Shown here: piece by piece, positions 1-64,000 of the stretch
Position numbering within the stretch: the stretch's first letter is position 1
How the letters are laid out: each line of letters opens with the position of its first letter
Origin: Candidatus Kryptonium sp.
GTDB lineage: Bacteria > Bacteroidota > Ignavibacteria > Kryptoniales > Kryptoniaceae
Assembly (NCBI GenBank): GCA_025060635.1
Contig: JANXBN010000001.1
Coordinates: forward strand, 248,001-312,000
Length of the DNA: 64,000 nucleotides
Direction of reading: 5' to 3'
Program-made: the position numbers and the translations under genes
Notes under the pieces: model-generated
What the model was told of the DNA's origin: nothing
What the model saw: only the letters and a program-made list of their open reading frames with translations
Databases searched by the model: none

Positions 1-1
1 A

Positions 2-2914
2 CAAGTTGATGAGGAAGTTCCTATAAGTAAAGATTTTAACACTTTTTCCTTGCCAATTTCAGTTGGGGAGAAAATAAATTACGAGCATTTTGTTTCCTTT
101 CTCGCTAAAAGTGGCTTTGAGAAAAAGAAATATGTTGAGTCAAGAGGAGATTACAGCACAAGGGGAAGCATAATTGATGTTTTCGGGTTTATAGGCGAAT
201 ATCCTATAAGAGTTGAATTTTTAGACGATGAAATCGCATCAATAAGGGAATTTGATATTTTCACTCAAAGATCTCTGCGCAATCTGAATCGTACGATCAT
301 AGTTCCGAAAATTAGGAACGCAAATGTTGAGATGATTAAGGTTTCAAAATTATTAGATGGTTCTATTTGCGTTGTTGAAGATAAAAATCTTGTGGTTCAA
401 GCAATTGATGAAAACATATTTGACGAGATCAGATGTAGAAAACTTATCAATATCTTACGACTTGAAGCTGGGGATTTAAGCGAAAATGTTATTGATTTTT
501 CCTCAAAGGCACAGCCATTTTTCAACAGCAGTATGACCCTTTTTTCAGATGAAGTTTCAAGGTTGCTTAAAAATGGTTTTGAGGTTTATCTCCTTTGTGA
601 TGGAAAAGATCAGATGGAAAGAATGAGAGATCTTGTTGAGGAGACAATGGGATTTGATGAAGCGATGAAGGTTCGTTTTATGGAAAAATCGTTAAATTTG
701 GGCTTTATTCTCACAAAAGATAGAATTGCTGTTTTCACAGAGCATGAGATTTTTAACAGGATAAAAGCGAGAAATTTCCTGAAATACCGAAAATTTAAGG
801 GGATAACGCTTCACGAGCTTGATATGTTAAAGATTGGCGATTTCGTCGTTCATGTTGATTATGGAATCGGTAAATTTGCAGGGCTCCAAAAGATTAAGAT
901 AAACGGGGTTGAGCAGGAAGCAGTCCGACTTGAGTATGCCGATGATGGAGTTCTGTATGTGAATTTAAATTACATCAACAGGATAAAAAAGTATCGTGGT
1001 GAGGAAGGTGTTGTTCCAAAGCTAAATAAACTCGGCTCAGCGGAGTGGGAAAGGCTCAAAGAAAGAACAAAAGATAGCATAAAAAAAGTCGCAAGGGATC
1101 TGATATGGCTTTATGCAAAGAGAAGTTATGTGAAAGGTTTTAAATTCTCCCCCGATAATTACTTACAGAAAGAGATGGAAGCATCTTTTATTTACGAAGA
1201 TACTCCTGACCAACGAAGGGCAACAATTGAAGTTAAGCAAGACATGGAAAGCGAGAAACCGATGGATAGATTAATTTGTGGAGATGTTGGATTTGGGAAA
1301 ACTGAAGTTGCTATTAGAGCTTCCTTTAAAGCTGTTCTTGACAAAAAGCAAGTTGCGGTTTTGGTCCCCACGACAATTCTTGCACATCAACATTATAAGA
1401 CATTTACAGAAAGATTAAAAAACTATCCAGTGAGGATAGAGGTCATTTCAAGATTGATCCCAAAAGCAAAACAAGTGAAAATAGTTGAAGAACTTTCAAG
1501 AGGTGAAATTGATATTATTATCGGGACACATAGGTTGCTTTCAAATGATATCAGGTTTAAGGATCTTGGCTTATTGATTATTGATGAAGAACATAGATTT
1601 GGGGTTGAAGCGAAGGAAAAATTAAGGAAGATGAAGGTTAATGTTGACACTTTAACTTTAAGTGCTACTCCGATTCCGAGGACACTGTATTTTTCACTTA
1701 TGGGTGCAAGAGATATGTCAATAATTAATACACCACCTCCAAATCGGCTTCCGATAATTACAAAAATAATAACTTTGGATTCACCAAAATTTAGAGATAT
1801 CGTGAAGAATGCAATTTACTATGAGGTAAGCAGAGGAGGACAAGTTTATTTCGTGGTTGATAAAATTGCTGAGATTGAGGATATTGCAAAATTTTTGAAG
1901 GAAATCGTCCCAGAGTTAAAGTTTGATGTTGTTCACGGGAAAATGAAACCATCCGCAATTGAAAGGGTGATGTTGAAATTTCTTGAGCAGAAGTTTGACA
2001 TCTTGATTTCAACTAAAATAATTGAAGCGGGGATAGATATTCCAAATGTAAATACGATTTTCATTTACAATGCTCATACATTCGGTCTTGCAGAAATTTA
2101 TCAACTTCGCGGAAGGGTCGGACGCTCAAATAGACAAGCGTATGCTTATCTTTTGATACCACCTGTTGAAACGATCGGGACAAACGCAATTAGAAGATTA
2201 TCTGCGATTGAAGAATTCACAGAACTTGGTTCTGGATTAAATCTCGCTCTGAAAGATATGGAAATTCGCGGAATTGGGAATCTTTTTGGAAAGGAACAAA
2301 CGGGATTTATAAACTCTGTTGGCTTTGACCTCTATTGTAAAATCCTTGAGGAAGCGGTGGAGGAATTGAAAGCACAGGAGTTTAAAGATATTTTCAAGAA
2401 TGAGAAAAAGTTAAAGAAGAAATTTGATGCGATTGTTTCCGTTGATTTGAGCATTTTCATCCCGGATTATTACATTGATTCTGACTCTGAGCGTTTCAAT
2501 TATTATCAGAAACTATACGATGCTGAAAGCCTTGAAGAGATTGAGGCGATAAGAGATGAACTTGAAGATAGATTTGGAAAGCCACCTGAAGAAGTTGAAA
2601 ATTTAATTCTTGTTGCGAAAGTAAAGCATTTGAGCGAGAAAAACTACATTCAGCGAGTTGAAATAGGGAGGGATTATGTTGTTGTAAGTTTGCGAAATGA
2701 GGTGATGGAATCGGAAGTTTTTAGAGACATTGTTGATGTTTTTTCAAGAGGTGCAAGTGTAAAGTTTGAAAAGAGTGGCAAGGATATGAAGTTGTTGTTA
2801 AGATTTAAGTATTCAATTTCAGCAAGGCAAAATCTCGTGAAGTTCTACGGTTTGCTTGAAGAGTTATTCTTTCAATTTTCTAATAATGAAAGAAACCTCG
2901 CCGCCAATCCATAA
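2..2914 (+). CDS. mfd: Transcription-repair coupling factor Mfd (5' truncated)
   Basis: The reading frame is open from the window edge, so the start lies outside; about 970 residues are visible of a family usually near 1100-1150. Mfd removes stalled RNA polymerase and recruits UvrA to template-strand lesions. Visible in order are the end of the UvrB-like region (RGSIIDVFGF), the RNA polymerase interaction domain (GDFVVHVDYGIGKF), a RecG-like translocase with Walker A GDVGFGKTE near base 1280 and DEEHRFGV near 1584, the TLSATPIPRT motif, the LRGRVGRS motif and a C-terminal TRCF domain. The 3' end overlaps the convergent lexA-like gene by 51 bases. The identification is secure. Confidence 0.97.
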   Translation, partial: QVDEEVPISKDFNTFSLPISVGEKINYEHFVSFLAKSGFEKKKYVESRGDYSTRGSIIDVFGFIGEYPIRVEFLDDEIASIREFDIFTQRSLRNLNRTIIVPKIRNANVEMIKVSKLLDGSICVVEDKNLVVQAIDENIFDEIRCRKLINILRLEAGDLSENVIDFSSKAQPFFNSSMTLFSDEVSRLLKNGFEVYLLCDGKDQMERMRDLVEETMGFDEAMKVRFMEKSLNLGFILTKDRIAVFTEHEIFNRIKARNFLKYRKFKGITLHELDMLKIGDFVVHVDYGIGKFAGLQKIKINGVEQEAVRLEYADDGVLYVNLNYINRIKKYRGEEGVVPKLNKLGSAEWERLKERTKDSIKKVARDLIWLYAKRSYVKGFKFSPDNYLQKEMEASFIYEDTPDQRRATIEVKQDMESEKPMDRLICGDVGFGKTEVAIRASFKAVLDKKQVAVLVPTTILAHQHYKTFTERLKNYPVRIEVISRLIPKAKQVKIVEELSRGEIDIIIGTHRLLSNDIRFKDLGLLIIDEEHRFGVEAKEKLRKMKVNVDTLTLSATPIPRTLYFSLMGARDMSIINTPPPNRLPIITKIITLDSPKFRDIVKNAIYYEVSRGGQVYFVVDKIAEIEDIAKFLKEIVPELKFDVVHGKMKPSAIERVMLKFLEQKFDILISTKIIEAGIDIPNVNTIFIYNAHTFGLAEIYQLRGRVGRSNRQAYAYLLIPPVETIGTNAIRRLSAIEEFTELGSGLNLALKDMEIRGIGNLFGKEQTGFINSVGFDLYCKILEEAVEELKAQEFKDIFKNEKKLKKKFDAIVSVDLSIFIPDYYIDSDSERFNYYQKLYDAESLEEIEAIRDELEDRFGKPPEEVENLILVAKVKHLSEKNYIQRVEIGRDYVVVSLRNEVMESEVFRDIVDVFSRGASVKFEKSGKDMKLLLRFKYSISARQNLVKFYGLLEELFFQFSNNERNLAANP

Positions 2915-3493
2915 GTTTTTGTCCCCTTCATTGAATTTCAAAGTTTCGTAACCCCTGCTTGACGGAAGTAGGTAAATTTCACCGTTATCGTTTTTATAGC
3001 GACGGATTAGCCCTTCGCTACCAACCACGGCGAACACAATTGAATTGTTTTTTATGTTTTGATTTTGTGTTACGATAGCGATGTCCCCCTTGAAGATTCC
3101 ATCTTTTTGCATTCCATCATCTGGGACCTCAAGAGCAAATTGTGGGGAAAAACTAAACAATTTTGGATCAAGTTTGATAGTCCCACTCAAGTTGGCAAAC
3201 ATCGCTAAAGGATTTTGAGCATCAAATGTTGAAATTAAAGGTATTTCTTTAAACTCGTTATGTGATTCGTTAAGTTTAAAGTCGTTGATGTTTATGTTTC
3301 TTGACTTAAGATTCGTTCGCTGTATGTATCCTTTTTTTTCAAGCGACTTTAGGATTGAGTAGACGGCATTTGTTGATTTGAAGTTAAATTTTTTACAGAT
3401 TTCTCGTATCGTTGGTGGTTTTTGGTTTTCAAGCGTGTATTTTTTGATGAACTCAAGAATTAGATTTTGCTTTTCGGTTAGCGTTTTCTTCAT
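2864..3493 (-). CDS. lexA: LexA-family repressor lacking autocleavage residues
   Basis: A 209-residue protein with the LexA layout: an N-terminal winged helix (residues 1-65, TIREICKKF and STNAVYSILKSLEKKG as recognition region) and a C-terminal S24-type domain (85-209). Aligned by spacing to E. coli LexA, the cleavage pair Ala84-Gly85 is Ala92-Gln93, the nucleophile Ser119 is Gly127 (VPDDGM instead of xxGxSM) and the general base Lys156 is Arg164 (GLIRRY); the two 35- and 37-residue spacings are preserved exactly. Fold and DNA binding therefore look intact while self-cleavage should be impossible. ATG at 3493 is preferred over an upstream TTG because AGAGAGG sits about 6 bases before it. The 3' end overlaps mfd. 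Known family: SOS repressor. Inference: a non-cleavable or repurposed LexA, as in some cyanobacteria. Confidence 0.88.
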   Translation of the reverse strand: MKKTLTEKQNLILEFIKKYTLENQKPPTIREICKKFNFKSTNAVYSILKSLEKKGYIQRTNLKSRNININDFKLNESHNEFKEIPLISTFDAQNPLAMFANLSGTIKLDPKLFSFSPQFALEVPDDGMQKDGIFKGDIAIVTQNQNIKNNSIVFAVVGSEGLIRRYKNDNGEIYLLPSSRGYETLKFNEGDKNLWIGGEVSFIIRKLKE

Positions 3494-3527
3494 TTTCAAC
3501 CTCTCTGACCTTCGGTTTTTACTTGCC

Positions 3528-3559
3528 TCAATATACTGAACATTTGTTCAAAAATCAAG
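3528..3559 (-). promoter_or_regulatory. lexA promoter
   Basis: Read on the minus strand: TTG (complement of 3556-3558), 20 bases, then TATATTGA (3528-3535). This equals a sigma-70 -35/-10 pair with a 17-base spacer. It lies 35 bases upstream of the lexA ATG, and the spacer holds the LexA-type palindrome. Confidence 0.6.
3537..3550. promoter_or_regulatory. LexA box (GAAC-N4-GTTC type)
   Basis: TGAACATTTGTTCA is a 6+6 inverted repeat with a 2-base centre and fits the GAAC-N4-GTTC SOS operator known from Gram-positive bacteria and several other phyla. It sits between the -35 and -10 elements of the lexA promoter, the expected place for autorepression. Confidence 0.75.
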
Positions 3560-3638
3560 TGAGATATTAAATTTCTTTCAGGAAGATTTTTTGTAAATAC
3601 GAAATAACGCTTTTGGCGAGGCAAAATGCCATAGGGGC

Positions 3639-3668
3639 TTGACTGAATGATATAAAAACTTATATTTA
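3639..3668 (+). promoter_or_regulatory. dcw cluster (mraZ) promoter
   Basis: TTGACT at 3639-3644, a 16-base spacer and TATATT at 3661-3666 (TATATTTA extended). It is the only good sigma-70-like pair upstream of mraZ and would start transcription just before the MraZ boxes. Confidence 0.65.
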
Positions 3669-3675
3669 AAGTGCT

Positions 3676-3702
3676 GTGGTAAATTGTGGTAAATTGTGGT
3701 AA
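3676..3702 (+). promoter_or_regulatory. MraZ operator: three GTGGTA boxes at 10-base period
   Basis: GTGGTAAATT occurs at 3676 and 3686, and GTGGTAAAAA at 3696. Tandem GTGG-type hexamers spaced by 4 bases upstream of mraZ are the known target of MraZ, an autorepressor of dcw clusters. The boxes cover the predicted transcription start and leader. Confidence 0.85.
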
Positions 3703-3717
3703 AAAATTAAATTTTCT

Positions 3718-4164
3718 ATGTCGTCATTCAAAGGAAGTTACATATACGCAGTGGACGAGAAAGGACGCGTGAGTATCCCTGCAAGAATGCGGAAATATCT
3801 TTCGCCAGAAGCAAACGAGACATTTGTAATAACGAGAGGTACTGAAACTTGTCTTTTTCTCTTTCCGCTTGATGAATGGGAAAAACTTGAGAAAAGGTTA
3901 AAAGAATTAAATACATTTAATCCGCAACATCGTCTTCTGATAAGAATTCTTTTAATGTGGGCTGTTGAGGTTACGCTTGATAATCAATCAAGAATAATGA
4001 TTCCTAAAAATCTTCTTGAGTTCGCAAAAATTGACAAAGAAGCACTTATCATAGGAGCACTTGATAGAATTGAGATATGGAACCCGGAAGTTTTTAATGA
4101 GTATGTAAACACTCAACCTGAAAGTTACGAAAGCATTGCAGAAAAAGTTTTGGGATTAAAATGA
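3718..4164 (+). CDS. mraZ: Transcriptional regulator MraZ
   Basis: 148 residues with two SpoVT/AbrB-like DNA-binding halves: YAVDEKGRVSIPARMR near residue 10 and VTLDNQSRIMIPKNLL near residue 85. MraZ forms a ring-shaped oligomer, binds repeated GTGG boxes and represses its own dcw operon. Three such boxes lie just upstream. No clear Shine-Dalgarno sequence precedes the ATG; the upstream sequence is AT-rich. The stop overlaps the rsmH start (ATGA), so the two are translationally coupled. Confidence 0.96.
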   Translation: MSSFKGSYIYAVDEKGRVSIPARMRKYLSPEANETFVITRGTETCLFLFPLDEWEKLEKRLKELNTFNPQHRLLIRILLMWAVEVTLDNQSRIMIPKNLLEFAKIDKEALIIGALDRIEIWNPEVFNEYVNTQPESYESIAEKVLGLK

Positions 4165-5087
4165 CGGAAAAGTTTTTCCACATACCTGTTATGCTTGATG
4201 AAGTTATGAAATTTTTGATAACTCGTGACGATGGGATCTATGTTGATGGAACCATTGGAGGCGGAGGACATGCCGAAGAAATTTTAAAAAGAACGAAAGC
4301 GAAGGTAATTGGCTTTGATATTGATCCGAAAGCGATAGAGTTTGCAAGTGAAAGGTTAAAAATCTTTAAAGACAGAGTTGTGATCCTTAACAAAAATTAT
4401 GCGGACATTAAAGATAGTTTGAGAGAACTCGGAATAGAGAAAATAACAGGCTTTTTGCTTGATCTTGGCGTTTCATCTTTTCAACTTGACTATGGAGGAG
4501 GTTTCAGCTTCAGATATGAAGACAAGCTTGATATGAGGATGGATAGATCTTCAGACTTGACAGCGGAATATATTTTAAACAATTATTCTGAACTGGAAAT
4601 TGCTGACATAATTTTCAAATTTGGGGAGGAACCAAAAGCTAGAGCAATTGCGAAGGAGATTGTAAGATACAGAAGGAAAAAAAAGATAGAAACCACGAGT
4701 GAGCTTGTGAAGATAATTGATAAAGTTGCGAGCAAAAAATACAGATTGAAAGTTCTCGCAAGGGTTTTTCAGGCTTTGAGAATTGCGGTGAACAAAGAGC
4801 TTGATAACTTAAAAATTGCGCTTGAGTCAGTTATAGATGTTCTTGAGAGAGGCGGAAGGATTGTTGTTATCTCGTATCATTCGCTTGAGGATAGAATTGT
4901 GAAAACATTTTTTAAAGAAAACGAGAAAAAGTGTGTTTGTTCATCTGGCGCTTCAGAATGTATCTGTGGAAAAGTTCAAGTTATAAAAATTTTAACGAAG
5001 AAGCCGATCGTGCCAAGCGAAAATGAAATAAGCTTAAATCCGAGGGCAAGAAGTGCAAAATTAAGAGCCGGAGAAAAATCAATTTAA
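4161..5087 (+). CDS. rsmH: 16S rRNA (cytosine1402-N4)-methyltransferase RsmH
   Basis: 308 residues, the usual length. RsmH uses SAM to methylate N4 of C1402 in the 16S rRNA P site. The N-terminal HIPVMLDEVM and the SAM-binding GTIGGGGHAEEIL are evident, as are the LLDLGVSSFQLD motif and the C-terminal NPRARSAKLR signature. Second gene of the dcw operon, coupled to mraZ by a 4-base overlap and followed 6 bases later by ftsL. Confidence 0.97.
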   Translation: MTEKFFHIPVMLDEVMKFLITRDDGIYVDGTIGGGGHAEEILKRTKAKVIGFDIDPKAIEFASERLKIFKDRVVILNKNYADIKDSLRELGIEKITGFLLDLGVSSFQLDYGGGFSFRYEDKLDMRMDRSSDLTAEYILNNYSELEIADIIFKFGEEPKARAIAKEIVRYRRKKKIETTSELVKIIDKVASKKYRLKVLARVFQALRIAVNKELDNLKIALESVIDVLERGGRIVVISYHSLEDRIVKTFFKENEKKCVCSSGASECICGKVQVIKILTKKPIVPSENEISLNPRARSAKLRAGEKSI

Positions 5088-5093
5088 ATTCAG

Positions 5094-5381
5094 ATGAGCA
5101 AGGAGAAGGATAAAATAAGTGGAGCAAAAATTTTGTTGTTTCTCCTGATCAGTGGTGCAATCATAGTTGCGTATATATGGAATTCTTACATTGTTGATAA
5201 ACGAACCGATGAAATTATCAAACTTGAACGAAAGATTGAGCAGTTAAATGTAGAAAAGTTGATTCTTGAAGCAAGATATGAAAAACTTGTCTCGGTTAAT
5301 TATGTTGTTCCATATGCGAAGCAGAAACTTGGGCTTACTTTTCCAAGAGAAAATCCGAAAGAAATTATAGTAAGAAAGTGA
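5094..5381 (+). CDS. ftsL: Cell division protein FtsL-like
   Basis: 95 residues: a short cytoplasmic Lys-rich tail, one membrane segment (ILLFLLISGAIIVAYIW, about residues 13-30) and a periplasmic coiled coil (IIKLERKIEQLNVEKLILEA). The sequence is weakly conserved, so the call rests on topology and on position between rsmH and ftsI, where FtsL is found in nearly all dcw clusters. FtsL bridges FtsQ and FtsB and activates FtsWI. The end overlaps the ftsI start by 4 bases. Confidence 0.82.
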   Translation: MSKEKDKISGAKILLFLLISGAIIVAYIWNSYIVDKRTDEIIKLERKIEQLNVEKLILEARYEKLVSVNYVVPYAKQKLGLTFPRENPKEIIVRK

Positions 5382-7402
5382 TTGGTGAGTTCAAAAATAG
5401 CACCTTGAAGGACTTGGAGGTAATTTTCAGAAGGCGATTGGATTTTTTGTTTTATCTTTTTGTGATTTTTGTCGTGCTTGTTGTTTTGCGACTTGTTAAG
5501 GTTCAAATCTTTGATCATAATTATTATGCTTCTATTTCAAATGTTCAGTATTTTACCAAGATAACCTTGCCAGCGAAGCGCGGGTTGATATTTGATAGAG
5601 AGGGACGGATTCTTGTGACGAATCACATAATATCTGATATAGCTGCAGATCCATTTTATCTAAAGAAGATCGGTGCTGATGTAGATAAAATTGCGGAAAA
5701 CCTCGTGAAAATTTTCGGGGGAGAGAAAAGATATTACATTGAGAAGTTGAAAGAAAGCAAAAAGAGGTTTGTTTGGCTTGTTAGAAATGCAACGAGCGAG
5801 GAAATCGCAAAGTTTGATGAATTTATCAATGCATTAAAAACGCGTCGCGAGAGGGAAATTTATCGTGGGCTAATTAAAATAGAAAAGTTCAAAAGATATT
5901 ATCCGTATGACAAACTTGCAAGCCATGTGCTCGGTGTGGTAAATACTGATGGTAAGGCATTGATGGGAATTGAACTTGAATTTGATGAGATTTTAAAAGG
6001 TAAGGATGGATATATGAAATTGACAAGAAATGCACTCGGAGATATCAAAGCAGCTGGTGGAGTTGAGAAAGTTGAACCAATTGATGGATATAGTTTAGAG
6101 TTAACTATTGATGTAGGCGTTCAAACAATAATTGAGGAAGAACTTGAGAGGGCAGTAAAAGAATTTGAAGCCAAGAGCGGTGTCGTAATAGTTGTTGATC
6201 CGTGGACGGGTGATATACTTGGATTGGCAAATTATCCAAATTTTGATGCAAATAACTATTGGCTTTTTGATTCAGAAAGTTTCAAAAACAGAGCTATTGT
6301 TGACGCTTTTGAGCCAGGTTCAACATTTAAAATTGTCCCATCTTCACTTTTACTTGAAAAGGATCCTACAAAGTTATATTCAAAAGTTGATGCGGAAGGT
6401 GGGGAAAGCGTGATAAGAGGAGTTAAGGTCGTTGACTTTAAACCGAATAAAGTTTTGAGTTTTGAGGAAGTTTTGAAGTATTCAAGCAATATAGGGATAG
6501 CCAAGTTGGGACTTGAGCTTGATAAAGTTGAATTTTACAGACATATAAAGAACTTTGGCTTCGGAACTTACACTGGAATTTTGCTTCCAGCTGAGGAGCG
6601 AGGTGAGGTTAAAGTTCCTGATCAATGGTCCCCAGCAACGAAAATTTACCTGTCTTTTGGATATGAGCTGAGAGCAACGCCACTTCAAATTACAATGGCT
6701 TACGCAAGCATCGCAAACGGTGGAATTTTAATTCAACCAAGATTAGTGCGAAAGGTACTTGACTCGGAGGGTAAAATTGTTAAGAGTTTTCCAGTGATCA
6801 AAGTCAGGAGGGTCATTTCGGAAAGGACAACAGAGATTTTAAAGAACATCCTTGAAAAGGTTGTAAATGAGGGCACAGGAATCCAAGCGAGGGTTGATGG
6901 TTTAAGAGTTGCTGGAAAAACAGGAACAGCGCAGATATACGAATTCGGTTTTTATTCAAAGACGCATTATCGTGCGTCATTTGTTGGATTTTTCCCCGTT
7001 GATAAGCCAAAATATGTTTGTTTTGTTATGCTTGAATCTCCAAAGAAAAATTATGCTGGTGGCGTTGTCGCAGCACCTGTTTTCAAAAGAATTGCCGAAC
7101 AATTATCAAAGATTTCGCTAATTAGTGTTGAATCGGAAGAGAAAAGTTATGTTTTGAACAAAACTCAGGGAAGCCCTTATAAAGAGAGAAAAGATGATGA
7201 TGTGAAAAAAACTATGGACAATAGATTGATGCCTAATTTAAAAAATTTAAGCGTTCGCTCGGCGCTTGAAAAGGTCTCGGCCTTGGATATGAAAGTCAAT
7301 ATCGTTGGTTCTGGAATTGTCGTGGATCAAGTTCCAAAACCGGGGACGAAGATAAAGCCCGGGACTGAGTGTACTCTCTATTGTCGTGATGATTTAAAAT
7401 AA
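5378..7402 (+). CDS. ftsI: Septal peptidoglycan transpeptidase FtsI (PBP3) with PASTA domain
   Basis: 674 residues: one N-terminal membrane anchor (about 25-42), a PBP dimerisation domain (KRGLIFDREGRILVTN) and a transpeptidase domain with all three signatures: S315-T-F-K, S369-S-N371 and K514-T-G. A C-terminal PASTA domain (about 620-674, VDQVPKPGTKIKPG) makes it resemble SpoVD/Gram-positive and Bacteroidota FtsI more than E. coli FtsI. The start is GTG, overlapping the ftsL stop. It cross-links septal glycan with FtsW, encoded downstream. Confidence 0.96.
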   Translation: MIGEFKNSTLKDLEVIFRRRLDFLFYLFVIFVVLVVLRLVKVQIFDHNYYASISNVQYFTKITLPAKRGLIFDREGRILVTNHIISDIAADPFYLKKIGADVDKIAENLVKIFGGEKRYYIEKLKESKKRFVWLVRNATSEEIAKFDEFINALKTRREREIYRGLIKIEKFKRYYPYDKLASHVLGVVNTDGKALMGIELEFDEILKGKDGYMKLTRNALGDIKAAGGVEKVEPIDGYSLELTIDVGVQTIIEEELERAVKEFEAKSGVVIVVDPWTGDILGLANYPNFDANNYWLFDSESFKNRAIVDAFEPGSTFKIVPSSLLLEKDPTKLYSKVDAEGGESVIRGVKVVDFKPNKVLSFEEVLKYSSNIGIAKLGLELDKVEFYRHIKNFGFGTYTGILLPAEERGEVKVPDQWSPATKIYLSFGYELRATPLQITMAYASIANGGILIQPRLVRKVLDSEGKIVKSFPVIKVRRVISERTTEILKNILEKVVNEGTGIQARVDGLRVAGKTGTAQIYEFGFYSKTHYRASFVGFFPVDKPKYVCFVMLESPKKNYAGGVVAAPVFKRIAEQLSKISLISVESEEKSYVLNKTQGSPYKERKDDDVKKTMDNRLMPNLKNLSVRSALEKVSALDMKVNIVGSGIVVDQVPKPGTKIKPGTECTLYCRDDLK

Positions 7403-7419
7403 ACAAGTTAAAAGAACAA

Positions 7420-8916
7420 ATGAGGCTAGCTGAAATTTTAAAATATCTTAAGATCAAAAAATTTACAGGTGATGACGCGGTAGAAATAAGAGGAATTGCT
7501 TATGATTCGCGTCGTGTTCAAGAGGGAGACCTTTTCGTTGCGATAAAAGGTTTGAATGTTGATGGACACAGGTTTGTTCCAGAGGCGGTGTTAGCTGGAG
7601 CTATTGCGGTCGTCCTTGAAGATGACATTTTAGAAGATGGGTATTTCATTGAAAGAGGCGTTGCAAAAATTTTAGTTGCTGATTCAAGGAAGGCGCTTGC
7701 TATTATTTCATCAGCGTTTTACGGTTTTCCGTCAAAAAAGTTGAAACTTGTCGGTGTGACGGGGACAAATGGAAAAACTACGACGACGCATCTTGTTAAA
7801 TCGGTTCTTGAATCCGCTGGTTTAAAAACTGGGTTGATCGGGACAATAAATTATGTAATCGGAGATGAGGTCATACCAGCTGGGCAAACGACCCCTGAGG
7901 CACTTGAACTTAATTTGTTTTTAAGCAAGATGGTTGAAAAGGGTATCTCAGCCTGTTCAATGGAGGTTTCATCACATGCTTTGGCGCTTGACAGAGTTTA
8001 TGGGCTTGATTTTGATGTCGGAGTTTTTACAAACTTAACACAAGATCATCTTGATTTCCATCAGACATTTGAGGCATATTTCCAGGCAAAGAAAATTTTA
8101 TTTGATTCCTTAAAACAATCTGCTTATGCAATTTTTAACATTGACGATCCAAACGGAGAGAGAATTGTTTCGGATACTAAAGCGACGAAGTTATCTTACG
8201 GAAAAAGCGAAAGAGCCGATGTTAGAGTTATAGACATTAATATGAACTTTGATGGGACGAAAATAGTAGTTCAAACACCAACGAAAGATGCGTTGGAGAT
8301 ACACTCAAAGCTAATTGGTGAATTTAATGTTTATAATATCCTTTCCGCAGTTGCGGTCGGCTATGCCCTCGGAATTAAATATGAAGATATTAAGAATGGA
8401 ATTGAAAATCTTGAAAATGTGAAAGGGAGATTTGAAAAGATAATTTCGCCAGATGGATACACTGTGATAATTGACTACGCTCATACGCCAGATGCACTTG
8501 AAAAGTGTATTGATACAATTTTAAGGTTAAGAAAACAAGTTGGTGGAGGTAAATTGATAACTGTTTTTGGATGTGGCGGTGACAGGGATAAAGGCAAAAG
8601 ACCGATAATGGGAAGGATTTCAACTGAGAAAAGCGATATAACTGTAATAACTTCAGACAATCCGAGGTTTGAGGATCCAGAGAAAATTATTTCGGACATT
8701 CTTGAAGGAGTTAAGAAAGATTCAGTTTATTACATTTTTGTTGATCGTAAGGAGGCAATTGAAAGAGCGCTTGAGATGGCTGAAAAGGGCGATATTGTTT
8801 TAATTGCTGGAAAAGGACATGAAGAGTATCAAATCGTAAGAGATGTTAAGATTCCTTTCAGCGATAGTCAAGTTGTTTTTGAGTTCTTTCAAACAAAAAG
8901 AAAGGAACAAGTTTGA
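7420..8916 (+). CDS. murE: UDP-MurNAc-tripeptide synthetase MurE (meso-DAP adding)
   Basis: 498 residues. It adds the third stem-peptide residue to UDP-MurNAc-L-Ala-D-Glu using ATP. The P-loop VTGTNGKTTTTH is near residue 110 and the C-terminal KGHEEYQ motif is present. The DNPR motif (SDNPRFEDP) is the known marker for meso-diaminopimelate rather than lysine, so the cell wall is inferred to be of the DAP type. The end overlaps murF by 4 bases. Confidence 0.96.
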   Translation: MRLAEILKYLKIKKFTGDDAVEIRGIAYDSRRVQEGDLFVAIKGLNVDGHRFVPEAVLAGAIAVVLEDDILEDGYFIERGVAKILVADSRKALAIISSAFYGFPSKKLKLVGVTGTNGKTTTTHLVKSVLESAGLKTGLIGTINYVIGDEVIPAGQTTPEALELNLFLSKMVEKGISACSMEVSSHALALDRVYGLDFDVGVFTNLTQDHLDFHQTFEAYFQAKKILFDSLKQSAYAIFNIDDPNGERIVSDTKATKLSYGKSERADVRVIDINMNFDGTKIVVQTPTKDALEIHSKLIGEFNVYNILSAVAVGYALGIKYEDIKNGIENLENVKGRFEKIISPDGYTVIIDYAHTPDALEKCIDTILRLRKQVGGGKLITVFGCGGDRDKGKRPIMGRISTEKSDITVITSDNPRFEDPEKIISDILEGVKKDSVYYIFVDRKEAIERALEMAEKGDIVLIAGKGHEEYQIVRDVKIPFSDSQVVFEFFQTKRKEQV

Positions 8917-10313
8917 ACCTAACGATTAAGCACATAGCCGAAATGGGTTTTATTTCTGCGCTGAACCTTGAGAGGATCGGGAAAAAGAAAATCTCGGGAG
9001 TTTCAACTGATTCAAGAAAGATAAAAAAGGGTGAGATATTTTTCGCGTTGAAGGGGGAAAATTTTGATGGTCATGACTTTGTCTTATCAGCGTTCAAGAA
9101 AGGAGCAATCGCATGCGTTGTAAATTTTGATTGGTTTGAAAAAAATAAAGAAAAATTCAAAGGGAAAATTTTAATCGCTGTTGAAGATACTTTGAAGGCG
9201 CTTGGGAAACTGGCGAATTCTTATAGGAATGATTTTGACATTCCGATAATTGCTGTTGCTGGAAGCAACGGCAAGACCACCACGAAAGAGATGATAGCGT
9301 TGGTGCTTGGACAAAAATATAAAGTTTTGAAATCTGAAGGAAATTTAAACAATCAAATTGGTGTTCCTCTGACATTGTTTAACCTTAGAAAGACGCATCA
9401 AATTGCGGTAATAGAATTTGGGACGAATCATTTCGGCGAAATTAGGTATTTATGCGAGGTTGCAAAACCAAACTATGGTTTGATAACTAACATAGGTCGT
9501 GAACATATTGAGTTTTTAGGGGATGTTGAAGGTGTTGCAAGGGAAGAGGGGACACTTTTTGATTTTCTTTATGAGAGAAACGGTTTCGTTTTCGTTAATC
9601 TTGACGATGAGTATTTGAAAAAAATGGGCGAAAGATTTGATAAGAAGCTCACATTTGGATTTTCAAAAGATGCAGATGTTAGAGGTGAAATAGTTTCTGT
9701 TGACGATCTCGCAAGGTTCAAGTTTAAAGTTAAGTTTAACGGAAAGGAGCAAAGTTTAAAGTTGAAAGTCCCAGGTGAACATCTTGTTATAAACGCTATT
9801 TCTGCGTTTGCTGTCGGATTAAAATTCGGTGTTCCTCCTTCGCTTATTAAGAGGGCTTTGCAATCATATGAACCGTTTTCAAAAAGGATGGAGATCGTGA
9901 AAGTAAAGGGAATAACGATAATAAATGATACATATAATGCGAATCCTGATTCCATGACAGCGTCGCTTAAAACATTGACTCAGATAAAATGTTCTGGCAA
10001 AAGAATTGCCGTGCTTGGCGATATGCTTGAGCTTGGCTCGTATACAGAAGAAGCGCATAGAGAAATTGGGAGAAAGGTTGCTGATTTTGGCATTGATTAT
10101 TTGTTTACCTATGGTTCAGCGACTCATTACACATATGAGATCGCTTCAGGTTTGATAAAACACGCTATGCATTTTGACGATAAGGATTTGCTCGTGTATC
10201 AACTTTTTGAAATCGTAGAAAGAGGAGATGTAATTCTTGTTAAAGGATCAAGAGGTATGAAGATGGAGGAAGTCGTGGAAAAATTTATAAATAAAGTTAA
10301 GGGTTCAAAGTAA
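8913..10313 (+). CDS. murF: UDP-MurNAc-tripeptide-D-Ala-D-Ala ligase MurF
   Basis: 466 residues with the Mur ligase layout: N-terminal substrate domain (STDSRKIKKGEIFFALKG), ATP-binding centre (VAGSNGKTTTKEMI) and C-terminal domain (NDTYNANPDSM, VLGDMLELG). It attaches D-Ala-D-Ala to complete the pentapeptide. The most likely start is TTG inside the murE stop region, giving a coupled 4-base overlap; the next ATG would cut into the N-terminal domain. The stop shares a base with the mraY start. Confidence 0.96.
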   Translation: MNLTIKHIAEMGFISALNLERIGKKKISGVSTDSRKIKKGEIFFALKGENFDGHDFVLSAFKKGAIACVVNFDWFEKNKEKFKGKILIAVEDTLKALGKLANSYRNDFDIPIIAVAGSNGKTTTKEMIALVLGQKYKVLKSEGNLNNQIGVPLTLFNLRKTHQIAVIEFGTNHFGEIRYLCEVAKPNYGLITNIGREHIEFLGDVEGVAREEGTLFDFLYERNGFVFVNLDDEYLKKMGERFDKKLTFGFSKDADVRGEIVSVDDLARFKFKVKFNGKEQSLKLKVPGEHLVINAISAFAVGLKFGVPPSLIKRALQSYEPFSKRMEIVKVKGITIINDTYNANPDSMTASLKTLTQIKCSGKRIAVLGDMLELGSYTEEAHREIGRKVADFGIDYLFTYGSATHYTYEIASGLIKHAMHFDDKDLLVYQLFEIVERGDVILVKGSRGMKMEEVVEKFINKVKGSK

Positions 10314-11428
10314 TGCTGTATTACCTTTTTGACTGGATAAACAAGATGTATGCACCCCCAGGTTTTGACGCTTTCAAGTTCATCACTTTTAGAAGTGGTC
10401 TTGCTGTGTTAACTTCTTTAATTATTTGTTTCTGGTTTGGACCTAAGATAATACGCTTTTTGAAAGAGAAACAGATAGGAGAAACGATCCGTGAAGATGG
10501 GCCTGAAAGACACAAGGCTAAGGCAGGAACACCGACGATGGGTGGTTTAATAATTCATCTTGGAATTCTCGTCCCAGTTTTGTTGTGGGGCGATTTAAAA
10601 AATATGTATGTTTGGTTGATAATTCTCGTCACAGTGTGGCTTGGAATTGTTGGATTTATTGATGATTATTTGAAGGTTGTTAAAAAATATCCAAAGGGTT
10701 TGATCGCAAGATATAAGTTGATAGGACAGATAAGCATTGGTTTGATCGTTGGGATTGTGCTTTACAATTCTCCAGAATTTGATGGGATAGAAACCATAAC
10801 GACATTGCCTTTTATAAAAAATTTAAACTGGGACTATATCTATTGGTGGGTTTATATTCCAGTGATCGTTTTTATAATAACTGCGACATCAAATGCTGTG
10901 AATTTAACCGATGGTCTTGATGGTCTTGCAATTGGGACGGTTGGAATTGCTGCTTTAACTCTTACAGTTATGGCTTATGTTTCTGGGCATATTGAGTTTA
11001 GTAGGTATTTGAGTATAGTTTATCTTCGTGGTTCGGGAGAACTTGCTGTATTTCTTTCAGCTCTTGTTGGTGCCTCGCTTGGTTTTTTGTGGTTCAATGC
11101 TTATCCTGCGCAAGTTTTCATGGGAGACACTGGATCGCTTGCACTTGGAGGGATAATTGGTGCTGTTTCGGTTATGATAAAAAAAGAACTTTTGCTTCCG
11201 GTTTTCGGTGGAATTTTCGTAATTGAGACATTGAGCGTTATAATACAGCGTCTTTATTTCAAGTACACCAAGAAAAAATATGGTGAAGGAAGAAGGGTTT
11301 TTAAGATGGCTCCGATTCATCATCACTTTGAACTTCTCGGATGGGCTGAGCCGAAAATAGTAATAAGGTTTTACATCGTTGCGATAATTTTTTCAATTTT
11401 AAGTTTAGTCACATTTAAAATCAGGTGA
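10313..11428 (+). CDS. mraY: Phospho-MurNAc-pentapeptide transferase MraY
   Basis: 371 residues, polytopic membrane enzyme. It transfers phospho-MurNAc-pentapeptide to undecaprenyl phosphate to form lipid I. Family motifs seen: KAGTPTMGGL, the acidic FIDDYLK, NLTDGLDGLA, FMGDTGSLALGG and the C-terminal MAPIHHHFELLGW. The long spacer after residue 150 (roughly 150-180) is a little larger than in E. coli MraY (360 residues), as is common in Bacteroidota and Chlorobi. Confidence 0.97.
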   Translation: MLYYLFDWINKMYAPPGFDAFKFITFRSGLAVLTSLIICFWFGPKIIRFLKEKQIGETIREDGPERHKAKAGTPTMGGLIIHLGILVPVLLWGDLKNMYVWLIILVTVWLGIVGFIDDYLKVVKKYPKGLIARYKLIGQISIGLIVGIVLYNSPEFDGIETITTLPFIKNLNWDYIYWWVYIPVIVFIITATSNAVNLTDGLDGLAIGTVGIAALTLTVMAYVSGHIEFSRYLSIVYLRGSGELAVFLSALVGASLGFLWFNAYPAQVFMGDTGSLALGGIIGAVSVMIKKELLLPVFGGIFVIETLSVIIQRLYFKYTKKKYGEGRRVFKMAPIHHHFELLGWAEPKIVIRFYIVAIIFSILSLVTFKIR

Positions 11429-11434
11429 AAAATT

Positions 11435-12802
11435 ATGAACTTAATGTCTCAAAATATCACTGGCAAAAAAGTTAGCGTAATTGGAGGAGCTAGGAGCGGT
11501 ATCGCAGTGGCAAAACTTTTGAGAAAACTTGGTGCGAATGTTTTTATAAGCGATGTTAAAAAACCTGAAGAAATAAAATATGTCAAAATTGCACCTTCTG
11601 AGCTTGATTCGCTTGGTATAGAATATGAATTCGGTGAGCACTCCGAAAGGGTTTATAATTGTGATTTTATGGTGATAAGTCCTGGGGTTCCATCAAACGC
11701 ACCAGTTATTAAAAAGGCAATTGAGCTTGGTATAAAAGTTTGGAGTGAGATTGAAGTTGCTTCGTGGTTTTGCAAAGCTCCAATAGTTGCTGTTACAGGG
11801 ACGAATGGAAAGACGACAACGACGAGTTTAATAGGACATATTTTCAAGACAGCTGGCTTTAAAACGATCGTTGCAGGAAACATTGGGGCTCCGTTTTCTG
11901 ATTTTGTCCTTGATGCAGATGAGAATAGCATTGTCGTCCTTGAGGTCAGCAGTTTCCAACTTGATCACATTGAAAGTTTCAAACCGAAAGTATCTGTTTT
12001 ATTGAACATAACTCCGGACCATCTTGATAGGTATGATTCATTTGGAGATTATGTCCTTTCAAAATTTAGAATTTTCAAAAATCTAAAGGAGGATGATTTT
12101 GCGGTTTACAATTATGACGATGAGATAGTTCAACCTTACGCCGAGAGCTTAAATGTTATCAAGTTGCCTTTCAGCGTTGTTGAGCGTTTATCGTGTGGAG
12201 CGTTCATTGAAGACGAATACATCGTTTTGAGCTACAAAAACAAAAAAGAGAAAATTTTAAAAATGAAAGATTTAAAATTAAGGGGGATTCATAATGTTTA
12301 TAACTCGCTCGCTGCTGCGCTTGCAGCTCGGGCTATGGAAGTGAGGAATGAAATAATAAGGGAGAGTTTGCAAAGCTTTGAGGGAGTTGAGCATCGGCTT
12401 GAGTTTGTAAGGGAGATAAATGGTGTCAAATTTATTAATGATTCCAAAGCAACGAATGTGAACTCATTATGGTACGCGCTTGAAAGTTTTGATGAGCCGA
12501 TAATTCTAATCGCTGGTGGAAGGGATAAGGGAAATGATTATTCAAAAGTTTATGATCTCGTGAAGAAAAAAGTAAAACTCATAATTGCAATAGGTGAGTC
12601 AAAGGAGAAAATTTACAACGAGTTTAAAAATTTGACGGAGGTTGTCAAAGTTGATTCAATGGAGGAAGCGGTCAGAAAATCTTATGAGGAAGCAAAGCCT
12701 GGCGATGTTGTTTTGCTTTCCCCAGCGTGCGCAAGCTTTGATATGTTTAGAGATTACGAACATAGAGGTGAAGTTTTCAAAAAACTTGTAAATGAATTGT
12801 GA
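11435..12802 (+). CDS. murD: UDP-MurNAc-L-alanine:D-glutamate ligase MurD
   Basis: 455 residues. It adds D-Glu to UDP-MurNAc-L-Ala. The N-terminal Rossmann-like UDP-binding segment (VIGGARSGIAVAKLL), P-loop VTGTNGKTTTTSL, DHLDRY and C-terminal LLSPACASFDMF motifs are all seen. A second ATG three codons in is an equally possible start. The stop overlaps ftsW. Confidence 0.96.
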   Translation: MNLMSQNITGKKVSVIGGARSGIAVAKLLRKLGANVFISDVKKPEEIKYVKIAPSELDSLGIEYEFGEHSERVYNCDFMVISPGVPSNAPVIKKAIELGIKVWSEIEVASWFCKAPIVAVTGTNGKTTTTSLIGHIFKTAGFKTIVAGNIGAPFSDFVLDADENSIVVLEVSSFQLDHIESFKPKVSVLLNITPDHLDRYDSFGDYVLSKFRIFKNLKEDDFAVYNYDDEIVQPYAESLNVIKLPFSVVERLSCGAFIEDEYIVLSYKNKKEKILKMKDLKLRGIHNVYNSLAAALAARAMEVRNEIIRESLQSFEGVEHRLEFVREINGVKFINDSKATNVNSLWYALESFDEPIILIAGGRDKGNDYSKVYDLVKKKVKLIIAIGESKEKIYNEFKNLTEVVKVDSMEEAVRKSYEEAKPGDVVLLSPACASFDMFRDYEHRGEVFKKLVNEL

Positions 12803-13893
12803 TGAAAGCAACGGAGCAACATATTGACAGAGTTTTGTTTTTATCCGTTATAATTTTAATGTTTGTTGGTCTCGTTGTTGTTTTTTCTTCAACTCTTTAC
12901 ATAGCAAGCTCAAAGTATAACTCGGTTAGCTATTTCCTTGAGAAGCATTTTATTCGGGTCTTGCTTGGACTTGCGGTGATGATTTTTTTTGCAGTGTTCG
13001 TTGATTATAGAAAGTTAAAAGAATATGCTCTTTATATTTTCATTCTAACCTTGGTCTTTCTGATTTTGGTTTTGATTTTCGGGAAAGGGACCGCAAAGAG
13101 ATGGCTTCTAATTGGTCCGATCAGTTTCCAAGTTTCGGAATTTGCAAAAATTGGGATGCTAATTTATTTGGCTTATTTAATTGAGAAACATCGTGAGAGA
13201 ATTGATGATTTCAGATTTGGTTTCTTGCCTTTGTTTTCTGTCGTTGTGCTTGTATCTGCTCTCGTTTTATTGCAAAAGAGTTTTACTATGGCGTTTCTGA
13301 TTTTTTCAACTGGAATTGTTTTAATTTTTATTGCTGGAGTTAAAATGAAACATCTCGCCTTGGGGTTATCTGCAAGTTTGCCTGTGGTCGGCATTATGCT
13401 TATAGCTGAGCCGTATAGGTTACAGAGGTTATTTGCTTATCTTAATTTCGGTGATAGGTTAAATAGTGTCAATTATCAAGCATTTCAAGCGTTAATTGGG
13501 CTTGGGACTGGCGGATTGTTTGGTGTTGGTCCGGGTCATAGCCGACAGCGTGAGTTTTATTTGCCACTTGCTTATGATGACTATATATTTTCAATTTTTG
13601 GAGAAGAATATGGATTTATCGGCTCTCTGATTTTGATATTTATCTTCATCGTGGTTTTCTATCGTGGTGTTAGAATTTCAAAGTATGCTATTGATGATTT
13701 CGGCAAGTTTCTTTCGGCTGGGATTACATTTTTAGTCTTTCTGACGGCGCTTGTTCACATTGGCGTCGTTTCAGGACTTTTGCCATCAACGGGAATTCCA
13801 CTTCCATTTGTAAGTTATGGTGGTAGCGCTATGATTGCTAATTCTGCAGGTGTTGGAATACTTTTAAACATTTCAAAGCAAATTAAACATTGA
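12802..13893 (+). CDS. ftsW: Septal lipid II polymerase FtsW (SEDS family)
   Basis: 363 residues from the ATG that shares a base with the murD stop; a GTG one codon earlier is also possible. About ten membrane segments. SEDS hallmarks include KRWLLIGPISFQVSEFAKIG, the periplasmic GGLFGVGPGHSRQREFYLP and the C-terminal LLPSTGIPLPFVSYGGSAM. FtsW polymerises lipid II at the septum with FtsI as its cross-linking partner. Position between murD and murG matches dcw order. Confidence 0.96.
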   Translation: MKATEQHIDRVLFLSVIILMFVGLVVVFSSTLYIASSKYNSVSYFLEKHFIRVLLGLAVMIFFAVFVDYRKLKEYALYIFILTLVFLILVLIFGKGTAKRWLLIGPISFQVSEFAKIGMLIYLAYLIEKHRERIDDFRFGFLPLFSVVVLVSALVLLQKSFTMAFLIFSTGIVLIFIAGVKMKHLALGLSASLPVVGIMLIAEPYRLQRLFAYLNFGDRLNSVNYQAFQALIGLGTGGLFGVGPGHSRQREFYLPLAYDDYIFSIFGEEYGFIGSLILIFIFIVVFYRGVRISKYAIDDFGKFLSAGITFLVFLTALVHIGVVSGLLPSTGIPLPFVSYGGSAMIANSAGVGILLNISKQIKH

Positions 13894-13894
13894 G

Positions 13895-14992
13895 ATGATA
13901 AAAGTGTTATTTGCAGGTGGCGGAACAGGAGGACATATTTTCCCAGGAATAGCAATTGCTGATGCGTTGAGAAAAATTGAACCTAACTGTGATATTGTTT
14001 TCATCGGAACGAAAGGAAAAATTGAGTCAAGGGTTGTGCCAAAAGCTGGATATAAGTTCAAATCAATTTGGATTTCTGGTTTCAGGCGCTCATTTGACTT
14101 GAAGAATTTGCTTTTTCCGTTGAAATTGGTTGTGAGTTTGGTTCAATCTTTTTTGATTATAAAAAAATTTAAACCTGATGTTGTGGTTGGGACTGGAGGA
14201 TATGTAAGTGGACCGCCTGTGTTTATTGCGTCTCTGCTTGGTATTCCGACGCTAATTCAGGAGCAAAATAGTTTTCCTGGTATCACGACTCGGCTACTTT
14301 CAAGAATGGTTGACGAGGTTCATATTAGTTTTGATATAACGCGAAAATACTTGAAGAGAAAAGACAATGTTTTTCTTTCAGGAAATCCTGTCCGAAGCAG
14401 TTTGAAAATCTATTCAAAAATTGAAGCATTAAAATTTTTTGGGTTTAATGAGAACAAGAAAACAATTTTTGTCTTCGGTGGAAGCACTGGAGCAAGATCA
14501 ATAAATGAAGCGATGCTTGGGATAATTGATGAGCTTGTTGGTAGAAATATACAAGTAATATGGCAGACGGGAGAGTTTGACTTTGAAAAGGTTAAGGATA
14601 AGTGCAAACATAAAACTGAGGTAAGAATTTTCAAATTCATAGACGAGATTAACTATGCTTATTCAGCGTGTGATCTTGCAATATGCAGAGCTGGTGCGAC
14701 AACTATTTCGGAAATTACATATTTTGGAGTGCCTTCAATTCTCGTTCCGTACCCATTTGCGACGGTGAATCATCAGTATGAAAATGCGAAATTCTTGGCT
14801 GAAAATGAAGCATGCGAAATCTTGCTTGATTCTGAATTGAAATCAAAATTGAAGGAGAAAATTTTTAAATTGATTTATGATGATGAGAAACTTCGCTTGA
14901 TGAGAGAAAAATTGAAATCCCTTGCAAATCCTGAAGCAGGAGAGATAATTGCGAAGTCAATTTTAAAATTAGCAAAAAAAGGAAATGTTTAG
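13895..14992 (+). CDS. murG: UDP-GlcNAc transferase MurG
   Basis: 365 residues, GT-B glycosyltransferase of the inner face of the membrane that converts lipid I to lipid II. The N-terminal glycine-rich loop FAGGGTGGHIFPG, the second loop VVGTGGYVSGPP, the QEQNSFPG motif and the C-terminal donor site (CRAGATTISEI, VPYPFATVNHQ) are evident. It starts one base after the ftsW stop codon and overlaps murC by 8 bases. Confidence 0.97.
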   Translation: MIKVLFAGGGTGGHIFPGIAIADALRKIEPNCDIVFIGTKGKIESRVVPKAGYKFKSIWISGFRRSFDLKNLLFPLKLVVSLVQSFLIIKKFKPDVVVGTGGYVSGPPVFIASLLGIPTLIQEQNSFPGITTRLLSRMVDEVHISFDITRKYLKRKDNVFLSGNPVRSSLKIYSKIEALKFFGFNENKKTIFVFGGSTGARSINEAMLGIIDELVGRNIQVIWQTGEFDFEKVKDKCKHKTEVRIFKFIDEINYAYSACDLAICRAGATTISEITYFGVPSILVPYPFATVNHQYENAKFLAENEACEILLDSELKSKLKEKIFKLIYDDEKLRLMREKLKSLANPEAGEIIAKSILKLAKKGNV

Positions 14993-16382
14993 CACGGTCA
15001 GAAAAATACATTTCGTTGGAATTGGTGGAATTGGGATGAGCGGAATCGCAGAAATTTTAATTGATCAAGGTTTTAAGGTCACAGGTTCAGATAAGCAACT
15101 GTCAGAAATAACAGAGCGGCTTGAAAATCTTGGAGCGAAAATTTATCAAGGTCATGCGCCAGAGCATGTTGAGCCAGATGTTGATGTCGTTGTTTACTCT
15201 TCCGCTGTTAGAATGGATAATCCGGAAATTCAAGAAGCTTTGAGGCGAAAAATCCCTGTGATCAGAAGAGCGGAGATGCTCGCTGAGCTTATGAGATTAA
15301 AATATGGAATTGGTATAGCGGGAACGCATGGCAAGACAACAACTACATCAATGGTTGGACTTATTTTAATTGAGGGTGGATTGGATCCAACTGTTATTGT
15401 TGGTGGAGTTTTACGAGATCTTGGAGGGACAAACGCACGGCTTGGGCACGGAAACTTTATCGTTGTTGAAGCTGATGAGTTTGATAGATCTTTCCTTCAA
15501 CTTACACCAACGATTGCGGTCATAACGACACTTGAACCTGAACATCTTGATTGTTATGGAAGCGTTGAGGAATTGAAGACAGCTTTTGTTGATTTTGCAA
15601 ACAAGGTCCCATTCTATGGCTTCGTTGTTCTTTGTCTTGATGAACCTATGATTCAAGACATAATTCCGAGAATAAATAAAAAGATCATAACTTATGGATT
15701 AAGTGCTCAAGCTGATGTTCAAGCAGCTGAACCTGAATTTAAAGAAAGGAAGTCGTCCTACACTCTGATTTATAAAGGCAAGAACTACGGAAGGATAAAT
15801 TTACAAGTCCCGGGAATTCACAATATCAAAAACTCGCTTGCGAGCATAACGGTTGGGATGGAGCTTGGAATTGAATTTGAAAAAATAAAGAGCGCAGTTG
15901 AAAAATTTAAAGGTGTGTATAGGCGATTTGAAATAAGAGCGGAGGTTAATGGTATTATGGTTGTAGATGATTACGCACATCATCCAACGGAGATAAAAGC
16001 TGTCCTTCAGGCGGCGAAAGACGGTTGGAAAAGAAGAGTCATTGCGGTGTTTCAACCGCATCTTTACACAAGGACCAAAGATTTTTATCAAGAGTTTGGA
16101 CGCTCCTTTTTTAACGCTGATGTGTGTGTTATAACCGATGTCTATCCAGCAAGGGAAGAACCAATTGAAGGAGTAAGCGGTGAGTTAATCGCAAATTCCG
16201 CGAGAAGCTTTGGACACAAAGAAGTGCATTATGTTCAAGACAAAAAACAAATTCCAGATTATGTTCTAAGCCTTGCGAGAACTGGTGATATGATCATATT
16301 TATGGGTGCGGGCGATATAACGAAGATATGTGGAGATTTTATCAAAAAACTCAACGAAAATTTTAAAAATGATCAATCTTGA
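14985..16382 (+). CDS. murC: UDP-MurNAc-L-alanine ligase MurC
   Basis: 465 residues. It adds L-Ala to UDP-MurNAc, the first stem-peptide step. Seen: N-terminal HFVGIGGIGMSGIAEIL, P-loop AGTHGKTTTTSM, EADEFDRSFL, DDYAHHPTEI and FQPHLYTRT. It overlaps murG upstream and murB downstream (14 bases), so translation of the three is probably coupled. Confidence 0.97.
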   Translation: MFSTVRKIHFVGIGGIGMSGIAEILIDQGFKVTGSDKQLSEITERLENLGAKIYQGHAPEHVEPDVDVVVYSSAVRMDNPEIQEALRRKIPVIRRAEMLAELMRLKYGIGIAGTHGKTTTTSMVGLILIEGGLDPTVIVGGVLRDLGGTNARLGHGNFIVVEADEFDRSFLQLTPTIAVITTLEPEHLDCYGSVEELKTAFVDFANKVPFYGFVVLCLDEPMIQDIIPRINKKIITYGLSAQADVQAAEPEFKERKSSYTLIYKGKNYGRINLQVPGIHNIKNSLASITVGMELGIEFEKIKSAVEKFKGVYRRFEIRAEVNGIMVVDDYAHHPTEIKAVLQAAKDGWKRRVIAVFQPHLYTRTKDFYQEFGRSFFNADVCVITDVYPAREEPIEGVSGELIANSARSFGHKEVHYVQDKKQIPDYVLSLARTGDMIIFMGAGDITKICGDFIKKLNENFKNDQS

Positions 16383-17286
16383 GGAAATAAGAGAAATAGT
16401 CAAAGGTAAAATTTTGATCAATGAGCCACTTGCGAAGTATTCAACATTTAAGATCGGTGGACCAGCTGATCTATACATTGAACCGAAGGATGTAAACGAA
16501 CTTTTGAATTTGATACGATATTTAAAGGAGAGAGAAATTGATTTTATAATCCTTGGCAACGGTAGCAATGTTTTGATAAGTGATGAGGGATTTAGAGGTG
16601 CTGTGATAAATCTTGAATCTGGTTTGAATTTTATCAGATTTGAAAATGACTATGTCGTTGCTGGGGCTGGGGTTAAACTTGCCAAGTTTGTTGACTTCTG
16701 TATTGAAAATGGACTCCGCGGAGTTGAAATGTTAGCAGGGATTCCCGGGACGCTTGGCGGTGCAATAATTATGAACGCTGGTGCATATTCAGGTGAGATC
16801 TCTGATTATCTCGTTGATGTTGATGTGATAAGAGATTTAAATTTAATTCGGCTTAAAAAAGAGGAGTGTGGTTTCGGGTATAGAACTTCAAATTTGTCAA
16901 AAGATGTCGTTGTTCAGGCGAGATTTAAGTTCCCACAAGGTGATATTGAAGAAATGAAAAAAATAAGGCGCGAGATATTGATAAAGAGAAATCAAACTCA
17001 ACCTGTTAATTTCCCAAATGTTGGTAGCATCTTTAAAAATCCGCCCGGAAATTATGCTGGCAAATTAATTGAAGAAGCGGGATTAAAAGGAGTTCAAATC
17101 GGAGACGCTCAAATTTCCGAGAAGCACGCTAATTTCATCATCAACAAAGGGAATGCAACCGCAAGCGATGTCCTTGAATTGATAAAGCTTGCACAAAGAA
17201 AAGTTTATGAAAAGTTTGGGATAAAACTTGAACTTGAAGTTAAGTTGATCGGATTTAAAGAAGAAGAAATTGAAAGTGTGGTATGA
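16369..17286 (+). CDS. murB: UDP-N-acetylenolpyruvoylglucosamine reductase MurB
   Basis: 305 residues from the ATG inside the murC end; an ATG 39 bases further upstream would only add a tail encoded inside murC. FAD-dependent reductase completing UDP-MurNAc. FAD-binding motifs KIGGPADLYIEP, LGNGSNVLISDEG and AGIPGTLGGAIIMNAGAY are present, with the proton-donor Ser in NVGSIFKNP and the FGYRTSNL segment. The NVGSIFKNP spacing and short length are like MurB of Firmicutes and Bacteroidota rather than E. coli. Confidence 0.95.
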   Translation: MINLEEIREIVKGKILINEPLAKYSTFKIGGPADLYIEPKDVNELLNLIRYLKEREIDFIILGNGSNVLISDEGFRGAVINLESGLNFIRFENDYVVAGAGVKLAKFVDFCIENGLRGVEMLAGIPGTLGGAIIMNAGAYSGEISDYLVDVDVIRDLNLIRLKKEECGFGYRTSNLSKDVVVQARFKFPQGDIEEMKKIRREILIKRNQTQPVNFPNVGSIFKNPPGNYAGKLIEEAGLKGVQIGDAQISEKHANFIINKGNATASDVLELIKLAQRKVYEKFGIKLELEVKLIGFKEEEIESVV

Positions 17287-18005
17287 ATCTAATTGAAAGA
17301 GAAATAAAAGGTTGGATGTTTGTCCCATTTACTGGCATCATGCTTATGTTAATTTTTGGAGCGATGAATTGGTATGAAAACAGAGTTATAAATAAGATAG
17401 TTGTCAAAGGAAACAACGCAATACAAGAAGAAGAGATACTTAGACTTGCGAGTGTTAAAATAGGTTCTAAACTTTCAAGTTTGAATTTATCTGAGATAAG
17501 AAGCAAGATTGAATCTCATGATTTTGTAAAACAAGCAGAGATTTATGTAAATTTGCCCGATGTTCTTTTTATAGAGGTTTTTGAGCGAAAACCTATAGCG
17601 ATGATGACATATGGCAATGAAATTTACTATGTTGATTCAGAAGGTAAGGTTATTCCTTTTGATGTTGTCAAGAAGATATTTCCAGTTCCACTTTTAAGTG
17701 ATGTCGGTTATAAGCCTATCAACATTAAATTGGACAGCGCTGATCAACTTAGAAAGCAGATTGAAATTATTAAAGTTGCTATGGAGGAAAAAGTTTATGA
17801 TTTGATCTCGGAAGTAAAGATTAAGAACAATGAATTTGTTCTCTTGACCTCTGATGGAGCTGTTTTTGTTTTTCTCGGTGATGGTGATTTTAAAGAGAAG
17901 TTCGTTTTATTGAAGGAATTTTGGAATCAGGTAGTATCTAAACGCGGGTATCCCGTTTACATTGATTTGAGGTATGAAGGGAAAATATATGCGAAATTCA
18001 ATTAA
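17283..18005 (+). CDS. ftsQ: Cell division protein FtsQ/DivIB
   Basis: 240 residues: one N-terminal membrane segment (about 12-30), a POTRA domain (INKIVVKGNNAIQEEEIL through DVLFIEVFERKPIAM) and a beta domain with GKVIPF. FtsQ recruits FtsB/FtsL to the septum. It overlaps murB by 4 bases and is followed by ftsA after 17 bases, the standard order. Sequence conservation is low in this family, so topology and context carry the call. Confidence 0.93.
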   Translation: MNLIEREIKGWMFVPFTGIMLMLIFGAMNWYENRVINKIVVKGNNAIQEEEILRLASVKIGSKLSSLNLSEIRSKIESHDFVKQAEIYVNLPDVLFIEVFERKPIAMMTYGNEIYYVDSEGKVIPFDVVKKIFPVPLLSDVGYKPINIKLDSADQLRKQIEIIKVAMEEKVYDLISEVKIKNNEFVLLTSDGAVFVFLGDGDFKEKFVLLKEFWNQVVSKRGYPVYIDLRYEGKIYAKFN

Positions 18006-18022
18006 AAATTTCAGAATAGAAT

Positions 18023-19252
18023 ATGTCGCAAATAATAGTTGGACTTGACATAGGAACAAGCAAAGTTTGCGCACTTGTTGCCTCGGTTGAGGAAAAAGGA
18101 AATATCAATATCCTCGGACTTGCAAAGGTTCCTTCGGATGGTCTTGTCCAAGGAGGTATTGTCAATATAGAGAAAACTACGGATGCGATACGCAATGTTA
18201 TAAACATGGTTGAAAAGCAATCAGGAGTAACTATAAGAAAAGTTGTCGTTGGTATTGTTGGTAATGAAATAAAAGATATCCCAAGCAAAAGTTTAATCAC
18301 AACCAGACCACCAAATCATGAGATTACACAAAAGGATGTATTACGCTTAATAGAGGATTCAAAGAAGGTAGCTAATTTATCAAATGCTGTAATTTTACAC
18401 ACATTGCCTCAGGAGTTCAAGGTTGATGGCATTGGAGGTATAAAAGATCCTGTTGGAATGGTTGGCATAAGGGTTGAAGCAGATGTTCATGTTTTAACTG
18501 CTCCAGAGCCATTGGTTGGAAATTTCAAAAAAACCGTTAATAGAGCTGGGCTTGAGGTTAGCGAGTTTGTTTTTCAACCGTTAGCTTCGGCTCGTGCTGT
18601 TCTTGATCCAGAGGAAAAAGAAATAGGCGTTGCCTTGATTGATATAGGTGCTGGAACAACAGATGTTGCTATTTTTGACAACGGGATACTTAAGTATACA
18701 GGGAGTTTATCGTTGGCTGGAGAGCAAATAACGAGAGATATCAGAAAAGCGTTTAGAATTCAAAGAGAACTTGCCGAAAAATTGAAAATTACAGAAGGAT
18801 ATGCCTTTATGGACGCTATTACAGAAGATAAAAAGATCATGGTGCATGGAATTGGTGGAAGGGAACCTTTTGAAATCACGAGAACTATGCTTTGTCAGGT
18901 GATCCAACCAAGAATTGAAGAAATTTTTGAAATTCTTTACGACGAGCACTTGAAAAAACAAGGTTTCACACGAAATTTGCCTGCGGGAATTGTGTTGACC
19001 GGTGGAACTGCTCTTTTGAAAGGGATAACTGAGTTAGCAAGCGAAATTTTTGAAATGCCAGCTCGCGTCGGCATTCCAAGTGGATTTTCTGGTGGACTTG
19101 TTAACGAAGTTCAAAGTCCAATTTATGCAACCGTTGCTGGATTGGTTTTACATAAAGCCGATGAAATTAGGCAAGGAAAGGATATAAGTGAAAATGTATT
19201 TAGTGAAGCGATGAGAAAACTGAAGGATTTTTTTAAATCAACCTTTGGCTAA
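18023..19252 (+). CDS. ftsA: Cell division actin-like protein FtsA
   Basis: 409 residues. FtsA links FtsZ filaments to the membrane and recruits late division proteins. Actin-fold phosphate loops IVGLDIGTSKVCALVA and ALIDIGAGTTDVAIF, the adenosine motif VLTGGTALLKGI and the C-terminal amphipathic tail (KLKDFFKSTFG) that binds the membrane are all visible. Confidence 0.97.
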   Translation: MSQIIVGLDIGTSKVCALVASVEEKGNINILGLAKVPSDGLVQGGIVNIEKTTDAIRNVINMVEKQSGVTIRKVVVGIVGNEIKDIPSKSLITTRPPNHEITQKDVLRLIEDSKKVANLSNAVILHTLPQEFKVDGIGGIKDPVGMVGIRVEADVHVLTAPEPLVGNFKKTVNRAGLEVSEFVFQPLASARAVLDPEEKEIGVALIDIGAGTTDVAIFDNGILKYTGSLSLAGEQITRDIRKAFRIQRELAEKLKITEGYAFMDAITEDKKIMVHGIGGREPFEITRTMLCQVIQPRIEEIFEILYDEHLKKQGFTRNLPAGIVLTGGTALLKGITELASEIFEMPARVGIPSGFSGGLVNEVQSPIYATVAGLVLHKADEIRQGKDISENVFSEAMRKLKDFFKSTFG

Positions 19253-19275
19253 AAAATTAATTTTAGGAGGGTGTC

Positions 19276-20460
19276 GTGATAACCTTAGCTGAAAGTTCAG
19301 AACAATCATCAAATACTGGAGCTAAGATAAAAGTCGTTGGAGTTGGTGGTTGCGGTTGTAATGCAATTAATAGTTTGATTAAAAAAGGAATTAGCAATGT
19401 TGAACTGATTGGTATTAACACTGATTTACAATCCTTAAATGAGTGTAAAGCACATATTAAAATTCAGGCAGGGAGGAATATAACGAAAGGACTTGGTGCT
19501 GGCGCAAGACCAGAAACTGGGCAAAAAGCAGTGGAGGAGGTAAGAGATGAAATTGAAAGAATTTTGCAGGGAAGTGATCTCGTTTTTGTTACTGCTGGAA
19601 TGGGAAAAGGTACAGGAACAGGTGGAGCTCCAGTCGTCGCCAGTATAGCTAAAAGTATGAACGCTCTCGTGATTGGAATAGTTTACACTCCATTTAATTA
19701 TGAGGGTAGCATAAGAATGAAAATAGCTGAGGAGGGTTTGAGAAACCTTAGAGAAGCAGTTGATACTCTTATTGTCATAAGTAATCAAAAGTTGCTCACA
19801 CTTGTGGGAAATTCTGAAATACCTTCAGCAATTGAGTACGGAAATGAAGTTCTTAACAATGCTGTTCGTGGTATAACAGATATAATAACTAAACATGGGA
19901 TAATTAATGTTGATTTTAACGATGTCAGAACAATTATGCGAGATATGGGAGATGCGCTTCTAGGGACGGGAATTGCAAGAGGTGAACATAGGGCGACAGA
20001 AGCAACACAAAAGGCAATTTCAAATCCGCTTGTTGAAGGTTTTTCAATAGTTGGAGCTAAAGGTGTCTTAATTAACATCGTTGGAAATAAGGTTACACTT
20101 GAGGAGGTTGATGAAGCGATCAAAGTAATAAGAGATAAAACTGGTGATGAAGTAAACCTCATCTATGGTGTCGTTCTTGATAATTCAATGAGCGATGAAC
20201 TCATGGTTACTGTTATAGCAACTGGGCTTAGTGTTCCAACTTATCCTACGAAGAAAACTCCACCTTCTACTTCCAAAAAAATATTACCAGTATATGACAG
20301 AGTGGAGAGTGCTTCATCACAGGAAGAAAACTTAAATGTTCCTACTTATATTCGCAGGGGAATTACATTGAATACGGGCACTAGTAGAGCGGTAGGAAGT
20401 GTCAAGGACGAAAGCAAGGAAGATGACAATCCAACTTTTTTAAAACAAGTTATGGATTAA
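19276..20460 (+). CDS. ftsZ: Cell division GTPase FtsZ
   Basis: 394 residues, tubulin-like ring-forming GTPase. GTP-binding motifs [12 protein letters not shown] and the tubulin signature [12 protein letters not shown] are present, as is the T7 loop [11 protein letters not shown] and, after a variable linker (about 320-380), a tail peptide NPTFLKQ like the FtsA-binding end. The start is GTG behind an unusually good Shine-Dalgarno (AGGAGGGTGTC, 19265-19275), unlike most genes in this cluster, fitting the high FtsZ demand. Confidence 0.97.
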
Positions 20461-20463
20461 GAG

Positions 20464-20742
20464 ATGAAACTTGAAAGGCACGAAATAGAAGATAAGTTAC
20501 AAAGTTTGAGCGGTTGGTTTTACGATGAAATGGGTGACGCAATCGTTAAGGAATTTAAATTTAAGAATTTTCGCGATGCTATGGCATTTGTATTAAGAGT
20601 TGCCTTTGAAGCTGAGGAATTTGATCATCATCCAGATATTTTCATTTTTTATAATCGGGTTAAACTTGTGCTCAGAACTCACAGCGAGGATGGCGTAACC
20701 GAAAAAGATTTTAAGGTTGCGGAGCGAATTGACAAAATTTGA
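20464..20742 (+). CDS. 4a-hydroxytetrahydrobiopterin dehydratase (PCD/DCoH family)
   Basis: 92 residues, usual length of pterin-4a-carbinolamine dehydratase. The catalytic DHHPDI block with the downstream YNRV, LRTHSEDGVTEKDF and AERIDKI matches the family. Known role: dehydration of 4a-hydroxytetrahydropterin formed by aromatic amino acid hydroxylases; many bacteria carry it without a hydroxylase, where its job is less clear. It starts 3 bases after ftsZ, so it is probably co-transcribed with the dcw operon. No hydroxylase gene is in the window. Confidence 0.88.
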   Translation: MKLERHEIEDKLQSLSGWFYDEMGDAIVKEFKFKNFRDAMAFVLRVAFEAEEFDHHPDIFIFYNRVKLVLRTHSEDGVTEKDFKVAERIDKI

Positions 20743-20769
20743 TTTTGATTTTGGAAAATTTTATATTTG
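20738..20769 (+). promoter_or_regulatory. tRNA-Leu promoter
   Basis: TTTG at 20738-20741, 20 bases, then TATATTTG at 20762-20769, ending 13 bases before the tRNA. The tRNA-Lys gene has the same TTTG-N20-TATATTTG arrangement. TAnnTTTG is the known -7 box of Bacteroidota. Confidence 0.7.
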
Positions 20770-20782
20770 CAATTGGATTAAT

Positions 20783-20864
<82 letters not shown>

Positions 20865-20893
20865 CTAACTCCAACCGAAAGGTTCATATCTTA

Positions 20894-20925
20894 TTTGTTT
20901 TACTTTCAAAAACAGGTTATATTTA
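20894..20925 (+). promoter_or_regulatory. haem operon promoter
   Basis: TTTG at 20894-20897, 20 bases, TATATTTA at 20918-20925; start of hemX-like gene 31 bases downstream. Same architecture as the tRNA promoters. Confidence 0.6.
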
Positions 20926-20955
20926 CCACTGAAAATTAAATTTATACTGTTGAAG

Positions 20956-21780
20956 ATGCTTCTGGTTTTGAAAATTTTTAAAATTGTTTTACCGATTTTA
21001 TATATAACGACATGCTGGCTTTACGGCAGGGCATTTTTCAAAGACGATGTAAAAGCACGAAAGCTGAAAACGAAATTTCTAATCTTCACACTCGTCCTTC
21101 ACTTTATTTATCTTCTCGTCAGAACTGCCGAACTTAGACATCCTCCTGTTACATCTGTTTTTGAACTTTTATGTGTTCTTGGATTTTCACTTGCGCTTGC
21201 TTATATCGTAATTGAAGCATTAACCAAGATTAAAAACACAGGTTTCTTTGCGATTCTGATCTCTTCAATTCTTGTCATTATAGCAGGGCTTTTCTCAAGG
21301 GACATTTATGGGTTTGAACATGATGTTTTAAAAAATGAATTCCTCGCCTTACATGTAACCTCAGCGCTCGTCGGATATTCAGCTTTCGCCCTATCAGCAA
21401 TCTATGGGCTTCTTTACATAATGCTTTACAATAAGCTCAGAAGTAAAACATTTGACATCGTTTATAAAAACCTTCCAAATCTTGAAACAATTGAAGCGAT
21501 GCTTCACAAATCCGCAACGATCGGTTTTATCGCTTTGACATTTGTCATAATAATTGGCTTTATCTGGTTGCCGAAGGCATTTCAAAACTTTTCTTATACA
21601 GACGCTAAACTTGTTGGGACTTTCTTAATATGGCTTGTTTATGGATCCGCTTTAATTATGAGGAAATCTATATTTTTAACAGGGAAGAAGGTGGCAATTA
21701 TGTCAATAATTGGTTTCTTGCTCACATTCATAGTAATGGCTTTTACAACTGCGATGTCTGGGTTTCATAGATTTTTTTGA
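20956..21780 (+). CDS. HemX/CcsA-like cytochrome c assembly membrane protein
   Basis: 274 residues, about eight predicted membrane segments, with ELRHPPVTSVFELL as in the CcsA/HemX family and His residues in HVTSALVGYSAFALSAIYGLLY. The tryptophan-rich WWD haem-handling motif of true CcsA/CcmC is not seen, so HemX, which in Bacillus is encoded beside hemA and affects HemA levels, is the nearer analogue. Lead gene of the haem operon, 21 bases before hemA. ATG at 20956 chosen; a TTG two codons earlier is possible. Confidence 0.8.
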   Translation: MLLVLKIFKIVLPILYITTCWLYGRAFFKDDVKARKLKTKFLIFTLVLHFIYLLVRTAELRHPPVTSVFELLCVLGFSLALAYIVIEALTKIKNTGFFAILISSILVIIAGLFSRDIYGFEHDVLKNEFLALHVTSALVGYSAFALSAIYGLLYIMLYNKLRSKTFDIVYKNLPNLETIEAMLHKSATIGFIALTFVIIIGFIWLPKAFQNFSYTDAKLVGTFLIWLVYGSALIMRKSIFLTGKKVAIMSIIGFLLTFIVMAFTTAMSGFHRFF

Positions 21781-21800
21781 GAATAAAGTTTTGAATAAAT

Positions 21801-23060
21801 ATGGATTTATTGCTTGTTGGATTAAACCATAAAACCGCTGGCGTTGAAGTAAGGGAAAAACTTTATTATACACTTGAAGAAACCAAAGAAATTCTTCCAG
21901 AAATTGTTCATCTTTTTCTAAAAGAAGGAGTGCTGTTATCAACTTGCAACCGAACGGAACTTTATGGGGTTTTAAAAAGCGATGAAGTTAAACCAGAGCA
22001 GATTGTAAATTTTCTCATTTCTAAAAAGGAAGCATATCAGATTGTTGATTACTCTCACTTTTACATAATGCGCTCATACGATGCAGTAAGACATCTACTT
22101 GAGGTTGCCTCTGGAATTGATTCAATGCTTATAGGCGATGTCCAAATTCTCGGGCAGGTAAAGGATGCGTATGAGGTTGCTGTGAAGTGTGGAGTTGTTG
22201 GAACACTTCTACACCAAGTTTTTCATACCGCTTTTAGAGCTGGAAAGAGGGCAAAGTCGGAAACATCAATAAGTGAAGGCGCTGTTTCAATAAGCTATGC
22301 AGCGGTTGAACTCGCTGAAAAAATTTTCGCAGATCTTTCAAAAAAGAAAGGAATGCTCATCGGAGCGGGAGAAACAGCTGAACTTACAGCAAAGCATCTT
22401 TCCTCTCATGGTATGAGCGAACTTTACATCGCAAACAGGACAATAGAAAGGGCTCAAAAACTCGCAGAACAATTTAATGGAAAAGTTATAACACTTGAAG
22501 AAATAACAGATAAACTTTCCGAAGTTGATATCGTCGTTAGCTCCGTAGCTGTGAGTGATTATATCCTTACATTTTCTCAAGTGAAAAATGCGATGTCAAA
22601 AAGAGGTAATAGACCAATTCTTATCATAGATATCGGCGTCCCAAGAAATGTAGAACCATCAGTTAAGGAAATTGAAAATGTTTTTCTTGAAGACATTGAT
22701 TCACTTGAATCAATTGCAAAGGCAAATTATGAGAGAAGGTTGAGCGAAATACCAAAGGTTCAACGCATAATTGATGAGGAACTTAAGAATTTTATCAAAT
22801 GGTACGAATCTTATCAAGTCGCTCCGACAATAAAATTGTTGCGTGAGAGATTTGAAGAGATAAGACAGATTGAAATTGAAAAGTATAGAAACAAATTTTC
22901 TCCAGAGGACTTTCAAAAGGTTGACGCTTTGACAAGGTCATTGGTAAATAAATTACTTCACACTCCAACTGTGAGCATACGGGAATCGTCCAACGGGAAA
23001 CCTGAATCTGAGAGGATAAAATTTATACAATTTGTCAGGGAATTATTTGGACTGGAATAA
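21801..23060 (+). CDS. hemA: Glutamyl-tRNA reductase HemA
   Basis: 419 residues. NADPH-dependent reduction of Glu-tRNA(Glu) to glutamate-1-semialdehyde, first step of C5 tetrapyrrole synthesis. Catalytic Cys in STCNRTELYG, the GIDSMLIGDVQILGQVK signature, NADPH-binding region (IGAGETAELTAKHL, ANRTIERAQKLA) and a C-terminal dimerisation helix are seen. Presence of this gene rather than an ALA synthase shows the C5 route is used. Confidence 0.97.
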   Translation: MDLLLVGLNHKTAGVEVREKLYYTLEETKEILPEIVHLFLKEGVLLSTCNRTELYGVLKSDEVKPEQIVNFLISKKEAYQIVDYSHFYIMRSYDAVRHLLEVASGIDSMLIGDVQILGQVKDAYEVAVKCGVVGTLLHQVFHTAFRAGKRAKSETSISEGAVSISYAAVELAEKIFADLSKKKGMLIGAGETAELTAKHLSSHGMSELYIANRTIERAQKLAEQFNGKVITLEEITDKLSEVDIVVSSVAVSDYILTFSQVKNAMSKRGNRPILIIDIGVPRNVEPSVKEIENVFLEDIDSLESIAKANYERRLSEIPKVQRIIDEELKNFIKWYESYQVAPTIKLLRERFEEIRQIEIEKYRNKFSPEDFQKVDALTRSLVNKLLHTPTVSIRESSNGKPESERIKFIQFVRELFGLE

Positions 23061-23078
23061 AAATAAACTCTTGTGATA

Positions 23079-24008
23079 ATGCAAAAAATAATTATTGGAA
23101 CGCGTGGTAGCAAACTAGCTTTGTGGCAGACGGAATTCGTTAAAGAAAAACTTTCAAAGGTTGTTCCAGATATTGAATTTGAAATCAAAATCATAAAAAC
23201 GACGGGAGATAAAATTCTTAACTCCCCACTTTCAAAAATTGGCGATAAAGGAATTTTCACAAGGGAAATTGAAATTGAACTTTTGGATGGCAAAATTGAC
23301 ATGGCGGTTCATAGCTTAAAAGATCTTCCGACGAAGTTGCCCGATGGATTGACTATCGGTGCTGTAACGGAGCGAGAAGATGTAAGGGATGTTTTGATCT
23401 CACGAAATGATTTAAAACTTGCTGATCTACCTCTAAATTCTGTGATAGCTACAGGTAGTTTAAGGCGAAGGGCTCAACTTCTCAATATAAGACCTGATTT
23501 TAAATTTGTTGAAATTCGCGGAAACATTGACACAAGGTTCAGAAAGTTTGATGAGTCAAACTGGGACGGGATGATACTTGCTTATGCTGGTGTCAAAAGA
23601 ATGAATTATACAAGTAGAGTTTCTGAAGTAATTTCAACGGATATCATCTTACCTGCGGTTGGTCAAGGCGCAATTGCGATTGAAGTCAGGGAGAAAGACG
23701 AAAAAATCCTTGATCTTGTAAGAAAAGTAAACCATCTTGAAACCGAACTCGCAACGAGAGCAGAACGAGCACTTTTGAGATATCTTGAAGGTGGATGTCA
23801 AATTCCAATTGGGGCATTCGCTTATGTTTCAAATGGGAAAATTAAACTTTCCGCAATGGTAAGCAATCTTGATGGCACATTCCTTGTACGTGATTCGGTT
23901 GAGGGTGATGTAAATGATCAAGTTGAAAACCTTGGATTTGAACTTGCCGAAAAACTTCTTCAACAAGGTGCATCAAAAATTCTTGATGAAATAAGGAAGA
24001 TAACTTAA
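23079..24008 (+). CDS. hemC: Porphobilinogen deaminase HemC
   Basis: 309 residues from the ATG; a GTG two codons before is possible. It polymerises four porphobilinogens to hydroxymethylbilane. Seen: GTRGSKLALWQT, VHSLKDLPT, ATGSLRRRAQLL, the arginines of the active site (EIRGNIDTR) and the dipyrromethane-anchoring Cys in EGGCQIPIG. Confidence 0.97.
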   Translation: MQKIIIGTRGSKLALWQTEFVKEKLSKVVPDIEFEIKIIKTTGDKILNSPLSKIGDKGIFTREIEIELLDGKIDMAVHSLKDLPTKLPDGLTIGAVTEREDVRDVLISRNDLKLADLPLNSVIATGSLRRRAQLLNIRPDFKFVEIRGNIDTRFRKFDESNWDGMILAYAGVKRMNYTSRVSEVISTDIILPAVGQGAIAIEVREKDEKILDLVRKVNHLETELATRAERALLRYLEGGCQIPIGAFAYVSNGKIKLSAMVSNLDGTFLVRDSVEGDVNDQVENLGFELAEKLLQQGASKILDEIRKIT

Positions 24009-24011
24009 AAA

Positions 24012-24773
24012 ATGAAAGTTTTGATAACACGAGATAAATCACAAGCAATTGAGTTTGCAAACTATCTTGAATCTTTCGGCCTCGTTCCTATTTTCTTTCC
24101 GACAATTGAGATAGTTGAGCCTGATTCTTGGGAAGAAGTTGACGAGCGAATTAAGCGAATTGATGATTATACCGATATAATTTTCACTAGCTCAAATGGA
24201 GTTAGATTTTTCTTTGAAAGGTTTGTCAGGTTTTATCCGATTGAGAAACTTAAAACGAAAAGATTTCACGCTGTTGGAGTGAGGACGAAAAACGAGATTG
24301 AGAAGTATGGTTTTAGAGTTGAAGCTTTACCAGAAAAATCTGATAAAGAGAGTTTGTTCGCAAAAATTTTAGCATCCGACGAAGCTAAATTTCTATTCCC
24401 CCGAGGTAATCTTTCGGATGAGATGTTTATAAAACTTTTGAAGGAAAGCGGTTTCAAAGTTGACGATGTTGTTGTCTATAAAACTATAAAACCTGACATA
24501 GACGAAAAAAGTAGGAATGAAATTAAGTCAATGATTGAAAGTGGAGAGATAAAGTTTATAACTTTTTTCAGCCCGTCAAGCGTAAGGAATTTTTTTGAGA
24601 TCTTAGGAGATCTAAAATTGAATGGTCAAAAGATCGCTGTTATAGGTGAAACTACCCTTAAAGAATGTGAAAAGTTTGGTTTAAGTGTTGATATAAATCC
24701 GATGGAGATCAATCCCAAACCAAGTGCGAAGTTTCTTGCTGAGTTAATTAACATAGAAAAAACAAAATTCTGA
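24012..24773 (+). CDS. hemD: Uroporphyrinogen-III synthase HemD
   Basis: 253 residues with the two-domain HemD fold; conserved spots include VLITRDKSQ at the start, FTSSNGVRFF, AVGVRTKNEIEKYG, FFSPSSVRNF and AVIGETTLKECEKFG. It cyclises hydroxymethylbilane. Family sequence identity is low, but position between hemC and hemE settles the call. Confidence 0.94.
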   Translation: MKVLITRDKSQAIEFANYLESFGLVPIFFPTIEIVEPDSWEEVDERIKRIDDYTDIIFTSSNGVRFFFERFVRFYPIEKLKTKRFHAVGVRTKNEIEKYGFRVEALPEKSDKESLFAKILASDEAKFLFPRGNLSDEMFIKLLKESGFKVDDVVVYKTIKPDIDEKSRNEIKSMIESGEIKFITFFSPSSVRNFFEILGDLKLNGQKIAVIGETTLKECEKFGLSVDINPMEINPKPSAKFLAELINIEKTKF

Positions 24774-24775
24774 AA

Positions 24776-25843
24776 TTGGACTTGCGGAACGATATATTTT
24801 TGAAAGCTTGTAGAGGCGATAAAGCGGAGCGAACTCCGATCTGGATAATGCGCCAAGCTGGAAGATATTTGCCCGATTATAGGAAGATAAGAGCACAATA
24901 CGATTTCCTCACAATGATAAAAACTCCGGAACTTGCGTCGGAGGTAACAATCCAACCGATTGAAATAATTGGTGTTGATGCTGGAATAATTTTTTCTGAT
25001 ATACTTGTCCTTCCGGAAGCTATGGGTTTAAATCTTTACATTGAAGAAAACAGGGGACCACGATTTGAAAAAAATATCAAAAGCGAGGCGGATATTGAGA
25101 ATCTTATCATTCCAGATCCGACTGAAAAGTTAAAATATGTTCTTGAAGCGATAAGGTTAACGAAACGAAACATTGATGTTCCGCTTATTGGTTTTGCCGG
25201 TTCGCCGTGGACTTTGTTTGCCTACATGGTTGAAAGTGAGCCTGGAAAGGATTTTAAAAATGCAAAATTGTTTATCTATACCGAGCCCAAACTTGCTCAT
25301 AAACTCCTTGAAAAAATTTCCGTTGCTGTTTCTGATTTTCTAATATCACAAATTGAATATGGTGCTGACGCAGTCCAGATATTTGACACTTGGGGTGGTA
25401 TCCTAAACCATGATGATTTCGTAGAGTTTTCTTTGAATTACATTTCATATGTGATTGAAAAAGTTAAGGCGCAATTCCCCCATATCCCGTTGATTTTATT
25501 TTCAAAAGGTGTGTGGCAGTGGATTGATGAAATTATTAACTTAGGTTGTGATGTTATAAGTATTGACTGGACATTTGATATTAAAAAGGCCAGGGAGAAA
25601 TCATATGATAAGGTTTCCATACAAGGAAACCTTGATCCAGTTGTTCTTCTCACGAAGCCAGAAGTGATTGTTCGTGAGACTATAAAGATACTTGAAAAGT
25701 ATGGTAGTGGCGACCGACATATCTTTAACCTCGGTCATGGAATTTTACCTGAAACACCCGTTGAAAATGTTAAACTTCTTGTTGAAACAGTAAAGACGGA
25801 AAGCAGAAAATATCATAAACAAAATGATCGTTGGAAATTATGA
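24776..25843 (+). CDS. hemE: Uroporphyrinogen decarboxylase HemE
   Basis: 355 residues. Decarboxylates uroporphyrinogen III to coproporphyrinogen III. The N-terminal signature TPIWIMRQAGRYLPDYR, GFAGSPWTLF, QIFDTWGG and GNLDPVVL are present. The start is probably TTG just after the hemD stop; another TTG lies two codons further. No ATG is available without losing conserved sequence. The end overlaps hemN (ATGA). Confidence 0.97.
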   Translation: MDLRNDIFLKACRGDKAERTPIWIMRQAGRYLPDYRKIRAQYDFLTMIKTPELASEVTIQPIEIIGVDAGIIFSDILVLPEAMGLNLYIEENRGPRFEKNIKSEADIENLIIPDPTEKLKYVLEAIRLTKRNIDVPLIGFAGSPWTLFAYMVESEPGKDFKNAKLFIYTEPKLAHKLLEKISVAVSDFLISQIEYGADAVQIFDTWGGILNHDDFVEFSLNYISYVIEKVKAQFPHIPLILFSKGVWQWIDEIINLGCDVISIDWTFDIKKAREKSYDKVSIQGNLDPVVLLTKPEVIVRETIKILEKYGSGDRHIFNLGHGILPETPVENVKLLVETVKTESRKYHKQNDRWKL

Positions 25844-27225
25844 AATTTACAGGTGTTGATATACAGCTTTTGAAAAAATACGATCGCCCTGGGCCAAGAT
25901 ATACAAGTTATCCTCCAGCCCCGGCCTTTTCAAAAGATTTCGGTCCTGATGATTATAGAAACGCAATAGTTGAAAATAATCTTCAAAATTCAAAATCTGA
26001 TCTATCACTTTATTTCCACATTCCTTTCTGTGATACGCTGTGTTATTTTTGCGGATGCAATATGCTTGTGACACATAGGCGCGAGACCATAAGAAAATAT
26101 CTTGACTATCTTAAAAAGGAAATTGATATGGTGTGGCGCTTAATCTCTCCAGAAAGAAAAGTAACACAATTGCACTGGGGTGGTGGAACTCCTTCTTACC
26201 TTGATCCTGATGAAATAAGAGAATTAGGAAACTTTATCAACGAGAGATTTAGATATGTTGATGAGCCTGAGGTAGGGGTTGAGATTGATCCACGAGGTTT
26301 AACATATGAACATATGAAGGCATTCCAAGAGGTTGGATTTAATAGAATAAGCATGGGGGTTCAAGATTTTGATCCTAAAGTTCAAAAAGCCGTTAATAGG
26401 ATTCAGCCTGAAACGATAACAAGGCAAGCTATTGATTGGGCGCGCGAATTGGGCTTCAGAAGTATAAACATAGATTTAATTTATGGTTTGCCGTTTCAAA
26501 CAGTTGAGTCATTTGAGAAAACAATTGACAAGATAATTGAGCTCTCGCCTGAAAGGCTTGCCGTTTTCAACTTTGCTTATGTCCCATGGCTTAAACCTCA
26601 TCAGCGTGTGATAAAAAAAGAGGATCTACCAACTCCGGAAGTTAAATTGCAAATCTTGAAAATGACGATTGAAAAATTAACAGAAGCTGGATATGTTTAT
26701 ATCGGGATGGATCATTTTGCGAAGCCAGATGACGAGCTTGCAATTGCACAAAGAGAGAAGACTCTATATAGAAATTTCCAAGGTTATTCGACCCGCGCTG
26801 GGGCTGATTTGTATGCTTTTGGAATGTCAGCAATAAGTCAATTTCAAAACATCTATGCCCAAAATTATAAAGAATTGAAAGATTACTACGCAAGGATTGA
26901 CGAAGAAAAATTTCCAACGGTGGTTGGATATAAGATGAGCCAAGATGATATCATAAGAAAGCATGTGATAATGCGCTTGATGTGTGATATGGAACTAACT
27001 AAAAGTGAAGTTGAAAGGAAATTTGGGATAAACTTTGATGAATACTTTGCGGATTCGCTTCCGAAACTTCAAGAATTTATTGATGATGGACTCGTTGAAT
27101 TAACAGATGATAAAATAATTGTCACTTTGATGGGACGACTTGTGATAAGGAATATAGCTATGTGCTTTGACGCATATCTTGAAAAAATGATGAAAGAAAA
27201 ACCGATATTTTCACGAACTGTTTAA
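25840..27225 (+). CDS. hemN: Oxygen-independent coproporphyrinogen III oxidase HemN
   Basis: 461 residues, radical SAM enzyme. The 4Fe-4S motif CDTLCYFCGC near residue 60, YHIP-type FHIPFCD, LHWGGGTPSYLD and the SAM-contacting VGVEIDPRG are present. It makes protoporphyrinogen IX without oxygen, suggesting haem synthesis under low oxygen. Last gene of the operon; start is the ATG overlapping the hemE stop. It ends 2 bases from the convergent HNH gene. Confidence 0.96.
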   Translation: MKFTGVDIQLLKKYDRPGPRYTSYPPAPAFSKDFGPDDYRNAIVENNLQNSKSDLSLYFHIPFCDTLCYFCGCNMLVTHRRETIRKYLDYLKKEIDMVWRLISPERKVTQLHWGGGTPSYLDPDEIRELGNFINERFRYVDEPEVGVEIDPRGLTYEHMKAFQEVGFNRISMGVQDFDPKVQKAVNRIQPETITRQAIDWARELGFRSINIDLIYGLPFQTVESFEKTIDKIIELSPERLAVFNFAYVPWLKPHQRVIKKEDLPTPEVKLQILKMTIEKLTEAGYVYIGMDHFAKPDDELAIAQREKTLYRNFQGYSTRAGADLYAFGMSAISQFQNIYAQNYKELKDYYARIDEEKFPTVVGYKMSQDDIIRKHVIMRLMCDMELTKSEVERKFGINFDEYFADSLPKLQEFIDDGLVELTDDKIIVTLMGRLVIRNIAMCFDAYLEKMMKEKPIFSRTV

Positions 27226-27227
27226 AT

Positions 27228-27743
27228 TCACAAAAATAGATAAGGTTTCCAACTCTCGTCAATTTCACCAACGAAATTCTTAAGGAAAAAAATTGGATTA
27301 GGTTTTCTGGGTTTCCTTAGTAATTTCATTCCAGCTTCTTCTGGGGTTCTATCACCTTTTTTATTGTTACATTGCACGCAGGCGCACACAAGATTCTCCC
27401 AAGTATCTTCGCCACCTTTTGATTTCGGTATCACATGATCAACAGTTAAAGGAACTCCTGTGCGACCGCAGTACTGACATCTGTGATTATCCCTTTTCAA
27501 AATGTTCTTTCTCGTTAAAATTACCCTGCGATATGGCATATGAATATAATACGATAACCTTACGACTGTCGGAAATGGAATTGAATAAGAAACAGACCTT
27601 ATGTATTGTCCCTCTCTTGCTGCTACAAGTTCAGCTTTGCCAAGATAAAGAAGATTTATTGCTTTCTTAACGGGACAGATGCTCATTGGCTCGTAGTTTT
27701 GATTCAAGACGAGGACTTTTCGGTGTAACGGATTTGAAACCAT
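27228..27743 (-). CDS. HNH endonuclease family protein
   Basis: 171 residues. An N-terminal RKVLVLNQNYEPMSI block and a C-terminal HNH nuclease domain: zinc-type Cys pairs CQYC and CACVQC flank LTVDHVIPKSKGGEDTWENLV, where DH is the metal-binding pair. This short form is widespread and of unknown role; it is not obviously mobile here. No clear Shine-Dalgarno precedes the chosen ATG, but a perfect one lies 18 in-frame codons upstream with no stop between, so an N-terminally longer form from a rare start cannot be excluded. Confidence 0.88.
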   Translation of the reverse strand: MVSNPLHRKVLVLNQNYEPMSICPVKKAINLLYLGKAELVAAREGQYIRSVSYSIPFPTVVRLSYYIHMPYRRVILTRKNILKRDNHRCQYCGRTGVPLTVDHVIPKSKGGEDTWENLVCACVQCNNKKGDRTPEEAGMKLLRKPRKPNPIFFLKNFVGEIDESWKPYLFL

Positions 27744-27797
27744 TTCTTTTTCTTCGTACAGCCGAAATTTGAATTGGACTTCTTCTCTGAATTTAAT

Positions 27798-27807
27798 TCA
27801 CCTCCTT
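27798..27807 (-). promoter_or_regulatory. Perfect Shine-Dalgarno AAGGAGGTGA upstream of HNH gene
   Basis: The minus strand reads AAGGAGGTGA, a full complement to the usual 16S rRNA 3' end, 54 bases before the HNH ATG. The next codons in the HNH frame (ATT AAA TTC AGA and so on) stay open to that ATG, with no ATG, GTG or TTG start among them. Confidence 0.55.
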
Positions 27808-27824
27808 GAGGAGTTTTAAGGTTT

Positions 27825-28829
27825 CTATTTAAAATTTAAAACTCTTCTTGCCCCTACAAAAGTTCTCGCAAGTCGTTCGCTGAAAATTTGGTTTTTTTTA
27901 TCTAAACTATTAATTCTAACAAAGCCAGACGCATGAATTACTTCCTTGTCTTTTCCAGTGTAAATTCCAACATGAGTGATCCTTTCTCCATCGGAGCTGA
28001 AAAACAAAAGATCGCCTTTTTTAAATTTCTTGAAATTTTTGCCAACATATTTCCCGACCCTCCATTGCATATCGGAATCCCTCGGCAGTTGCAATCCGTT
28101 TATTCTAAAAACAGTTTGAACAAAACCAGAGCAATCAAATCCCTTTGGAGTTTTACCGCCCCACAAATAAGATACACCGAGAAATTTCTTCGCCGTTTGA
28201 ATTATGTTGTTTATGTTTAAGTTTTCCGAAGGTTTAAACTTTCTTGCTTCGTTTTTTCTGATAAATCCGAATGTTCCATCGGGAAGTTCAACTTTGAACC
28301 ATCCGTTTTGAAAACCAATATAATTTAGAACAGAACAAATAACGATATCTCTTACTGCAAGCGAGTTTTTTTCTGGTTTTGAGTAAACAAATCCTGAATT
28401 TGAAATAAACTCAAGTTTTGGTTTTTTGATATATTCCGAGAAATTAAGCTCGTCCATCAGAACGACCTGCGGTTTATAGATCCAGCCAATGTATCCATCA
28501 AAATGCAGTTTTGCTCTAACCCAATCATCTTTTATTTCAAGCACATCAAAAGTTTCGCCAAGTATGATTTGAGTTGTTTGCTCGCTCCGCATTGATGGCT
28601 CTTTAAAAACTGAAGCAGTTCCAACATTGCAAACTCCGTATCTCAAGGTTATATCTTCAGCGGGCAGGAGTTTTATTGGGATGTCGGTTGGATAAAGCTT
28701 GAGAATTTTTTTCATAACTTCCTCATCGGATATCTTGATCAAACCTTCAGATAGCTCAAATACACATAATCTCGTATCTATCCCGAGTTTCTTGCGAATT
28801 TCTTCAATTTTTAGGCTCGGTTCTTCCAT
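27825..28829 (-). CDS. NlpC/P60 cell-wall peptidase with SH3 domains
   Basis: 334 residues. Two bacterial SH3-like domains (about 65-130 and 145-195) precede an NlpC/P60 domain (about 205-334) with the catalytic Cys in FDCSGF, His in ITHVGIY and third polar His in EVIHASG. The arrangement matches gamma-D-glutamyl-diamino acid endopeptidases that cut stem peptides (YkfC/EcdA type). No signal peptide is visible from this start, so a cytoplasmic muropeptide-recycling role is a possibility. Likely same transcript as the HNH gene downstream. Confidence 0.9.
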   Translation of the reverse strand: MEEPSLKIEEIRKKLGIDTRLCVFELSEGLIKISDEEVMKKILKLYPTDIPIKLLPAEDITLRYGVCNVGTASVFKEPSMRSEQTTQIILGETFDVLEIKDDWVRAKLHFDGYIGWIYKPQVVLMDELNFSEYIKKPKLEFISNSGFVYSKPEKNSLAVRDIVICSVLNYIGFQNGWFKVELPDGTFGFIRKNEARKFKPSENLNINNIIQTAKKFLGVSYLWGGKTPKGFDCSGFVQTVFRINGLQLPRDSDMQWRVGKYVGKNFKKFKKGDLLFFSSDGERITHVGIYTGKDKEVIHASGFVRINSLDKKNQIFSERLARTFVGARRVLNFK

Positions 28830-28858
28830 CTTGAGAAATTGGATTTCGTATTTTGATT

Positions 28859-28889
28859 AAAATATAATGCGGAAAGAAGTAATAATCAA
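28859..28889 (-). promoter_or_regulatory. NlpC/P60 gene promoter
   Basis: Minus strand: TTG (28887-28889), 20 bases, TATATTTT (28859-28866), 29 bases before the start codon. Fits the TTG-N20-TATATT pattern seen elsewhere in the window. Confidence 0.55.
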
Positions 28890-28966
28890 GTTGTTATGCG
28901 GCGAAAAATCCACAAATGAATACTTTTCTATAAAGGGCTTTTTTACTTGGCTTGAAGTGGAGTAAA

Positions 28967-28998
28967 TTTGCTTACGAGTTTAAAATTTTGTATATTTG
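28967..28998 (+). promoter_or_regulatory. tRNA-Lys promoter
   Basis: TTTG at 28967-28970, 20 bases, TATATTTG at 28991-28998, ending 9 bases before the tRNA; the same elements and spacing as tRNA-Leu. Confidence 0.7.
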
Positions 28999-29007
28999 TA
29001 GTGCTTT

Positions 29008-29079
29008 GGGCCCGTAGCTCAGTGGTAGAGCATCTGCCTTTTAAGCAGGAGGTCGGAGGTTCGATCCCTCCCGGGCTCA
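29008..29079 (+). tRNA. tRNA-Lys (anticodon TTT)
   Basis: Acceptor GGGCCCG/CGGGCTC, D arm GCTCAGTGGTAGAGC, anticodon loop CTTTTAA, T arm GGAGGTTCGATCCCTCC, discriminator A, CCA not encoded. Its 3' end is 2 bases from the stop of the opposite-strand aminotransferase gene. Confidence 0.96.
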
Positions 29080-29081
29080 CT

Positions 29082-30068
29082 TTAATCATAATCAACAGGG
29101 GTTAAAACTTCGTCATTTTCATTCATATCTTTTTTAAACATTTCTGACAACTTTTTATAGATTTCGCCAGGCTTTCCATTTCCTATGGTGATCCCATCGT
29201 ATTTTACTATTGGTGCGACAACAAGAGTAGTGCTGAAAAACATCATTTCACTGCTGTTATATGCCTCACTTATCGGAATATCAGTTGATACAACATCTTT
29301 CAAAATCCCTTCCTCCTTAAGCAAGTTTGCAAAGTAAATTGCTCGTTTAAGCATTGTCCCATGTAAAACCTTTTCAAGTCGGGGGTATTTGAAAATTTTA
29401 TCGTGGGTTACAATTGCGACATTTTTATTTGAGCCTTCGGTAAGATAACCTTCGGAATCAATTCCAATTGCGGTGTCAGCTCCAACATTGTGAGCGAAAA
29501 ATTCCATCATAACATTTGATAGATAGTTACAACTTTTGACCTGTGGAGTAAAAGGTTGCTTTAACCTGAACGGACTCGTGACAACATTTAAACCTTCTTC
29601 GTAATATCTTTTTGGATAATTCGGGAATGAAGTTATGATCAGATAAAAATGCCCCCTTGGCGATTCATCTGGGTAGACGCTGAAACCACCAGTTCCTCTT
29701 GAAATCCAAAACCTTGCTATGCAGTATCTCTTTCCTGTTATGGCAATAGTTTCAAGAATTATTTCTTTCATTTCTTGTTTTGTCAGAGGTATTTTTATGC
29801 CGATTGAGGTTGCTGAGCGAATAATTCTATCCAGATGTTCGTCAAGTAGATAAACTTTTCCGTTAACAACAAGCGAGTTATCAAAAACTCCATCTCCGCG
29901 ATGTACCATGTGATCGTCAAAGGGGATGGTCATAAGATTTGGATTTGTCACAACAGCGTCCCAAACTGTTGAATACATTGCGAAGTATTTTTCTTTCAAA
30001 GGTGTTTCTTGTTTAACCCAGTTGAGGTAATCTTGCTCGTTCCAAATTTTTAATTTCTTTTTTTTCAT
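29082..30068 (-). CDS. PLP-dependent class IV aminotransferase (BCAT/D-amino acid type)
   Basis: 328 residues of fold type IV. The PLP Lys is in VKSCNYLSN, phosphate-binding residues in LTEGSNKNV, and the HRGDGVFD and YCIARFWISRG motifs are present. The family includes branched-chain aminotransferase, D-Ala aminotransferase and aminodeoxychorismate lyase; the substrate cannot be told from motifs, though length and the N-terminal extension fit branched-chain/D-amino acid enzymes. The start overlaps the class III aminotransferase stop by 4 bases, so both are co-translated. Confidence 0.88.
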   Translation of the reverse strand: MKKKKLKIWNEQDYLNWVKQETPLKEKYFAMYSTVWDAVVTNPNLMTIPFDDHMVHRGDGVFDNSLVVNGKVYLLDEHLDRIIRSATSIGIKIPLTKQEMKEIILETIAITGKRYCIARFWISRGTGGFSVYPDESPRGHFYLIITSFPNYPKRYYEEGLNVVTSPFRLKQPFTPQVKSCNYLSNVMMEFFAHNVGADTAIGIDSEGYLTEGSNKNVAIVTHDKIFKYPRLEKVLHGTMLKRAIYFANLLKEEGILKDVVSTDIPISEAYNSSEMMFFSTTLVVAPIVKYDGITIGNGKPGEIYKKLSEMFKKDMNENDEVLTPVDYD

Positions 30069-31264
30069 TTTGCCCTCCCTGAACTTTGTTGTTTAATCTC
30101 GCTCAAGAGCTCATCAAATTTGTCAACAAACAAATCAACATGTTCTTTTTGTATGATAAGCGGTGGCAATAACCTGATGACATTATTGCTTGTGCAATTT
30201 ACGATCACGCCTTTTTCTATTAGACGATTGACGATATCAAAACATTCAATGTTAAGTTCAACCCCGAGCATTAACCCAATTCCGCGGACATCTTTCACTA
30301 TTTCTTGGTGTTTTGATTTGAGTTCGGAAAGCTTTTCAAGTAGATATTTACCAATGTTTTTAACATTATCAATGATTCCATTTTGAATTTCTTTTATAAC
30401 AGCACAGCCAGCTGAACAAGCAACGGGATTTCCTCCAAATGTTGAGCCGTGCACACCAGTTGTAAACACATCAGCGACTTTTTCATTTCCGAGCACAGCT
30501 CCGAGCGGTAATCCACCGCCGAGAGGTTTTGCAAGTGCTACAACATCGGGTTTTACACCGTAATGTTCAAAGGCAAAAAGTTTGCCAGTTCTCCATAAGC
30601 CACTTTGAATTTCGTCAGCTATTACAAGAAAGTTGAATTTTTCACGCAGTTCAAAAATTCTTTCTACAAATTTTTCATTTGCTGGGACAATTCCACCTTC
30701 GCCTTGAATGAATTCAATAAAAACTCCAGCTGTTTTGTGATTTATTTTGTTTTCCATATCTTCAACATCGTTGTATTTTGCAACGAAAATTTGAGGTAGA
30801 AATGGCTCATAGCCATCGCGATATTTCACTTTGTCCATCAAGGAAAGAGCTCCCATCGTTCTGCCATGGAATGAATTTGAAAACGCAACGATTTCGTTTT
30901 TGTCAAATTTTTTGCCCCACTTTCTTGTAAGTTTAATTGCGGTCTCAATTGCTTCTGCACCGCTGTTGGTAAAGAAAACTTTGCGGTAACCTGAAATTTG
31001 TATAAGCAAGCTCGCAAGTTCAATCTGTGGATCTTGTATGAAAAGATTTGAAAGGTGAAGATACTTTTCAATTTGCTGGGAAATTGCTTTTTTAACTTTC
31101 TCATTGCCGTAGCCAAGTGCATTAACCCCGATTCCAGCGATCATGTCAATGTATTTTTTTCCTTCCGAATCAACGAGATAGACTCCATCGCCATATTTTA
31201 TGTGAACCCCAAGTCGTTTATAGGTTTGAAAGAACAAGTTTTTTTCAATCTCAAAAATTTGCAT
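30065..31264 (-). CDS. Class III aminotransferase (ArgD/ornithine-type)
   Basis: 399 residues from the ATG abutting the coaE stop; the open frame runs further upstream through coaE but that extension is basic, unlike the family, and is rejected. Motifs: NSGAEAIETAIKLTRKWG, FHGRTMGALSL, ADEIQSGLWRTG, the PLP Lys in LAKPLGGGLPLGAV. Known relatives are acetylornithine/succinyl-DAP, GABA and putrescine aminotransferases; no arginine gene lies nearby, so the substrate is left open. Coupled to the class IV aminotransferase downstream. Confidence 0.88.
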   Translation of the reverse strand: MQIFEIEKNLFFQTYKRLGVHIKYGDGVYLVDSEGKKYIDMIAGIGVNALGYGNEKVKKAISQQIEKYLHLSNLFIQDPQIELASLLIQISGYRKVFFTNSGAEAIETAIKLTRKWGKKFDKNEIVAFSNSFHGRTMGALSLMDKVKYRDGYEPFLPQIFVAKYNDVEDMENKINHKTAGVFIEFIQGEGGIVPANEKFVERIFELREKFNFLVIADEIQSGLWRTGKLFAFEHYGVKPDVVALAKPLGGGLPLGAVLGNEKVADVFTTGVHGSTFGGNPVACSAGCAVIKEIQNGIIDNVKNIGKYLLEKLSELKSKHQEIVKDVRGIGLMLGVELNIECFDIVNRLIEKGVIVNCTSNNVIRLLPPLIIQKEHVDLFVDKFDELLSEIKQQSSGRAK

Positions 31265-31899
31265 CAGTTTTCCCCTGTTAATTTTGACAATTTTTGAAGG
31301 AGTGAGTAAAGAAATTTCACTTTTTCTTTTAGCGTTTGAATGTCGTCGTTGTTTTGTATCACTATGTCCGCAAGCTTTCTCTTCTTGGTCGGATTCATTT
31401 GTGCTTTCATTCTTTTTAAAACTTCTTCTCTTGAACAACCATCTCGTTCCATTATTCTTTTAATTTTAACTTCCTCGTCGGCGTCAACGACGATAACATA
31501 ATCAAGCTCGCTGTCAAAGCCAGATTCAAATATAAGTGCAGCTTCAACGATGACAAAGCTATGTGTTTTTTCTTTTGAAATTTTTTTAAATTCAGCGATG
31601 ATTTTTTTTATCACTGCTGGATGGACGATGGACTCAAGTTGTTTCTTCTTTTCCTCGTTGGAAAAAATTATTTCAGCGATGAATTTTCGGTTAAGTTTTC
31701 CCCCGATGTAAGCTTCCTCACCGAACATTTTTCTAATTTTGCTCTTGAGATTTTCATCTTCTTCCATAAGCTTTTTGGCAAGGTCATCTGCATAAATAAC
31801 TTTCGCCCCAAGTTCTTCAAAGAACTTGCAAACTGTTGTTTTCCCAGAGCCGATTCCTCCAGTGACGCCTACGGTTAAGATCCCGTGTTTGAAATGCAA
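31264..31899 (-). CDS. coaE: Dephospho-CoA kinase CoaE
   Basis: 211 residues, last step of CoA synthesis. P-loop GVTGGIGSGKTTVCKFF, YADDLAKKL, the VHPAVIKKI lid region and VVDADEEVKIKRIMERDG are typical. The stop shares a base with the aminotransferase start. A terminator separates it from rny upstream, so it heads a three-gene unit coaE-class III-class IV. Confidence 0.96.
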   Translation of the reverse strand: MHFKHGILTVGVTGGIGSGKTTVCKFFEELGAKVIYADDLAKKLMEEDENLKSKIRKMFGEEAYIGGKLNRKFIAEIIFSNEEKKKQLESIVHPAVIKKIIAEFKKISKEKTHSFVIVEAALIFESGFDSELDYVIVVDADEEVKIKRIMERDGCSREEVLKRMKAQMNPTKKRKLADIVIQNNDDIQTLKEKVKFLYSLLQKLSKLTGEN

Positions 31900-31933
31900 T
31901 TTTTCAGTTTTTTTCTAAAAATTAAAAATTCTT

Positions 31934-31972
31934 CAAAAAATAAAAAAGTGGGAGCTTGATTAGCCCCCACTT
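31934..31972 (-). terminator. Rho-independent terminator after rny
   Basis: Minus-strand AAGTGGG...CCCACTT stem (31966-31972 with 31946-31952), 13-base loop, followed by a T-rich tract TTTTATTTTTTG. Lies 32 bases after the rny stop. Confidence 0.8.
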
Positions 31973-32003
31973 CTGTTGGTGAGAATTTCAGGATTGAAAT
32001 TTC

Positions 32004-33554
32004 TTACTTTGCATATGCAACTGCACGAACTTCTCTTATGACCGTGACCTTGATTTGTCCAGGATATTCCATTTCTTCTTGAATTTTTGCAGCGATATCT
32101 CGTGAAAGTTGATCGGCGAGGTTATCATCTACTTTGTCTGGTTCAACTATAACTCTTACCTCGCGACCAGCTTGGATTGCGTAGGTTTTCGCAACGCCTT
32201 CAAATGATTTGGCAATTTCTTCAAGCTTTTGTAATCTTCTCACATAACCTTCAACTGATTCTCTTCTTGCTCCGGGTCTTGCTCCACTTATTGCATCCGC
32301 TGCTTGAACGATTGCTGCGATCGGGGTTTCCATTGGTATATCTTCGTGATGCGAGCCGACAGCATTTACAACAACAGGATGTTCACCGTATCTACTCAAA
32401 ATTTCATAGCCTATCAATGCGTGAGGCCCTTCTTGTTTATCAACTACTTTGCCTATATCGTGGAATAGCCCAGCTCGCTTGGCAAGATGTGGATCAAGCC
32501 CAAGTTCAGAAGCCATTATAGCTGCAAGGTATGCGACCTCTATGCTGTGTTGCAAAACATTTTGACCATAGCTAGAACGATACTTCATCTTTCCGACAAG
32601 CCGGACAATCTCACGATGGACATTATGAATTCCAAGTTCAAGTAATGTGTTCTCACCAACTCTATACATTTCTTCTTCAAGCTCCTGCTTAACTTTTTCA
32701 ACAACTTCTTCTATCCTTGCTGGATGAATTCGTCCATCAGCGAGTAACCTCTCAAGCGCAATTTTTGCAACTTCTCTTCTAAATGGGTCAAATCCAGAGA
32801 TTATTACTGCTTCTGGGGTATCGTCAACTATTATATCGCATCCAGTAAGCTGTTCAAAAGCGCGGATGTTTCTTCCTTCTCGTCCTATTATTCTTCCTTT
32901 TAATTCGTCATTTGGTATATGTAAAACAGTTACGGTCGTTTCAACTGAGTGATCGGCTGCTGTTCTTTGAATTGCTTGGACTATTATTTTTTGAGCTTCT
33001 TTTTTGGCTTCTTCTTTGGCTTGCTCACGAATTTCGCGGATCATTTTAGCAGCTTCGGCTTTGGCTTCTGAAACCATCTTGTCAATAAGCATTTTCTTTG
33101 CTTCTTCGCTGGTCAAACCAGCGATTTTTTCAAGTTGAAGCTTTTGTTCTTCAATAAGTTGTTCAACTTCCTTCTGTTTTAACTCAATTAATTTTTTCTG
33201 TTCATCAAGTTGCTGTTGAATCTTGTTCAGCTCGCGTTCTCTTTTATTTAGCTCCTCGGATCTTTCGTTTAGTTTCTCTTCTTTTGATAAAAGTTGTTTC
33301 TCATAGGATTGAAGCTTTTGCTTGATTTGGTTTACTTCCGCTTCAAATTCTTGTTTTTTCTTGAACCATTCATCCCTTACTTCAAGAAGTTTCTCTTTTT
33401 TTATGTTATTTGCTTCGCGTTCGGCATCTTCAATTATTTTTTGGGCTCGCGCTTCTGCTGTTCCGATCTTTTTTTCTTCAATTTTTGAATGGAAGAACCA
33501 GCCAAGTAGAAATGCAAACAGAACAGCAACAGAAATAACTATGTATACAACCAT
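32004..33554 (-). CDS. rny: Ribonuclease Y
   Basis: 516 residues, standard length. N-terminal membrane anchor (about 3-21), long coiled coil (25-200), KH domain ([22 protein letters not shown]) and HD phosphodiesterase domain ([20 protein letters not shown]). Membrane-bound endonuclease that starts mRNA decay. ATG is preceded by GGAGG at 10 bases. It lies directly downstream of the 6S-like RNA and zapA, and ends at a clear terminator. Confidence 0.97.
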
Positions 33555-33589
33555 ATTCCCTGATCCTCCAATTTATTTTTCAATTAACT

Positions 33590-33836
33590 TTAAAAAATTA
33601 AAAACCGCGCTTGCCAGCCCAGCAAGCTTAATAAGTGAGAACCGGTGCCTGCCTGGATACTTCTTACTTCCACCGTCCGTTTTTTAAGTTCTGGCTAAAC
33701 CAGAACAACGGAATCCCATCCCTGAAAGTGAGAACAGGGATGAGATTGTGGCCTGTAATCCGCATCCAAGAGCCAGGCTACCCTTGAACTTTGACGCTGG
33801 TTCTCCCTTAAGCTCAAACTGAGCTGACAGCGCGGT
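33590..33836 (-). ncRNA. ssrS: Probable 6S RNA (SsrS)
   Basis: A gene-free 280-base stretch between zapA and rny whose minus strand folds strongly. The ends ACCGCGCT and AGCGCGGT pair perfectly and continue through GTCAGC/GCTGGC, TCAG/CTGG, AGCTTAA/TTAAGCT and GAGAACC/GGTTCTC into a closing stem of roughly 30 pairs with small bulges. An open region follows, with GCCTGG/CCAGGC, then a 13-pair hairpin AATCTCATCCCTG/CAGGGATGGGATT and a hairpin GTTCTGG/CCAGAAC. The 3' end runs into TTTTTAATTTTTT. Length about 235 bases, long closing stem, central opening and the place next to zapA fit 6S RNA, the RNA polymerase-sequestering RNA. RNase P and tmRNA signatures are absent. No covariance search could be run. 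Confidence 0.65.
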
Positions 33837-34130
33837 CTATAAACTTAATATCTTATCTACCCTTGATGACAAACTAAGTAACATGTTCTCTATCTCGCTT
33901 TCAACATAACCTCTATTCATCCGCTCGCGAAATAGCTCTTCGGCGATATTTAACGCAGTCAAAATTGCAATGGTCAAAACAGATTGCTCGGGCAGCTTGT
34001 TATGCAGTTCGTTCATCATCTTGTCTACGTATTCAGCGACTTTATAAGCAATTTCTTCGTCTTCAACTTTTAAGGTATATTCAGTATTAAAAATTTTTAC
34101 CTTAACTATCTTTGGTTGTGATAAGTCCAA
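33837..34130 (-). CDS. zapA: Cell division protein ZapA
   Basis: 97 residues. ZapA domain: KVKIFNTEYTLKVEDEEIAYKVAEYVDKMM followed by an alpha-helical C-terminus (about 50-97) for tetramer formation. It cross-links FtsZ filaments. The stop codon directly abuts the predicted 6S RNA, and a small coiled-coil gene precedes it. Confidence 0.92.
   Translation of the reverse strand: MDLSQPKIVKVKIFNTEYTLKVEDEEIAYKVAEYVDKMMNELHNKLPEQSVLTIAILTALNIAEELFRERMNRGYVESEIENMLLSLSSRVDKILSL
33840..33873 (-). promoter_or_regulatory. Candidate 6S RNA promoter inside zapA 3' end
   Basis: Minus strand TTTG (33870-33873), 22 bases, TAAGTTTA (33840-33847), ending 3 bases before the RNA. Spacing is longer than at other promoters in the window and the RNA could instead be processed from a zapA transcript. 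Confidence 0.35.
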
Positions 34131-34190
34131 GTTTTCTCCTTAAAAGTTTTTCGTTTTCTGTTCTTCCAGGAAAACCAGCGTCAAAATTTT

Positions 34191-34463
34191 TCAAAGATAC
34201 TGATTTAATCTTTCAAGCAAAATGGCTATTCTATTTTTCAATTCTTCTCTCTCTTTGGAATCAAACAAAACCACACCGTTCTTGCGCATTGCTTCATTCT
34301 CTTGCCTCAGGGCTTCGTTCTCCGCTTCAAGCGAAGATATTTTCCGTTTCAAATTTTCGTTTTCTTCTTTCAAATTTTTAACATATTCAAAAACTTTATC
34401 AAATTTGCCTTGAAGATCCTCTATAATTTTTGCGAAACTTGAGTTAGTGTTTTTACCATCCAT
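34191..34463 (-). CDS. Small coiled-coil protein (ZapB-like)
   Basis: 90 residues, almost entirely helical with a heptad coiled coil at about 10-65 (LKEENENLKRKISSLEAENEALRQENEAM). No enzyme motif, no membrane segment. It lies between pheT and zapA, 60 bases before zapA; a coiled coil beside zapA suggests a partner of the Z ring, like ZapB or the small coiled-coil proteins found here in Bacteroidota. Function is inferred from context only. Confidence 0.75.
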   Translation of the reverse strand: MDGKNTNSSFAKIIEDLQGKFDKVFEYVKNLKEENENLKRKISSLEAENEALRQENEAMRKNGVVLFDSKEREELKNRIAILLERLNQYL

Positions 34464-34472
34464 CTCTAAATT

Positions 34473-36905
34473 TCAGTAAGTTCTGAGTTGAGCACCAAAT
34501 TTTTGACTTATATAATTTACGACTTTATTGATTAATTCGTTAACTTCTTCATCTGTCAAAGTTTTTTCCCTTGATAAAATTTCAAGTGAAAAAGCGACGC
34601 TTTTCTTGCCTTCGCCAATTTTCTCGCCTCTGTATATATCAAATAGACGAATTGACCTCAATGTCTCGCCGATTTTTTCTTTTATCGCTTTTTCTATTTC
34701 TCCAACAGGGACTTCTTCATCAACCACGAACGCAAGGTCTCTGTAAACGCTTGGGAATCTCGGTAACTCTGAATATCGTCTTTCTTCAATCTTTGAATGT
34801 TTGCAAAGCAGATCAAAATCAACTTCAGCAATATATATGTCTGATTCTATATCAAATTTTTCCAAGATCTCGTCGCTTACTTTTATTAATCTTCCTGCGT
34901 ATTTTCCTGCAATTTCAACGCCTATTTCAAGGTCCGCAAGTCCACTATTATTAGAATAATAAATAAACTGATAATTTTCAAGAAAAATGCTTCTAAACAA
35001 GCGTTCAACTTCACCCTTTAAGTCGTAGATGTCAAAATTTCTCTCTTTTATATCGTGGGAGATCGGCTCGGCTAAACCAGTGATTAAAATTAAAAGTCGC
35101 TCTTCTTCAACATAGTTATCAACATACCTTGGTTTTTCATCTTCATCAAAAGCAATTCTATAAACTTTTCCTATCTCAAAGAACTTTAAATTTTTTATTC
35201 CGTAGCCGAAGTTGTGTTTAACGACATCAAGGGCGCTTGGGATTAGGCTTGTCCTTAAAGTTGACATTTCCTTGCTCAATGGATTCAAAACTTTAACGAA
35301 GTTTTTCCCGAAGAGCGCAGTTTTATTTTCGTCAAGCATGCTGTTTGTAACGACTTCTTTAAAACCAGCTCCGATCAGTCTTTCGCGCACAATCTCGTGG
35401 AAATCAACTTTGATTTTCTTATCTGAAAAATGAATAACTGATTGCATTTTATCGGGAATTTTATCGTATCCATAAACTCTTGCGACTTCTTCAATAAGGT
35501 CAATCTCTCGCTCAATATCCGGTCTGAAAGTTGGAATTTTAACGGTTAATCTTTCTTCGTCTTGATTTAAGATTTCAAATTCAAGCCCCTCAAGAATTTT
35601 TGCGACCTCGTTTTTATGAACATCAACCCCAAGGACGGAATTTAATCGTGCAAATCTTAATGTAACGATTTTTGTTTCAATTTTAACAGGGTAAACATCA
35701 ATTATACCTTGTAAAACTTCGCCACCTGCGATCTCAGCCATAAGTTGAGCAGCGCGATTTACCGCCCATATAACAGCCTCTGGATCTGCACCTCGTTCAA
35801 ATCTATAAGAGGCATCTGTTGATAACCCGAGATATTTTGATGTTCTTCTTATACTTATAGGATTGAAATAAGCACTTTCTATCAAGACATTTTTGGTCTC
35901 GCTTGTGATTTCGGTATTTGCTCCACCCATCACTCCTGCAATAGCAACTGGCTTTTCGGCGTCACATATCATTAGTGTATCTTTTCTCAATGTTCTTGCT
36001 TTACCATCAAGAGTTATGAAAGTTTCGCCTTCATTAGCACATTTCACGATGATTTTATGGCCTGCGAGCTTATCGTAATCAAAAGCGTGAAGTGGATGTC
36101 CAATCTCGTAGAGAACGAAATTTGTTATATCAACGATGTTATTTATCGGTCGTAAACCAACGGATTGAAGATAGTTCTGAAGCCATTTTGGGGATGGCTC
36201 TACTTTAACATTAAAAACAACTCTCGCTGCGTATCTTGGGCAGTTTACTGAGTCAATAATTTCAACGGAAGCGAAATCTGTAATTTTTCTATTTGACTCA
36301 ATAATTTTGATTTCTGGCTTTTTAAGTTTCAGTCCGAAAGCGACTGCGAGTTCTCGGGCAATCCCAATATGGCTTAGGCAATCTGGACGATTTGGAGTTA
36401 TGCTGATATCATAAACCACATCGTCAAGTCCGAAATACTCCGCAAGTGGTTGTCCAACCTTTGCATTTGGATCAAGGACCATTATGCCTTCTTTATCATC
36501 GCCAAGTCCGAGCTCATATTCTGAGCATATCATTCCAAATGATTCAACACCACGAATTTTAGCTCTCGTTAGAACGAATGGTTTGCCTTCGGGATCATGC
36601 TGATTTCTTGGAATAATTGCTCCGACGAGGGCAACTGGAACTTTCTGCCCTGTTGCAACATTCGGAGCTCCACAAATAATTTGAAGTGTGTCGTTTCCAA
36701 CATTGACTTTACAAACTGTTAATTTATCTGCGTTTGGATGTTTGTTTACCTCAAGAACTTCTCCGACATAAAAACCTTTAAACTTTTCCCCGAGATATTC
36801 AACGCTTTCAACTTCAAGTCCGAGCATTGTAAGTTTTTCTTTAACTTCCTCTGGATTTGCTTCAAGTTCAATGTAGTTTTTCAACCATTTGTGTGAGATT
36901 TTCAC
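34473..36905 (-). CDS. pheT: Phenylalanyl-tRNA synthetase beta subunit PheT
   Basis: 810 residues, usual length. N-terminal tRNA-binding (EMAP-like) domain (about 40-150), B3/B4 editing region, B5 domain (around 400-475), catalytic-like core and a C-terminal ferredoxin-fold anticodon-binding domain (about 715-810, RYSELPRFPSVYRDLAFVV). It pairs with PheS, encoded 29 bases upstream, to form the alpha2-beta2 enzyme. Confidence 0.97.
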   Translation of the reverse strand: MKISHKWLKNYIELEANPEEVKEKLTMLGLEVESVEYLGEKFKGFYVGEVLEVNKHPNADKLTVCKVNVGNDTLQIICGAPNVATGQKVPVALVGAIIPRNQHDPEGKPFVLTRAKIRGVESFGMICSEYELGLGDDKEGIMVLDPNAKVGQPLAEYFGLDDVVYDISITPNRPDCLSHIGIARELAVAFGLKLKKPEIKIIESNRKITDFASVEIIDSVNCPRYAARVVFNVKVEPSPKWLQNYLQSVGLRPINNIVDITNFVLYEIGHPLHAFDYDKLAGHKIIVKCANEGETFITLDGKARTLRKDTLMICDAEKPVAIAGVMGGANTEITSETKNVLIESAYFNPISIRRTSKYLGLSTDASYRFERGADPEAVIWAVNRAAQLMAEIAGGEVLQGIIDVYPVKIETKIVTLRFARLNSVLGVDVHKNEVAKILEGLEFEILNQDEERLTVKIPTFRPDIEREIDLIEEVARVYGYDKIPDKMQSVIHFSDKKIKVDFHEIVRERLIGAGFKEVVTNSMLDENKTALFGKNFVKVLNPLSKEMSTLRTSLIPSALDVVKHNFGYGIKNLKFFEIGKVYRIAFDEDEKPRYVDNYVEEERLLILITGLAEPISHDIKERNFDIYDLKGEVERLFRSIFLENYQFIYYSNNSGLADLEIGVEIAGKYAGRLIKVSDEILEKFDIESDIYIAEVDFDLLCKHSKIEERRYSELPRFPSVYRDLAFVVDEEVPVGEIEKAIKEKIGETLRSIRLFDIYRGEKIGEGKKSVAFSLEILSREKTLTDEEVNELINKVVNYISQKFGAQLRTY

Positions 36906-36934
36906 TTCTTCAGGTTCTTTTTTTATTTTTGTGA

Positions 36935-37945
36935 CTAAAATTGTTCAAGGAATCTGAAATCGTTTTCATAGAACAATCTTATATCATCAATTCCATACTT
37001 TAGCATTGCTATTCTTTCAACTCCCATTCCGAAAGCATAGCCAGTGTATTTTTCGGGGTCGTATCCGACAAAGTTAAATACATTCGGATCAACCATTCCA
37101 CAACCAAGTATTTCAAGCCATCCTCCGTATTTGCAAACTCTGCAGCCTTTACCACCGCATATGAAGCAGCTGACATCAACTTCTGCACTTGGTTCAGTAA
37201 ATGGGAAGAAACTTGGTCTAAACCTTAATTTAACATCGCTTCCAAACATTTGCTTGGCAAAGGAAAGCAAAGTGCCTTTTAACTCTGCAAATGAAACTCC
37301 AACATCAACATATAGTCCTTCAACTTGATGAAAAAGGCAATAGCTTCTTGCACTTATTGCTTCGTTTCTATAAACTCTGCCAGGTGCGATTATTCTCACC
37401 GGCGGTTGCTTTGATTCCATTACTCTTATTTGAACAGGAGATGTGTGAGTTCGCAAAATGATATTTTCCTTGATAAAAAATGTATCTTGCATGTCTCTTG
37501 CGGGATGCTCCGGAGGTATGTTAAGCGCTTCAAAATTGTGATAATCATCTTCTATCTCGGGACCTGAAGCAACCTCAAAGCCCATTGATATGAAAATTTT
37601 CTTGATTTCTTCAAGCGTTTGGGTAAGTGGATGTTTCCGGCCGGTATATTGAAATCTACCAGGGATTGTTAAGTCAATTAATTCTTTAGCTTTTTTCTTG
37701 CCTTTTTCAATTTCCCGCTTTTTCTCATTGAACTTTGTTTGGGCGAGTTCTTTAAATTCGTTTAGAAGTTTTCCGATGGAGGGTTTTTCTTCAGGTGGTA
37801 TCTCTTTAAGTTTGTCAAATAATGTTTGGATGATTCCCCTTCGCCCGAGGTATTTAACTCTGAATTCTTCAAGTTGTTTTTCGTCGCCTATCGTTTCAAT
37901 CTCTTTTAAGAATTTCGCTTTGGCTTCCTCAATTTGATTAATCAT
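36935..37945 (-). CDS. pheS: Phenylalanyl-tRNA synthetase alpha subunit PheS
   Basis: 336 residues from the ATG giving MINQIEEAK, the normal family beginning. A start 17 codons earlier lies within the terminator hairpin and is rejected. N-terminal coiled coil (1-90), class II catalytic core with [17 protein letters not shown], the motif 2 loop [21 protein letters not shown], and [15 protein letters not shown]. Two CxxC pairs ([12 protein letters not shown]) suggest a structural zinc site, also seen in some other PheS proteins. Confidence 0.97.
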
Positions 37946-37971
37946 TTTTTTCAGGAAACTTTGTTCAAACT

Positions 37972-38037
37972 TTTTAAAATAAAAAACTCCCATCATCGGG
38001 GTTGAAGATTTGTTGCAAGGACCCGAACGATGGGAGT
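37972..38037 (-). terminator. Hairpin terminator/attenuator between rplT and pheS
   Basis: Minus-strand ACTCCCATC pairs with GATGGGAGT (9 perfect pairs), with an inner GGGT/ACCC pairing, directly followed by TTTTTTATTTT. It lies 6 bases after the rplT stop and about 25 bases before pheS, where E. coli has the pheM attenuator. It may end the infC-rpmI-rplT transcript partly or conditionally, since no separate pheS promoter is obvious. Confidence 0.8.
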
Positions 38038-38043
38038 GAAATT

Positions 38044-38388
38044 TTAACTAAAAGCGAACTTTACAACTTCAGCGAAGGCATCAGGATTGTTTACAGCAAG
38101 ATCAGCTAACATTTTGCGGTTGATTTCAACCTGTTTTTGCTTTAGAGCGGAGATAAGTTTTGAATAGGTTGTGCCGTTTAATCTTGCAGCTGCGTTTATT
38201 CTTGCTATCCAAAGCCGTCTAAATTCTCGTTTTTTAGTTCTTCTGTCGCGATATGAGTATTGAAGCGCTTTAGCGACATGGTCTTTTGCTTGTCTGAGGG
38301 TGTTGCCACGCATCCCCCAGAATCCCTTCGCTCTCTCAAGTATTTTCTTTCTTCTTCTCCTTGATGCTGGCTTATTCGTCGCTCTCAT
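38044..38388 (-). CDS. rplT: 50S ribosomal protein L20
   Basis: 114 residues, very basic, with [16 protein letters not shown], the [16 protein letters not shown] core and a C-terminal globular part ([16 protein letters not shown]). Binds 23S rRNA early in 50S assembly and is a known translational repressor of its own operon in E. coli and Bacillus. Third gene of infC-rpmI-rplT. Confidence 0.97.
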
Positions 38389-38422
38389 CTGTTCCAGTCA
38401 TAAATTTAGTTTTTAAAAAAAA

Positions 38423-38617
38423 TCAAGCAAGGATTAATTGTTTTATTCTTTTTTCTTCGTATGGATGAACAAGAGTTGGTTTACGAAGCTGTCTTTTTCT
38501 TTTTCTTGATTTGCCTGTTGCAAGATGGCTTCTGCCTGCTTTTTGCCTTTTTATCTTGCCAGTTGCAGTGAGTTTAAATCTTTTCATTGCTGCTCGTTTG
38601 CTCTTCACCTTTGGCAT
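38423..38617 (-). CDS. rpmI: 50S ribosomal protein L35
   Basis: 64 residues, very basic, starting [21 protein letters not shown] as in the family and ending in KRIKQLI. GGAGG lies 11 bases before the ATG. Its first 44 bases overlap the infC 3' end in another frame, a longer overlap than usual. Confidence 0.96.
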
Positions 38618-39191
38618 CGCTTGGTTGTCCTCCAGATTGTTTATTTTTTTCTTCCTGTTCTTTTAACATTTGGATTTTCTTTCTATCAGGTGCAAATATA
38701 ACACTCATAGAACTTCCTTCAAGTCGTATATCTTGCTCGACCCGCGCAACATCAGAAAGAAATTCAATCAGCCTTTTCAAAATTCTCTCTCCGAATTCGG
38801 TGTGTAAAATTTCTCTGCCTTTGAAGATAACTTGCGCTTTAACTTTGTGTCCATCAAGTATAAATTCTTTTGCGTGGCGCGCCTTGAACTGAAAATCGTG
38901 TTCACCTGTATTTGGATGAAATCTTAGCTCCTTTAAAACCGACGCGGACTTCTGCTTCTTCTGAAGTTTTTCCTCTTTTTGTTTCTCATACTTGTATTTG
39001 CCATAATCCATTAACCTACAAACTGGCGGATTGGCCTGTGGAGCAACTTCAACAAGGTCATAACCTCTTTCCTCAGCGAGCTTTAATGCATCGCGCGTGT
39101 TCATTATGCCGAGTGATTGTCCGTTTTCATCAATTACTCTAACTCTTGGAACCTTAATTTGCTCATTAATGCGTAATTCTCTTTCTATGAT
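38574..39191 (-). CDS. infC: Translation initiation factor IF-3 (rare start codon)
   Basis: About 205 residues. The C-terminal domain binds the 30S subunit ([28 protein letters not shown]), and the N-terminal domain has [15 protein letters not shown] and [20 protein letters not shown]. The first ATG (39104) would delete about 28 residues, including the conserved RINxxI. Upstream of RINEQI the frame holds AAA AGG GAA GTC ATC ATA GAA after a stop, with no ATG, GTG or TTG. So initiation is inferred at ATC (39191) or ATA (39188) behind AAGGGAAG. E. coli infC starts at AUU and is autoregulated through it. Confidence 0.9.
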
Positions 39192-39219
39192 GACTTCCCT
39201 TTTTTATTTTTAAAGATTT

Positions 39220-39567
39220 TTAGTGTTTTGCTTTTTTCCTTCTTATTTCTTGCCGTGTTCTTTCTCCGTTTGTAACGATTAAATTTGCGATATATTTAAT
39301 CGTCTCCTCGTGCGATTTTCTAAATTCGTTTATTTTTTCTGCCATCATTCGCATTGTTTCTGCATGTTCTCGTCTGAAATCATCAAGTCGCTCCATCATA
39401 ATTCGCATTGTTTCCGCATGTTCTCTTCTAAATTCGGTGATTAATTCACTTATATTTTTCGCTTCCGCTTTCAGAGTTTTATTGTTTATAATTGCATACA
39501 GCGTCAGGAAAACACCAAGTATCGTGGCTATTATTCCACCAAATGTCAATGCCTCAAGGAAATTCAT
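39220..39567 (-). CDS. Small membrane-anchored coiled-coil protein, unknown function
   Basis: 115 residues, not recognised as a named family. One N-terminal membrane segment (about 8-27, GGIIATILGVFLTLYAII) followed by a helical region built of an 18-residue repeat: FRREHAETMRIMMERLDD, FRREHAETMRMMAEKINE, then a diverged FRKSHEETIKYIANLI, ending in a basic tail. The stop of thrS is 1 base before its ATG and infC follows, so it is inserted in the otherwise classic thrS-infC-rpmI-rplT operon. Repeat style resembles the coiled-coil part of the protein at 56675-57712. Confidence 0.75.
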   Translation of the reverse strand: MNFLEALTFGGIIATILGVFLTLYAIINNKTLKAEAKNISELITEFRREHAETMRIMMERLDDFRREHAETMRMMAEKINEFRKSHEETIKYIANLIVTNGERTRQEIRRKKAKH

Positions 39568-39568
39568 G

Positions 39569-41488
39569 TTATTCCACAGCTTTGCTTTCTATCTCAAATT
39601 TAATCCGTGATATAAAACTTTCCAAATCAAATGCACCAAGATCGCCTTTACCATGCCTTCTTACTGAAACAGTTTGATTTACTTTTTCTCTTTCACCGAT
39701 CACAAGCATATATGGGATCTTTTTCGTCTCGGCTTCTCTTATTTTGTAGTTTATTTTTTCATTTCTCAAATCAATTTCAGCACGGATCTTTGCATTTTTA
39801 AGCTTTTCAAAAACTTCCTTTGCGTAATCATTTTGGGCATCTGTTATAGGTAAGACAACAGCTTGCACAGGAGCAAGCCAAACGGGGAAATTTCCTGCGA
39901 AATGTTCCGTTAAAATTCCGACAAATCTCTCAAATGAACCAAATATGGCTCTGTGAATCGCAACTGGGCGTTTAGGTTGTCCATCAACATCAATATAAGT
40001 TAAATCAAACCTCTCGGGCAACATGACAAAGTCAAGTTGAATTGTAGCAACTTGCCAATCTCTTCCAAGAGCATCTTTTATCTGGACATCTATCTTTGGG
40101 CCGTAAAATGCTCCTTCCTTCTCTTTCAATCCGTATTTTATTCCGTTTTGTTCAAGCGCTGTTTTTAACGCCTGTTCAGCTTGCTCCCACAAGCTTGGAT
40201 CGCCCATTGCGTTGTCTGGTTTGGTTGAAAGATAATAGGCAGGTTCAAATTTGAAAATGCCATAGACATAGTTTATAAAATCAATTAGCTCGTTGATTTC
40301 GTTTAAAATTTGATCAGGTCTGCAATAGATATGTGCGTCATCCATTGTTATCTGTCTTACACGAAACATCCCACCAAGTGCGCCGGAGATTTCATTCCTG
40401 TGCAATCTTCCTATCTCTGCAAGTCGCAAAGGCAAATCTCTGTAACTTCTTGTTTTCATTTTATAAACATATGTGCTTTCGGGACAATTCATAGGTTTGA
40501 GCGAATAAATTTCATCTTCAACCTCCAGAACGAACATATTCTCTTTGTAATGCTCCCAATGCCCTGATCTTTCCCAAAGATCTTTCTTCACAAGGATAGG
40601 CGTTGATATCTCCTCATAACCTCTTTTATCAAGTTCTTCACGAATGAATTTTTCAAGTTCACGAAAGATTATCATTCCTTTTGGAAGCCAGAAAGGCGCA
40701 CCTGGAGCGATGTCATGGAATACAAAAAGCTCAAGTTCCTTGCCAAGCCGTCGGTGATCTCTTTTTTTCGCCTCCTCAAGCCGTTTTAAATGTTCATCAA
40801 GGAGTTCTTTCTTTGGATATGCAACTCCATATACTCTTTGCAACATCTTGTTTCTTGAATCACCACGCCAATAAGCTCCAGCAACACTTAATAGTTTAAC
40901 ATATTTTATCTTACCTGTTGATGGAAGATGTGGACCGCGACATAGATCCGTAAAACTTCCTTCACTGTAAAAAGTTATTGTATCGTTATCATCAATTTGT
41001 TCTATAATTTCAACTTTGTATGGATCACCTTTCTTCTTGAAAAACTCAAGAGCTTCTTCTTTTGTGACAACTTTTCTAATGTAGGGTTGATCTTTCTGCG
41101 CGAGTTCTTTCATTTTCTCTTCAATTCTAACAAGGTCATCTGGGGTCAGGGGTCTATCAACATCAACATCGTAATAGAATCCATCTTCAATTGGCGGTCC
41201 TACTCCAAACTTTGCTCCAGGAAAGAGTTCCTCTATCGCATGAGCCATAAGATGAGCAGAACTGTGCCAGAATACCTCTCTTCCTTCAGGGTCATCAAAT
41301 GTGAGAATTTGAAGTTCGCAATCGGATTCCAACGGTTTAGTAAGATCTATAACAACACCGTTAACTTTTGCTGCAACTGCTTCTTTTGCAAGTCGTTTGC
41401 TTAAATTTTCAGCTATTTGAAGAGGCGTTGTTCCTTTATCAACTTCAATAAAAGTACCATCAGGCAATTTAACTTTTATCTTCTCCAT
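39569..41488 (-). CDS. thrS: Threonyl-tRNA synthetase
   Basis: 639 residues, full domain set: TGS (1-63, VKLPDGTFIEVDKGTT), editing SAD domain (about 65-240) with the HSSAHLMAHA metal motif, class II catalytic core with the zinc Cys in PMNCPEST, and a C-terminal anticodon-binding domain (VWLAPVQAVVLPITD). Heads the thrS-infC-rpmI-rplT-pheST group. Confidence 0.97.
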   Translation of the reverse strand: MEKIKVKLPDGTFIEVDKGTTPLQIAENLSKRLAKEAVAAKVNGVVIDLTKPLESDCELQILTFDDPEGREVFWHSSAHLMAHAIEELFPGAKFGVGPPIEDGFYYDVDVDRPLTPDDLVRIEEKMKELAQKDQPYIRKVVTKEEALEFFKKKGDPYKVEIIEQIDDNDTITFYSEGSFTDLCRGPHLPSTGKIKYVKLLSVAGAYWRGDSRNKMLQRVYGVAYPKKELLDEHLKRLEEAKKRDHRRLGKELELFVFHDIAPGAPFWLPKGMIIFRELEKFIREELDKRGYEEISTPILVKKDLWERSGHWEHYKENMFVLEVEDEIYSLKPMNCPESTYVYKMKTRSYRDLPLRLAEIGRLHRNEISGALGGMFRVRQITMDDAHIYCRPDQILNEINELIDFINYVYGIFKFEPAYYLSTKPDNAMGDPSLWEQAEQALKTALEQNGIKYGLKEKEGAFYGPKIDVQIKDALGRDWQVATIQLDFVMLPERFDLTYIDVDGQPKRPVAIHRAIFGSFERFVGILTEHFAGNFPVWLAPVQAVVLPITDAQNDYAKEVFEKLKNAKIRAEIDLRNEKINYKIREAETKKIPYMLVIGEREKVNQTVSVRRHGKGDLGAFDLESFISRIKFEIESKAVE

Positions 41489-41527
41489 ATGAAGCAGGGA
41501 TCTTTAGATTTTTCCTCAAAATTTTTG

Positions 41528-41559
41528 TAAAAATAATAAAAAATCAGAGGAAAACCAAA
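41528..41559 (-). promoter_or_regulatory. thrS operon promoter
   Basis: Minus strand TTTG (41556-41559), 20 bases, TATTTTTA (41528-41535), 40 bases before the thrS ATG and just after the eno stop. Confidence 0.45.
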
Positions 41560-41569
41560 CCGCTATTTT

Positions 41570-42895
<1,326 letters not shown>

Positions 42896-42896
42896 T

Positions 42897-42927
42897 TAAT
42901 TATATCAACAAAATTGCGAAAAATCAA
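42897..42927 (-). promoter_or_regulatory. eno promoter
   Basis: Minus strand TTG (42925-42927), 20 bases, TATAATTA (42897-42904), about 31 bases before the start codon. The -10 hexamer is a perfect TATAAT. Confidence 0.65.
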
Positions 42928-43010
42928 TTTTATTTTTGGAAAATGCTCAAGTTAAGGGATGTTTCGGGGTTTCGGTAGGGGGTACAAGATGATATATTAA
43001 AACTAATAAA

Positions 43011-43049
43011 GCAAAAATCGGGCTCCACAATAAATTTTAGTGGAGCCCG
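43011..43049 (-). terminator. Terminator after TonB-dependent receptor
   Basis: Minus-strand CGGGCTCCAC pairs with GTGGAGCCCG (10 perfect pairs, 11-base loop, 43019-43049) and is followed by ATTTTTGC. It lies 10 bases past the receptor stop. Confidence 0.88.
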
Positions 43050-43059
43050 AGCTGAAGGT

Positions 43060-45840
43060 TTATTCGTAGAAAAATCTTATCCCAACTTGCAGATATCTCG
43101 GGGCATATGAACTATTTGGCAAACCGAAGTTTGCAAGTGGATTACCTCTTGCATCATACATTCTGTTGAAGTAACCAGCTGCATTAAACCAGTTAAACAC
43201 ATTGAATGCATCGAACATAATTTCAAACCTTGTATTCCTTAAAGTCACTGACTTGCTCAATCTAATGTCAACTTGTTTATACCAATTTCTTATTTTTCGC
43301 CAGTCAAGTGTTTTAATCCGTGTATCATTTGGCCAATCATCATCAAAGAAATTGTTATCATTTAAATCCATTCCAACAATTACATTATATGGTCTTGGCG
43401 ATGCAAAAATACCTATACCGCTGAATTGAACTCCGAAGGGCAAATTAATTATCCAGTTTAGGACAAATCTATGCCTCTCGTCGGCGCTACTTCTTTGTTT
43501 TCTGTAGCTTGATGCAAATGGATAAGCTGGTGGAGTTACTCCATCAAAATCTGAATAGGCCCATGAGAGAGTGTAAGATAATTGAACACTTATTGAAGCA
43601 GTTTTATAAAGAAGGTTAGTTAAAAATCCGTGATAAAATGCTCGTCCATAACTACCCCAGAGATATATGTCGCTATACTTATCAGAAATTGCTCTTTTCC
43701 TTTGACTTGGTATATAGTAATTTGCATTTGTTTGCACATATAGAGCAGTTGCGCGATTGTTAATATAATCAATTGTTATCCCGAGATTTGAAGTAAGTTG
43801 ATGTCCAATCCCCAGTGAAAATTGGTACACTGCTGGTGTTAGCATTCGCCTGTGAAGTAGATATACAGTTGGTCTTATTGTCCCTTGTCCTCCTAGAATT
43901 CTTTGGCGTAACACATTAGGATCGGTAGTTCCTGGATTTATGAAAGTATAGATTCCCCATTTTGAATATAATTGTTCAAAATATGCAATAAAGTTGGGTA
44001 ACCTATCGAAGAAAATTCCATAGCCACCCCGCAGAATCGTTTTGCCAGTGCCAAATACATCCCAAGTAAAACTTATTCTTGGAGCAAAGTTATCAAGATC
44101 ATTTTCTCTATTTCCTCTATTAAAATATTCTTCCGGTATCTTGCTCGTTAATTCTGTGCTATCAGCCCATCTTACTTTAAATTTGTTGTTCATAGTATTA
44201 ATGTCTGCATCCCATCTAACCCCAAAGCTAAGTGTTAATTGCGGTATAGGTGTCCATCTATCTTGAATAAATGCACCAATTGTCCAACCATCGAGGGATC
44301 CTTCCGCATCTTTTGTAGTATATGGATCAGTGAAACCAATTCCTATTGTTGCAGTTCTTGGAAGTGTACTGGTATCGGTATCAAAGACAAATTGACCATA
44401 GTAAAAGTATGGAAACCAAGGAGATGATGTGGTTCTTGTAATTTCAAAACCAGCTTTAAAAACATGTTCCCCATAAAAATCTGTAAGGTTATACGTGAAT
44501 TTATTTACTAACCTGTAATGATCCTCAGCGAGGCGAATTGGGAATGTTCCACGTCCTAAAGATATGCTCGGATAGATATACGCAGGACCTGTTTTTATTA
44601 ATGGTTCATCGTGTCTCCACCTCAAATAGTGGAGCGATAGTTCATTCATAGCATTTGAAGAAATTATCCAGGTATCTCTGAATAAAAAAGAGTTAATGTG
44701 ATATCTTCCATATATACCAGCGGTATATGCAAATGTTCCCCCAAAGAAAAATTTGCTATCCATATATCTTGTAGCCCATATAAGGTCAAAAGTGTGCGCA
44801 GTCGTTGGTTGATATGTTAACCTTACCACACCCGTGTGATTAGCAGTTGGTGAATCAAATGTTCCTCTATATTGGTCCCAAATTCCTGGGGCATATGCTG
44901 GTCTACCTGGGACAACATCAATGTAATTTTTTTCATTATTTAATTCATACGAACCAAAGAAAAATAGCTTGTCAGGCACTATGGGTCCAGATATTGAAAG
45001 CCCAACTTGCTGACGATTATAGTTTGGCTTTACTGATTGAAATGGACCGCGAGCATTTAAATTTTTATGCCTATAATTTGCAAATACCATTCCTCTAAAT
45101 TCATTAGTTCCTCTTTGGGTGACAGCTGAAATCACATAAGCTGTTCCTCTAGTATACTCAGGATCAAAGGCATTTAAAACAACTCTAAACTCTCTTACAG
45201 CCTCTTGCGGAAGAGGTGACCCTGTTTGTGGAATTCCAACTATGTTACCGTTAAAATAGCTTTTCCACTCAACTCCATCAACATATAATTGTATAAATCT
45301 TAACGGTGGTAATGAACCTGCTTCGGGTAGTGCCCTACCACCAATAGGTGAATAGTATTTTATTCCCGGAACTAAAGCAGCAAGATTCATGATATTTCTT
45401 GTATCTAATGGTAAATTAACTATCTGTTCTCTTCTTACTGGCATTGACACATCAGTTCTTTTTAATTCTATAGGCGATGAAACAGCAACTACCTCAACTG
45501 CTCCTAACTCAATTGCTTCGGGTACTAGTGTAAAATTAATAGTCTCCACTTGACCCATTAAAATTTCAATTATCTTCGTGGTTTTTCTATAACCAACATA
45601 CATTGCCGTGATTTCGTATTTCCCTGGTTGCAAACCAAGGATGCGATAAGTTCCTGACTTTGCAGTGATCGTTCCCCTTACCAAACCTGTTTCTAAATTC
45701 TTCGCCACTATTTGAGCATCTGATAATGGTTTGCCTTCATTATCAACTACCCTCCCCTCAATACTACCGGTAGTTATCTGCCCTATTGCGAGGTAATTTA
45801 CCCCAATAATTGTTAATAAAATCAGTATAAATCGTTTCAT
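43060..45840 (-). CDS. TonB-dependent receptor with carboxypeptidase-regulatory-like N-terminus
   Basis: 926 residues. Signal peptide (about 1-20), a CarboxypepD-reg-like beta-sandwich (22-110, GSIEGRVVDNEGKPLSDAQIV, GYRKTTKIIEI), a plug domain (115-250) and an outer-membrane beta barrel ending in an aromatic residue pattern YLQVGIRFFYE. This architecture resembles the Oar/TonB receptors of Bacteroidota and Acidobacteria. The transported substrate cannot be told; no SusD-like partner is adjacent, which argues against a glycan uptake pair. It is a single-gene unit with its own promoter and terminator. Confidence 0.92.
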   Translation of the reverse strand: MKRFILILLTIIGVNYLAIGQITTGSIEGRVVDNEGKPLSDAQIVAKNLETGLVRGTITAKSGTYRILGLQPGKYEITAMYVGYRKTTKIIEILMGQVETINFTLVPEAIELGAVEVVAVSSPIELKRTDVSMPVRREQIVNLPLDTRNIMNLAALVPGIKYYSPIGGRALPEAGSLPPLRFIQLYVDGVEWKSYFNGNIVGIPQTGSPLPQEAVREFRVVLNAFDPEYTRGTAYVISAVTQRGTNEFRGMVFANYRHKNLNARGPFQSVKPNYNRQQVGLSISGPIVPDKLFFFGSYELNNEKNYIDVVPGRPAYAPGIWDQYRGTFDSPTANHTGVVRLTYQPTTAHTFDLIWATRYMDSKFFFGGTFAYTAGIYGRYHINSFLFRDTWIISSNAMNELSLHYLRWRHDEPLIKTGPAYIYPSISLGRGTFPIRLAEDHYRLVNKFTYNLTDFYGEHVFKAGFEITRTTSSPWFPYFYYGQFVFDTDTSTLPRTATIGIGFTDPYTTKDAEGSLDGWTIGAFIQDRWTPIPQLTLSFGVRWDADINTMNNKFKVRWADSTELTSKIPEEYFNRGNRENDLDNFAPRISFTWDVFGTGKTILRGGYGIFFDRLPNFIAYFEQLYSKWGIYTFINPGTTDPNVLRQRILGGQGTIRPTVYLLHRRMLTPAVYQFSLGIGHQLTSNLGITIDYINNRATALYVQTNANYYIPSQRKRAISDKYSDIYLWGSYGRAFYHGFLTNLLYKTASISVQLSYTLSWAYSDFDGVTPPAYPFASSYRKQRSSADERHRFVLNWIINLPFGVQFSGIGIFASPRPYNVIVGMDLNDNNFFDDDWPNDTRIKTLDWRKIRNWYKQVDIRLSKSVTLRNTRFEIMFDAFNVFNWFNAAGYFNRMYDARGNPLANFGLPNSSYAPRYLQVGIRFFYE

Positions 45841-45868
45841 GGCAGGCTACCTGTTTTATTTTTTACTT

Positions 45869-45899
45869 TCAATTTAATAGCCTTTGTTTTATCTGTCAA
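45869..45899 (-). promoter_or_regulatory. TonB-dependent receptor promoter
   Basis: Minus strand TTGACA (45894-45899), then TAAATT(GA) at 45869-45876, a 17-base spacer. About 28 bases before the start codon. Confidence 0.65.
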
Positions 45900-45998
45900 G
45901 TAGAAAGTGAGCAAAATCGCTCAAGCGAAAAATTTGTTTGTTTTTGTTGAGCTGGAATGGAGTTTTAAAATTATCTAAGTAGGGTGAAGTTTGATCAA

Positions 45999-46030
45999 TT
46001 TGATTTTGATTTTAATTTAAAATAATTTAC
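45999..46030 (+). promoter_or_regulatory. thiI promoter
   Basis: TTTG at 45999-46002, 20 bases, TAATTTAC at 46023-46030, 27 bases before the ATG. The surrounding sequence is very AT-rich, which lowers confidence. Confidence 0.4.
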
Positions 46031-46057
46031 CTGCGATAAAACCAAGAACGAGAGCCT

Positions 46058-47290
46058 ATGAGCTCAGCGGTTGTCATATGTCATTACCACGAGGTTGCAC
46101 TGAAGCAAAGAAACAGGGAAATTTTTGAGAAGAAGCTTAGAACAAACATCGCCTTTATGCTCTCTGACCTCATTAAGCAAAACATGGTGAAACGTGGGTA
46201 TGGAAGATTGAAAGTTGTTTTACCATTTGGATTTGAAGATGCGGGAAAAATTGAAATTGTAAAGTCAAGATTGAACAATGTTTTCGGATTGACAAACTTT
46301 GGAATCGGTATCGTATCAGCTCTTGATGTGGAGAAGATTTGTGAGGCGAGTTTAAAAGTTTTAAAGAATAAAAATTTTAAAACCTTCAGCGTAAAAACGA
46401 AAAGACAAAATAAAAAATTTCCACTGAACTCGGTTGAGGTAAATCGCAAAGTTGGAGCTTTTATACTTGAAAGATTTAAAAACAACGGCAAAGAGATCTA
46501 TGTTGATTTGGAAAATCCGGATATCACAGTGCATATTGAAATAGTTGACAGAGAAGCTTATGTTTATGCAGATAGATTTAAAGGTCCGGGTGGATTACCT
46601 GTTGGCTCAAGTGGTAAAGTTGTCGCTTTATTATCAGCGGGTTTTGATTCGCCGATCGCTTCATACCTAATGATGAAACGCGGGGCAAAAGTTATTTTCG
46701 TCCATTACCATAGTTATCCTTATACTTCTTACGATTCAATTGAGCAAGTAAAACAAATTGTTAAGATTTTAAGCAAATTTCAGTTCCATTCAAAACTTTA
46801 CATCGTTCCAATAGCTGAAGCACAGAGGATAATTGTTTTAAACGCGCCTGTTGAGTTGAGAACTATTCTTTACAGACGCTTGATGATAAAAATTGCCGAA
46901 AATATAGCGGAAAAAGAAGGCGCTGAAGCTCTTGTCACGGGTGAAAGCTTAGGTCAGGTCGCTTCTCAAACATTAAGGAATATAAGAGTTATAAATCAAA
47001 TTGCAACTCTGCCTGTACTCAGACCATTAATCGGGATTGATAAAGAGGAAATAATCCAAAAAGCAAGAGAAATAGGAACTTACGAGATCTCAAGCCAACC
47101 TTACGATGATTGTTGTAGCTTTTTGACAGGGAGACATCCAGAAACTTGGGCAAATCTAAATGACATTTTTGAAGTTGAAAAAAAATTTAATTGGGATGAA
47201 CTCGTTAAAATGTCGCTTGAAAACGCCGAGATTGAAAATATTTACGCGGATTTCCTCAACAAAAACATACTTGAAAAAATTGAGGATTGA
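46058..47290 (+). CDS. thiI: tRNA 4-thiouridine sulfurtransferase ThiI
   Basis: 410 residues: N-terminal ferredoxin-like and THUMP domains (about 1-175) and a PP-loop ATPase domain (176-400). ThiI adenylates and thiolates U8 of tRNA, and can serve thiazole synthesis. The PP-loop reads LLSAGFDSPIAS, with Ala194 in place of the usual first Gly of SGGxDS. YDDCCSFLTGRHP near the end has a Cys pair that may act in sulfur transfer. No rhodanese domain, as in most short ThiI proteins. Encoded in front of the M23 peptidase gene with a 3-base gap. Confidence 0.93.
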   Translation: MSSAVVICHYHEVALKQRNREIFEKKLRTNIAFMLSDLIKQNMVKRGYGRLKVVLPFGFEDAGKIEIVKSRLNNVFGLTNFGIGIVSALDVEKICEASLKVLKNKNFKTFSVKTKRQNKKFPLNSVEVNRKVGAFILERFKNNGKEIYVDLENPDITVHIEIVDREAYVYADRFKGPGGLPVGSSGKVVALLSAGFDSPIASYLMMKRGAKVIFVHYHSYPYTSYDSIEQVKQIVKILSKFQFHSKLYIVPIAEAQRIIVLNAPVELRTILYRRLMIKIAENIAEKEGAEALVTGESLGQVASQTLRNIRVINQIATLPVLRPLIGIDKEEIIQKAREIGTYEISSQPYDDCCSFLTGRHPETWANLNDIFEVEKKFNWDELVKMSLENAEIENIYADFLNKNILEKIED

Positions 47291-47293
47291 AAA

Positions 47294-48370
47294 ATGTTAA
47301 AACTTTTGATCCTTTTTCTGCTATTCGTTCAACTTCTTAATTCTCAATCGTTTAGATTAAGACGCCCGGTCCCAGATCATATCCAGATCAATGGCTCTTA
47401 CCTATACGGTGAACCAAACATCCGTGATCCTCAAAACAGAGCTCACACTGGTGTTGATATTCTTGTAAGATATGATACCGTCTATTCAGCATGTGATGGG
47501 GTGATCTATTTCGTTGCATATAATCCATACGATACCATTGGAGGTTATGAACCAAATGGAGCCGGAAATTATATTTTTATCAAAGGAAGATGGGAGGGAA
47601 GAGATTTATATTTACTTTATGGACATTTGTCAAGACCTTTAAAAAATCAAGGGGATAGTGTTAAAGCAGGGGAACCAGTTGCTATTTCAGGAAATACAGG
47701 TTACTCAACCGGGCCGCATCTTCATTTTGAAATTCGTCTTGGAACTCCAAGGTATGACGCTTACCGAACAAGAAGAAATCCCGAATTGTGGTTTGCGATG
47801 AATGGAACGGGAGCAATTTATGGCAAAATTCCAAATGCTCCTAACTCAACGCGTGTTAACATAAGCCCAGATCCAAAGCCAAGACCACCATATACAACTT
47901 TCAGTTATGCTTTGACTTATAACTTCAACGACCCATATATTGGAAGTGATGATATTTATCAGGAAAATTATGCAATTGGGGAAGTGAAACCTGGAACTTA
48001 CACGATTACAGCTCTTAACGGACTTTACACAAGGACTGTGACAGTAAGAGCTGGACAAGTTGTTAGCGCAGATCCTCCAACTGATGTTGCAGATGATCTT
48101 AAGCCAGGAAAATTTGAACTTTATCAAAATTATCCAAATCCATTTAATTCAAGCACGGTGATAAGATACTATCTTCCTGAAACAAGGCGCGTCGTTTTGA
48201 AAGTTTATGACTTACTTGGGCGAGAGGTTAAAACGCTCGTAGATGAAGAAAAAGGGCCAGGGCTTCACTATGCGGTTTTTGATGCTTATGGTCTTGCAAG
48301 TGGAGTTTATGTTTATACGATCTTTGCTGGTGATTTTGTAGCGTCAAAGTTTATGGTATTTGTCAAATAA
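47294..48370 (+). CDS. Secreted M23 peptidase with type IX secretion sorting domain
   Basis: 358 residues. Signal peptide (1-18), M23/LytM zinc peptidase domain (about 45-165) with ligands HTGVDI and HLHFEIR, a carboxypeptidase-regulatory-like segment (about 185-260) and a C-terminal T9SS type A sorting domain (270-358: YQNYPNPFNSSTVIRYYLPE, VYDLLGREVKTLVDE, GVYVYTIFAG, SKFMVFVK). The enzyme is predicted to cut peptidoglycan cross-links or proteins outside the cell. The sorting domain implies a type IX secretion system in this organism. Confidence 0.93.
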   Translation: MLKLLILFLLFVQLLNSQSFRLRRPVPDHIQINGSYLYGEPNIRDPQNRAHTGVDILVRYDTVYSACDGVIYFVAYNPYDTIGGYEPNGAGNYIFIKGRWEGRDLYLLYGHLSRPLKNQGDSVKAGEPVAISGNTGYSTGPHLHFEIRLGTPRYDAYRTRRNPELWFAMNGTGAIYGKIPNAPNSTRVNISPDPKPRPPYTTFSYALTYNFNDPYIGSDDIYQENYAIGEVKPGTYTITALNGLYTRTVTVRAGQVVSADPPTDVADDLKPGKFELYQNYPNPFNSSTVIRYYLPETRRVVLKVYDLLGREVKTLVDEEKGPGLHYAVFDAYGLASGVYVYTIFAGDFVASKFMVFVK

Positions 48371-48387
48371 AAATTGGGAGAACAAAA

Positions 48388-49269
48388 ATGGAAAAAGTAG
48401 GATTCATTGGGCTTGGAATAATGGGTGAAATGATGGCGAAGCGACTTTTAAACAATGGCTTTGAATTGGTTGTTTATAACAGAACGAAGGATAAAATCTC
48501 AAATCTTGGTTCCTCAAGAGTTATCCCAGCTGAAACACCTGGTGAAGTTGCAAAAAATTGCGAAGTCGTTATATCAATGCTTGCTGATTCAAAAGCTGTT
48601 GAAAGCGTTGTATATGATAAAGACGGAATTTTAAACAGCGTCAGAAGTGGTTTCATCCACATTGATATGAGCACAATTTCTCCTGCAACGACACGCAAGC
48701 TTTACAATGATTATAGAGCTTTCAACGCATATTTCATCCATGCACCTGTGCTCGGTGGGAAAGCTCAAGCGGAAAGCGGAAATCTTTTGATCTTTGCCGG
48801 CGGTGATAAGTTGGCAATAGAAAAATGTAAAGGAATTTTCAATGTTCTTGGGAAAAGAATCTGGGAGTTTGGCTCTGTTGAGGAATCAGCAAGGTTAAAA
48901 CTTGCTATGAATTCAATGATTGCAACAATGATTATGGCGTTGGTGCAAGCGTTCATCGTCGCTGAGAAAGCTGGAATTCCAAAAGAAACTGTCCTTGAGG
49001 TTCTTGAAAATTCCGCGTTAAATTCCCAGATGTATCAAGTCAAGGGAAAGTCAATAATTGATGGAAACTTTCAACCTAGCTTTTATGTCAAACATCTTTT
49101 GAAGGATATAAATTTAGTTCTTGAAACAGCGCAAGAGTTGAAAGTCCCACTTCCAGTTGTTTCTGCGATTCGTGAGATTTACATTGCGGCTCTTTCCAAA
49201 GGATATGAAGATCTTGATTACTCCGCGATTTATAAAGTTATTTCAGAGATGGCTGGTTTAAAAACTTAA
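48388..49269 (+). CDS. 3-hydroxyisobutyrate dehydrogenase-family reductase
   Basis: 293 residues, beta-hydroxyacid dehydrogenase. NAD(P) motif GFIGLGIMGEMMAKRLL at the start, VYNRTKDK (the Arg after Asn favours NADPH, as in GLYR1-type succinic semialdehyde/glyoxylate reductases), substrate loop HAPVLGGKAQAESG and the catalytic Lys in ARLKLAMNSM. The exact substrate cannot be named. Same strand and close spacing with the genes on either side. Confidence 0.9.
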   Translation: MEKVGFIGLGIMGEMMAKRLLNNGFELVVYNRTKDKISNLGSSRVIPAETPGEVAKNCEVVISMLADSKAVESVVYDKDGILNSVRSGFIHIDMSTISPATTRKLYNDYRAFNAYFIHAPVLGGKAQAESGNLLIFAGGDKLAIEKCKGIFNVLGKRIWEFGSVEESARLKLAMNSMIATMIMALVQAFIVAEKAGIPKETVLEVLENSALNSQMYQVKGKSIIDGNFQPSFYVKHLLKDINLVLETAQELKVPLPVVSAIREIYIAALSKGYEDLDYSAIYKVISEMAGLKT

Positions 49270-49282
49270 ACTTATTTCTTTG

Positions 49283-50317
49283 ATGAAGAATGCAATTTTA
49301 ACACTTTTAATTTTGCTTTTCTCATCTTGTGCAACATTAAGACCACCTTTTGAGCCTCAACCGAAAATAGTGATAGCTTGGGTTGTAAAATTTGACACTA
49401 CAAGTTTTCTCTCGCTTCAGCGAAACTCTGCTTTGATCTCCATTGCTTCGCCGACATGGTTTAGTATTGATAGCGCAGGAAACATAATCGCTGATGTTGA
49501 TTCAAATCTTTTAAACTTTGCACTTCAAAATGATATACCACTTATGCCACTTGTCGTAAATCAAAGGTTTCGTGTTGATGTTGCGGAAGCTTTGCTTTCC
49601 GAACCAGAAACAAGGGAAAGGGTAGCTGATTCAATTTTAAAAATTGTTCTTAATGGCAATTTCATTGGAATAAATCTTGATTTTGAAGGACCATTTGTGA
49701 ATGTGCGTGACGGATATACCAAGTTCGTTGAGCTCGTTTGTGCGAAGCTTCATAATTACGGTAGAATAGTAAGCGTTGATGTTGTTTCAAAGACAGAAGA
49801 AAAGTTCATTGGTTGGGCTGGTGTTTATGATTACGCTGAACTTGGCGAAGTTGTAGATTATTTTGTTATAATGGGATATGATTATAGGGGACGACTTGAT
49901 CCGCCAGGGCCAATTGCGCCAAAGTGGTGGGTTGAAGAAACGATAAAATTTGCAATCTCACAGGGAATAAAACCACAAAAGATCGTGCTTGGAGTACCAT
50001 TTTATGGAAGATGGTGGAAAGGGAATGAACAAGGGCGTGGAATTTATTATCCCGAACTTGTAAGAGTGATTGAGAAATACAATCTGAAGAAAAAATGGGA
50101 CAGGAAAGCTGAATCGCCATACTTTAAGTTCAAAGATGAAAATGGGGTTGAAAATGTGATTTATTTTGAGGACGAAAAAAGTTTATCTAAAAAAATAGAT
50201 CTTGTGCTAAAATACAATCTTGCTGGGATCGCCATATGGCGACTTGACGGTGAACCAGCTGAGTTTTGGAAAGTTATTGAATCAAAACTTAAACCTAAAG
50301 GATTTTTGGCAAACTAA
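49283..50317 (+). CDS. Lipoprotein with glycoside hydrolase family 18-like domain
   Basis: 344 residues from the ATG; a TTG one codon earlier is possible. Type II signal peptide with lipobox LLFSSC (Cys about residue 17). The body is a TIM barrel of the YaaH/SleL GH18 class: GINLDFEGPF carries the catalytic DxE pair, then FVIMGYDYRG, VLGVPFYGRWW and AIWRLDGEPAEFW. The first Asp of the DxxDxDxE motif is replaced by Gly/Ile/Asn residues but the key D and E remain. Likely acts on N-acetylglucosamine polymers such as peptidoglycan in the periplasm. Confidence 0.87.
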   Translation: MKNAILTLLILLFSSCATLRPPFEPQPKIVIAWVVKFDTTSFLSLQRNSALISIASPTWFSIDSAGNIIADVDSNLLNFALQNDIPLMPLVVNQRFRVDVAEALLSEPETRERVADSILKIVLNGNFIGINLDFEGPFVNVRDGYTKFVELVCAKLHNYGRIVSVDVVSKTEEKFIGWAGVYDYAELGEVVDYFVIMGYDYRGRLDPPGPIAPKWWVEETIKFAISQGIKPQKIVLGVPFYGRWWKGNEQGRGIYYPELVRVIEKYNLKKKWDRKAESPYFKFKDENGVENVIYFEDEKSLSKKIDLVLKYNLAGIAIWRLDGEPAEFWKVIESKLKPKGFLAN

Positions 50318-50330
50318 AAGGAAAAATGTT

Positions 50331-50350
50331 TGATCGCTTTTTAGCGATCA
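50331..50350. repeat. Perfect hairpin TGATCGCT-TTTT-AGCGATCA
   Basis: Eight perfect pairs around a 4-base loop, 13 bases after the GH18-like gene. No T-tract follows on the plus strand, so a terminator role is possible but not typical. Confidence 0.5.
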
Positions 50351-50493
50351 CAAAAAGAAAGCAATTTTATAACTACAGACAAAATAATTTTTGACAAAAA
50401 CAGCAAGAAATGCTTCTGTGAAGCCATAATCTTGAATTCGTTCTTTGCACTAATTGGCAATTAAAATTTTCAAAAACAATGGAGGTTAAAACA

Positions 50494-52506
50494 ATGCGAA
50501 GAGGTATATTTGCAATCCAGATCGTTTTAATTTTGGTTGTTTTCGGTTTTATCTTTTCGCAAGATAGATGGACTCCAGATGTTATGATAAAGTTCAAACG
50601 CGTTGGTGAAACTGCTATCTCTCCGGATGGAAAGCTTGTCGCTTACACTGTTTCGGTCCCGTTGATGGAAGGGGAAAAGTCGGAATATCTTACTCATATT
50701 TGGGTCGTTTCATCGGATGGTAAGATGAATTATCAATTTACATTTGGTGAAAAATCTTGCACAAATCCATCTTTTTCTCCGGATGGGAAATATCTTGCTT
50801 TTATCTCGGCGCGGGGAAAAGATGGTAAAAATCAGATATGGGTTTTAAGATTAACAGGTGGAGAAGCTGAACAAATAACTAATTCAAAGTCGGGAGTTAT
50901 ATCTTACAGATGGGCACCTGATTCAAGATCTATTGCTTTCACAAGTGCTGATCCTGAAACGGAAGAAGAAATTAAAGCGAAAAAGGAAAAACTTGATGCG
51001 ATAGTTGTTGATAAAAATTATAAATATGCGCATCTTTACATCGTCAAACTTGAAAAGGACAAAAAAGGTGAATATCCTGTTAAGCGTTTAACTTCGGGGG
51101 AGTTCCACATAACTTCGTTTGATTGGTCACCGGATGGAAAATTTATCGTTTTCTCGCATCAGATAAATCCAAGCCCAGATGTCTGGACAACTTCCGATAT
51201 TTCAATTATTCCAGCCGATAGCGGTGAAGTAAAGGCATTGATAAAATGGAAAGGTTCTGATGCAAATCCGAGATTTTCACCTGATGGCAAGTGGATTGCT
51301 TTTGAATCCGACGGTGGAATGATAAAGTGGGCTGGGTTAAGACATGTTTATGTTTTTTCTCTATCTGGTGGGGAAGCTAAAAAATTAGCTCCAACACCTG
51401 ATGAAAATTGTAGAATAATTTCATGGTCAAAAGATGGGAAAGAAATCTATGTCAGCGAAGCCTATAGGACAACTATGCGTGTTTATGCTTTACCTATTGA
51501 TGGTGGAAAGCCAAGGGCTTTAACTCCAGATAATGGTAATTATACAAATGTTTCATTTAGTTTAGATGGTTCAACGATGGCGTTTGTTTATCAAAATTCT
51601 GAAACTGCGCCTGATGTTTATATAACAAGTTTGAAGAAATTTGAACCGAGAAGGTTGACAGATGTCAACTCTGATTTCCCCAGACTTCCGATGGGTAAAA
51701 CGGAAATTTTGACTTGGAAATCAAAAGATGGAAAGTATGAAATTGAAGGACTTGTCACTTATCCAGTAAATTATGAAAAGGGAAGAAGGTATCCTCTTGT
51801 CCTTCTCATCCACGGTGGTCCAGCTAGTGTTTTCACACAGAACTACACAGCGGCAAGTGCCATTTATCCAATTCAAGCTTTCGCACAAGAAGGCTATGTT
51901 ATACTAAGACCTAATCCAAGGGGTAGCACTGGATACGGCAAGGAATTTAGATTTGCAAATTATAATGACTGGGGATTTGGTGATTATGATGATTTAATGG
52001 CTGGGGTTGATAAGTTAATTGATATGGGAGTTGTTCATCCAGAAAGCTTATGTGTTGCTGGATGGAGTTATGGTGGTTATATGACATCTTTCATAGTAAC
52101 GAAAACAAAAAGATTTAAAGCAGCAAGCGTTGGTGCTGGTGTGACAAATTTGGTAAGCTTCACAGGAACGGCTGATATTCCGAGCTTTTTGCCGGATTAC
52201 TTCTCTGGTGAGTTTTGGGATCGCCTTGATGTTTATATCAGACATTCGGCTATCTTTAATGTTAAAGGCGTAACAACTCCGACTCAAATAATTCATGGTG
52301 AGGCGGATGTAAGAGTCCCTGTATCGCAAGGTAAAGAGTTTTACAATGCTTTAAAGCGTCAGGGTTGTCCAACGGAAATGATAATCTATCCGCGAACTCC
52401 GCATGGTGTTCAAGAGCCGAAATTTATTGTTGACATTGGCAAAAGGATAATCGCTTGGTTTAACCGACATATCGGTCGTGATTCAAAATTAACAGAAGTG
52501 AAATAA
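50494..52506 (+). CDS. S9 family prolyl oligopeptidase-type peptidase
   Basis: 670 residues. Signal peptide (about 1-24), seven-bladed beta propeller made of WD40-like/TolB repeats (FSPDGKYLAFIS, WSPDGKFIVFSH, FSPDGKWIAFES) and an alpha/beta hydrolase domain (about 420-670) with Ser525 in GWSYGGY, Asp605 in GEADVRVP and His637 in TPHGVQ. Matches secreted acylaminoacyl/dipeptidyl peptidases. GGAGG 8 bases ahead selects this ATG; an ATG five codons upstream overlaps that ribosome site. Confidence 0.94.
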   Translation: MRRGIFAIQIVLILVVFGFIFSQDRWTPDVMIKFKRVGETAISPDGKLVAYTVSVPLMEGEKSEYLTHIWVVSSDGKMNYQFTFGEKSCTNPSFSPDGKYLAFISARGKDGKNQIWVLRLTGGEAEQITNSKSGVISYRWAPDSRSIAFTSADPETEEEIKAKKEKLDAIVVDKNYKYAHLYIVKLEKDKKGEYPVKRLTSGEFHITSFDWSPDGKFIVFSHQINPSPDVWTTSDISIIPADSGEVKALIKWKGSDANPRFSPDGKWIAFESDGGMIKWAGLRHVYVFSLSGGEAKKLAPTPDENCRIISWSKDGKEIYVSEAYRTTMRVYALPIDGGKPRALTPDNGNYTNVSFSLDGSTMAFVYQNSETAPDVYITSLKKFEPRRLTDVNSDFPRLPMGKTEILTWKSKDGKYEIEGLVTYPVNYEKGRRYPLVLLIHGGPASVFTQNYTAASAIYPIQAFAQEGYVILRPNPRGSTGYGKEFRFANYNDWGFGDYDDLMAGVDKLIDMGVVHPESLCVAGWSYGGYMTSFIVTKTKRFKAASVGAGVTNLVSFTGTADIPSFLPDYFSGEFWDRLDVYIRHSAIFNVKGVTTPTQIIHGEADVRVPVSQGKEFYNALKRQGCPTEMIIYPRTPHGVQEPKFIVDIGKRIIAWFNRHIGRDSKLTEVK

Positions 52507-52539
52507 GACATTAACTTTAAAACAAAACCTAACTCAAAA

Positions 52540-53865
52540 ATGAAAAAAATAACACTAATTCTGATGCTTTTGCTTTCAAATCTTTTGTTTTCGCAAGGTA
52601 AGATCTTCCCGTTCAAAATCAACAAGGTCGTGCTTGAAAATGGTTTAACCGTCTTATCCGTTCCATTTGATTCACCTGGGATAATAGCTTATTATACCGT
52701 CGTAAGAGCAGGGTCAAGAAATGAAGTTGAACCTGGGAAAACCGGATTTGCACATTTCTTTGAACATATGATGTTTCGTGGGACTGAGAAGTATCCAGAA
52801 CAGGTTTACAACGATATTTTAAAACGGCTCGGGGCGGATTTTAATGCATTTACCAGTGCTGATTGGACTGCATATCATATTGTGGCAAGTAGCGATGCTC
52901 TTGAGACAATAATTGATATTGAATCAGATCGTTTTATGAATTTAAAGTATACCGAAGAACAATTTAAAACCGAGGCAGGTGCAATTCTTGGTGAGTACAA
53001 CAAAAGCGCGTCAAGCCCGTTTCTTGCGCTTTATGAAAAACTTCAAGATCTTGCCTTCACAACTCATACTTACAAACATACAACGATAGGATTTTTAAAA
53101 GATATACTTGATATGCCAAATCAGTATGATTATAGCTTGCAATTTTTTGATCGCTATTATCGTCCTGAAAATTGTGCAATTGTTGTGGTTGGAGATTTTG
53201 ATCAGAAAAAATTGATTGATCTTATAAAGAAATATTACGGCAAATGGAAGAGAGGAAACTTTAAACCAGAGATCCCTGTTGAACCACCGCAGACAGAGGA
53301 AAAGGTGGGGCACATCGCTTGGAAAGGTAAAACATTGCCTTACCTTATGATCGGTTATCGTATACCAGAGTTCTCAACTAAAAATGTTGATCGCGCAGCT
53401 ATTGATTTCGTTTCCGAACTTCTCTTCTCAAGGACAGCACCACTTTATCAAAAGCTCGTAATTGAAAAACAGTGGGTTGATTTTATTCAAGGTGATGCAC
53501 CAGATAGAAGGGATCCGTTTTTGTTTATTATCATGACGAGAATTAAAAGAGAAGATTTGATTGACTCAGTAAAGAGCGAAATTTTCAAAGCGATTGAAGA
53601 GCTGAAAGTAAAACCTGTTTCAAAAGAGCGACTTGAACAGGTTAAGTCGTATATGAGATATTCCTTTGCGATGTCTTTGGATAATCCAAACAGCGTCGCT
53701 TACATAGTTGGAAATTATTTTCAATTAACCGGGGATCCTGAATCAGTAAACGAGCTCTATTCACTTTATGAAAAGGTCACACCGCAGGACATAATGAGGG
53801 CAGTCCAAAAATACTTTACCAAGGAAAATAGAACAATCGTAACATTAACGGAGGAGAAAAAATGA
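52540..53865 (+). CDS. M16 family zinc peptidase, catalytic member
   Basis: 441 residues with signal peptide (1-19). The inverted zinc motif HFFEHMMF near residue 75 with the downstream glutamate in EAGAILGEYNK marks an active M16 peptidase, as in PqqL/pitrilysin-like periplasmic enzymes. It overlaps the next M16 gene by 4 bases, and the pair probably forms a heterodimer. Confidence 0.94.
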   Translation: MKKITLILMLLLSNLLFSQGKIFPFKINKVVLENGLTVLSVPFDSPGIIAYYTVVRAGSRNEVEPGKTGFAHFFEHMMFRGTEKYPEQVYNDILKRLGADFNAFTSADWTAYHIVASSDALETIIDIESDRFMNLKYTEEQFKTEAGAILGEYNKSASSPFLALYEKLQDLAFTTHTYKHTTIGFLKDILDMPNQYDYSLQFFDRYYRPENCAIVVVGDFDQKKLIDLIKKYYGKWKRGNFKPEIPVEPPQTEEKVGHIAWKGKTLPYLMIGYRIPEFSTKNVDRAAIDFVSELLFSRTAPLYQKLVIEKQWVDFIQGDAPDRRDPFLFIIMTRIKREDLIDSVKSEIFKAIEELKVKPVSKERLEQVKSYMRYSFAMSLDNPNSVAYIVGNYFQLTGDPESVNELYSLYEKVTPQDIMRAVQKYFTKENRTIVTLTEEKK

Positions 53866-55355
53866 GAACACAAAAATTAATTTTCCTAATGATGATAACC
53901 TCAATTCTCGCATTTGCAAGAAATTCGGAAATAAGAGTTAAAGAACTTTACAGTCCGAATTATCCGATCGTGACATTTAGGGTTATGATTGAAACCGGAT
54001 CTATGAATGATCCAAAGGGTAAAGAGGGGCTGAATGCGTTGACGATTTTAATGCTTGCGCAGGGTGGAACAAAAGAATTGACATATAAAGAGATCCAAGA
54101 GAGACTTTATCCCTTGGCAGCAAGGATCAATTATCAATTTGATAAAGAAGTCAGCGTCATAATTGGCGAGGTTCATAGAGATCATGTTGATAAGTTTTAC
54201 AAAATTTTTTCGGATTTGATTTTGAATCCAAGATTTGATGAACAAGATTTCAAAAGGAACAAAGATTTACTTTTGAATTACATTCGTGCGACGATAAGAA
54301 GCGGAAATGACGAGGAGTTGGGGAAGCAGGCGCTCGTGTGGTTTATATATGAAAATCATCCGTATCATTCGCCAGAATTTGGAACCGTGCAAGGACTGAG
54401 TAATATCACGCTTGAAGATGTTAAGAATTTTTACAAAAAGTATTTCACACAGGGCAATATAGTTTTTGGAATTGCCGGTAGTTATCCCAAAAGCTTGGTA
54501 GGAAAGATAAAGAAAGATTTCGCTAAGCTTCCAAAAGGCAAACCTGAATCTGTTCAACTTCCAGAACCAGAGAAAGTTAATGGGCTTGAATTTTTATTAA
54601 TTGAAAAAGAGACAAGATCAACAGCAATTTCGTTCGGTTTTCCAATCGCGATCAATCGTTCACATAAAGATTTCTATGCTTTGATGGTTGCTAATTCATA
54701 TTTTGGTGAACATAGAACTTTCAATGGTATTTTAATGCAAAAGATAAGAGGTCAGCGTGGGTTAAATTATGGAAATTACTCATATATTGAACATTTTGTT
54801 CAGGATGGCGGTTCAACTTTCCCTGTGCCGAACATACCGAGGCGACAGCAGTATTTCAGCGTCTGGATAAGACCAGTTGAGAATAAAAACAGACACTTTG
54901 TCTTAAGACAAGCAATAAGAGAGCTTGAAATTCTTGTGAAAAATGGGTTAAGCAAGGAAGATTTTGAATCAACAAGGGAATTTTTGCTTAATTACTCAAA
55001 GCTCTGGGTTCAAACTCTTAACCGACGCCTCGGGTATATGATGGACTCTGATTGGTATGGGATTGAATATTTTATTGACAAAGTTCAGAAAGAGCTACGA
55101 AATTTAACTGTTGAAGATGTTAATAATGCGATAAAGAAATATCTTAACTTTGAAAACATAAAGATAGTCGCCGTTACGAAAGATGCGCAATCTTATATGC
55201 AGGATTTGATTTCAAATAAGCCAAGCCCGATAACCTATGTAAGCCCTGTTTCGCAGTCAATTCTTGACGAAGATAAGATAATTCAAGAATATAAACTTAA
55301 TGCGAGAGCGGAAAACTTCAAGATAATTCCTGTTGATGAAGTTTTTGAAAAATAA
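53862..55355 (+). CDS. M16 family peptidase-like protein, non-catalytic partner
   Basis: 497 residues with signal peptide (1-19). M16 fold is recognised from the gating motif region (GLNALTILMLAQGGTKEL at the place where HxxEH should lie) and the C-terminal half (RGQRGLNYGNYSYIEHF). The HxxEH zinc motif is absent. Paired active/inactive M16 subunits are the rule in mitochondrial processing peptidase and many bacterial operons, so this is the structural partner of the preceding enzyme. Confidence 0.92.
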   Translation: MRTQKLIFLMMITSILAFARNSEIRVKELYSPNYPIVTFRVMIETGSMNDPKGKEGLNALTILMLAQGGTKELTYKEIQERLYPLAARINYQFDKEVSVIIGEVHRDHVDKFYKIFSDLILNPRFDEQDFKRNKDLLLNYIRATIRSGNDEELGKQALVWFIYENHPYHSPEFGTVQGLSNITLEDVKNFYKKYFTQGNIVFGIAGSYPKSLVGKIKKDFAKLPKGKPESVQLPEPEKVNGLEFLLIEKETRSTAISFGFPIAINRSHKDFYALMVANSYFGEHRTFNGILMQKIRGQRGLNYGNYSYIEHFVQDGGSTFPVPNIPRRQQYFSVWIRPVENKNRHFVLRQAIRELEILVKNGLSKEDFESTREFLLNYSKLWVQTLNRRLGYMMDSDWYGIEYFIDKVQKELRNLTVEDVNNAIKKYLNFENIKIVAVTKDAQSYMQDLISNKPSPITYVSPVSQSILDEDKIIQEYKLNARAENFKIIPVDEVFEK

Positions 55356-55362
55356 ATTTTCT

Positions 55363-55382
55363 GGGCGGGTTTTATCCCGCCC
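55363..55382. repeat. GC-rich hairpin GGGCGGG-TTTTAT-CCCGCCC
   Basis: Seven perfect G-C pairs with a 6-base loop between the M16 stop and the radical SAM ATG (9 bases later). No T-tract follows on the plus strand. In AT-rich surroundings it stands out and could impede ribosome access to the next gene. Confidence 0.6.
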
Positions 55383-55391
55383 GTCAGAGAA

Positions 55392-56450
55392 ATGAACCTT
55401 TGCGGTGTCTGTAGAGGAAGAAAACTTGTTGCGAAAGCAATTGGCGCTTGTGTTGATTGCATCCGTCAAAATAAAAAAGGCGTGATAGATAAAATTCTTG
55501 AATTTCATAGGATCACGAGGGAAGAATTTGAACTTCCGAGTAGTGTGCCTAATTCAAAAGAAGGGATAAAGTGTAAAATTTGCGCCAATGAGTGTGTTAT
55601 ACCAGAAGGGGAAAGGGGATATTGTGGTTTAAGAGCAAATTTTAATGGAAAAATTTCACATCTTGCAGGTACATCCGAAAGTGGACTGCTTGATTGGTAT
55701 TTTGATCCTTTGCCGACTAATTGCGTTGCTGAATGGGTTTGTGAAGGTTCAAACCAAGTTGGTAAGAAAAATCTTGCAGTGTTTTATCGTAGTTGCAGTT
55801 TTAATTGTCTGTTTTGTCAAAATTGGCACTTTAGAGAAACGAACATAAAAAGGGCGAGGAAAATTTCATCTGAAGAGCTTGCAAGTATAGTTGATGAGAA
55901 AACTTTTTGCGTCTGTTATTTCGGTGGTGATCCATCAACGCAAATAGTTCACGCGATCCAAACCTCAAAAATAATCCTCAGGAAAAGAAAAGATGTAAGG
56001 ATTTGCTGGGAAACGAACGGAAATATGAATAGAAAATTTCTGGAGATGGCCGTTAAACTTTCCCTTGAATCTGGAGGATGTATAAAATTTGATTTGAAAG
56101 CATATGATGAAAATCTTAACATCGCTTTATGTGCTGTGAGCAATCGTAAGGTATTTGAAAATTTTGAGTTTGCTTGTCGTTTTATAGATCAGCGTCCCGA
56201 ACCACCGCTTGTTGTCGCAAGCACGCTCATAGTACCTGGTTATATAAACGCTGATGAAGTTTACAAGATAGCGAGGTTCATAAGTCAAATTGATGAAAAC
56301 ATTCCTTATTCACTTCTTGCCTTTTATCCGCAGTTTTATCTCTATGACCTTCCGATAACATCAAAAGAGTTGATGAGAGAATGTGTTGAATCTGCGATAT
56401 CCGCAGGTTTAAAGAGAGTTCATGTGGGGAATATACATTTGTTAAATTAA
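55392..56450 (+). CDS. Radical SAM protein, AmmeMemoRadiSam/PflA-activase-like
   Basis: 352 residues. Radical SAM 4Fe-4S motif CSFNCLFCQNW near residue 135, then CYFGGDPSTQ and WETNGNMN in the usual positions of COG1180 proteins. Two Cys-rich blocks precede: CGVC...CVDC at the N-terminus (rubredoxin-like) and CKICANECVIPEGERGYCGL, the second typical of AmmeMemoRadiSam-system enzymes. The AMMECR1 and Memo partner genes are not next to it here. Known relatives activate glycyl-radical enzymes or have unknown targets; the substrate is open. Confidence 0.85.
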   Translation: MNLCGVCRGRKLVAKAIGACVDCIRQNKKGVIDKILEFHRITREEFELPSSVPNSKEGIKCKICANECVIPEGERGYCGLRANFNGKISHLAGTSESGLLDWYFDPLPTNCVAEWVCEGSNQVGKKNLAVFYRSCSFNCLFCQNWHFRETNIKRARKISSEELASIVDEKTFCVCYFGGDPSTQIVHAIQTSKIILRKRKDVRICWETNGNMNRKFLEMAVKLSLESGGCIKFDLKAYDENLNIALCAVSNRKVFENFEFACRFIDQRPEPPLVVASTLIVPGYINADEVYKIARFISQIDENIPYSLLAFYPQFYLYDLPITSKELMRECVESAISAGLKRVHVGNIHLLN

Positions 56451-56454
56451 AAAG

Positions 56455-56529
56455 TGCCCCTGGCAGGATTCGAACCTGCGACACGCGGTTTAGGAAACCG
56501 CTGCTCTATCCATGCTGAGCTACAGGGGC
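56455..56529 (-). tRNA. tRNA-Arg (anticodon CCT)
   Basis: Minus strand: acceptor GCCCCTG/CAGGGGC, D arm GCTCAGCATGGATAGAGC, anticodon stem GCGGT/ACCGC with loop TTCCTAA, T arm GCAGGTTCGAATCCTGC, discriminator A, CCA not encoded. Reads AGG, a common Arg codon in this window. Tail-to-tail with the radical SAM gene. Confidence 0.95.
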
Positions 56530-56543
56530 AGGTAGGATCGTTA

Positions 56544-56574
56544 TAAAATTAAAAAAGTTGCAGTAAAAAATCAA
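56544..56574 (-). promoter_or_regulatory. tRNA-Arg promoter (weak match)
   Basis: Minus strand TTG (56572-56574), 20 bases, TAATTTTA (56544-56551), ending 14 bases before the tRNA. Spacing agrees with the other tRNA promoters; the -10 is poorer. Confidence 0.4.
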
Positions 56575-56674
56575 TACTTGAAAGTTCAGTAAGCGAAAGT
56601 TTTTTTTAAGCGGAAAAATCTTTAATTTTTAGTAAGCGCTTTAAAGTGATCAAATCAAAAAATTTTTAATTTCA

Positions 56675-57712
56675 ATGCCACAGGCGAGGAAGAAGGGTTT
56701 GGAAATAACACCAGAGTTAATTTCGTTGATAACGAGGTTAATTGATGAAAAGATGCAGGCAATATATGTAGGGCGTAGTGAGTTTGCCGAGTTAAAAGAA
56801 TTAGTTGGACAAACGAGCCAAAATCTTTCTTATCTTTCCGAGATCCAGCGGAGATCTCAAGAGGAATTTGTGTCATTTAGGAAAACAACAGAAGAAAACT
56901 TTAATCGGGTTTGGGAAAGTATAAATCAGTTGGTTGAAGCGCAAAGAAGAACAGAGGAGAGTTTGGATTCTTTCAAGCGTGAGACGGCGGAGAATTTCAA
57001 GCGAGTTTGGGAAAGTATAAACCAACTTTCGGAAGCACAGAGAAGAACGGAGGAGAGTTTGGAATTTTTCAAGCGTGAGACGTCGGAGAATTTCAAGCGA
57101 GTTTGGGAAAGCATAAACCAACTTTCAGAAGCGCAGAGAAGAACAGAAGAAAGATTAAATCAACTAGCTGAAGCACAGAGAAGAACGGAGGAAAGATTGA
57201 ATCAGCTTGCAATTAAAGTAGAACAATTAGCTGAGGCGCAAAGGAAAACGGAAGAGAGGTTAATCTGGCTAATAAACGAACACGAAAGGACACGAGAAAT
57301 CCTCGCTGGAATTTCAGATACCGTCGGCTATGGGCTTGAAGATAAAGTTATGCTCTTTGCGAAAAAATTTGCAAAGTATGAGTATGGAGTTGAAGCTGAA
57401 ATAGTTGACCGAAGGAATGTGGTTTATCCCGATGGAAGGTATGATGAGGTGAACATCTATATTGAAGGGAAGAAAAATGGAGAAAAAGTTTACATAATAG
57501 GTGAATGTAAGTCAAGGCCGAGCAAAAGAGAGATAGAAAAACTTGCAAAGAAGATGGAAAGGTTGAGAAGTTATTTAAATGCCGATGTTTACGCCTTTGT
57601 CGTTGGTTATTATTTTTCGCCTGAAGTTGAAACATATTTGCGTGAAGAATATCCCAACATAAGAGCGTTCAAGAGCTTTGAATTTGAGATGAAGTATGGT
57701 GAAAAAGTTTAA
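56675..57712 (+). CDS. Coiled-coil repeat protein with PD-(D/E)xK nuclease-like C-terminus (DUF3782-like)
   Basis: 345 residues, no signal or membrane segment. A long coiled coil (about 50-225) consists of tandem 32-residue units (ENFKRVWESINQLSEAQRRTEE) that pass into 14-residue units (LAEAQRRTEERLNQ). The C-terminal domain (about 230-345) has YDEVNIYIE followed by IIGECKSRPSKREIEKL, which fits the D...ExK core of restriction-like nucleases. I associate similar proteins with thermophiles (DUF3782). Function unknown; a DNA-processing role is inference. Not clearly part of an operon; mutS follows 36 bases later. Confidence 0.78.
   Translation: MPQARKKGLEITPELISLITRLIDEKMQAIYVGRSEFAELKELVGQTSQNLSYLSEIQRRSQEEFVSFRKTTEENFNRVWESINQLVEAQRRTEESLDSFKRETAENFKRVWESINQLSEAQRRTEESLEFFKRETSENFKRVWESINQLSEAQRRTEERLNQLAEAQRRTEERLNQLAIKVEQLAEAQRKTEERLIWLINEHERTREILAGISDTVGYGLEDKVMLFAKKFAKYEYGVEAEIVDRRNVVYPDGRYDEVNIYIEGKKNGEKVYIIGECKSRPSKREIEKLAKKMERLRSYLNADVYAFVVGYYFSPEVETYLREEYPNIRAFKSFEFEMKYGEKV
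56888..57079 (+). repeat. Tandem 96-base coding repeat
   Basis: Two full units (56888-56983 and 56984-57079) and a third partial one from 57080 are nearly identical at DNA level and encode 32 residues each. After base 57165 the repeat shortens to 42-base units. Near identity at DNA level suggests recent duplication and length instability. Confidence 0.85.
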
Positions 57713-57748
57713 TGTTCCAGGGATTGTCAAAATAAATTTTTTGCTACT

Positions 57749-60385
57749 ATGTCAACGCCATTGATGAGACAGTATAGAAAGATAAAAGCGCAATATCCTG
57801 ATGCGATAGTTTTGTTTAGAATGGGGGATTTTTACGAAACATTTGAAGAAGATGCAAAGATAACCGCAAAGGTCCTCGGCATAGCTTTAACGAGAAGGGC
57901 AAACGGAGCTGCAGCTGATGTCCCGCTTGCTGGTTTCCCTCATCATGCGCTTGACACATATCTTCCGAAGCTTGTTAAAGCTGGATATAAAGTCGCAATT
58001 TGCGAGCAACTTGAAGACCCAAAGTTTGCCAAAGGGATCGTAAAAAGAGATGTGATTGAAATCGTAACCCCAGGAGTTGCGGTTATTGATAAACTTCTTG
58101 ATAATAGGGCGAACAATTTCGTTTGTGCTTTGTCTTTCAAAGATAGAAAAGTTGGGGTCGCTTTCGCTGATGTCTCAACTGGGGAATTTTATACGAGCGA
58201 GATTTATCTTGAAGAACTTCCAAATTTGCTTGATACGATAACTCCAAGTGAAATTATTTACAGTAAATCTTCAAAAAGTTTGTTGGAACAAACTCTTGAA
58301 AAAGTTCAAACAAAGCCAGCGCTAACAAGGCTGGAAGATTGGATTTTTAAGTATGATTATGCATTTGAGGTTTTGACAAATCATTTTCAAACTCAATCCT
58401 TGAAAGGTTTTGGCATTGAAGAGCTTGAACTTGGAATTATTTCCGCTGGCGCAGTTTTGCATTATCTTCAAGAGACACAAAGGACGAGGTTAACTCACAT
58501 AAGGAAAATTTCACGATATGACAACAGCGATTATATGGTTCTTGATCCCGCAACGAAGCGAAATCTTGAAATAGCCACTTCATATTCAGGTGAAACAACA
58601 TATGGGACTCTTTTTTCAATCATTGATAAAACTCAAACCCCGATGGGGGCACGACTTTTAAAAAAATGGGTTTTGAGACCTTTAAAGAAACTTGAACCAA
58701 TTCAAAAACGACTTGAAGCTGTTAAGGAACTTTACGAAAATCAAAAGTTAAGAAAAGAACTTTATGAAATTCTCGGCGAGATCGGTGATATTGAAAGATT
58801 GATTTCAAGGATCGCAATCCGTGCGCATCTTCCGGGGACAACAGGGAGAGCGAACCCAAGAGATATGATAAATCTAAAAGAATCCCTCAAAAAAATTCCA
58901 AAGATAAAGTCCCTTCTTGTTGATGCGAAATCCGAGACGCTCCAGAAAATTTCAAAACTTCTAAATCCGTTGGAAAATGCGGTCTCTTTAATAGAAAGCG
59001 CAATCGTTGATGATCCACCTGCAACTGTTTCAGATGGCGGAGTTATAAGAGATGGATATAATCCTGAACTTGACGAACTTCGCTATATTACTCGTTCAAG
59101 CAAAGAATTAATAGCAAATTTACAGCAAAAGGAAAGAGAGAGAACGGGGATCCCGAGTTTGAAGATTGATTATAATTCTGTTTTCGGATATTACATTGAG
59201 GTCACGAAACCACATCTTGACAAAGTTCCGCCAGATTACATTCGCAAGCAGACGCTTGTAAATGCAGAGAGATTTATAACACCCGAATTAAAAGAGTATG
59301 AAGAAAAAATTCTCACTGCGGAAGAAAAGATCTCGGCTCTTGAAGCAGAGCTTTTTAATCAGTTAAGAGAGAAAATTTCCGAACATACCGAAGCGATACA
59401 GAAAAATGCACAACTTCTTGCGATGCTTGATTGCTTCGTCTCGCTTGCGGAGGTTGCCGTTGAAAACAACTATACTTGTCCAATAGTTGATGAAAGCGAT
59501 GTTATAGAGATAAAAGACGGAAGACATCCGGTTGTAGAAAAAATTTTACCTGCTGGTGAGAGATTCGTTCCAAACAGCGTTTATCTTGATAATTCTGAAA
59601 ATCAAATTTTGATAATCACAGGGCCGAATATGTCTGGTAAGAGCGTATTTTTGCGTCAGGTGGGTTTAATTGTTTTGCTTGCTCAAATCGGAAGTTTCGT
59701 CCCGGCAAGTTATGCGAGGATTGGAATTGTTGATAGAATTTTCACAAGGGTTGGGGCATCTGATAACATCGCTGGTGGTGAGAGCACCTTTTTAGTTGAA
59801 ATGCATGAGATGGCAAACATTTTGAACAACGCAACACCGAAAAGTTTAATTTTACTTGATGAAGTTGGACGAGGTACAAGTACATTTGATGGTATTTCAA
59901 TCGCATGGGCTATAACCGAGTATTTGCACGAGAATCCAAAGGTCAGAGCTAAAACCATTTTCGCAACGCATTATCACGAGCTGAATGAACTTGCGGAGAT
60001 ATTTCCGCGCATAAAGAACTTCAAAGCGGATGTGAGAGAAGTCGGAGATAAAATCATATTCCTTCACAAGATAGTTCCTGGATACGCAGACCACAGCTAT
60101 GGCATTGAAGTTGCAAAAATGGCTGGGCTTCCGAAGGAGGTAACGGAAAGAGCAAAGGAAATTTTGATGAATTTAGAGCAAAAAGAGTTAACACCGCATG
60201 AGAAATCAAAGAAGAAAATTTCAAAAGAAGCACTGCGAGAAAAATTCCAAATAAGTTTGTTTGAACTAAACGACAGCAAATTAAGGGATGAAATCTTGAA
60301 CCTTGACATAGACAACATGACCCCGATTCAAGCATTAATGAAACTTCATGAGTTGAGGGGGAAGATAAAGAGCGGGGAATTGTAA
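57749..60385 (+). CDS. mutS: DNA mismatch repair protein MutS
   Basis: 878 residues, MutS1 type. Mismatch-binding F-x-E motif in RMGDFYETF (about residue 35), connector, core, clamp and ATPase domains with Walker A TGPNMSGKSVFLRQ, Walker B LILLDEVGRGTSTFDG and the signature ATHYHELNEL. C-terminal helix-turn-helix follows (EILNLDIDNMTPIQALMKLHEL), the MutS dimer/tetramer tail. No mutL in the window. Confidence 0.97.
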   Translation: MSTPLMRQYRKIKAQYPDAIVLFRMGDFYETFEEDAKITAKVLGIALTRRANGAAADVPLAGFPHHALDTYLPKLVKAGYKVAICEQLEDPKFAKGIVKRDVIEIVTPGVAVIDKLLDNRANNFVCALSFKDRKVGVAFADVSTGEFYTSEIYLEELPNLLDTITPSEIIYSKSSKSLLEQTLEKVQTKPALTRLEDWIFKYDYAFEVLTNHFQTQSLKGFGIEELELGIISAGAVLHYLQETQRTRLTHIRKISRYDNSDYMVLDPATKRNLEIATSYSGETTYGTLFSIIDKTQTPMGARLLKKWVLRPLKKLEPIQKRLEAVKELYENQKLRKELYEILGEIGDIERLISRIAIRAHLPGTTGRANPRDMINLKESLKKIPKIKSLLVDAKSETLQKISKLLNPLENAVSLIESAIVDDPPATVSDGGVIRDGYNPELDELRYITRSSKELIANLQQKERERTGIPSLKIDYNSVFGYYIEVTKPHLDKVPPDYIRKQTLVNAERFITPELKEYEEKILTAEEKISALEAELFNQLREKISEHTEAIQKNAQLLAMLDCFVSLAEVAVENNYTCPIVDESDVIEIKDGRHPVVEKILPAGERFVPNSVYLDNSENQILIITGPNMSGKSVFLRQVGLIVLLAQIGSFVPASYARIGIVDRIFTRVGASDNIAGGESTFLVEMHEMANILNNATPKSLILLDEVGRGTSTFDGISIAWAITEYLHENPKVRAKTIFATHYHELNELAEIFPRIKNFKADVREVGDKIIFLHKIVPGYADHSYGIEVAKMAGLPKEVTERAKEILMNLEQKELTPHEKSKKKISKEALREKFQISLFELNDSKLRDEILNLDIDNMTPIQALMKLHELRGKIKSGEL

Positions 60386-60399
60386 GCCTTCTAAATTTT

Positions 60400-60436
60400 G
60401 TTTCAATATTCAACATTGCGTTTCACATATTGAGAC
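60400..60436. promoter_or_regulatory. Long inverted repeat upstream of iclR, possible operator
   Basis: GTTTCAATAT (60400-60409) and ATATTGAGAC (60427-60436) are inverted with 9 of 10 matches, separated by 17 bases. It lies just upstream of the -35 element of the IclR gene, where IclR proteins often bind. Confidence 0.45.
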
Positions 60437-60453
60437 AGTGAAAACTTTAACTC

Positions 60454-60482
60454 TTGACAAAGTAGCCATCGTTTCTTAACTT
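60454..60482 (+). promoter_or_regulatory. Meta-pathway operon promoter
   Basis: TTGACA at 60454-60459, 17-base spacer, TAACTT at 60477-60482, 30 bases before the IclR start codon. A perfect -35 with a moderate -10. Confidence 0.65.
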
Positions 60483-60512
60483 GCCTTCAGAAAAATTTAA
60501 TAACCTTATTTT

Positions 60513-61295
60513 ATGAAAGGAACACCGAACAATAATTCAATTGAAAGGGCGTTTGCAATTTTATCCGTCTTTGCACAGAATGGGAAATTTGAGCTCGGTG
60601 TGGGGGAGATAAGCAAAATTTTAAAAATGCATAAAAGCACAGTCCATAGATTCCTTCGCTCAATGGAGAAACTTGGGGTCGTTGAGAAAAGCGAAGAAAC
60701 AGGGAAATATCGGTTGGGCTTAAAACTTTATGAGCTCGGAAACAGCGTATCCTTAAAAAAGATCATGGTTGACAGGGCAAGGATTTATCTTGAAGATCTT
60801 CATTGGTATCTAAATGAAACCGTTCATTTCGCAACGCTTAAAAATGGCGAGGTTGTGTATCTTGACAAGATAATAGCCGATAGAAACTTTGTTATAATCT
60901 CGGAGGTGGGCAGGCGTCTTCCCGCACATTGCACTGGGCTTGGCAAAGCAATGCTTGCGTTTTTGCCAGAGGATAAAGCTAAAAGAATCATAAGGGAGAA
61001 GGGACTTAAAAGGTTTACCAAAAACACGATAACAGATAAGAAAAAATTTTTTGAGGAATTAAAAAGAATAAGAGAGCGTGGCTATGCGATAGATAATGAG
61101 GAAATTGAAGATGGCTTGAGATGTATTGCTGCGCCTGTTTTCAATGGGGAAGGAGTGGTGATAGCAGCTGTGAGCGTTTCTGGACCATCAAGCCGAATTA
61201 ATGAGTCCGTTTACGATGAATATTCAAAATGCGTGATGAAGACAGCAAAACTAATTTCAGAGGAACTTAAAAACATAGATTTGAGGTTGATTTAA
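60513..61295 (+). CDS. IclR family transcriptional regulator
   Basis: 260 residues: N-terminal winged helix-turn-helix (about 8-70, VGEISKILKMHKSTVHRFLRSM) and IclR effector-binding domain (80-255) with LPAHCTGLGKAMLAFLP and GLRCIAAPVFNGEG. IclR proteins control aromatic degradation operons in many bacteria (PcaR, PobR, MhpR groups). The stop shares a base with the dehydrogenase start, so regulator and enzymes are one transcript. Confidence 0.93.
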   Translation: MKGTPNNNSIERAFAILSVFAQNGKFELGVGEISKILKMHKSTVHRFLRSMEKLGVVEKSEETGKYRLGLKLYELGNSVSLKKIMVDRARIYLEDLHWYLNETVHFATLKNGEVVYLDKIIADRNFVIISEVGRRLPAHCTGLGKAMLAFLPEDKAKRIIREKGLKRFTKNTITDKKKFFEELKRIRERGYAIDNEEIEDGLRCIAAPVFNGEGVVIAAVSVSGPSSRINESVYDEYSKCVMKTAKLISEELKNIDLRLI

Positions 61296-62797
61296 TGTCT
61301 GAAGTAAATGAATTAACACAGAAAAAAACATCCATCCGCAATGGGGTCATTGAGTTGAAAAATTTCATCGGTGGGAAATTTGTTGATTCTGTCAGTGGGA
61401 AAAGATTTGAAAGTAAGTATCCTGCGACAAATGAGGTGATAGCCACTGTTCCAGAAAGTGGCAAGGAAGATGTTGAAATGGCTGTTAAATCTGCGCTTGA
61501 AGCTTTCAAGGTCTGGGGGAAGATGCCAGTTAAGGAAAGAAGCAAATACTTGATGAGGATTTCCGAAATTATTATGTCAAGAATTGATGAACTTTCATAT
61601 CTTGAATCAATAGATGTCGGAAAGCCGATAAAGCTTTCAAAGGGGATGGAGATACCGCGAGCATCTTATAATTTTTCGTTCTTCGCTGAGTTTGCGAAAT
61701 ATGTTCATACCGAATTTTATGAAACGGACGATCGCGGAGCTATAAACTATGTCTTGAGGCGACCGGTTGGAGTTGCTGGACTTATAACACCTTGGAATCT
61801 CCCGCTTTTATTGACGACTTGGAAAGTTGCTCCGTGTCTTGCAGCAGGAAATACATGCATAATAAAACCTTCCGAACTTACTCCGATAACTGCTACAAAA
61901 TTGGCTGAAATAGCAGCTGAAGCTGGTCTTCCTGATGGAGTTTTAAATGTCGTCCACGGTTTCGGACCAAATTCAGCTGGTGAATTCATTGTTGCACATC
62001 CCGATGTGAAGTTGATCTCACTTACTGGGGAAACAACGACTGGGCAGGCGATAATGCGAATCGCTTCACAACATCTTAAAAAGCTTTCATTTGAACTCGG
62101 TGGTAAAAATCCAAATATCATCTTCGCTGACGCTGATATTGAACAAGCACTTGATGTGACAATTCAGTCAAGCTTTTCAAATCAAGGTGAGGTTTGTTTG
62201 TGTGGTTCAAGAATTTATGTTGAAAGAAAAATCTATGATGAATTTGTTGAAAAACTCGTTGAACGCGCAAAGAAAATAAAAGTTGGCGATCCACTTGACT
62301 TTGAAACAGAGATGGGGGCATTGATAAGTGAGGAACACCTTCAGAAAGTGCGCACCTACCTTGAGATAGCTGTAGCAGAGGGTGGAAAAATTTTAACAGG
62401 TGGAAAAACTCCAGAGCACCTTCCAGATAAATTCAAAACAGGAAATTGGCTTGAACCTACCGTCATAGTGGGGTTAAATGATAATTGTAGGGTTATCAAA
62501 GAAGAAATTTTCGGTCCAGTTGTGACCGTTTCGCCATTTGATACCGAAGAAGAAGTTATCCAAAGGGCAAACAACACTCACTATGGATTAAGCGCAACCA
62601 TATGGACAAGAGACCTAACAAGAGCACATCGCGTTGCCGGACAAATTGAAGCAGGTGTTATTTGGATCAACACTTGGTTTTTAAGGGATTTAAGAACACC
62701 GTTTGGCGGAATGAAGATGAGTGGAATTGGAAGAGAGGGTGGGATTTACAGCTTTGAGTTTTATACGGAGCTGAAAAATGTGTGCATAAAGTTGTGA
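61295..62797 (+). CDS. 2-hydroxymuconate/aminomuconate semialdehyde dehydrogenase-like ALDH
   Basis: 500 residues, NAD-dependent aldehyde dehydrogenase. Catalytic Cys in the NQGEVCLCGSRIYVER block, Glu in FELGGKNPNIIF, and TPWNLPLLLTTWKVAPCLAAGN are visible. The double-Cys GEVCLCGSRI form is typical of the ALDH8/DmpC-AmnC-XylG branch acting on 2-hydroxymuconic or 2-aminomuconic semialdehyde, in line with its neighbours. A betaine-aldehyde type enzyme cannot be excluded on motifs alone. Confidence 0.88.
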   Translation: MSEVNELTQKKTSIRNGVIELKNFIGGKFVDSVSGKRFESKYPATNEVIATVPESGKEDVEMAVKSALEAFKVWGKMPVKERSKYLMRISEIIMSRIDELSYLESIDVGKPIKLSKGMEIPRASYNFSFFAEFAKYVHTEFYETDDRGAINYVLRRPVGVAGLITPWNLPLLLTTWKVAPCLAAGNTCIIKPSELTPITATKLAEIAAEAGLPDGVLNVVHGFGPNSAGEFIVAHPDVKLISLTGETTTGQAIMRIASQHLKKLSFELGGKNPNIIFADADIEQALDVTIQSSFSNQGEVCLCGSRIYVERKIYDEFVEKLVERAKKIKVGDPLDFETEMGALISEEHLQKVRTYLEIAVAEGGKILTGGKTPEHLPDKFKTGNWLEPTVIVGLNDNCRVIKEEIFGPVVTVSPFDTEEEVIQRANNTHYGLSATIWTRDLTRAHRVAGQIEAGVIWINTWFLRDLRTPFGGMKMSGIGREGGIYSFEFYTELKNVCIKL

Positions 62798-62868
62798 ATT
62801 GTGTCTTTTGGAGTTTCTTAAGAGATAAAATTTTCTCCCTTGGCTTTCTAAAATAATTTTTCAGCGTC

Positions 62869-63648
62869 ATGCAGGATTATATTAAAAAATTTGCGGAAGA
62901 GCTGTATTTTGCTGAATTAAATTTAACGCCGATTGAACCGCTGACATCAAAAAACGGGGCTATAACAATTGAGGAAGCATACAAAATCCAGCGCGTAAAT
63001 GTTGAGAGAAAACTAAAAAACGGTTTTAGAATCAAAGGAAAGAAAATTGGGATCACAAGTTTTGCGGTTCAAAAGATGTTAAATGTAAATCAACCTGACT
63101 TCGGTTATCTTTTTGATACGATGTATATTGAAGATGGAGGCGTTGTCAAACTTAACAGCTTAATTCAGCCAAGGGTTGAGGGTGAGATTGCGTTTGTGAT
63201 TGGGAAAGATTTAATAGGTCCAGGGATTACAGAGGTAGATGTTTTAAGGGCGACTGAATTCGTTGTTCCTTCAATTGAAATAGTTGATAGCAGGATTAAA
63301 GATTGGAAAATAAAGATTCAGGATACGATCGCTGATAATGCTTCGTCTGCTTTGTTTGTTCTCGGGGGAAAGAAAACGATGATTGATAATCTTGATTTAA
63401 GATGTTTAGGTATGATACTTGAACAAAATGGCGATGTAGTTGTTTCAGGTGCTGGAGCAGCATCGCTTGGCAATCCTGTGAAGGCGGTTGCTTGGCTTGC
63501 GAACAAACTCGCTGAATTTGGAGAATATCTAAAATCTGGTGAAATCATCCTTTCTGGTTCGCTTGGTCAACTCGTGGTTCCAAAAAAAGGTGATTTCTTC
63601 AAAGTTACAATCCAAAAACTTGGAAGCGTAAGCGTAAAATTTGAATAA
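62869..63648 (+). CDS. 2-oxopent-4-enoate hydratase / 4-oxalocrotonate decarboxylase family
   Basis: 259 residues, fumarylacetoacetase-related fold. Alignable to MhpD/DmpE/DmpH across the length: YKIQRVNVERKL, GKKIGITSFAVQKML, QPDFGYLFDTM, metal ligands in PRVEGEIAFV, EIVDSRIKDW, DTIADNASS and GSLGQLV. Hydratase and decarboxylase members are homologous and hard to separate by reading; after a semialdehyde dehydrogenase, either step (decarboxylation of 4-oxalocrotonate or hydration of 2-oxopent-4-enoate) is sensible. Confidence 0.87.
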   Translation: MQDYIKKFAEELYFAELNLTPIEPLTSKNGAITIEEAYKIQRVNVERKLKNGFRIKGKKIGITSFAVQKMLNVNQPDFGYLFDTMYIEDGGVVKLNSLIQPRVEGEIAFVIGKDLIGPGITEVDVLRATEFVVPSIEIVDSRIKDWKIKIQDTIADNASSALFVLGGKKTMIDNLDLRCLGMILEQNGDVVVSGAGAASLGNPVKAVAWLANKLAEFGEYLKSGEIILSGSLGQLVVPKKGDFFKVTIQKLGSVSVKFE

Positions 63649-63659
63649 GGGTTGGTAAA

Positions 63660-63920
63660 ATGTATGCAAGATTTACAAGGTTTCTTGATAAATTTGTTGA
63701 ATTTCGGTTATCTCATTACTCTGATTGGCTTGAGTCGGGCGAGCTTGTGATGCCATATGCGATATTTGAAGATTTCAGGGTTAGAAATAAAATCGTTCTT
63801 GTTGCAGATACCGAGGAAGATAGGAAAAAGATAAGCGAGTATCTTCAGCATCTTGTGAGATTAAATATAAAATCGCCCGATGAGATTGACTTAGATGAAT
63901 ATTTCCCAACAAAATTTTGA
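63660..63920 (+). CDS. 86-residue protein of unknown function in meta-pathway operon
   Basis: Not recognised. Small acidic protein without signal or membrane segment; notable stretches are DWLESGELVMPYAIFEDF, KIVLVADTEEDRKKISEYL and a tail DEIDLDEYFPTKF. It starts 11 bases after the hydratase-family gene and ends 8 bases before the acetaldehyde dehydrogenase gene, so co-expression with the pathway is likely. It is not a tautomerase (no N-terminal Pro after Met) and not a ferredoxin (no Cys). Confidence 0.75.
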   Translation: MYARFTRFLDKFVEFRLSHYSDWLESGELVMPYAIFEDFRVRNKIVLVADTEEDRKKISEYLQHLVRLNIKSPDEIDLDEYFPTKF

Positions 63921-63928
63921 AATTTGAA

Positions 63929-64000
63929 ATGTCAACTAACTCGGTAAATGGAAAGGTTAAATGCGCAATCGTCGGAAGCGGAAACATAGGGACGGATCTT
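63929..64000 (+). CDS. mhpF: Acetaldehyde dehydrogenase (acetylating), 5' fragment
   Basis: Only 24 codons lie inside the window. KCAIVGSGNIGTDL is the NAD-binding start of MhpF/DmpF/BphJ, which turns acetaldehyde into acetyl-CoA and is normally coupled to 4-hydroxy-2-oxovalerate aldolase. The call rests on this motif and on the gene order, which predicts the aldolase next. Confidence 0.8.
   Translation, partial: MSTNSVNGKVKCAIVGSGNIGTDL

Follow-up and report, generated by a model that had tools for sequence, protein, structure and literature searches.

A LexA paralogue without a catalytic site beside mraZ in Candidatus Kryptonium, probably a self-repressing regulator

A 64,000-nucleotide stretch of Candidatus Kryptonium DNA (the window) encodes a LexA homologue in which the residues needed for self-cleavage have been replaced, and this raises the question of whether the protein is the SOS repressor of the organism, a damaged gene or a regulator of another kind. 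The explanation favored here, with good confidence, is that the protein is a catalytically dead, mraZ-associated paralogue of LexA that functions as a non-proteolytic, self-repressing regulator and is not the SOS LexA. The closest named relative of the protein is from Candidatus Kryptonium thompsonii (78% identity), which places the window in the Kryptonia lineage.

The reading frame on the minus strand (Table 1) encodes 209 amino acids from its ATG start, or 211 if a TTG further upstream at 3499 is used. The lexA-like frame and that of mfd converge and share their last 51 bp (window 2864-2914), and a comparable overlap is present in congeners. Profile searches identify both domains of LexA, the DNA-binding domain (LexA_DNA_bind, PF01726; 73.5 bits) and the S24 fold (Peptidase_S24, PF00717; 62.5 bits), and the protein scores 142.4 bits against the NCBIfam lexA model TIGR00498, above its cut-off of 110.95. 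LexA_DNA_bind is the top N-terminal match, and the N-terminal helix-turn-helix is not of the CI type. In an alignment with E. coli LexA, A92-Q93 falls on A84-G85, G127 on S119 and R164 on K156, with the spacings of 35 (92 to 127) and 37 residues (127 to 164) the same as those in E. coli LexA (84 to 119 and 119 to 156). The Ala-Gly cleavage site is thus missing, as is the Ser/Lys dyad, the latter throughout the clade described below. This alignment confirms the preliminary description of the locus, which had read A-Q, Gly127 and Arg164 as replacements of the cleavage determinants at E. coli spacing; its further claim, that self-cleavage cannot be how the protein works, has good support from the sequence, and RecA-stimulated self-cleavage is accordingly predicted to be impossible. 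A structure model built from seven sequences (mean pLDDT 78; pTM 0.54, which is modest) has LexA crystal structures as its top structural matches, and its C-terminal domain aligns to the LexA S119A fragment with a TMt of 0.80. The model supports retention of the S24 fold and implies no mechanism.

Table 1. Features of the lexA-like gene, its presumed promoter and the adjoining mraZ region (window coordinates)
Feature	Position	Strand	Remarks
Dead LexA paralogue, 209 aa	2864..3493	-	HTH residues 3-65; S24 fold about 85-204; A92-Q93, D125-D126-G127-M128, R164
Presumed -10 (TATATT) of lexA-like promoter	3530..3535	-	Sequence reading; conserved in congeners
Putative operator palindrome TGAACATTTGTTCA (TGAACAAATGTTCA on - strand)	3537..3550	.	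Kept in 7/7 genomes of the genus
Presumed -35 (TTGATT) of lexA-like promoter	3553..3558	-	Sequence reading; conserved in congeners
GCGTTAT/GCCGTTAT-type element between lexA-like and mraZ promoters	3595..3610	.	Equivalents in f1, f2, f16, f29
Presumed mraZ promoter TTGACT...TATATT	3639..3666	+	Sequence reading; clear of LexA-like operator
Three GTGGTAAA repeats in 10-bp steps (3676, 3686, 3696)	3676..3703	+	In front of mraZ
mraZ	3718..4164	+	Divergent neighbour; first gene of dcw cluster

The window protein falls in an ancient clade of LexA proteins whose catalytic site is dead, and this clade is cleanly apart from 56 intact LexA proteins. Residues were typed in sequences fetched from searches of relatives, the class and the phylum, a subset of the survey matches that contains 64 dead sequences (57 genomes and 18 families, several beyond the class of the window) and 56 intact ones. 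Position 156 (E. coli numbering throughout) is Arg in 64/64 dead and Lys in 56/56 intact sequences, and position 119 is Ser in 56/56 intact sequences and Gly (37), Ala (24), Thr (2) or Ser (1) in dead ones (63 of 64 without Ser), these two positions being the ones that define the classes; position 117, which is independent of the class definition, is Asp in all 64 dead and Gly in all 56 intact sequences. The A-G pair is absent from every aligned dead member. In a careful tree (36 rows), a branch with support of 100/99, present in 100% of bootstrap trees, sets the dead group apart, and in a larger tree made by a quick method, 55 distinct dead rows are again divided from the rest by a single branch (SH-aLRT 99). 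Because the catalytic columns were kept in the trees and the root was not fixed, a single origin for the loss of autoproteolysis is likely but not proven.

Genomic context also differs between the two classes. Of 57 genomes with the dead gene, 44 have it next to mraZ-rsmH, where the dcw cluster starts, as against 0 of 51 for intact lexA (Fisher 6e-19, a value that is too small because related genomes are counted separately). At many loci the flank extends only ~1-1.5 kb, so that a more distant linkage of either gene type would have escaped notice there. Divergent orientation relative to mraZ-rsmH is found in families f1 (7/7 rows), f2 (the sister family; 11/14), f16 and f29 and, outside the class, in f34, f39, f44, f50, f53, f55, f57, f60, f62 and f65; linkage to mraZ was not seen in the available flanks of four families (f5, f8, f27 and f28). 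The GTGGTAAA repeats ahead of mraZ are presumably MraZ boxes. As the operator described next is ~90 bp from the presumed -35 of mraZ, direct control of mraZ by the LexA-like protein is not indicated by the promoter arrangement, and the link to division is a lead rather than a result.

A putative palindromic operator, written TGAACANNTGTTCA in the window, is located in the promoter of the gene itself, as in LexA. It occupies the 17-bp spacer between the presumed -35 and -10, at a position conserved across the genus, and on the minus strand reads TGAACAAATGTTCA in six Kryptonium genomes and TAAACAAATGTTCA in one. Its GAAC-N4-GTTC core is one that we take to resemble the Gram-positive LexA box. 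In 44 intergenic regions between lexA-like genes and mraZ, 43 TGAA-N6/7-TTCA palindromes are found versus 2.4 expected from first-order Markov shuffles, the expected value being a guide only since the palindrome criterion was picked after inspecting the sequences. The palindromes are commonly paired 31-34 bp apart; two genomes of f53 have them 22 bp apart, and one of f16 has them 41 bp apart. Family f2 carries AAC-N4-GTT sites instead (20 versus 1.7 expected), often 31 bp apart. Outside f1 and f2, 5 of 26 intergenic regions have no site by the TGAA-N6/7-TTCA criterion (one each in f65 and f60, two in f39 and that of genome G044 in f16); the regions from f65, f60 and f39 do show GGTGA...TCACC-like repeats. 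The operator is assigned to the dead protein because of its location and co-conservation, and the protein probably binds it; the placement between -35 and -10 suggests autorepression.

Few targets are apparent beyond this promoter, with no clear excess of sites. When sites with at most one mismatch are collected, the gene's own pair makes up two of three in genome G243 (1.9 Mb, 100% complete), two of three in G411 and two of five in G429. Derivation of a genome-wide regulon from the operator was attempted and rejected, as the 15 genomic sites of GAACNNNNGTTC are almost all within genes except for the one in its own promoter, and TTGAACANNTGTTCAA with at most two mismatches gives 49 relaxed sites versus 45 for the control in the window genome and no consistent excess in congeners. 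Another pattern yields 20 sites versus 11 for the control in the window genome, which leaves room for a small regulon.

The proposed mechanism follows from these features. The paralogue clade would have lost autoproteolysis, most simply once, but not DNA binding or the S24 fold. The protein would most likely act as a dimeric winged-helix repressor, with dimerisation, operator binding and repression all predicted, and by occupying its own operator between -35 and -10 it would hold down its own level (negative autoregulation). Since RecA-stimulated self-cleavage is predicted not to relieve this repression, release, if there is any, would have to come by another route: the repressor may be diluted, modified, degraded by another protease or bound by a ligand or partner.

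A further reading extends the best explanation rather than opposing it, namely that the S24 domain is a sensor (of a ligand, partner or modification) that steers DNA binding, so that the protein would regulate division or envelope genes, mraZ among them, in response to a signal. This reading is tentative. The D117 and R156 replacements are strictly conserved, unlike the outcome of random decay, mraZ linkage spans many families, and the LexA of Synechocystis, which is non-cleavable, has been proposed to undergo modification (PMC7567884). Against these points, the operator in the window overlaps only the gene's own promoter and the four families named above have no mraZ linkage. An evolutionary version, likewise tentative, is that an SOS repressor was duplicated long ago and one copy became a regulator that works without proteolysis, responds to a signal and is wired to dcw across a large part of the phylum, with Asp117 and Arg156 rebuilt for sensing or allostery.

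Improbable, in contrast to the paralogue reading, is that the protein is the organism's SOS LexA locked by mutation, with its regulon either permanently repressed or freed in some other manner, such as targeted proteolysis. In the window genome (a 97% complete assembly), this gene is indeed the sole LexA_DNA_bind gene and sole S24 gene found, the score exceeds the NCBI lexA equivalog cut-off, and recA, which the preliminary description had listed among the genes to be looked for, is present in this and all other genomes of the genus (7/7). These facts are outweighed by the position of the dead proteins in a separate group, found together with intact LexA in 17 genomes. The regulatory sites also speak against a locked SOS LexA: no dead-type or intact-type box with at most two mismatches occurs in ~400 bp upstream of recA in the seven Kryptonium genomes, and the genome-wide counts give no clear excess.

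Within the genus, just two of the seven congeners (G002 and G005, 78% and 71% complete) were found to have an intact lexA, with umuD and a gene for a Y-family polymerase downstream of it, and their intact copies cluster with the intact LexA of sister family f2 (support 100/89), which fits vertical descent. A protein search did not find intact LexA in the other five Kryptonium genomes, which are 93-98% complete and include that of the window, and the Y-family polymerase was likewise not found in these five, which also counts against a locked SOS LexA. The simplest reading is that intact lexA was lost in several Kryptonium lineages. The intact LexA box of the genus at lexA-umuDC is TAGACATATGTCTA or TAGACAAATGTCTA, unlike the operator of the dead protein. 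The earlier proposal that the SOS switch is rewired in this organism is not supported, given that the gene is an old, separate paralogue and that an SOS-type LexA (A-G/S/K) exists beside it in those 17 genomes, with a different box in this genus. The companion proposal that another LexA exists is borne out for relatives, by the two intact lexA-umuD-umuC loci, and not for the window genome, where none was found.

Several observations were made at these and other loci of the genus. Genome G004 (contamination 3%) has a second RecA (locus L102, G004:C3:1033-1815; open frame of 378 amino acids) near a contig start. In G005, a repetitive frame (FQSLTGSIHT...) at about 695-1150 of locus L104, upstream of intact lexA-umuD, is suggestive of a CRISPR array. 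The sequence TATAGACANNTGTCTATA, nearly the same as the intact LexA box of the genus, is present at position 1501 of L103, L105 and L106 (G002, G004 and G001, respectively), ahead of a gene for an ArsR-type regulator. The TAGACANNTGTCTA box found away from lexA-umuDC in G001, G002 and G004 has an ArsR-type gene downstream and was not counted as LexA-related.

Gene decay or an assembly error, which the loss of all three catalytic determinants might suggest, has a negligible probability and is already contradicted by the data, namely the identical state in every congener and the whole clade, the open reading frames, the strong purifying selection and the conserved operator. The possibility of a sequencing error had been raised with the original observation, and the relatives have now been examined: Gly and Arg at the Ser/Lys positions and the absence of the A-G pair are common to all seven Kryptonium genomes. 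The ratio dN/dS is 0.059, 0.070 and 0.108 for Kryptonium pairs and 0.014 for one pair from f2. The gene is intact and under purifying selection.

Overall, the window protein represents a variant of the LexA family, a usually mraZ-linked paralogue with a dead site that is probably self-repressing. Literature searches (mraZ with LexA; Kryptonia with LexA; Rhodothermus or Salinibacter with LexA) returned nothing relevant, and no link between a LexA-type protein and mraZ, in the library searched. Because the lexA model matches all 11 of the dead members scanned, an SOS response would be assigned in error to any genome whose sole lexA-annotated gene comes from the dead clade. The clade also offers a natural experiment on what the LexA fold can do once cleavage is gone, and it draws attention to an unstudied regulator that many bacteria carry where their division gene cluster begins.

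Compared with known systems, the window protein shares with LexA of the E. coli and Bacillus type (TIGR00498) the LexA winged-helix domain, the S24 fold and a palindromic operator in its own promoter, and differs in having no A-G pair, Ser119 or Lys156, in the Asp at 117, in its mraZ linkage and in that no SOS regulon is seen. The non-canonical LexA of Bacteroidetes, an S24-family repressor from a related lineage, resembles CI repressors most closely in its N-terminal domain and runs the SOS response (PMC8565304), whereas the N-terminal domain of the window protein is LexA_DNA_bind and its catalytic dyad is missing. Streptococcus mutans has another LexA-like protein, IrvR, which is RecA-independent but does cleave itself (PMC7101444), unlike the window protein with its missing cleavage determinants. 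LexA of Synechocystis PCC 6803 is likewise without Ala-Gly and the catalytic Ser, regulates non-SOS genes and is possibly tuned by phosphorylation (PMC7567884, PMC3091678). The shared loss of Ala-Gly and the catalytic Ser is a likeness in kind only, as the trees are without cyanobacterial sequences. The cyanobacterial protein has Gly-Gly and a Ser to Asp replacement, whereas the dead clade, which is old and from another phylum, has Ser to Gly or Ala and Lys to Arg, is found in some genomes alongside intact LexA and has a near-private operator.
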